Virus record (IMG/VR): IMGVR_UViG_3300044993_000760 | Coordinates: 1-28,518 of that record | Source of the DNA: a virus | DNA: 28,518 nucleotides | Strand: one strand, 5' to 3' | Shown here: positions 1 to 28,518 of the stretch, piece after piece | How positions within the stretch are numbered: position 1 is the first letter of the stretch | How the letters are laid out: the number at the start of each line of letters is the position of its first letter | The notes under the pieces: model-generated | What the model saw: the letters and a program-made list of their open reading frames with translations, nothing else | Databases searched by the model: none | What the model was told of the DNA's origin: nothing | Made by a program: the position numbers and the translations under genes

Positions 1-651
1 CAGAACATGCGCAACAAGCACGCGATCACGCTCGAGCACCTGCGCATGGGCGCGCTCAAGGGCGTGATCCTCGACGCCGACGGCTCGGTGCTCTACAACC
101 TTTACACCGAGTTCGACATCACGCCCAAGACCGTGAACTTCGCCCTCGGCACCGCTTCGACCGAGGTGCTGTTGAAGGTCCTCGAGGTGAAGCGCCACAT
201 CGAGGACAACCTCAAGGGCGAGTTCATGACGGGCATCCTGTGCCTGTGCTCGCAGGGCTTCTACGACGCCTTCACCACGCATGCGAAGGTGAAAGAGGCC
301 TTCCAGTACTACCAGCGCAACCAGCAGCTCGGCAACGACTACCGCATGGGGTTCACCTTCGGCGGCGTGACGTTTGAGGAGTACCGAGGCCAGGCGACCG
401 ACGCCTCGGGAGCCGTGCGGAAGTTCATCGCCGATGACGAGGCGCACTTCTTCCCGCTCGGCACCGCCAACACCTTCCGGACGTTCTTCGCGCCGGCCGA
501 TTTCAACGAGACGGCGAACACCCTCGGCCTGCCGCTCTACGCCAAGCAGGAACCGCGGAAGTTTGGGCGCGGGACCGACCTGCACACCCAGCAGAATCCG
601 CTGCCCATCTGCCTGCGGCCCGAGGTGCTGGTCAAGGGGACGAAGGCCTGA
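1..651 (+). CDS. Major capsid protein, lambda gpE family (5' end cut by window)
   Basis: Forms the icosahedral shell of the phage head. The reading frame is open from base 1, so the N-terminal part lies outside the window; about 216 residues are present, against roughly 340 for complete members of the gpE family. Recognition rests on the overall pattern of the C-terminal half: the start with ITLEHLRMGALKGVILDADG, the central LCLCSQGFYDAFTTH segment, the FGGVTFEEYRG strand, and the ending with FPLGTANTFRTFFAPADF and QNPLPICLRPEVLVK, which are typical of this family. The ATG at 7 is an internal methionine, not the true start. The gene is followed 2 bases later by a gpFII-like gene, the lambda-like head order. 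The family call is from recognised sequence pattern and context, without a search. Confidence 0.9.
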   Translation, partial: QNMRNKHAITLEHLRMGALKGVILDADGSVLYNLYTEFDITPKTVNFALGTASTEVLLKVLEVKRHIEDNLKGEFMTGILCLCSQGFYDAFTTHAKVKEAFQYYQRNQQLGNDYRMGFTFGGVTFEEYRGQATDASGAVRKFIADDEAHFFPLGTANTFRTFFAPADFNETANTLGLPLYAKQEPRKFGRGTDLHTQQNPLPICLRPEVLVKGTKA

Positions 652-653
652 CG

Positions 654-959
654 ATGAGCAGTTGGAAAGCGGCGGTGATCGGTCTGAACGTGGCCGTCGT
701 CGACATTTTCGGCCGCGAGGTCGTGTACTTGCCGGAGGCGGGCGGCGCGACGACGGTCCGTGCGGTGTTTCAGGCGGTCCGGGAACCCGAAGATTCCTCG
801 CCGGGCGTCTATGCGGTGCTGTTCGTGCGGATGGCGGAGCTGCCCGCGGCGCCCGTGCGCGGGGACGAGGTGGAGATCGAAGGCGTCCGCTACAAGGTCT
901 TCGATATCGAAGCCGACGCCGAGGGCGCCGCCGTGCTCCGGCTGCGTAAGGCCGGCTGA
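654..959 (+). CDS. Head-tail joining protein, gpFII-like
   Basis: A 101-residue protein that probably sits at the head-tail interface and completes the head before tail attachment. It starts 2 bases after the capsid stop codon. The size and the predicted small beta-rich fold (PVRGDEVEIEGVRYKVFDIEADAEG, read in pieces) match gpFII-like joining proteins, in which a short 'GD.V...G..Y.V' strand pair is common. Its position directly after a gpE-type capsid gene and before a tail completion gene is the same as in lambda. The stop codon lies within the first stem of a hairpin cluster. The family assignment leans heavily on gene order; the protein itself carries no catalytic motif. Confidence 0.65.
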   Translation: MSSWKAAVIGLNVAVVDIFGREVVYLPEAGGATTVRAVFQAVREPEDSSPGVYAVLFVRMAELPAAPVRGDEVEIEGVRYKVFDIEADAEGAAVLRLRKAG

Positions 960-1038
960 CTTCCGGAAAATCTTCCGGAAGTCGGACTTCCGCCACATCT
1001 GGCGGAGGTTTGCGACTTGTGCGCAATTGCGCACAAGT
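958..1038 (+). repeat. Three consecutive hairpins (palindrome cluster) between head and tail genes
   Basis: Three stem-loops follow each other within 81 bases. Stem 1 is a perfect 11-bp inverted repeat, 958-968 with 973-983, around the loop AATC; its arms contain TTCCGGAA, itself a palindrome. Stem 2 pairs 986-995 with 1000-1009 (10 bp, one G-T pair) around CATC. Stem 3, 1015-1038, is a perfect 24-bp palindrome with no loop, centred between 1026 and 1027 (AATT). No T-tract follows any stem, so these are not typical intrinsic terminators. The cluster begins in the stop codon of the gpFII-like gene and ends before the ribosome binding site of the next gene. It resembles a small interspersed palindromic element or an mRNA-processing region; which of these is unknown. 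Confidence 0.8.
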
Positions 1039-1053
1039 TCCTTGAGGTGATCG

Positions 1054-1509
1054 ATGCCCAGCGTCCGTGTCTACCAGAAGAAGCAACTGCGGCTCGATCT
1101 GCTCAACTTCCGCCAGCGGCAGATGTATGAGCTGGGCGCGGCGGGCGTAGTGGCAGTGAAGGCGCGGCTTGCCGCGGCGCAGAGCCCGGAGGATTCCGCC
1201 GCCAAGCCGCTCACCAAGCGCTACGCGATCTGGAAGACGCGGAAAGGCAAGGGCAACCGCCGCAACCTGACCTTCTCGGGCGACCTGCTGCGCAACTTCC
1301 AGGTCCGCACGGTGAGCGAGAACCGCGCCAAGGCCAACGTCTCGACCCGAAAGGACCGGATCAAGGCCTGGGCCAACCAGAAGCGCGAAGCCTGGATGGT
1401 GTTTTCGCCGAAGAACAGGGCGGCCGTGCTCGAGGCTGCCCGGAAGATGCTCGACGCAATGAAGCCACGCCTACTTGTGGAACGCGCCCTGGGAGGAAAA
1501 CAGCGATGA
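1054..1509 (+). CDS. Tail completion protein, gpZ/HK97-gp10-like
   Basis: A 151-residue basic protein expected to act at the upper end of the tail when it joins the head. The N-terminal half is helical and rich in Arg, Lys and Ala; the centre holds RNLTFSGDLLRNFQV, like the 'L..tG.L...i.v' region common in virion morphogenesis/tail completion proteins, and the C-terminal half has a second helix that includes RAAVLEAARKMLDAMKP. A GAGGTG ribosome binding site lies just upstream of the ATG. Its stop overlaps the next start (ATGA). Position between gpFII-like and terminator-like genes matches lambda Z. The function is inferred from size, order and general pattern. Confidence 0.55.
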   Translation: MPSVRVYQKKQLRLDLLNFRQRQMYELGAAGVVAVKARLAAAQSPEDSAAKPLTKRYAIWKTRKGKGNRRNLTFSGDLLRNFQVRTVSENRAKANVSTRKDRIKAWANQKREAWMVFSPKNRAAVLEAARKMLDAMKPRLLVERALGGKQR

Positions 1510-1979
1510 TCAATCCGGCGGAACTGGTCGACAACCTGGTCGCCCTGCTGCGCGACATCCCGGAACTGGTCGCGGAGATGGAGGGCGACGCCGAGCGGAT
1601 CTACGCCTACCACGATCAGTATCCGAAGCGCGCGAGTCTTGCGGCAGCAATCCACGACATGCCCGCTCCTGGGATTATGGCCGCCTGGCAGGGGACGCAG
1701 CCCTCGAGCTTCGGCGGCGTCGACGTCTGGCGGCACCAGGTCACGCTTTACGTGCGGGCGCGCGAGACCTTCGACGGCGACCAGCCCACAGCCTACTACC
1801 GGCTGTTCCGGCTGATCACCAAGGGAGTGCCGTCGGCGGCGGGTGTGCCGATGCTCAATGCTACGGTCCATCCGTCGTGCCACCCGATGGACCTGCCGCT
1901 CATCCAGCGGCAGACCGACGCCGAGGGGCTCGACTACTTCGAGGTGCCCCTCAGCTTCATGGAGATGGGAGATGACTGA
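1506..1979 (+). CDS. Tail terminator-like protein (gpU position)
   Basis: A 157-residue protein that probably caps the growing tail tube and fixes its length. It begins with a helix (MINPAELVDNLVALLRDIPEL) and continues as an alpha/beta domain in which WRHQVTLYVRARE and YYRLFRLITKG are the clearest segments; this layout, with an N-terminal helix and a strand describing a measured value, is usual in tail terminator and minor tail proteins. It overlaps the preceding stop by four bases (ATGA) and its own stop lies inside the next small gene, so the three are translationally coupled. Assignment is by location in the lambda-like order and general layout, not by a diagnostic motif. Confidence 0.5.
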   Translation: MINPAELVDNLVALLRDIPELVAEMEGDAERIYAYHDQYPKRASLAAAIHDMPAPGIMAAWQGTQPSSFGGVDVWRHQVTLYVRARETFDGDQPTAYYRLFRLITKGVPSAAGVPMLNATVHPSCHPMDLPLIQRQTDAEGLDYFEVPLSFMEMGDD

Positions 1980-2151
1980 GCAAGTGGTTCTGATCTCGCC
2001 TGACGGTGAGGTGCGGCACGTCGAGGCGCGGCCGGAGATTTTGGTCCCCTTGATGGTCCGTGGCTACCGGCAACTGACCGAACACGAAGATGAGGAGGTA
2101 ACGCCTGATGTCCGTCGCGCGGATGCAGGAAATCCAGATCTGCTTCGGTAA
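1972..2151 (+). CDS. Small hypothetical protein in tail operon
   Basis: A 59-residue frame whose ATG overlaps the end of the terminator-like gene by 8 bases and whose 3' end overlaps the tail tube start by 44 bases. The protein starts with MTEQVVLISPDGEVRHVEAR, a plausible short beta hairpin, followed by an acidic stretch (TEHEDEE). The last dozen residues run over the ribosome binding site and start of the tail tube gene. I do not recognise it. Similar short cistrons often precede tail tube genes in siphophages. The close coupling supports translation, but the frame is short enough that it might be fortuitous. Confidence 0.45.
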   Translation: MTEQVVLISPDGEVRHVEARPEILVPLMVRGYRQLTEHEDEEVTPDVRRADAGNPDLLR

Positions 2152-3148
2152 GCAGAAGCAGGCTGACATCTCTACGCCCAACACCGGCGTGCAGATGTGG
2201 CAGTTGCGGAAGCTCAATGCCGCGCTCGCCAATCCGAAACTGAACACCGAAAACGACGCCGAGGAGTTCGGCAAGGGCCATGAGTTTCCGACGCAGTCGT
2301 TCCAGACCTCCTGGGACGTGAACGGCACGCTCGAGAAATATCTCGGCGCGGAGATTGGCGCGTGGGCAATGGCGTTCGGCCTTGGCAAGGTCGTGAAGTC
2401 GGGCACGACGCCGAACTTCACCTACACCTGCACGCCGCTGTTCCCGGCCTCGGGCGATGCTGCTGAGTTACCCTACTTCTCTTTCGTCGAGCAGATCCGC
2501 CCGGGCGCGGGCGTCGTGGTGGACCGGATGGCGGTGGGATGTGTGGTCGAAGGCTGGACCATCTCGATCGGCTCGGGGCCCGGCCGCGCCAACTCGAAGA
2601 TCACGGTCGAGTTCGTGGGCTCGGGCAAGACCACGGAACCTTCGGGCATCACCATGCCTGTGGCGACTGTCGAGAAGCTCCTGCCGTCGGCTTCGCTCGC
2701 GCTCTCGATTAACGGCGTCAACTACGTCTCGAACAAGAACATCGTTTCGCTTGAAACGTCCTGGAAGAACAACGTCCGCCTGGACGGCGGCTTCTATCCA
2801 GGTTCGGGCTTCCAGACGCCGGGCGATGGCGCAAGCGGGGCGATCCGCGGCCGCCTCGAATTCGGAAACCGCCAGGGCGCGCTGCGCTTCGTAGCCCGCT
2901 TCGAGAATGGCTCGACCGAGTTAACCAAGCTCAAGAGCCAGACCACAGGAACGGCGGTCCTGGCGCTCACCTACGACGCGAACAACTCGCTCGAAATCAC
3001 CTGGCACAAGGTCTCCTTCGCCTCGGCCGAGGTCGGTGAGACGGACGGCATCGTCACCGTGTCGGTCGAATGCCTGCCGATGTGGGACGAAACCAACGGG
3101 ATCGTCTCGGCGGTGGCCAGATGCAACGTGGACGGGATCTGTCAGTAG
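2108..3148 (+). CDS. Major tail tube protein
   Basis: A 346-residue protein expected to polymerise into the inner tube of a long non-contractile tail. The sequence is beta-rich with many Gly, Ser and Thr residues and few Cys. Characteristic segments are the N-terminal 'tP.....mw.lrkLNA', FPTQSFQTSWDVNGTLEKYL, VVDRMAVGCVVEGWTISIG, and the tandem 'SLSxNG..Y.S..NIVSLETSW' beta strands, which resemble tail tube proteins that recur in siphoviruses. A strong ribosome binding site (GAGGAGGT, 2092-2099) stands 8 bases upstream of the ATG, as expected for an abundant virion protein. It precedes the chaperone gene, the invariant order in long-tailed phages. It lacks the C-terminal Ig-like decoration of some homologues as far as I can see. 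Confidence 0.7.
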   Translation: MSVARMQEIQICFGKQKQADISTPNTGVQMWQLRKLNAALANPKLNTENDAEEFGKGHEFPTQSFQTSWDVNGTLEKYLGAEIGAWAMAFGLGKVVKSGTTPNFTYTCTPLFPASGDAAELPYFSFVEQIRPGAGVVVDRMAVGCVVEGWTISIGSGPGRANSKITVEFVGSGKTTEPSGITMPVATVEKLLPSASLALSINGVNYVSNKNIVSLETSWKNNVRLDGGFYPGSGFQTPGDGASGAIRGRLEFGNRQGALRFVARFENGSTELTKLKSQTTGTAVLALTYDANNSLEITWHKVSFASAEVGETDGIVTVSVECLPMWDETNGIVSAVARCNVDGICQ

Positions 3149-3159
3149 GGAGGACTATC

Positions 3160-3762
3160 ATGTTTGACGCAAAGCACCTTATCACCATCCACCTGCGCAC
3201 GCCCGATGGCGTGAAGCAGGTCCGCGTGCGCTTCCCGACTGATGAGGAATGGATCGACCGCCAGAAGAAGCGCAAGGTCATCGTCAAGCAACTGGGGCGC
3301 GGGGTGTCCGAAACGACGATTCCCGACTCGGCGGAGGCCGATGCCGCGCTGCTTGCCAAGATCCGTGTGCCGGAGGAGAACGCTCCCGATGTGGATGCCT
3401 TTGAAGCCAGTCGCATCATCGAGCAGTTGAACCAGGCAGACGTCGACGACGTTGTCCAGGAGGGTGACGCCTTCCGAGTGACGCTGCGCGTCCTGGGCGG
3501 CACGGTGGCGCACATCCTGAAGATGCCCTCTGCCAAAGACGTCTTCGAATACCGCCGTGGCTTCGCGCGGGTGCTCGATCTGCCCTACAACCGCCAGGAA
3601 CTGATTATCAACCTCGCCCCGGCGGGTGCGCTCTTCAAGAAGCTGCTCGAAACCTCCGAGGGCTACGCGGGGGATGTGCCGGTCATCCACCAGGCCGTCG
3701 CAGTGAAAGCCGCGATCGACGCGCTCGACGGTATGTTCCAAGAGTCCGGCGACCCAAACTGA
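3160..3762 (+). CDS. Tail assembly chaperone, upstream (G-type) product
   Basis: A 200-residue protein, translated as such or extended by a -1 frameshift at its very end. G-type chaperones bind the tape measure protein and recruit tail tube subunits during tail assembly. The start is ATG 3160, preceded by GGGAGGA; an open frame upstream to 3070 overlaps the tail tube gene and has no such signal. The sequence is acidic and helical, beginning with HLITIHLRTPDGVKQVRVRFP and including the segment DAFRVTLRVLGGTVAHILKMP. The role is assigned by position between tail tube and tape measure and by the slippery site at the stop codon. The tape measure gene is now 2.9 kb away because of minus-strand insertions. 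Confidence 0.75.
   Translation: MFDAKHLITIHLRTPDGVKQVRVRFPTDEEWIDRQKKRKVIVKQLGRGVSETTIPDSAEADAALLAKIRVPEENAPDVDAFEASRIIEQLNQADVDDVVQEGDAFRVTLRVLGGTVAHILKMPSAKDVFEYRRGFARVLDLPYNRQELIINLAPAGALFKKLLETSEGYAGDVPVIHQAVAVKAAIDALDGMFQESGDPN
3753..3759 (+). promoter_or_regulatory. Programmed -1 ribosomal frameshift site CCCAAAC
   Basis: The heptamer is phased as C CCA AAC, exactly the X XXY YYZ arrangement of a -1 slippery sequence. The next codon is TGA (3760-3762). Slipping back by one base moves the tRNAs from CCA AAC onto CCC AAA and opens a frame of 110 sense codons that ends at 4089-4091. Tail assembly chaperones of long-tailed phages are known for this mechanism; lambda uses GGGAAAG. I did not establish a stimulatory stem-loop downstream. 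Confidence 0.85.
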
Positions 3763-4091
3763 CGCCTGGGGAGTGGCCCGACAAGCCCTCCCTGCGCTTC
3801 CTCATTTACTGGGCGCTCCGCCGCGAAGAACTCTGCGATCCCGGTCTCTGCCCTGACGCTCCCGACGATGGCGGCCGCTGCGACCACTGCCCTCTCGACA
3901 GACTGGATGCCGCGCAATCTTCCGAGGCAGGTCTATTGCTGCGGCGCGCGCTCGACCTCCGGTCGGCGCTAAAGATGGGCGTACGGATCTCGCTTGACGA
4001 GATCCGGGCCGACGAGTTCGCCGCAATCCTTGCACTGGAAGCAGAGCAAACGAGGTACGAGCAGGAGAAACAGGCTGCGCCACCGGCTTGA
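3759..4091 (+). CDS. Tail assembly chaperone, frameshift (T-type) extension
   Basis: This frame is the C-terminal part of a fused G-T product of about 310 residues. It has no early start codon (the first in-frame ATG is at 3975), so it is readable mainly through the -1 shift at 3753-3759. The start reads LTPGEWPDKPSLRFLIYWAL. In fusion numbering, Cys226, Cys231, Cys241 and Cys244 form a C-x4-C-x9-C-x2-C cluster that may bind zinc; the rest is a helical domain ending in a Glu/Gln-rich tail. T-type domains contact the tape measure protein. The stop lies 9 bases before the 3' end of the minus-strand antitoxin remnant. The chance of 110 open codons right at the canonical slip point being accidental is small. 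Confidence 0.75.
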   Translation: MTPGEWPDKPSLRFLIYWALRREELCDPGLCPDAPDDGGRCDHCPLDRLDAAQSSEAGLLLRRALDLRSALKMGVRISLDEIRADEFAAILALEAEQTRYEQEKQAAPPA

Positions 4092-4100
4092 CGTCGGCTT

Positions 4101-4186
4101 TTACGCAGACCGCCGGACCGGGACGAAACGAATCTCGACCCGTTTGTCCAAGGCGGCCGCAATCCGGCGCAGTATCGCGAGCGAGT
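4101..4186 (-). pseudogene. XRE antitoxin-like gene, 3' fragment (split by the IS)
   Basis: This is the C-terminal end of a gene whose 5' part lies at 6077-6299. On the minus strand it reads ILRRIAAALDKRVEIRFVP and ends at TAA 4101-4103. That segment is typical of the end of HigA-like XRE antitoxins (an 'l.riA.AL.krveI.fvp' strand). Removing the insertion sequence and one copy of the 9-bp duplication joins both parts in frame to a gene of exactly 100 codons including the stop. As it stands this fragment has no start codon or promoter of its own. It lies tail-to-tail with the chaperone gene. Confidence 0.85.
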
Positions 4187-4205
4187 CAGCCGTTTCTGAA
4201 GTTTT
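4178..4205. repeat. Left target duplication and left inverted repeat of the IS
   Basis: CGAGCGAGT (4178-4186) is the target duplication, followed by the left terminal repeat CAGCCGTTTCTGAAGTTTT (4187-4205). The repeat differs from the right end by one base (T for G at its 11th position). Confidence 0.9.
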
Positions 4206-4304
4206 GAAGCCGCGATGAGGTGAGGGCCGCACGGGGCGGGCACTCGGACGCAGTTTGCGCCCTTTGCGCCGGGCGCGTCTATTTTCGCATTCACGACATT
4301 TGTC

Positions 4305-4332
4305 TTGATTTCTGTTCTATATGTGGTATACT
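4305..4332 (+). promoter_or_regulatory. Probable promoter of the IS genes
   Basis: TTGATT at 4305-4310 and TATACT at 4327-4332 are separated by 16 bases, and the -10 box is preceded by TGG, giving an extended -10. Transcription would begin near 4339, which would exclude the ATG at 4321 as the start of the first IS gene and favour ATG 4342. The surrounding 4270-4335 stretch is clearly less GC-rich than its neighbours. Confidence 0.5.
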
Positions 4333-4341
4333 TACCATGAG

Positions 4342-4710
4342 ATGTACGGCCCCTATGCTCAGCCCCGCGGGCCTCTCGCCGCCCGCCTCCGTCAACGCAA
4401 AGCCCAACTGCTCGCCCGCTTTCCCATCCCCGGCGATCTGTTGCCCGGTTCGCTGTCGGTCAGCAATCCCCGCTGCGGCAAACCGGGCTGCCATTGCGCC
4501 AAGCCCAACGATCCGGGCCACCCCACCTGGACCCTGACCTACATGGTCGAAGGCAAAAAACGCACCATGCACGTCGCCAAGGACTGGGTCGACGATGTTG
4601 AAGCCCGCGTCAAGGCGGGCCGCGAGTTCCTCGACGCCGTCCGCGAGATCCTGGCCGCCAACGCCCAGTTGCTGGATCTCGCGCGAAAACAGCGGCTGCT
4701 CAAGCCGTGA
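4342..4710 (+). CDS. IS-associated accessory protein, DUF6788-like
   Basis: A small basic protein of 122 residues (129 if the in-frame ATG at 4321 is used; the promoter at 4305-4332 argues against that). The core is GSLSVSNPRCGKPGCHCAKP, a short Cys-rich motif (C-x4-C-x-C) that could bind a metal, followed by HPTWTLTYMVEGKKRTMHV and a C-terminal helical part. Proteins of this type are regularly found directly upstream of DDE transposases in the same element. Its function is unknown; a DNA-binding or transposition helper role is a guess. Its stop overlaps the GTG start of the transposase (GTGA), so the two are translationally coupled. Confidence 0.75.
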   Translation: MYGPYAQPRGPLAARLRQRKAQLLARFPIPGDLLPGSLSVSNPRCGKPGCHCAKPNDPGHPTWTLTYMVEGKKRTMHVAKDWVDDVEARVKAGREFLDAVREILAANAQLLDLARKQRLLKP

Positions 4711-5900
4711 GTGCGGCGAGCCCTCGCAAGCTCTGGAAGTACGCCGCCGAGCGGTTGCGCCTGAAAGACCATTTGCTCGCGCCAGGCGACGGCCGCCCGC
4801 AGGGCGGCATCGCCGCGCGAGACCTGTACTGGTCGATGCTCGTCGGCCAGATCCTGCGCGTGGAGAGCTATCACGGAGTCGAGCACCTGGTGGCGGCAAG
4901 CCCGCATGGCGCGCTGCATGTCGGGGCCAGATTCAGCGACGATTCGCTGGCCTACTTCACCGAACGGCTCGATGCCAGCTGCACGCGCCTGGCCGCCGTG
5001 GAAGCCATCCGGCGCACCAAACGCAACAAGGCCTTCGACGGGACGGCGCACATCGGCTTGGCCATCGACGGCACCACGGGCGGACGCTGCCAGGCCGAGG
5101 GCTGCCCGTTGTGCCGGCCCTATCGCAATCAAGACAAAGAGATCGTCGGCTACCGCCATCATTGGGCGATGATCAGCGTCGTCGGCTGCGGCTTGTCGTT
5201 GCCCTTTGATGTCGAGCCCTACGGGCCGGGCGACAGCGAGTACGCCGCCGGCCAGCGCTTGCTCAAGCGCGCCGTCGCCAACCTCGGTCCACGTTTTGCC
5301 GACTATGTGGTCGTCGACGGCGGATTTGCCACCGCCCCGTTTCTGAATACCGCCACCCAAGCCGGCCTCAAGGTGGTCGCCCGGCTGAAGGGCAATCTCC
5401 CCGAACTGTTCGCCGCAGCCCAGAAACGCTTCCGCTCCCAGCCGCCCCACCACCGCTTCCGCGACGGCAAGGACCGCATCGAGATCTGGGACGCCGAAGA
5501 CTTCGACCCTTGGGAGAGCCTGACGTGGGAGACGGTCCGCGTCATCCGCTATCGCCAGATCAAACCCGACGGCGAGACCGTCGAAGCCTACTGGCTCACC
5601 AACTTCAGCCGCCGCCGCGTCTCCAGCAAGAGCCTCTACTTCATGGCCAAAAGCCGTTGGGAAGTTGAGAATCAGGGCTTCAACGACGCCAAGAACCGCC
5701 ACGGCATGGAGCATATCTGTCATCACCACGCCAACAGCCTGCTGCTGCAATGGCTCATCACCGCGTTGGCGCTCACCATCGAGCGCCTCTATCGGCTCCG
5801 CTATCTTCATCGCGGCAATCACCCGCCGCTTACCTCAATCCAATTCGCCCGCCTGCTGTGGATCAGCCTCGGCAAAGCGTGGCGGTCCGACACAAGCTGA
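4707..5900 (+). CDS. DDE transposase of the insertion sequence
   Basis: A 397-residue enzyme that excises and inserts the element using an RNase H-like DDE catalytic domain. Candidate acidic residues are the Asp in GLAIDGTTGG (about residue 120), the Asp in YVVVDGGFAT (about 205) and the Glu in SRWEVENQGFND (about 320); the last motif, with R-W-x-x-E and a following Asn/Asp-rich turn, is characteristic of IS4-like transposases. A Cys-rich insert (GRCQAEGCPLCRP) follows the first Asp. The start is GTG 4707, overlapping the upstream stop. The frame is complete. A 427-codon open frame antisense to it is a shadow caused by GC-rich codon use. Confidence 0.88.
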   Translation: MSAASPRKLWKYAAERLRLKDHLLAPGDGRPQGGIAARDLYWSMLVGQILRVESYHGVEHLVAASPHGALHVGARFSDDSLAYFTERLDASCTRLAAVEAIRRTKRNKAFDGTAHIGLAIDGTTGGRCQAEGCPLCRPYRNQDKEIVGYRHHWAMISVVGCGLSLPFDVEPYGPGDSEYAAGQRLLKRAVANLGPRFADYVVVDGGFATAPFLNTATQAGLKVVARLKGNLPELFAAAQKRFRSQPPHHRFRDGKDRIEIWDAEDFDPWESLTWETVRVIRYRQIKPDGETVEAYWLTNFSRRRVSSKSLYFMAKSRWEVENQGFNDAKNRHGMEHICHHHANSLLLQWLITALALTIERLYRLRYLHRGNHPPLTSIQFARLLWISLGKAWRSDTS

Positions 5901-6057
5901 GCCTCAGCCACGTCTACACCGCGCTCTTTCTCAACCCGCTTTCCACCGCCTGCCGATCAACAGGAAATCCAGTCCCTGAATATAGCTTCTTCCGTCAACA
6001 CTCTCCCTGCCCCTCTCCGCTTCCCGTCAAATCGGGGCTTCGTCCGCCGCGGAAGGT

Positions 6058-6085
6058 AAAACTTCCGAAACGGCTGCGAGCGAGT
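6058..6085. repeat. Right inverted repeat and right target duplication of the IS
   Basis: The right terminal repeat occupies 6058-6076 (its complement starts CAGCCGTTTCGGAAG) and is followed by the second copy of CGAGCGAGT at 6077-6085. Confidence 0.9.
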
Positions 6086-6299
6086 GACCTTCATAGTCGG
6101 CGTCTTCGAGGCGTGATATCACCGATGCGGTGGTGCCGATCATCTTCGCCAATTGGGCTTGCGTCAGACCGGCCTTCTTCCGCAATTCGAAGATCATGCG
6201 GGCGACCGCGTCGTCGGCCCGGGCCTCTTCCAACACCTTGAGGCGCTCTGGCTGGCCCTTGAAGAACCGCCAGCGGAGGATCTCCACCGCGTCCGTCAT
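6077..6299 (-). pseudogene. XRE-family antitoxin-like regulator, 5' fragment (split by the IS)
   Basis: The gene starts at ATG 6299, preceded on the minus strand by AAGGAA. It encodes an N-terminal segment (MTDAVEILRWRFFKGQPERL) and then a helix-turn-helix: AGLTQAQLAKMIGTTASVISRLEDADYE. The IS at 6076 interrupts it after codon 74, within GHSLA. Joining the part at 4101-4177 restores a 99-residue protein with the C-terminal strand typical of HigA-type antitoxins. As it stands the frame runs 50 bases into the IS and stops at 6027, giving a 90-residue product with an intact helix-turn-helix but a foreign tail; it might still bind DNA. No partner toxin next to it is apparent: the gene upstream on this strand is hicB, 85 bases away. 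Confidence 0.88.
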
Positions 6300-6384
6300 G
6301 GACCTATTCCTTGGGGCCCTCGCCCTTGACGCCTTCTCAATCCTACTCGCCGCCATGTTTGTCGAGCTCGAAGCGAAACCAGCC

Positions 6385-6762
6385 TCACCGATGACGGCGA
6401 GAGGCTTCCTTTCTTCCGAGTCCTTCTGCAATCAAAGTGTTGACGAGCGTGTTGAGGCTCACGCCCTCCTGCTGCGCACGCGACACCAGGCGGGCATGCA
6501 GGGATCGGGGGACGCGTTGCCGCCACTGCCCGCTGGCCGAAGTGCCCTGGCTTGGCTTGGGAATCGGGTCGCCGAACTCCTGCATCGTCATCAGTGCGGC
6601 CGCGAGCGCATCCTGACCGTTGCGGATCGCTTCTTCCGGAGTCTCGCCATCGGAGATGACGCCAGGAAAGTCCGGGAACTCGACCAAATATCCGCCTCCC
6701 TCTTCCTTGGAAAGCGGGCGCACGAGAAACGGATACCGATCCAGAGGGAGTTTCTTCTTCAT
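6385..6762 (-). CDS. hicB: HicB-family antitoxin
   Basis: A 125-residue antitoxin expected to neutralise the HicA-like toxin encoded just upstream and to repress the operon. The N-terminal half has the partial RNase H-like fold of HicB: YPFLVRPLSKEEGGGYLVEFPDF, then GVISDGETPEEAIRNGQDAL. The C-terminal part (QWRQRVPRSLHARLVSRAQQ followed by EGVSLNTLVNTLIAEGL) reads as a ribbon-helix-helix DNA-binding domain. The start overlaps the toxin's stop (ATGA, 6759-6762), the usual coupling in hicAB operons. The frame is complete. Confidence 0.9.
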   Translation of the reverse strand: MKKKLPLDRYPFLVRPLSKEEGGGYLVEFPDFPGVISDGETPEEAIRNGQDALAAALMTMQEFGDPIPKPSQGTSASGQWRQRVPRSLHARLVSRAQQEGVSLNTLVNTLIAEGLGRKEASRRHR

Positions 6763-6998
6763 TGCTTGCCCTCCACTATGTCAACCAAGGCCACGAATCG
6801 CCGGATGTAAACCGGTTTGATCGGACGACCGCTGGGAACCGTGAGCAAACCCGCCGCGGGGTGGCGGAATACAACGTGGCTCGTACCGTGCTGACGATAG
6901 TCGATGGAAAATCTGTCCGCCACCACTTTCAGATCTTCGATCCGCCAGTCCCGCGGGTTGGTCCGCATGCGCTGAAGGATCTTGGCGACATTGCCCAC
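6759..6998 (-). CDS. hicA: HicA-like mRNA interferase toxin
   Basis: A 79-residue toxin of the HicA type, which inactivates translation by cleaving mRNA. The conserved features are NPRDWRIEDLKVVADRF, then the double-stranded-RNA-binding-like strand with the catalytic-type His in HGTSHVVFRHP (His41), followed by LTVPSGRPIKPVYIRRFV. It starts at GTG 6998; the next in-frame ATG would remove ten residues that related proteins possess. A promoter with an embedded inverted repeat lies at 7005-7033, so the transcript may begin at or very near the start codon. Toxin first, antitoxin second is the usual hicAB order. Confidence 0.88.
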   Translation of the reverse strand: MGNVAKILQRMRTNPRDWRIEDLKVVADRFSIDYRQHGTSHVVFRHPAAGLLTVPSGRPIKPVYIRRFVALVDIVEGKQ

Positions 6999-7004
6999 AA
7001 CTGA

Positions 7005-7033
7005 ATGGTACCACGAGCGGTACCACTAAACAA
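7005..7033 (-). promoter_or_regulatory. Promoter and operator-like palindrome of hicAB
   Basis: On the minus strand TTGTTT (7028-7033) and TACCAT (7005-7010) stand 17 bases apart. The inverted repeat TGGTACC (7006-7012) and GGTACCA (7019-7025) overlaps the -10 box and the spacer, where a HicB repressor would be expected to bind. The same bases also form a direct repeat of GGTACCAC with a 12-base period. Confidence 0.5.
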
Positions 7034-7050
7034 GACCACTCGTCCTGATC

Positions 7051-10000
7051 ATGGCCGATAACAGGCTCGAACTCGTTGTTGAAGTCGACACCAACCGGGC
7101 CAACGCGTCCATCAAGAGCGTCAACGCGAGCCTTTCCAGCATGGAGGCCTCGGCGGTGAAGACTGCCCGAGGCGCGGCGCAAGGAATCGATGGCATGACC
7201 GCCGCCATGGTGAAGGGCGCCACCGCAGGGAACCTGCTCGCTGACGCGATCAAGAGTGCGCTCGCCTGGGCCAAGGAGTTCACCTTCGGCTCGGTCATGA
7301 TGGCCGCCGAGAATGCCAAAGCCGAGGGCTCGCTCAAGGCGCTGGCCAACGCCCACGGCGTGGGTGCGGCTGCGGCTGCGAGGCAGGTGGCGGCGATCGA
7401 AGAGATCGGCTTTGAATACACCGAAGCCGCGCACGCCGTGCAGCGGCTGATCGTGGCCGATCTGGAACTATCGAAGGCCCAAGGCCTGGCGAAACTCGCC
7501 AAAGACGCGGCGGCGGTCCAGAACATCGCCGCCGGCGAGGCCCTCGAATCCATCGTCATGGCCATCGAATCGGGCGCCTCGCGGGGGTTGCGCACCCTGG
7601 GGTTGTTCGTCGACTTCCAGAAGGAATCGCAGATCGCCGAGCTTCAACTCGGGCGCGCCCTGACCGAAACCGAGGAGAAGCAGCTCCGCTATAACGCGGT
7701 CATCCGCGAAGGCGCGAAGATCCAGGGCGCCCATGCGGCGGCTTCGCAGACGGTCGAGGGGCAACTGGGCGCGCTGCGGCGGGAGTTCAACAACCTGCGC
7801 GAAGACATCGGAGCCAAGTTCCAGGATGATTTCAAGGCGCTGATCGGCAACCTGCGCGGCTTGGTCGGCTGGCTCCGGGACAATACCGACCTGCTCAAGA
7901 AGTTCGGCGAGGTGGCGCTGTGGGTCTCGGGCATTCTTGCCACCTACGCATTGGCCGACAAGATCATGGCTCTGGCGAAGTCCATCGCCGCGCTCCAGCT
8001 CGCCAGCATCAACCCTTACGCCCTGCTCGCGGTGGGAGTCGTGGGCGCGGGCTTTGCCATCTACTCGCAGTGGAAGGACACCCAGGATCAGCTCCAGGCC
8101 CGTTTCGAGGAGATGCAACGCAGGGCGCTGCGCGAGGACCTGCTGAGCGGCAAGACCAGCGTGGACGCGCTGCGCCAGCAGGGCATGACCGATGATCAGA
8201 TCCGTGGCTTACTTGGCGAAAAGCGCTGGCTGCCCGGCGAGTGGGAGCCGCCCACCTACGAGGGTCCTAGACTCCACATCAAGACAACTCAGGAGCCGGA
8301 CCTCGAAGCACTGAAGCGGGCGGCAGAGATCCGAAAGCGCCAGTTGGAGGTGGAGCGAGAGAGCGCACGGGCGCTTGAAGAAGCGCGCCGGCGCGGGCTG
8401 ACGGGATTCGCACGGGACGTGGCCGAGGTGCAGGAGCAGATCCACAAGTGGACCACGTTCGTGGACGAGCGCGGCGATGAGCAGCGGATCGCTCTCACCC
8501 GCAAGGCCTGGGAAAACGTCATCGGCGAGCTTCGCGAGCGCCTGGCCAACTGGCAAAAGGAGGTCCAGGAAACCAACCGTAAGAACCTCGCCGAGTATCT
8601 GGCCGCAGAAGAAGAAGCCGCGCGCCGCCGGATGGAGGTCGAGTCGCGTCTGTTCAGCCAGCGGCTTGCCTACAACGAGGAGATTGCGAAGCGAAACCTG
8701 GATCAGCTGGAGCAGATGCTCGGGATCGAAGAGCAACGCGCCGGGATCGCGCGCGAGGCCCAATTGCGGGCGCTCGACGCCACGAATGCGCAGACGCTCG
8801 AGCAGAAGGTCGCATTCGAACAGCGCAAGGCTGCGATTGAGATCGAGCACATCACCCGGGTTCATGAGATCCGCATGCGGCTGTTCGATCTGGAAACCTC
8901 TCGAATGGTCATTGAGGAAGAGGCGCAGCTCAAGCGGCTCGGCTACCGGGCCGACGAAATCCAGGCGCGGATGGCCGAACTCACCGCGCAGCGGGATGAG
9001 ATCCGGCGGTTCCAGCGGGAGGCCACCGACGCCGCGATCCAGGGCGCGCGCGAGAATGCGGCGATCCGCCAGGCGCAGTTGGTGAGGGAACACAACCAGC
9101 GGATCTTCGATTCCTTCAAGCGGCAGGCCGAGGGTGTCTTCGACGCGCTGCTCACCAAGTCGCAGTCCATCTGGTCGGCCATCGGAAACTCACTGAAAAC
9201 GGCTTTGCTGACCGCCATCAAGGACGTGGTCAGCTCGCGCGTCGCCGCAATGCTCATGCAGTTATTCACCGGCACGCGGGTGTCGCTGGCCGGTGGAGGT
9301 TCATCCGCCGGCGGTACGCTCGGCTGGATTGGCGGACTGCTCGGCGTCGGCGCAGCGCCGGTCTTCGGAGGAGGCAGTGGTGGCGGTCCCATTCCCGGCG
9401 GTGCGGCCGGAGGCTTGGGTACGCCTCCCTTCATTCCGTCCGGCAAGGGCGGCGGATGGGCTGGAGCACTCGGCGGATGGAAGGACTTCCTCGGCTTCGG
9501 CGGCGGCGTCCAGTACGCGCCCGGCAAAGCCGTGACCTGGGAAGCGGCGACCATGGGCCAGAAGCAATCGGCGCTTGGACGGTCCAATGCCGCCCTGCTG
9601 GGTGGCGCGACGCTGGCCCTGATGGGCCTCCAGCGCGGCGGCGTCTCCGGCCTCGCGATGACCACCGCCGGTGGCGCAATGATCGGCTTCAAGTATGGCG
9701 GTCCTCTCGGCGCGGCCATCGGCGCCGGTGTCGGCGCGGTCGCCGGGCTGGTGCGGCTGTTCGTCAAAGGCGCGCAAGAGAAGGCTCGCGAGAAGATCAA
9801 GGCCACCTACGGGGTCGACATCCGCGACAAGGGCGTGCTCAAGCAGATCGTCGACATCGCCAAGCAAGGTTTCGGCGGCAATCTGGAGGCGGCCATCGGC
9901 AGCCAGCAGATCCGCGATCTGGTTGAGTTGTACGCCCTGTCGACGGGTCAGAGCACTTCCGGACTCCCGGCCACCGCGCGCCCGGTGTCGTTGCTCCAGC

Positions 10001-10263
10001 ACGGCCGGAGTCTCTTCCAGTCGAGTTCCGGCGGCCTGACGCTGGACCGTATCGGTGCCGGTGCGCCCTCGTCCGCGGCGGGACCCACGGTGATCAACAT
10101 CACCGTGCCGGGTGCGAAGGAGTTCTTCGAGAAGGAAACGGTCCGCGTGGTGGTCGAGAATCCGCGAGCGGTGCAATCGGCGGCGATGACCGCGACCAAA
10201 GCCAGCGCTGGCCGCCGGGAGATGACCGGGCTGCAACTGAGTCCAGGGCTGATCCTGTCGTAG
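7051..10263 (+). CDS. Tail tape measure protein
   Basis: A 1070-residue protein that sets tail length by spanning the tail lumen and is ejected ahead of DNA. The N-terminal 280 residues are Ala-rich and helical. About residues 288-340 hold hydrophobic stretches (VALWVSGILATYAL, then INPYALLAVGVVGAGFAIYS). Residues about 415-690 are strongly charged and coiled-coil-like (many Glu, Arg and Gln). A Gly-rich segment lies around 747-805, followed by another Gly/Ala-rich hydrophobic region. It is the largest gene of the middle tail block and follows the chaperone in order. There is no clear ribosome binding site before ATG 7051; the upstream region is occupied by the hicAB promoter, so translation initiation may have been altered by the insertion. 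Confidence 0.9.
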   Translation: MADNRLELVVEVDTNRANASIKSVNASLSSMEASAVKTARGAAQGIDGMTAAMVKGATAGNLLADAIKSALAWAKEFTFGSVMMAAENAKAEGSLKALANAHGVGAAAAARQVAAIEEIGFEYTEAAHAVQRLIVADLELSKAQGLAKLAKDAAAVQNIAAGEALESIVMAIESGASRGLRTLGLFVDFQKESQIAELQLGRALTETEEKQLRYNAVIREGAKIQGAHAAASQTVEGQLGALRREFNNLREDIGAKFQDDFKALIGNLRGLVGWLRDNTDLLKKFGEVALWVSGILATYALADKIMALAKSIAALQLASINPYALLAVGVVGAGFAIYSQWKDTQDQLQARFEEMQRRALREDLLSGKTSVDALRQQGMTDDQIRGLLGEKRWLPGEWEPPTYEGPRLHIKTTQEPDLEALKRAAEIRKRQLEVERESARALEEARRRGLTGFARDVAEVQEQIHKWTTFVDERGDEQRIALTRKAWENVIGELRERLANWQKEVQETNRKNLAEYLAAEEEAARRRMEVESRLFSQRLAYNEEIAKRNLDQLEQMLGIEEQRAGIAREAQLRALDATNAQTLEQKVAFEQRKAAIEIEHITRVHEIRMRLFDLETSRMVIEEEAQLKRLGYRADEIQARMAELTAQRDEIRRFQREATDAAIQGARENAAIRQAQLVREHNQRIFDSFKRQAEGVFDALLTKSQSIWSAIGNSLKTALLTAIKDVVSSRVAAMLMQLFTGTRVSLAGGGSSAGGTLGWIGGLLGVGAAPVFGGGSGGGPIPGGAAGGLGTPPFIPSGKGGGWAGALGGWKDFLGFGGGVQYAPGKAVTWEAATMGQKQSALGRSNAALLGGATLALMGLQRGGVSGLAMTTAGGAMIGFKYGGPLGAAIGAGVGAVAGLVRLFVKGAQEKAREKIKATYGVDIRDKGVLKQIVDIAKQGFGGNLEAAIGSQQIRDLVELYALSTGQSTSGLPATARPVSLLQHGRSLFQSSSGGLTLDRIGAGAPSSAAGPTVINITVPGAKEFFEKETVRVVVENPRAVQSAAMTATKASAGRREMTGLQLSPGLILS

Positions 10264-10266
10264 GAC

Positions 10267-10575
10267 TCAAGCAGCGTTGCGTGGCAGGACTTCGCGCTCG
10301 ATTCGGCTGGCCAGGGCATCCTCGGCAGCCGCCAGATCGTACTTTGCCTGAAGGTTGACCCACATTTGGGCCGAGGTGCCGAAGTAGCGAGCTAACCGCA
10401 GCGCCGTGTCGGCGGTGATGCCCCGCTCGCCCTTGAGGATGCCGCCGATCCGGTTCGCGGGCACGCGCAGCGCCGTGGCGAGGGCGTTCGCGGTCAGACC
10501 AGCTTCCTTTAGCAGGTCCTGGAGCACCTCACCGGGATGGATGGGTGGCAAGCGCTTCGGCTGTTTGGTTGCCAT
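10267..10575 (-). CDS. higA: HigA-family antitoxin
   Basis: A 102-residue XRE-family antitoxin. It begins MATKQPKRLPPIHPGEVLQD, the typical 'P.hPGe.L...l' lead of HigA, followed by the helix-turn-helix LTANALATALRVPANRIGGI and GERGITADTALRLARYFGTS, and a C-terminal helix with QMWVNLQAKYDL. The start is ATG 10575, preceded by the strong AAAGGAGG at 10583-10590 (complement); a longer open frame upstream overlaps the toxin. It lies 14 bases after the toxin stop. It should bind HigB and repress the promoter. Its stop stands 3 bases from the tape measure stop, tail to tail. Confidence 0.92.
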   Translation of the reverse strand: MATKQPKRLPPIHPGEVLQDLLKEAGLTANALATALRVPANRIGGILKGERGITADTALRLARYFGTSAQMWVNLQAKYDLAAAEDALASRIEREVLPRNAA

Positions 10576-10589
10576 GTTGGAGCCTCCTT

Positions 10590-10865
10590 TCAGTGGTAAT
10601 CGACAATTTCGACGTTGTAGGCGTCTCCGTCCCGCCATTCAAAGCAGATCCGGAACTGGTCGTTGATTCGGATGCTGTGCTGGCCTTTCCGGTCACCTTT
10701 GAGTGCTTCGAGCCGGAGGCCGGGCAGTTCGAGATCCCGGAGAGACGTGGCCGCGTCCAAGAGTTCCAATCGGATCCGGGCTGCCTTTTCGATGCTCTGA
10801 AACTTTCGACTGAACTTCCGATCCAGCAGCAACTGCACATCCTTCTGGCGGCAGGACCGGATCAT
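10590..10865 (-). CDS. higB: HigB/RelE-family toxin
   Basis: A 91-residue toxin of the RelE/HigB superfamily, which cleaves mRNA on the ribosome. Conserved features are DRKFSRKFQSIEKAARIRLELLD in pieces, LPGLRLEALKGDRKGQHSIR and INDQFRICFEWRDGDAYNVEIVDYH in pieces; the 'G..siRin.q.RicF.w' strand is the hallmark, and the ending 'v.ivDYH' is usual. Toxin-first order is typical of higBA. The ATG at 10865 lies a few bases after the predicted transcription start. The frame is complete. Confidence 0.92.
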   Translation of the reverse strand: MIRSCRQKDVQLLLDRKFSRKFQSIEKAARIRLELLDAATSLRDLELPGLRLEALKGDRKGQHSIRINDQFRICFEWRDGDAYNVEIVDYH

Positions 10866-10874
10866 ACGAATACC

Positions 10875-10903
10875 ATATTACGACGAGCGTACAACCAAGG
10901 CAA
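10875..10903 (-). promoter_or_regulatory. Probable higBA promoter
   Basis: On the minus strand TTGCCT (10898-10903) and TAATAT (10875-10880) are 17 bases apart. Transcription would start around 10868, 3 bases from the higB ATG, so the message would be almost leaderless. The site overlaps the upstream edge of the lysin-like gene on the other strand. I see no convincing operator repeat. Confidence 0.4.
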
Positions 10904-10906
10904 CTC

Positions 10907-11353
10907 ATGACCCGTCAGGAAATGATCGAGAAGATCGCGCGGGCGATCGCGGAGATGGAGGGTTTCTATGTGAACGCCGCGAAGCCGACCCTTGCGCAGC
11001 GGAACGCGAATCCGGGCAACATTCGGCAGTGGCGCGACGCGCGAGGCCGGCCATATCCTACCCATCGCGGGTACGTGGACTTCGTCGCTTGGGCGTCTGA
11101 GCGCTTCCCCGGTCTCTCGCGAGAAGAGATGAGTCGCCGTGCCCTTGAGGAAGGCTGGCGCATCCTGCGCGTGCTGGTCGGTCAGTACCTCGATGGGCGC
11201 TACACGCAGGGCAAGCCGCCGACCGCGGAGGAGATGTTCCGGGTGTACGCGCCCTCGGCCGACGGCAATCATCCGGCGAACTATGCGCGCTTCGTCGCCA
11301 GCAAGATCGGCGCGCGCCCGGACCAGAGACTCCTCGACCTGGTGACCGCCTGA
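10907..11353 (+). CDS. Lysozyme/transglycosylase-like virion protein
   Basis: A 148-residue protein that may open the peptidoglycan during DNA entry. The N-terminal helix (MTRQEMIEKIARAIAEMEGF) is followed by LAQRNANPGNIRQWRDARGRP; the 'R..NPGNi' signature followed by a Tyr/Gly strand is common in small phage-associated lytic proteins with a lysozyme-like fold. The Glu in AEMEGF is the likely catalytic acid. The C-terminal segment MFRVYAPSADGNHPANYARF with its Asp-Gly-Asn turn also matches this group. Placement between tape measure and distal tail genes suits a tail-tip lysin. The stop overlaps the next start (TGATG). It is shorter than most lysozymes, so the fold assignment is moderate. Confidence 0.65.
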   Translation: MTRQEMIEKIARAIAEMEGFYVNAAKPTLAQRNANPGNIRQWRDARGRPYPTHRGYVDFVAWASERFPGLSREEMSRRALEEGWRILRVLVGQYLDGRYTQGKPPTAEEMFRVYAPSADGNHPANYARFVASKIGARPDQRLLDLVTA

Positions 11354-11754
11354 TGCCCGGCTCGATACAGAACGCGGAGCCGCTCACCGTGCTGCCAGCA
11401 AGCCTCTCGCGCGCCTTCGTCCACGAGCGTGAGTACCCGATGCTCGACAACGAGTACCGCAACGGCGAATCGCAGCGGTCCGTCCAGGCGACCAACAGCC
11501 GCAAGCGCTGGCGACTGGCTAAGCGGCTCACCCCGGCGCAACTCACGGCTCTCCGCGATTTCTACGACGCCCGCAAGGGCCCGACCGAGCCGTTCTACTT
11601 CTACGACCGCTATGAAACCAGCCCGAAGTTCTCACACGATCCGACCGGGCAGGCCGTTGCGGGCCGGTACACTGTTCGCTTCGCGGGCGAGTGGAGTCAG
11701 TCGGTCGGCCGGGGCCGCGCAGACGTGAATATTGAAGTGGTCGAGTTGGCCTGA
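11353..11754 (+). CDS. Distal tail/minor tail protein (DUF2460-like)
   Basis: A 133-residue beta-rich protein expected at the end of the tail tube. It begins MPGSIQNAEPLTVLPASLSR; the diagnostic part is SRKRWRLAKRLTPAQLTALR followed by DFYDARKGPTEPFYFYDRYE and a closing pair of strands (GRYTVRFAGEWSQSV, DVNIEVVELA). The 'R..W...l.....al..Fy.ar.G....F.f.D' layout is typical of minor tail proteins at the tube end, including the DUF2460 group. The N-terminus of the next tail gene on this strand (13019) has the same layout, suggesting an ancient duplication. The start overlaps the lysin stop. Confidence 0.65.
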   Translation: MPGSIQNAEPLTVLPASLSRAFVHEREYPMLDNEYRNGESQRSVQATNSRKRWRLAKRLTPAQLTALRDFYDARKGPTEPFYFYDRYETSPKFSHDPTGQAVAGRYTVRFAGEWSQSVGRGRADVNIEVVELA

Positions 11755-11764
11755 TCCGTCGAGA

Positions 11765-12976
11765 TCACTTCGCTTTCTCTGACGGTTTGATGAATCGTTC
11801 CCAGTAATCGTAGAAGAAAGCGTCAAGGTCGAGAGTGCTGCGGGCGCCGGATTCAGCGAGAAACCGCTTCATCAAGGCGCAGAACTCCAAGTACTTCTGC
11901 GAACTCGAATACCCACGCGGCGTTTCGTACTCAAAGTGCTTAAGTGCCTTCTCGATTGGAGCGTTGAAGACGGTGAACTCTTGTGGCGCATGGACAGCCA
12001 GAACCTTGGATACAAAGTTTAGCCCAGCACCATCAACCTTGAGCCGCCCGGTTGAGTCGATTACTGCTGCCAACCGTTGGCTAATTGGCACCGAATCGTC
12101 GACTAGGAACCTAAGGGCACGGCGCAGCTTAACTCTCTGTCGCCAGACCCTGGGCTTGGTGACCTCGATGAGGTGCCCGAGTGCGAGTATCTTATAGAAC
12201 TGCTCAAAGCCGTCACGGGTGAAGTCAAAATCCGGGTAATTGAGCGCCGCCTTGATCTCGCTGCCGATCTGTGCACGCTCGCTGCGGTATATTCGCTTGA
12301 ATCTGTTCGATGAAAAGAACCGCCTGGCTTGCGCAACTGCTTGCCGCCATCTACGGAGCCCCGCTCTGTGGCGGTCGCCAATGTCTTCTTCAGCTTCCGC
12401 TTGAAGCTCCATGGCGGCCTTGTTGGCGTGCCTCGCCTTCTCGTACCTCGACCGATAGCGACGGATGTCGGGCTCATTCAAATCTTTCGAATGAGAATCG
12501 CTGTCGAACAAGCCGTCGAACCAGGCTGTGACATCCCGGACGTCTTGCGATGCGGCAGTGAAATAGCCACACTCTATGTTGTTGATCAACCCGCCAGCAC
12601 TCAGGTTCCCAGAACCGATAACAGCAAACTCTCTTGCGGGGGTCGTGACGATGAGCACCTTCGGGTGGAAGGTTACTGCCTTGTCAGCGAAGAGGCGCGC
12701 ACGAACGTGCCCTCGCTGCGAGAGCTTCCACCAGTCCATCAGGACTCTCGGTTCGGTCTGGCAGAACGCCAGCCCCGTGAGCAGTTTCACTGTTCCGCTG
12801 GTCTTTTCGACGGAACGGCGCAAGAGATTCCACCCGGACCAGTGAGCAAAAGCAGTAGCCAGGCGGATCTCGGTGGCTCTCATGAACTCGCGGTGGAGGT
12901 TAATTGAACCAGGTAGACCGACGACGAATGCATTACCCTTCCCGAGCAGTCCTCTGGATTGGCGCATCGTGGACAT
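11765..12976 (-). CDS. Phospholipase D-like (single HKD-type motif) protein, probable cargo
   Basis: A 403-residue protein. It starts MSTMRQSRGLLGKGNAFVVG; residues 36-72 form a PLD-like strand/helix unit (EIRLATAFAHWSGWNLLRRS), and the motif is HPKVLIVTT...FAVIGSGNLSAGGL with His104, Lys106 and Gly-Ser-Gly-Asn at 121-124. This equals HxK...GSxN; the Asp expected four residues after Lys is replaced (Thr). One motif per chain means an active site would require a dimer. The C-terminal 250 residues are helical, basic and unrecognised. PLD-like domains of this type occur in nucleases and in phage-defence proteins; nuclease rather than lipase is my guess. ATG 12976 is used; a long open frame continues upstream but runs antisense into the hub gene. 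Confidence 0.75.
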   Translation of the reverse strand: MSTMRQSRGLLGKGNAFVVGLPGSINLHREFMRATEIRLATAFAHWSGWNLLRRSVEKTSGTVKLLTGLAFCQTEPRVLMDWWKLSQRGHVRARLFADKAVTFHPKVLIVTTPAREFAVIGSGNLSAGGLINNIECGYFTAASQDVRDVTAWFDGLFDSDSHSKDLNEPDIRRYRSRYEKARHANKAAMELQAEAEEDIGDRHRAGLRRWRQAVAQARRFFSSNRFKRIYRSERAQIGSEIKAALNYPDFDFTRDGFEQFYKILALGHLIEVTKPRVWRQRVKLRRALRFLVDDSVPISQRLAAVIDSTGRLKVDGAGLNFVSKVLAVHAPQEFTVFNAPIEKALKHFEYETPRGYSSSQKYLEFCALMKRFLAESGARSTLDLDAFFYDYWERFIKPSEKAK

Positions 12977-13018
12977 AGACTCACAGTACTTCGAAACCCT
13001 TATGTTTGTCAGTAATCT

Positions 13019-16000
13019 ATGAGCGATCTGATTGGCAACATCGCCGTTCCGGAAATCGTGCCGTCGGGGGTGTTCCCGCTCACGCCGGACTGGCCGCTCG
13101 AAGTGCGCCGCGACCATGAAGTTGCCGTGCACCAGTTCGGCAGCGGCAACGCGAAGATCGAGCAACGCTTCCTCCTCGGCACCGGCACACGGCGCTTCAC
13201 CATCCGCAAGCAGTGGCTCCGCGACACCGAGCGCATCGCCCTGCGCAACTTCTGGGAGCAGAAATACGGCTCCTACGGGGCATTCATCTACAACGCTCCA
13301 AACGATAGCGGCATCGGCACAACGCCCGTCATCTGCCGCTTCGCCAATGAGCCGCTCTCCTGGGAAATGGTCGCCGACTGGGCCTGCTCGCTGGGCGTGA
13401 CGCTGATCGAGATCCCCCAGACCAGCGCCTCCTACACGCTCAATCAGACCGTCCACCGCTTCCCGCCTGCCGCGCTCCAGGTCGCACTGCTCTCGCAGGT
13501 CCAGGAGATCATCCCGCTCGTTCGCATCCAGCCGCTCGAAACCGGCTACCCCGCGATCTACGTCTCCGACCGCCGCTGTACCATCGGTGGCCAGCTTTAC
13601 CAGGCGCGCCTGATCGAGTTCGACAGCATCTCGCAGTCCATCGGCAACGAGTCCGACGAGGCCCAGTTCACCTTCGGCAACGCCGACCGCGTGATGCGTG
13701 ACCTCGCCAACGACGTCGAGCTCTTCCGGGCCGAGATCGCCTTCAGCCTTTTTCACGTTGGCGCCGGCGTCAAGCTCGATCTTTGGAAGGGCAACATCGT
13801 CAACTGGACCTGCGACGCCGGCCCGGAGTTCCGCGTCACCGCAGCCGATGGCCTCTACGAATTGAACCTGCCCTACCCGACGCGCAAGATCTCCCGCACC
13901 TGTTGGAAGCCTTTCAACTCGTCGACGTGCCCGTTCGCCTCCAATGGCGCTCTCGATCTGGTCAACTTTCCCGAAGCCGACCCCACGCGCTGCGACAAAG
14001 GCTTCGACACGCCCAACGGCTGCCGCGCCCACGGCATGAACGACTACTACGGCGGCATCATGGCCAAGCCGCAGGGCGTGCGCATCAAGGACAACTCGAC
14101 GGGCGTCTGGGGATTCGGCCGCTCGACGCTCACCTCCGTCTCGCTGATCGCCGACTCGATCTACGATCAGGTCCTGCCCGAGATCTACACCGATTCGCCG
14201 ATGCCCGTGAACTGCAAGATTGCCTCGGGCCGCGACGAGAGCGACTTCTACGCCGCAGTGGGAATCGTGGGTGAGGGGCCGCTGGGGGCCTACGGTACGG
14301 GCCACAAGCTCGACGGGCAATACCACCACGGCTATCCGGGTTCACTCGGGCTGATGACCAGTCTGGGGCCTGACCCGAACCCAACCACCTTCGGCATGGA
14401 TACAGATGCTGGACCGGAGCGCGCGGCTGGCACGGCGTTCCTCATGATCCGGCGCTCGGACGCCAAGGGATTGCAGCTTTCGCGCCTGAGCGAGCACGCC
14501 ATGGAGGCCGTCGTCGCCCAAGGACTGAGCGGCTGGGTGTGGACTTCGCCCGGCGTGCGTGTTTTCGGGCCGCCGCTGACCAACCCCATCTGGATCGCGG
14601 TCAACATGCTCCTGCGTGCCCGAGGCCTGCGTCTGGGCGCGGGCGCCACAACCGAGCAACTGGACTTCGCGGAGACTCTGTTTGACGTGGAGGCGGCGAT
14701 CGCGGTGGCAGAGATCTGTGATCAGCAAGTCACGAAGCTGGTGGGCACAGGTACGGAGACGCAGTTCAAGTTCCGCGGCGTGCTTCAGGAAGAGAAGCCG
14801 CTGCGGGACTGGCTCCAGGAAGTCCTCATCAATTGCCTGGGCTACTACACCTTCTCGAACGGCAAGCTGAAACTCGGCGTCCGCGTGAACTCTTCAGCCG
14901 TCGAGGCCTTCACCGAAGGCAACATCCTGTTCCGCAGCCTTCAACTCGCTCCGCTCAAACCATCCTTCAACCACCTGACGGCCAACTTCGCCGACGAGGA
15001 CTTCGAGTTCGTCGCCAACTCGATCTCGCTCTACGACATCGACCACGCCACGCTGATCGCGGGCGGCGCGGGTCCGCTGTTCCTGAAGTCGACGGTGAAT
15101 CTCTCCGGCACGGCATCGAAGTCGCAAGCGGCGCGCATCATCACCGTGCGGCTGCGCGAGGAGTTGGGCGGCATTACCCCGGAGGAGTGGAAGCGGGCGC
15201 GACAGATCGGCTTCCGCACAACGGTCCTTGCACTCAACACCGAACCTGGCATGATCTGCTCGATGACCCATCCGGACATGCCGGGCGGGCAGGGCGAGTT
15301 CCGTGTGACCGGCTGGCGGCTCAACCGCGACTACTCGATCGACATCCAGGGCCGTACGACGACGGACTCGATGTACGATCTGGTCACTGGCCCGAAGCCC
15401 GCCGACGTCGTGCCCGAGCCCCCCGCCGAGGAAGTGCTCATCGACACAGGTGTCCCCGGCGTGCTGAACGGCATTCCCCGCTTGGGTGACTACGGCACGT
15501 TCGCGATCGACGACATGACGGTTGAACCCGACGCCTCGGGCAATGCCAACATCGTCGGTGCGCACGAGATCACGCTAGCGCTCTTCTACGTGGATGAACT
15601 CGCCACCGATCTCTGGGCGTCCCTCGACACCGCCATTGATGCCACAACCGACCCAGTCACGGTCGTCTGCACCGTCAATCCCGATACGCAACGGGTCTTC
15701 CGGGTGGGCGACTTCGTCGTCTTCAACGACGAGTCGGCCGATCCTGCGAACCCTGGCCGGCGATCCTATGAGTGCGCCCAGATCACCGGGCCGGGCGCGC
15801 CGGGCGACGTCGTGCCGAGCGGCGAGTTTCACCTCCAACGCGCCTACCCCGGCGTGCCCGAGGGCCAGGCGACCTTCGGCACCCTGCGCTGCGCCCATCT
15901 CGCCGGCATCCGCTTCTACAAGCTCGATCAGAAGACGTTCACCTTTAGCGTCCGCAAGGGCTTCTTCCGCACGCCGGACCTGCCCGCCAGAATCGAGGCG

Positions 16001-16771
16001 AAGCTGCCGAGCGCCTGCATCGTGGCGGCGCTGGCCGGCGTGGCCAACCACTTCGGCTACGGACCGTTCACGGTCTTCCCGCTCTCGCGCCACAACGAGC
16101 CCTACATGCCGGGCCTGCGGACCTGCAACGGCGGCGCCTACACCTTCCAGGTGCCCGGCCCGCTTACCGTGCAGGAGAACGTCGTCATCCCGATGAAGGT
16201 GCAGGACGCGGCCTCGATTCGTTGCGTCTACGCCTACCTCCAGCGGGGCACGACGGACGGCCAGTCGGCGTTTCTGGTGAAGATCAGTCGAGATGGCGGC
16301 ACGACGTGGGAGCCGCTCGAGTACATGGGCATCGCGCAGGCACTGCCGGACGCCTACAAAACCACCTACGACTTCCTGGTGAACAACGAGGGCTTGGGGC
16401 TCCCCGCCACCCGCCGCCTGCCGTATGCCGACTACGGCCTAGTGCTGATCTCGGCGGTAACCGCCGGGCCCGACCCGCAGACCTTGCAGACGGCATCCTA
16501 CGGCGCGAACCGGCTTGGCCTTGTGGCCGGCGGCTTCGTCTTTCTCGATCCCGGCGGCTCGAACGAAGAGTACGTCCGCGTGATCAGCGTCGATCCTGAC
16601 AACCAGACCTTCGACGCCATCGTGACGAGGGACCACTCTGCCGGCGAGCGCATCCGGCCCACGATCTGGCCGACGCCGGTGCTCTACGAGGGCGACGATC
16701 TCGCCTTCGACATGTTGGCGGTAGCGTCACCGGATCCGGGATCGGATCTGACGGTGGTGATTCAGACGTAG
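13019..16771 (+). CDS. Tail hub/baseplate fusion protein with gpL-like Cys cluster
   Basis: A 1250-residue protein expected at the tail tip, where it links the tube to the receptor-binding parts. Residues 1-130 repeat the layout of the preceding tail gene (RRFTIRKQWLRDTERIALRNF, then WEQKYGSYGAFIY). Residues about 155-340 resemble the gpL/DUF2163 type and end in a cluster Cys295, Cys304, Cys325, Cys335 (C-x8-C-x20-C-x9-C), close in spacing to the iron-sulphur site of lambda gpL. Residues about 520-790 resemble gpJ-like hub domains (ITPEEWKRARQIGFRTTVLA; MICSMTHPDMPGGQGEFRV). The C-terminal 400 residues are beta-rich. Three normally separate proteins thus appear fused. No ribosome binding site is evident before ATG 13019. 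Confidence 0.7.
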   Translation: MSDLIGNIAVPEIVPSGVFPLTPDWPLEVRRDHEVAVHQFGSGNAKIEQRFLLGTGTRRFTIRKQWLRDTERIALRNFWEQKYGSYGAFIYNAPNDSGIGTTPVICRFANEPLSWEMVADWACSLGVTLIEIPQTSASYTLNQTVHRFPPAALQVALLSQVQEIIPLVRIQPLETGYPAIYVSDRRCTIGGQLYQARLIEFDSISQSIGNESDEAQFTFGNADRVMRDLANDVELFRAEIAFSLFHVGAGVKLDLWKGNIVNWTCDAGPEFRVTAADGLYELNLPYPTRKISRTCWKPFNSSTCPFASNGALDLVNFPEADPTRCDKGFDTPNGCRAHGMNDYYGGIMAKPQGVRIKDNSTGVWGFGRSTLTSVSLIADSIYDQVLPEIYTDSPMPVNCKIASGRDESDFYAAVGIVGEGPLGAYGTGHKLDGQYHHGYPGSLGLMTSLGPDPNPTTFGMDTDAGPERAAGTAFLMIRRSDAKGLQLSRLSEHAMEAVVAQGLSGWVWTSPGVRVFGPPLTNPIWIAVNMLLRARGLRLGAGATTEQLDFAETLFDVEAAIAVAEICDQQVTKLVGTGTETQFKFRGVLQEEKPLRDWLQEVLINCLGYYTFSNGKLKLGVRVNSSAVEAFTEGNILFRSLQLAPLKPSFNHLTANFADEDFEFVANSISLYDIDHATLIAGGAGPLFLKSTVNLSGTASKSQAARIITVRLREELGGITPEEWKRARQIGFRTTVLALNTEPGMICSMTHPDMPGGQGEFRVTGWRLNRDYSIDIQGRTTTDSMYDLVTGPKPADVVPEPPAEEVLIDTGVPGVLNGIPRLGDYGTFAIDDMTVEPDASGNANIVGAHEITLALFYVDELATDLWASLDTAIDATTDPVTVVCTVNPDTQRVFRVGDFVVFNDESADPANPGRRSYECAQITGPGAPGDVVPSGEFHLQRAYPGVPEGQATFGTLRCAHLAGIRFYKLDQKTFTFSVRKGFFRTPDLPARIEAKLPSACIVAALAGVANHFGYGPFTVFPLSRHNEPYMPGLRTCNGGAYTFQVPGPLTVQENVVIPMKVQDAASIRCVYAYLQRGTTDGQSAFLVKISRDGGTTWEPLEYMGIAQALPDAYKTTYDFLVNNEGLGLPATRRLPYADYGLVLISAVTAGPDPQTLQTASYGANRLGLVAGGFVFLDPGGSNEEYVRVISVDPDNQTFDAIVTRDHSAGERIRPTIWPTPVLYEGDDLAFDMLAVASPDPGSDLTVVIQT

Positions 16772-16907
16772 CGGGATCTTCGGGACTCTAGCTCCGGCCG
16801 CTATAGCGCGCCGGGGGTTCCAAGGCTATCCGGCGGGCGCAGACGATGCCTTCTTCATCAGCGGTGTTCACGGCCCGAAAACCGATGCCCATCGCCACGC
16901 AGGCAGT

Positions 16908-18089
16908 TTACTTCGTAAGATCACGCCAGTAGACCGCAGGCGTGTAGCGCGGCCAGTACCGACCTTCGGCGTACGGGTCCGCAAAGAGGCCGGCCTCAAT
17001 CAGCATCGCGTTGGCTCGCCCGAACACGTGGTGCCAAACCAGGTTGAAGACCTCGGTGAACGGGACTCCCGCCCGAACCGGAGCAATGCCAGCAAGCTCA
17101 GACTCGATCCTCTTGTAGTCGCTCGCCAGCCAAGAGGTGATGGACTCCCGGCCGATCTTCCGCAAGGTGGCGACCATCTGCCCGTCCTGCTTTGACAGAA
17201 CGGGGAAGTTTACGGCGTGGCCCATCTCCGAGATCCTTACGAAACGGCGTTTAGCCAACTCCGCAAGCATCGGTTCGGCATCAGAAGGCGCAATCCCTGC
17301 AGCCCGGCCCAAGGCGGCAAGATTGGATGTGCCGTCACGCATCGCAAGCAACATGGTTCTCAAAGCAGCAGCTCGCGATTGCCCGGCGGACATGAGAAAG
17401 GCGTCGGGCGCGTGACCATCACTGAAGTAAACCGCGCCGGCATCACCCCGGACGTTCGAGTGACTCTGGCTGAAGGACCGATACGGCTCATTGAGGCGTT
17501 CCTCCGCCCAGGGGATATATCGCCCGTCGGGCCGTGCCACTCCCTTCTCGGAGCGATACCCTCCGGACTTGGTCAGGTTTAGGCCATCCCAGTCCAGAGA
17601 AAAGCAGCCGAGCACAACGAAGGCTACATCCTTCCGGTCCACGCCCGGGACGGAGTACCGTTCCAGCGCCGCCTCGATCTCGGTGCGGCGCGACAGCAAC
17701 GAATCCGCGAGTCGGCGAGCGCTCGCTTCGGCCGCCGCCCGGACCTGACGGACATCTCTGGCTGGAAGAAGGGTAAAGGCAATCTGGTAACGATCCCCTT
17801 GACGACGCACCATACGGAGCAATTCGAGGTCGGTCAGGCTTGGGCCGGACTTGCCCAACAGGCCTTTGAGTTCGTCGGCGCCGATTGGCGCCTTCGCAGC
17901 CGCCAGCAAAGCCCGCTGGACCTCTATGCGTTCAATCACGTTCCAGCATGGACCGCCCTTGCACGAGACCGAATAGAAGACGCCAGAATAATCGAGGATT
18001 CGATCTTCCTGGGACCGGGCAACAGCAACGCCTAGCAACAGCAACACGAGGACATTCCTGGACGTAACTGCCAGATCTCGCGAATCCAC
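16908..18089 (-). CDS. Secreted hypothetical protein, probable cargo
   Basis: A protein of 393 residues if it starts at GTG 18089. This start gives a good signal peptide: a short charged lead (DSRDLAVTSR), the hydrophobic core NVLVLLLLGVAVA, and a probable cleavage near ARSQ. An upstream GTG at 18143 would extend it into the next tail gene and bury the signal. The mature part begins EDRILDYSGVFYSVSCKGGPCW (two Cys, possibly a disulphide), followed by helical segments that look like one or two winged-helix-like units (ADELKGLLGKSGPSLTDLEL; GTSNLAALGRAAGIAPSDAE), and near the C-terminus VFNLVWHHVFGRANAMLIEAG. I do not recognise a family. The winged-helix look conflicts with export, so the fold call is weak. 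Confidence 0.65.
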   Translation of the reverse strand: MDSRDLAVTSRNVLVLLLLGVAVARSQEDRILDYSGVFYSVSCKGGPCWNVIERIEVQRALLAAAKAPIGADELKGLLGKSGPSLTDLELLRMVRRQGDRYQIAFTLLPARDVRQVRAAAEASARRLADSLLSRRTEIEAALERYSVPGVDRKDVAFVVLGCFSLDWDGLNLTKSGGYRSEKGVARPDGRYIPWAEERLNEPYRSFSQSHSNVRGDAGAVYFSDGHAPDAFLMSAGQSRAAALRTMLLAMRDGTSNLAALGRAAGIAPSDAEPMLAELAKRRFVRISEMGHAVNFPVLSKQDGQMVATLRKIGRESITSWLASDYKRIESELAGIAPVRAGVPFTEVFNLVWHHVFGRANAMLIEAGLFADPYAEGRYWPRYTPAVYWRDLTK

Positions 18090-18109
18090 GGCACCTGATT
18101 TTATCAACA

Positions 18110-21100
18110 ATGCTGTCTGAACAGCTCCAACTCTTCGACCCACGCCGCACCATCCAGCTTCAGGGTTTCTCTGGCCGCGCGGCGACCACCACGCTGCACG
18201 ACGCCACCGAGACCGGCTTCCAGATCTCCGGGATCTTCCAAGCGGCCGAGGACTTCGCCAACGTCCAACTCTTGTCGGCCTACGACTACTTCAATCACCT
18301 GCGCGTGAAGCCGCTGCCGGTGACGGATCTCTCCGGGCTGACGCTCCAGTACGACATGGAGATTCTGCCCATCAACGGCGAGGAGGGAAACGTCCGGCCC
18401 GACTGCGTGCGCTACGCCTCGGTCGGGTGGGACAAGCTCACGATCACCACCGGCGCGGGGGACATCTACGAAGTCCCATTGATGCACCATGCGGCGGTCG
18501 TCTCGGGCGACTATGCTCCGGGCAGCTTCGGATTCTCGCTCCACGACCGCGACGTGGACACGCTCGACGGACTGCTGGTCGGCCAGCCAACGCCCGCCCT
18601 CACCGACAAGGCCTACGTATACTTCATGGGCACCCGGTGGTCCTGCTCCTCGGCCGAGGCGGTTGCGTTCTGCAACCTCGAAACGCGGCTCCTCAACAAC
18701 ATCGGCGCACCCAACGTGCCTTCCTGCGAGCAAGCTATCTGGTGGCAGGACGATCCCAGTTTCTGGCACTACCTGCTGGTGAACAACGGGGGCGCGGGCA
18801 TCCAGGAGGCTGGCGCGACCGACGCCGCCGACATCGCCTCCCGACTGGCCTGGATGGTGGGCATTTCGAGCTGGCTGGTGGACTGCTCCTCCTCGGGCAA
18901 CGTCATCACGGTCTCGCTCGAACCCAGCGTGAATGGCCCGGTCGAGGTCTCAACCAACAGCGGCTCCGCGCCCGCCACGCTGAGCCGCTCGGTGCCCGGC
19001 ATCTACACCGCGCAGGTCGCCTCCTCGGCCGAGATCCGTGTGGGCGACTACGTCGGCGTCGACATCGGCAGCGCCAACGACGAGGTCGTCAAGGTCTTGG
19101 CCGTTGGGCCGGGCACGTTCACGGCCTACTTCACCAAGCCACATTACGGGAAGGTCTACAACATCCAGTGCCGCGTGCTGCCACGGGCGCGGCACTTCGG
19201 TCGGGTGCTCAAGAATCGAATGGTGGACGCACCGGCGCCCGATTACGGCGAGCAACCGAGCAGCCTCGCCGCCGAGCAGTTCATCACGACGAACACCTCC
19301 TGCGAACTGAAATTACGGCTTACGGGGCAACTGGGCGCGTATGGGCGCGACGCCAACGGCATGCCCGTGCGCGTCTCGGTCGATGGCGGGAACCAGATCG
19401 TCCGCATCGAGAAGAACGACAACGCGTTCGGCGCGACATCACTCGCCACCGCCGCCGAAGGCGCGGGCAACGATCGCGACTACCGCTTCACGTTCCCCTT
19501 CGCCTCGCTCTCCGGCTACCTGAACGGAGACCGCAACGCCCTTGTGCCCGTTCCGGCCATCGACATCGTGAAGGTCCACCTTACCTTTGCGCCGCGCTTC
19601 GAGGACGTCGAGGCAGGCCTGCGCGAGGGTGGACGGATCAAGGAAGGTGTTGCAGCGTCGCCACCTGGAACCGAAGAGGAGTGGCGCCTCACAGACGCCG
19701 ACCAGATGCTCGCTGGCCGCAAGTACTACGTCGGCACGCCGGATGTCGAAGAACGCGTCGCCTGTCTCGCCAACTTGGGCCTCGTGAAGCCCGATCCCGA
19801 CGCCCCGGTCACCTGGTACTACCGCATGCTGGTGCGCCGCGGCGAGGACTCTTCAGTGCCGCAGCCCTGGCCACCAGGCACCCGTGTGCAGCGCATCTCC
19901 ACGATCACCGGCACCCGCTCCGACATCGAGTGGCAGGTGCGGATCTCGAACATCACGGTCACCGGCGACCGGACGCTCAAGGTCGGCGGCGATGCGCCGC
20001 GCATCGAAGAATCCGATGGCCGCTGCCGGTTCGAGGGTTTCTGGGAGAACTACGCCTACGGCGCTGGCTGGCCCACGCAGTGGTGGTCGCTTGGCCACGC
20101 CAAACGCTGCGCGCCCACCGACGCCCAGGATCACCGGGCCGTCACAATCCGCTACTCCTACCCGCGCGAGCACGATCTCTACCTCGGCACCTGGCTCGGG
20201 CGAGATGCGGGCCGGATCGAAGTCACGATCGACGGCGGCGCGCCTGTCGTCCGCGATCTGTATCTCAACGACTACAACGGCCTCGCGGCGATGAAGAAAC
20301 TCGCCGCCGCACTGCCAGGCGGGACGCACACGGTCGAGATCCGCGCGCTCTTTGACAAGCACCCGTCGAGCAACGGCTATTACTTCTACTTCGACTACCT
20401 CTGGCCCCTGGAACCGCAAGACCCTCCGGATCCTCCTCAGGTCTACCCTGACGTCTCCGCGGCAATCGACTTCGACACCGACCACGGCTACAAGAAGCCG
20501 CCCGCCTGGCACGTATGGCACTTGAAGCAGCTGGGTTTTCTCGGCCACGCCGACGTCTACATGGGCGTCTTCTGGAACAACAAGCGCCGCCGCATCGAGG
20601 CGACGTACCCGAACTGCACCGTGAGCGTCGGCGCCTGGCAGGTGGATCAGCCGCTGTGGATCAACCTGTCCGGCACTACGCTCTACTTCTCGCCCGGCGC
20701 GGGCCTCGCGACCGAGGACATCGCCGCGCACCTTCGCGCGATGATCAACGTCACCTTTCCAGGCGTCTGGTCGACCAGCGACGGCAGCTCGATCCACATC
20801 CGTTCCCGCGCGCCAAGCTACACCTTCACCATCTCGGCCAGTCCGCAATTGAGCATCTCGCAGGGCACACCGTCGCTCGATCAGCCGGGCGCCGAGGGCG
20901 ACTGGGAGATGATCGACACCATCTCGCCCGTGATGACCCACGGCGCGCGGAACTGGATTCGCGACCTAGCCCGCGAGTTCAAACAGGCCGGCATCGACGC
21001 CAGCTTCGCCTTCTCGATGGAGTGCTACCTGCCGCCGATGGCTATGGTTGCGCGCTACTGGGACGGCGAGCCGGTCTTCCTGCCCATCCCGTCCCACCAG

Positions 21101-21949
21101 ATGCACTTCGGCCCGCGCGTGCGGAACTACCTCAAGCAGATGTACAAGGAGTGCGCCGACGAGATCGCCGCCGCTGGGCTCCCCATCGTGCTCCAGTTCG
21201 GCGAAACGCAGTGGTGGTACTTCCCGAACGCCTCGGGCATGCCGTTCTACGACGACGACACGAAGGCGGCGTTCCAGGCTCGGTACGGCCGGCCTTTGCA
21301 CCGGTTCCTGGCCAACACCGACTCGCCCAACGACGACATCGAGAGCGCCAACTTCCTGCGCGACCGCATCTGGGAGTACTGTGCCGAGGTCATCAGCTAC
21401 GTCCGGCGGTTCCATCCATCTGCAGTGTTCGAGTGCCTCTGGCCGCTCGACGCCAATCAGGGCAAGCCCGCGCCGGACCCTGCCTTCCGCGCGCTCAACT
21501 TTCATGTCAACCTGCCCAACGAATGGAAGACCTCGGCCTATGGTGTGAAGTACTTCCGCGCGGAAGGCTTTGACTACGACGTCTGGCAGAAGAACGCGCG
21601 GCTCATGCGGCAGACGCTCGAGTTTCCGCTGAAACTCGGCCGCCCAGCGTCGGAGTGCATGTACCTGGCCGGAATCTACGGCCCGCCGGATCCGCCGATG
21701 CGGGAGGCCTACGGTATGTGGCAGAATCGTGGGCTCTATTCGTTCTGCTTCTGGGCATTCGATCAGCTCTGCCTGAACTCTCGGGCCCTGCCGCTGGAAG
21801 TGCCTGCGCAGTCCACGGCGACGCTTGTCTCCTATCGCCGCCCACGCGCGGCGCGCTCGCCCGAAGCGCCCGTCGCTTTGGCCTATGCGCCTGAGCCCAG
21901 CAGCCGTCTGAACACGTTCCGATTGAACGCGAGGAGGTTGAACGGATGA
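18110..21949 (+). CDS. Large tail tip protein with glycosidase-like C-terminal barrel
   Basis: A 1279-residue protein. Residues 1-250 begin MLSEQLQLFDPRRTIQLQGF and contain tail-type beta domains. Near residue 680-770 a segment (RAVTIRYSYPREHDLYLGTW; IEVTIDGGAPVVRDLYLNDY; GGTHTVEIRALFDKH) reads as a beta-sandwich carbohydrate-binding-like module. From about 950 to the end the protein looks like a TIM-barrel glycosidase: IDASFAFSMECYLPPMAMVA, GLPIVLQFGETQWWYFPNAS with Glu1032, and SAVFECLWPLD with Glu1108. These two Glu residues at the ends of predicted strands are the candidate acid/base and nucleophile. It probably binds and cleaves a surface polysaccharide. The enzyme family is not identified. 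The 3' end overlaps the fibre gene (ATGA). The start has no clear ribosome binding site. Confidence 0.65.
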   Translation: MLSEQLQLFDPRRTIQLQGFSGRAATTTLHDATETGFQISGIFQAAEDFANVQLLSAYDYFNHLRVKPLPVTDLSGLTLQYDMEILPINGEEGNVRPDCVRYASVGWDKLTITTGAGDIYEVPLMHHAAVVSGDYAPGSFGFSLHDRDVDTLDGLLVGQPTPALTDKAYVYFMGTRWSCSSAEAVAFCNLETRLLNNIGAPNVPSCEQAIWWQDDPSFWHYLLVNNGGAGIQEAGATDAADIASRLAWMVGISSWLVDCSSSGNVITVSLEPSVNGPVEVSTNSGSAPATLSRSVPGIYTAQVASSAEIRVGDYVGVDIGSANDEVVKVLAVGPGTFTAYFTKPHYGKVYNIQCRVLPRARHFGRVLKNRMVDAPAPDYGEQPSSLAAEQFITTNTSCELKLRLTGQLGAYGRDANGMPVRVSVDGGNQIVRIEKNDNAFGATSLATAAEGAGNDRDYRFTFPFASLSGYLNGDRNALVPVPAIDIVKVHLTFAPRFEDVEAGLREGGRIKEGVAASPPGTEEEWRLTDADQMLAGRKYYVGTPDVEERVACLANLGLVKPDPDAPVTWYYRMLVRRGEDSSVPQPWPPGTRVQRISTITGTRSDIEWQVRISNITVTGDRTLKVGGDAPRIEESDGRCRFEGFWENYAYGAGWPTQWWSLGHAKRCAPTDAQDHRAVTIRYSYPREHDLYLGTWLGRDAGRIEVTIDGGAPVVRDLYLNDYNGLAAMKKLAAALPGGTHTVEIRALFDKHPSSNGYYFYFDYLWPLEPQDPPDPPQVYPDVSAAIDFDTDHGYKKPPAWHVWHLKQLGFLGHADVYMGVFWNNKRRRIEATYPNCTVSVGAWQVDQPLWINLSGTTLYFSPGAGLATEDIAAHLRAMINVTFPGVWSTSDGSSIHIRSRAPSYTFTISASPQLSISQGTPSLDQPGAEGDWEMIDTISPVMTHGARNWIRDLAREFKQAGIDASFAFSMECYLPPMAMVARYWDGEPVFLPIPSHQMHFGPRVRNYLKQMYKECADEIAAAGLPIVLQFGETQWWYFPNASGMPFYDDDTKAAFQARYGRPLHRFLANTDSPNDDIESANFLRDRIWEYCAEVISYVRRFHPSAVFECLWPLDANQGKPAPDPAFRALNFHVNLPNEWKTSAYGVKYFRAEGFDYDVWQKNARLMRQTLEFPLKLGRPASECMYLAGIYGPPDPPMREAYGMWQNRGLYSFCFWAFDQLCLNSRALPLEVPAQSTATLVSYRRPRAARSPEAPVALAYAPEPSSRLNTFRLNARRLNG

Positions 21950-23814
21950 GCAACTACCCGAACGCGATCGACGACGCATCGAGCCTCTACTCGCCTGCGG
22001 ATGCCTTCTCGGCGAAGCCGCTCGAAACGATCACCACGATGCCGGTTTACGCCGGTGACACGACGATCAGCGTCGAGTCCACCGGCGTGGGCTTTCCTGA
22101 CGAGTACGGCATCCTCTCGATCGACGACGAATTGATCGTCTACACGGGCAAGACGGCCACGCAGTTCACGGGCTGCCAGCGCGGCGCGTTCGGGACTGTC
22201 GCGGCGCAGCACACCTCCGGCGCGACTGTGCGCGCCAACATGGTCTCGGCGTATCTGACGGCGCTTCAGGAAGCCGTCGTCGCAATCGAGCAGGAACTCG
22301 GGACGGCCTCCAGCCGGAACTACGTCCGCAAGGACGGCCCGGTGACGATGACCGGCGCGAAGACCTTCGTCGATGGCGCGGAGTTCGGCTCCGGCAACAA
22401 CGCCGCCACTGGCCTTGTTCGCCTGCCCAACACCGGAGCGGTGAAGTGGCGCAAGGCCGACGGCTCCGGCGACCTGGGCCTCGCATTGAACTCGAGCGAC
22501 CACCTCGTATCCGACGCCATCATCGACTTCGCGCCGGGGCAGACCTTCGGCGCGTTCTCCTACCCTGATGCCGGCTACGGCAACAAAGGCATCGTGCAGA
22601 TCGACCCTTCCGGAGGCCTTACCGTCGAATCGGGCGTGCTCTCGATACCGCCGTCTGGCGTCACACCGGGAACGTATCCGAAGATCACTGTCGATGCCAA
22701 GGGCCGCGTGACCGCGGGCGCCAACCTTTCAGCCGGCGAACTGCCCGGCCACACGCACACCTCTGCCGACATCGTAAGCGGCGAGTTCCCGCACAAGGTC
22801 CAGAAGGACGGCACCGACGTCGGCACGCGCCGGGCCCTGAACCTCGTCCAGGGCACCCGCGTCTCGCTTGCCGCAGCCGACGATCCCGCCAATGACCGCG
22901 TTAGCGTGACCATCAGCGCCAGCCCGCCCGAAGCCGGCGAAATCACGAACGCCCTCGGCTACGTGCCTGCCAACCGCGCGGGCGAGCACTTCATTGGCTC
23001 CATCGACTGCGGCCCGCACCAGACCGTCGGCGGCCCGCTCGAGAACATGGCGAAGCATTCCGAGGATTTCGGGGCGGCCACCTGGGACAAGAACGGCGGC
23101 TCCTGCTCGGTCACCTCGAACGCCGTCATCGCCCCGGACGGCAACCAGACCGCAGACGTGATCACCGCCGTCACGACGACGCCCGTCATCCAGCAGCAGA
23201 TCGCCGGCTTGGCCGACGGCGGAACGTACACCTTCTACATCTGGGCCCGCGTCCCCTCCGGCACCCGCAAAGTATCGATCGCCATCGTCGACAACCCCTA
23301 CGTCGCCTACCTGGCCGGCCCGACGCAGATCACGCTGACGACCTCCTGGCAGCGCTTCAAGATCACCGGCACTCTCGCCAGCGGCCAGACCGGCCTATGG
23401 ATCGTCGTGCGCCAGTACGCTGCCAACGGCGATGACTGGACTACAGGCGACATTCACCTCTGGGGCGCCTGCCTCCAGCAAGGCAACGACCCGCAGAAAG
23501 CCTACGCCCGCACCTGGGCATCCCAGACGCAGCACATCACCTCCGGGCTCGCCGCCGGCCCCATCGTCATCGCCGCGCCAGACAACGCCACGTCGCCCCT
23601 CAAGGTCCACGGCCCCGGCTCCAACCTCGCGGACAGCACCCTCCTGGAACTGACCGCCAACGGCGAACTCATCCTCGCCGGCGGCTCCGGCAACGGCTAC
23701 CGCTTCGCCGACCTCGGCACCGCCAACAACCCCTCCGGCTGGGCGGGCGTGTTGAAAGTGAAAACGCCCGCCGGAGCCACCCTCGGTTACATCCTTCTCT
23801 ACTCGAGTCCATGA
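21946..23814 (+). CDS. Tail fibre protein
   Basis: A 622-residue fibre. Residues about 30-95 (VYAGDTTISVES, IDDELIVYTGKTATQFTGCQ, RGAFGTVAAQHTSGATV) match a domain often found at phage attachment-protein N-termini, where it joins the fibre to the tail. The middle holds fibre shaft motifs: PGTYPKITVDAKGRVTAGAN and ALGYVPANRAGEHF. Residues about 365-525 (MAKHSEDFGAATWDKNGGSC, VIAPDGNQTADVI, GGTYTFYIWARVPSGTRKV) form a jelly-roll carbohydrate-binding-like domain common in receptor-binding proteins. The last 90 residues are Gly/Ala/Asn-rich, as in trimeric fibre tips. A strong GAGGAGG stands at 21931-21937, 8 bases upstream. It is the last gene of the structural operon. Confidence 0.85.
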   Translation: MSNYPNAIDDASSLYSPADAFSAKPLETITTMPVYAGDTTISVESTGVGFPDEYGILSIDDELIVYTGKTATQFTGCQRGAFGTVAAQHTSGATVRANMVSAYLTALQEAVVAIEQELGTASSRNYVRKDGPVTMTGAKTFVDGAEFGSGNNAATGLVRLPNTGAVKWRKADGSGDLGLALNSSDHLVSDAIIDFAPGQTFGAFSYPDAGYGNKGIVQIDPSGGLTVESGVLSIPPSGVTPGTYPKITVDAKGRVTAGANLSAGELPGHTHTSADIVSGEFPHKVQKDGTDVGTRRALNLVQGTRVSLAAADDPANDRVSVTISASPPEAGEITNALGYVPANRAGEHFIGSIDCGPHQTVGGPLENMAKHSEDFGAATWDKNGGSCSVTSNAVIAPDGNQTADVITAVTTTPVIQQQIAGLADGGTYTFYIWARVPSGTRKVSIAIVDNPYVAYLAGPTQITLTTSWQRFKITGTLASGQTGLWIVVRQYAANGDDWTTGDIHLWGACLQQGNDPQKAYARTWASQTQHITSGLAAGPIVIAAPDNATSPLKVHGPGSNLADSTLLELTANGELILAGGSGNGYRFADLGTANNPSGWAGVLKVKTPAGATLGYILLYSSP

Positions 23815-23900
23815 GGATTGCGTCCGAGAACAGACGCCGGCCTGCATTTCTCCTCCGGCCATCGGCTCGGTGCGACGATGGCTTCAGCCGCTTAGCCAGA

Positions 23901-26900
23901 CTACAATTCGGGGCAGTAGTACGACAGAAGAAGCGAGGTCAGTTGCTCGCCGCGTTTGGAAATTCGTTCGATGTCCTCGTCGCTCATCGCCGCGAAATCA
24001 GTGGGATAGCCGCAAACCGCCTCCCTCGAAATCAGGCCGGGCACGCTGAAAGGCAGGAGCCGGTCGTTCTGGCCCAGATACGGAAGGATGAAGCCCTTGA
24101 TTTGGCCAGATGCAACATAGTGATGGAGTCGCTTCATGGCCGCGTCCTGGACCTTCTTGAAGATAACCTCGACGCTGCGGTTGATCCGCGAGTAGAAACC
24201 GTACGGGATATGCCTGTCGTCGAACTGTCCGTGCCCGGCATTGCAGCAGATGATGTACGGCGGAGCGAAGACATGCTCGCTGAAACGTTCGTCCCGCCCC
24301 GGTTCCATGCACGAGATCCCGAGGTTATCGAAGACGCCGCCATCGGTGATCACGACTCGGCGCTTCGTCTTCTCACCTTTTCGCTCAAAGTCGAATTCCT
24401 CATCAAAGGCCGGCAGCAACATCGGGAATGCGGCCGATGCCGCTACTGCGTGTGACAAGCGGGGATTGCCTTGACTCGTACCAACAGCGGAACCACCCAC
24501 GCGCCCCTTTTGATAACGAAACGCATTACCGGTTCGCAGGTCGCAAGCATTGAAAACCACGGGCACATCTCCGCGTGTTGGATCGGACAACCGCAGAGGG
24601 CCGAGCGTACGTGACAGAGCTCGCTCCAAAGCATACGTCCGGCTCTTCCATCGGCGTAAGGGTGGTTCTGCACCCAGGCTGCGGGCGCCGAGCGCCGCGC
24701 CGCCGGCCACCACCGTCGTGACAAGAGTCTCGGCAGCAAGGTCCGAGAAGAGGAGTTCTCTGACGATCTGGCGCTGAAGCCCTTTTCGCAGCAGTTCGAT
24801 GACCGTGGATTCGAATACTTCGAAGGGCTGGTTCAAGTACATGTACAGGGCAGCGATCACGCTACCACCAGAGACAGCTGAGACGACGTCCAACTGCTCC
24901 AGGACCCCTCGGTCATGGAGAGCCCGCAAGCAGCCGAGGTGGAAGGCAATTGCCCGAGAGCCACCTCCCGACAATGCGAGGCCTACGCCGTGCCGACTCG
25001 CCGGTTTTCGATTGACGATCGTGAACCGCGGCGCGAGTGTAGGCTCATACTCGCTTTGCAGAAAGTCAGACCGGGCAAACACGTACGCACCCACCTGGGG
25101 ATCACCGTCGGTGAGACCTACAATGACAAGAAGGGTCTTTGTGGGCGAAAGACTGCTTTCAGTCAGAATCTGAGCAACCCCGAGCACGTCCCGCACGCTC
25201 GGCAGCGGCCGGCACATTGGGTGGGTGTGCCAAGTCCCCAGGCATGAAACGCTCCCTCTGAATATTCGCTTCCGCTCAGCGTAACCCGCCCCTGCTCCTT
25301 CCGTGCCGCATACGAAACCATCGGCTGATGCCCGGCTATCTGGCGGCGGTCCCGACGCCTCGGTGATCCACATGGTTTTCAGAAGGTCGTCGCGTCTACC
25401 GTAAAGGAGACCACCAGTTTCGACTTGCTCACCCAGCTGACGGCGGTTGCGTGAGATGGCCGATTGGATATCCAGCCACGCACCGCGCGAAACTCGGATC
25501 TGATAGCCCTTGTGGCAGTCCGCGCAGATGAAGTCCGGCTGCCAGGCGAACGAGACGCGGCCCAGTTCACCCAACTCTTGCGAAAGGCTAGCCGGTTGGA
25601 CGATCAGATAACTCGCTGCCGATCCCGTGGGCCGAGCCAACTCGGCTGCCGCAAGGTTCAGCAGGGCACCGGACAGCGCGGCGACGTCCGCGCCAGAACC
25701 AACAAATGTTGGGTCAGAACACCCCGGTTCTGGCTGAAACAGGTCGGTACGGTCGTTTTCGGGATAGAACTCGTTAGCGTAAGCGGTCAGCCAAGGCCGT
25801 TTGCAGACTTCCAGCTTTGTTCGGAAATAGACATCCGCCGGCCCCCCTGTATGTGTGGAATGTGCGACCACGACAAGCCCCCGGTCCGCCAGTCGCGAAA
25901 TGACCATCGATACCATCGCGGGCCTCGCTCCAGCCTCAGCTTGGCGAACGGCTTCCAAACGGCTCTGAACGATGGCAGAGGCAGTGCAATCGATGAGGAG
26001 GTCACAACCTTCGGCCCAGTCCCCCGCCTGTCTGAGGTTGGTCGAGAGATCCACGGCTGCCGCCACGACATCGAGATCAGGCCGCAGAGATTTCAGCCGA
26101 TCGGCGAGCGCGTGCGCCTTTGAGCGTCCGATGTCGGCATCCGTGTAAAGTTGCCGAACAAGAATGCCTGGCTTCACGATCCCGTAGTCTTTGAGGACGA
26201 GACGTTTCACACCGGACTGGGCCAGGAACAGGGCGACGTGCGAGCCGAGGGCGCCGCAGCCAAGAAGTAGCACCTCTCGGTCGCGGAAGTAAGCGGCTGC
26301 ACTTTCGTGGTCGCGCCGAACCGTTATCTCTGGCCGTGCTTCCAACACATGGCACCAATGAACCTTGGCCGTTAAAGCCCAGTTGGCTACCCGTTTGTAA
26401 GCTTCGTCAGCGAGTTGCATGACCAACTCGTTCTTGGTGAAACCCTTAAGAAGCGAAACGCTCAAGTCTTGCGCTTGGTCGGGCTCGATGTACCAGACCG
26501 CCAAGTGCTGCCGCAGTTGCCCGCCCCTGATGCCCCTCATCGGAGTGCCGATGACGGCATACAGAGGTGAATTCTCGTCGTTCATAAGTGCAGCAGTCTG
26601 AAGGCGGAAGACGAGTTCGCGCAGATCCGCGCCCCGATTCATGATCTGACCCAAGAGCTCAGCAAGTTGCGATGGGAATTCCCATGGCATCCACGCAGAC
26701 AAGAGCAGCGCGGGCGCGAGTGCGAGATCGTCACGCTTCTCAGGCGCGACAGTCCAGTCAACAACTTCGACGCGTCTGCCGACGACCCGAACGTGCGCGT
26801 ACCCCACCCAGGCGGAGCCGCCAATCTCTGGCGCATTGGCGCGTATGACCACCGGCGTCTTGGCAGTTCCGTCCGTGTAGGCGACTGGCGGGTGGAGTGG

Positions 26901-27314
26901 GCCGCCTTCGGGATCAAGCTGGTTCAGCGCAGCCCTGCGGAGCCAAAGATGGAGTCGTTCGATGAACCCGAACATCCCGTCATCCACACTCCACTCCGTC
27001 TGGGGAGCCTGATACAGACAGAGGTGACGTGACCACTGGACATGCGGCGCTCCGGCAAACCTCTTGTGTGGCACCCATACTTCCGGCTTCTGGTACGGGA
27101 ACTCAGCAGGAACATAGACCTGGAACCGTTCTCGTTCGCGGAAAACCAGCCCGCCAGGTGCATGCGGGAGGTCGCCGCAGTGCAGAGAGATCTCAATCAC
27201 CAACCGGCTTTCCGAGGGCGATAGCTCCCAAACGCCTTCGATGTCGATCGCATAATCGTCGCGCACGACGATCTCTTTGATCTGCTCCAGGGCGAGTCTC
27301 TGACCGTCCGTCAT
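23901..27314 (-). CDS. Fusion of E2-like, E1/ThiF-like, JAB peptidase-like and patatin-like domains
   Basis: A single 1137-residue polypeptide, start ATG 27314, 34 bases after the MBL gene. Domain 1, residues 1-130, is E2-like: FQVYVPAEFPYQKPEVWVP, then HVQWSRHLCLY with candidate catalytic Cys99. Residues 130-330 are unassigned. Domain 2, about 330-590, is E1/ThiF-like: nucleotide-binding LLGCGALGSHVALFLAQSG (Gly352-Ser358), helix IGRSKAHALADRLKSL, DLLIDCTAS, and EPGCSDPTF with candidate catalytic Cys532; CADC (597-600) may help bind zinc. Domain 3, about 605-755, is JAB/JAMM: Glu632 in VETGGLLYG and His696-x-His698-x7-Ser706-x2-Asp709. Domain 4, about 775-1137, is patatin-like: oxyanion loop GGGSR at 783-787, nucleophile Ser815 in AVSGGS, and Asp991 in TDGG. 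All catalytic residues appear present. In type II CBASS these parts are Cap2, Cap3 and a CapV-type lipase on separate genes. The role here is inferred to be phage defence. Confidence 0.9.
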   Translation of the reverse strand: MTDGQRLALEQIKEIVVRDDYAIDIEGVWELSPSESRLVIEISLHCGDLPHAPGGLVFRERERFQVYVPAEFPYQKPEVWVPHKRFAGAPHVQWSRHLCLYQAPQTEWSVDDGMFGFIERLHLWLRRAALNQLDPEGGPLHPPVAYTDGTAKTPVVIRANAPEIGGSAWVGYAHVRVVGRRVEVVDWTVAPEKRDDLALAPALLLSAWMPWEFPSQLAELLGQIMNRGADLRELVFRLQTAALMNDENSPLYAVIGTPMRGIRGGQLRQHLAVWYIEPDQAQDLSVSLLKGFTKNELVMQLADEAYKRVANWALTAKVHWCHVLEARPEITVRRDHESAAAYFRDREVLLLGCGALGSHVALFLAQSGVKRLVLKDYGIVKPGILVRQLYTDADIGRSKAHALADRLKSLRPDLDVVAAAVDLSTNLRQAGDWAEGCDLLIDCTASAIVQSRLEAVRQAEAGARPAMVSMVISRLADRGLVVVAHSTHTGGPADVYFRTKLEVCKRPWLTAYANEFYPENDRTDLFQPEPGCSDPTFVGSGADVAALSGALLNLAAAELARPTGSAASYLIVQPASLSQELGELGRVSFAWQPDFICADCHKGYQIRVSRGAWLDIQSAISRNRRQLGEQVETGGLLYGRRDDLLKTMWITEASGPPPDSRASADGFVCGTEGAGAGYAERKRIFRGSVSCLGTWHTHPMCRPLPSVRDVLGVAQILTESSLSPTKTLLVIVGLTDGDPQVGAYVFARSDFLQSEYEPTLAPRFTIVNRKPASRHGVGLALSGGGSRAIAFHLGCLRALHDRGVLEQLDVVSAVSGGSVIAALYMYLNQPFEVFESTVIELLRKGLQRQIVRELLFSDLAAETLVTTVVAGGAALGARSLGAEPPLRRWKSRTYALERALSRTLGPLRLSDPTRGDVPVVFNACDLRTGNAFRYQKGRVGGSAVGTSQGNPRLSHAVAASAAFPMLLPAFDEEFDFERKGEKTKRRVVITDGGVFDNLGISCMEPGRDERFSEHVFAPPYIICCNAGHGQFDDRHIPYGFYSRINRSVEVIFKKVQDAAMKRLHHYVASGQIKGFILPYLGQNDRLLPFSVPGLISREAVCGYPTDFAAMSDEDIERISKRGEQLTSLLLSYYCPEL

Positions 27315-27348
27315 CTTCGTTGCAGAACCCTGTGGGCCATCGAATCGC

Positions 27349-28518
27349 TCAATCGCCGAAGCCGACCTGTGACCGAGGCGGTGCGTCGCCACCGCGGGCT
27401 TGCGTGACCGCGGCTCCCAGGCGCGAAGCGGCCTCGGCCTTCTTGGCACCGGAAGAACCGCGATACACAAATCCTTGTGCTGAGACCTCAAGACTGATCG
27501 GCTCCGGCGATGTGGAATTCGGGTGCTCTTGCGTACAGAGGAAATGTCCCGACTCGACGATTTCTTCGTAGCGTTTCCGGGCCTTGAGGTGCGGCGGGTT
27601 CTTGCCTTCCTTGTCGCTGAAGTCAGACTCTGAACTCGCAACGATGTAGGCGCCCGCACGGGCCGACTCTTCAAAATCGTCCATGATGTCGCTCTTGAAG
27701 ATTTCGCCTTTGTCGGGATCGTCCTGCCAGTACATCGCGCTCTTTGAGCAGTGGTGGGGCGTAAGAAGGATGTCCCATTCCAGATACTGACGGCGGTTCT
27801 TCTCCTTGGTCTTGTCGAAGATGCGCCTGAGCGTCGGGTAGCAATGATCGCCGAGGAACAAGCCTTTACCCGTCTGCTTGTCCTTTGTGAGGGCAATGTG
27901 GAGAGCCAGGCTCGTGTCGTTCCGGTCGCCATCGGCGTGATCCTTAAACGGCGCGTGGATGAACGCTTCGAATACGCCGGTCAGGTCCACACCATCCAAG
28001 GCTGTGAGCCATGATCCAGGGTAGGAACGCCAGCGGTCTGGGAAGTTTTTGTAGTCTTCCTCCTTGAAAATGTCGTCGTGGCCGATCACGCGGACGCGGT
28101 CTCCGGATGCGACCACTCCGTGATTCTTGATCGTGATCTTCCGCCGCCGTTCAACCTCCGCTTTGAACGCTCTGGCATCGTCGCAAAGATCCTTCTTGTA
28201 CTCGGTGAACACCCGCGGCGTGTGCCAGATCTCGCCAATCGTAACCCGCGAAAGCAACTCGGCGAAGCCCTGGATATGGTCCTTGTCGGGATGCGTCAAG
28301 ACAAAGGCCGACAGATAGGGTCTCCGGTCACGCCGGGGCAACAGACGGACCAGTTCATCGACGATGGACGTGTGCGGGTCATCCTCGTCGTCACAGCATT
28401 CAAGCTCATGCAGGTCGAGTTGGATGATGATTCCCTTCCGATCAACAACGATCGTTGAACTGTCTCCGGTACCTACCGGCCAGAAAACAAAACCGCGTTC
28501 GGGTAACTCGAAAGCCAT
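27349..28518 (-). CDS. Metallo-beta-lactamase-fold hydrolase, partner of the E2-E1-JAB-patatin fusion
   Basis: A 389-residue protein whose ATG is at the last base of the window; a longer start outside cannot be excluded. The metal-binding motif is LTHPDKDHIQGF (His76, Asp78, Asp80, His81), the ComEC/Rec2-like variant in which the second His of HxHxDH is Asp. Further ligand candidates are Asp224 in GLFLGDHCY and His255-His256 in LLTPHHCSKS. The N-terminal strand (FVFWPVGTGDSSTIVV) fits the same group. The C-terminal 100 residues are charged and Ser-rich with no clear fold. MBL-fold proteins were noted, as I recall, next to bacterial E2/E1/JAB genes in surveys of prokaryotic ubiquitin-like systems. 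The substrate is unknown; nucleic acid, nucleotide or adduct hydrolysis are possible. Confidence 0.85.
   Translation of the reverse strand: MAFELPERGFVFWPVGTGDSSTIVVDRKGIIIQLDLHELECCDDEDDPHTSIVDELVRLLPRRDRRPYLSAFVLTHPDKDHIQGFAELLSRVTIGEIWHTPRVFTEYKKDLCDDARAFKAEVERRRKITIKNHGVVASGDRVRVIGHDDIFKEEDYKNFPDRWRSYPGSWLTALDGVDLTGVFEAFIHAPFKDHADGDRNDTSLALHIALTKDKQTGKGLFLGDHCYPTLRRIFDKTKEKNRRQYLEWDILLTPHHCSKSAMYWQDDPDKGEIFKSDIMDDFEESARAGAYIVASSESDFSDKEGKNPPHLKARKRYEEIVESGHFLCTQEHPNSTSPEPISLEVSAQGFVYRGSSGAKKAEAASRLGAAVTQARGGDAPPRSQVGFGD

Follow-up and report, generated by a model that had tools for sequence, protein, structure and literature searches.

A patatin-like lipase domain fused to the E2-E1-JAB protein of a 6A-MBL operon on a viral DNA fragment

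Results

A two-gene operon encodes an MBL-fold hydrolase and a four-domain protein

The window, by which we mean the whole stretch of DNA analysed, is a prophage-like IMG/VR record of 28.5 kb whose plus strand carries a head-tail module. An operon of two genes lies at the end of the fragment, convergent to this module and of lower GC content (58–60% against 64–65%). Its first gene encodes an MBL-fold hydrolase, and 34 nt downstream on the same strand is a gene for a protein in which E2, E1, JAB and patatin-like domains follow one another (Table 1). The window's final three bases are the MBL start codon, so a regulator or other gene upstream would lie outside our view.

Table 1. Features of the operon, with positions in the window. 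Residue numbers are those of the encoded protein.
Feature	Position	Strand	Remarks
Four-domain gene, E2 - E1 (ThiF) - JAB - patatin	23901..27314	minus	1137 aa
E2-like domain, residues about 1-160	26835..27314	minus	PF14457 Prok-E2_A; His91/Cys99
E1/ThiF domain, residues about 330-600	25515..26327	minus	PF00899; GxGxxG and Cys532
JAB/JAMM domain, residues about 601-755	25050..25514	minus	PF14464; E632, H696, H698, S706, D709
JAB-patatin linker, about residues 756-776 (~20 aa)	24987..25049	minus	split relatives have their gene boundary here
Patatin-like phospholipase domain, residues about 777-1137	23904..24986	minus	PF01734
MBL-fold hydrolase gene	27349..28518	minus	389 aa; NCBIfam NF058524
VGFG-D at the MBL C-terminus (predicted conjugation tail)	27352..27366	minus	conserved glycine end

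A check of the window's frames showed that the fusion is read from 27314 to 23904, followed by the stop codon at 23903–23901, while the plus strand across the same interval is packed with stops and is not open. The listed open reading frame of 1343 aa is this frame extended upstream, in phase, into the MBL gene; the start used here is supported by the alignment of M1 of the 1137-residue protein with M1 of its relatives.

The earlier note had read four activities out of this single frame, and each of the four domains gave a significant Pfam match: Prok-E2_A at residues 55–157 (E = 2.6e-19), ThiF at 344–452 (E = 1e-20), Prok-JAB at 627–734 (E = 2e-6) and Patatin at 779–1000 (E = 5.5e-19). The PADLOC E1-E2 model spans residues 5–576 (E = 2e-89), the PADLOC JAB model also matches the fusion (E = 3e-17), and the PDB matches of the E1 domain are to ThiF, MoeB and Cap2. 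The catalytic residues named previously are all present at the numbers given and are conserved. H91 and C99 of the E2 domain, G352, G354, G357 and C532 of the E1 domain, and Glu632, His696, His698, Ser706 and Asp709 of the JAB domain are the same in all 22 relatives, and G785, R787, S815, G817, D991 and G993 are conserved in 10 of 10 patatins, covering the GGG(S/x)R loop (here GGGSR), the catalytic Ser in SGGS and the catalytic Asp in DGG. The profile matches and conserved residues rule out a chance open reading frame, and the Prok-E2_A match together with the invariant His91 and Cys99 supports, at the sequence level, an E2 domain in the N-terminal part, the fold of which had been in doubt. 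The C-terminus of the fusion (...CPEL) has no glycine tail. AlphaFold predictions of the fusion and the MBL protein, made from two-row alignments (the window and its fused relative, described below), had mean pLDDT values of 36 and 32 and were too poor for use.

The MBL protein has the metal-site motif THxDxDH (H76, D78, D80, H81) together with D224, H255 and N200. As all of these residues are invariant across 26 rows, the protein probably has hydrolase activity. In a PDB profile search it drew only spurious ankyrin/DARPin matches.

The operon may serve a prophage

It is about an even call whether the operon serves a prophage, by superinfection exclusion, rather than forming a host defence locus. 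Its convergent orientation, its lower GC content and the head-tail module that makes up the remainder of the window all speak for service to a prophage. Against this, no integration site is visible in the window, and no second viral copy of the MBL and fusion pair was found in the viral contig scans or the phage collection; the operon could instead stem from host flank. This question bears on which genome benefits, not on the mechanism.

Two further minus-strand genes, opposite in strand to the tail genes, are candidates for cargo. The first (11765–about 12970; GC also lower, at 56%) encodes a PLD-like protein (PF13091, E = 1e-5, below the cut-off) with weak DrmC-like matches; the second (16908–18143) encodes a protein of 411 aa or shorter with no significant family match and a weak IclR-type HTH. 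An IS4-like transposase is encoded amid the tail genes on the plus strand at 4707–5900 (NCBIfam IS4, E = 9e-10, below the cut-off).

The operon belongs to the 6A-MBL system

Residues 58–731 of the fusion match the NCBIfam model NF058523, 6A-MBL_cap2_3, with 365.7 bits (cut-off 320), and the gene preceding it matches NF058524, 6A-MBL_enzyme, with 296.8 bits (cut-off 220); both system names are those of NCBIfam release 20. Split relatives, described below, also exceed the cut-offs of these models, and the E1-E2 protein from an operon with a CD-NTase fails the cap2_3 model at 122 bits. By these scores the operon is a member of an already named anti-phage system and no new kind of system; the JAB-patatin fusion is the new element. 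Scores for the cap2_3 model are 330–366 bits in the window's clade, near the cut-off, compared with 629–659 bits in other clades, which marks the window's clade as a divergent branch.

An E2-E1-JAB 'triple module' beside a metallo-beta-lactamase was described by Iyer et al. (2006; PMC1779556) as gene neighbourhood row 6a. Our literature search found no paper describing '6A-MBL' or E2-E1-JAB with patatin; since the search was limited in reach, the MBL tail or the patatin may have been described earlier. On the basis of DNA similarity to a single E2-E1-JAB gene copy from E. coli, 6A-MBL is present in 31 of the 5,426 complete genomes of this species. The earlier note mentioned neither the MBL gene upstream, the partner that stays constant across the family, nor the named system to which both genes belong, nor the conserved glycine tail of the MBL protein.

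The JAB and patatin genes are fused in two records and overlap in others

A scan of the genome collection identified one full-length fused relative, in a Phycisphaerae MAG (L002, 8001–11462, 1153 aa). It is 42–45% identical to the window's fusion from end to end and is likewise preceded by an MBL gene (6778–8004). As the window and L002 independently carry the same open four-domain frame, a frameshift, sequencing or assembly artefact is ruled out. Among 294 Planctomycetota genomes scanned, only the one already known matched.

A tblastn search of plasmids showed this set to be encoded by separate genes in Rhizobium, Streptomyces and Rhodococcus, and also in Bradyrhizobium, Ruegeria and Phaeobacter, where the E2-E1 parts are more divergent. 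An overlap of 4–35 nt joins the JAB-containing gene to the patatin gene in Rhizobium, the two Rhodococcus loci, Bradyrhizobium and Ruegeria (L003, L005, L006, L007 and L008), and the fusion therefore unites a gene pair that was already tightly coupled. The patatin of the Rhizobium record is split over two frames and the E2-E1/JAB gene of the Streptomyces record is interrupted; these copies may be broken or mis-sequenced. Trees of the MBL and E2-E1-JAB proteins alike place the window, L002, Rhizobium and Rhodococcus in one well supported clade (the VGFG clade, after its MBL tails), although a distant CBASS Cap2 row also attaches there on a long branch. The Streptomyces and Pseudarthrobacter MBL proteins group in the same MBL clade.

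A differently organised cluster is found on a Mesorhizobium AR10 plasmid (L010, 2255–7161). It encodes a 57-aa protein ending LGGEY, an E2, a second E2-like protein, a ThiF protein, JAB-like and MBL-like proteins and then a patatin close to that of the 6A-MBL operon L007. The 57-aa protein, with its GG tail, may be a small modifier.

The MBL protein ends in a conserved glycine

At their C-terminal ends the MBL proteins have a common architecture, in which the core is followed by a linker of small residues, of widely varying length, and then by a short conserved end. In all 28 MBL proteins/loci this end is a glycine followed by 0–4 residues, the glycine of the window's protein being Gly388. The tails of the window's clade are VGFG-D (window), VGFG-SGE, VGFG-AE, IGFG-AA and VGFG-R, and those of other clades are RAG, RAG-VSNQ, RAG-SPR, RAG-YQGN, GHG, AHG-RK, SHG-SD, PHG-AS, PHG, EHG, TQG and GYG-AEAI. 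After clustering at 60% identity, a glycine lies within the last five residues in 21 of 21 clusters, against 10.3 expected when the last 40 residues are shuffled (20,000 trials, maximum 18 of 21). By the same criterion 7 of the 22 E2-E1-JAB proteins score, as do 40% of the long open frames of the same loci.

Such a tail resembles that of a ubiquitin-like precursor, where the glycine is free or carries a short extension. It also recalls the cyclase of type II CBASS, which Cap2 attaches to targets through its terminal Gly/Ala and Cap3 sets free again (PMC10097602; PMC11153139). The conserved MBL tail could also bind a partner without conjugation.

The third gene and the regulators vary across the family

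The third gene encodes a patatin in the window, in L002–L008 and in L021, L023 and L033. DUF6338 is found as the third gene in L020 and L038, a second MBL gene is present in L024, L025 and L030, and there is no obvious candidate in L027–L029, L031 and L039. In L024, L030, L032 and L035–L037 its place is taken by a small protein that by eye looks hydrophobic. Adjoining the operon are WYL genes (L007, L020, L021, L025, L028, L029, L031, L038 and L039) or HTH/ImmA pairs (L008, L033 and L037). CBASS shows this pattern too: its conjugation core is kept while effectors and regulators change. Since the MBL gene is constant and the third gene variable, we regard the MBL protein as most likely the one handled by the conjugation enzymes, and the patatin as a swappable effector.

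The small hydrophobic-looking proteins are encoded at 8767–9486 (L024), 9823–10515 (L030), 8935–9663 (L032), 9097–9885 (L035), 8960–9598 (L036) and 8729–9520 (L037). They have no Pfam or NCBIfam match (L030 and L032 were not both scanned in each library) and are candidates for new membrane effectors of 6A-MBL.

Discussion

A model for the fused 6A-MBL operon

Two questions about 6A-MBL are which protein the conjugation enzymes attach and by what means the phage is killed or halted, and the MBL tail and the fused patatin bear on both. We favour, with a probability of roughly 0.6, a model in which the two-gene operon conjugates the MBL protein by its flexible tail through E1 and E2, the JAB domain trims or releases it, and the tethered patatin is a swappable effector that in the window's lineage has become fused to the machine. 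The JAB domain would first trim the tail to its glycine (VGFG|D in the window), removing the 1–4 extra residues where these are present. The E1 domain would then adenylate the exposed glycine and the E2 domain transfer the MBL protein to a target, from which JAB could also release it. Conjugation or release would control the MBL enzyme, as it does the type II CBASS cyclase. Upon infection some step would activate the tethered patatin, which could sense an MBL product or respond to clustered MBL conjugates, leading to membrane damage and an aborted infection. Alongside this, we regard it as slightly better than an even bet that the conjugated modifier is a folded metallo-hydrolase and not a ubiquitin-like fold, trimmed by JAB and joined by E1/E2, with writer, eraser and effector united, in this lineage, on one polypeptide beside it.

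The invariance of the MBL metal site is also compatible with an enzyme that makes or destroys a small-molecule signal controlling the patatin, conjugation merely tuning the MBL protein and the tail perhaps acting as a docking peptide. CBASS patatins are indeed switched on by nucleotides (PMC10097602), and downstream of conjugation such a scheme overlaps with our model. As an alternative to the model it is unlikely: we saw no nucleotide-binding effector domain, and none of the relatives' operons that we examined has an annotated nucleotidyltransferase gene next to it.

The earlier note's picture of a ubiquitin-like conjugation and deconjugation machine of the defence type joined to a patatin has held, but its proposal that the lipase itself is the target or the switch, through conjugation or cleavage adjoining the patatin domain, is less likely than conjugation of the MBL enzyme, and indeed improbable, because the physical fusion in two independent records and the close JAB/patatin gene overlap in split relatives, which favour it, are set against a patatin that is dispensable in the family (separate in several relatives and elsewhere replaced by unrelated genes), lacks a glycine tail and is joined to JAB by a short linker of about 20 aa.

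Comparison with known systems

The window shares with 6A-MBL an MBL-fold gene adjoining an E2-E1-JAB protein, both above the curated cut-offs, and differs in having a patatin fused behind JAB, where the curated cap2_3 model (665 positions) stops. The comparison with Cap2 and Cap3 drawn previously was apt: like type II CBASS, the operon has an E1-E2 protein, a JAB protein and a patatin effector (Cap2, Cap3 and the CapV patatin) and a partner that ends in a conserved Gly, here a predicted substrate of E1 and E2. Here, however, the partner is an MBL enzyme in the place of the CD-NTase, and one chain stands for three proteins. We rejected membership of CBASS because no CD-NTase gene is present in the window, which ends at the MBL start, and none is annotated beside the relatives' operons examined. 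A separate viral fragment (IMG/VR 3300048834_001206; L016, 5609–9265), which encodes by eye a nucleotidyltransferase-like protein and then E1-type and JAB-type proteins, preceded by an HNH-type protein, looks like a carrier of type II CBASS.

In the ubiquitin-like Bil and Bub systems, mobile defence-like operons encode E1, E2 and JAB enzymes (PMC13373217). The operon described here encodes the same set of enzymes; there was no candidate for a beta-grasp Ubl gene among the scanned genes of the window (Pfam/NCBIfam), which ends at the MBL start. It differs from Bil and Bub in that the candidate modifier is an MBL-fold enzyme. If this is correct, a second kind of enzyme, besides the CBASS cyclases, serves as a ubiquitin-like modifier, and attaching the enzyme itself would therefore be general in bacterial immunity.
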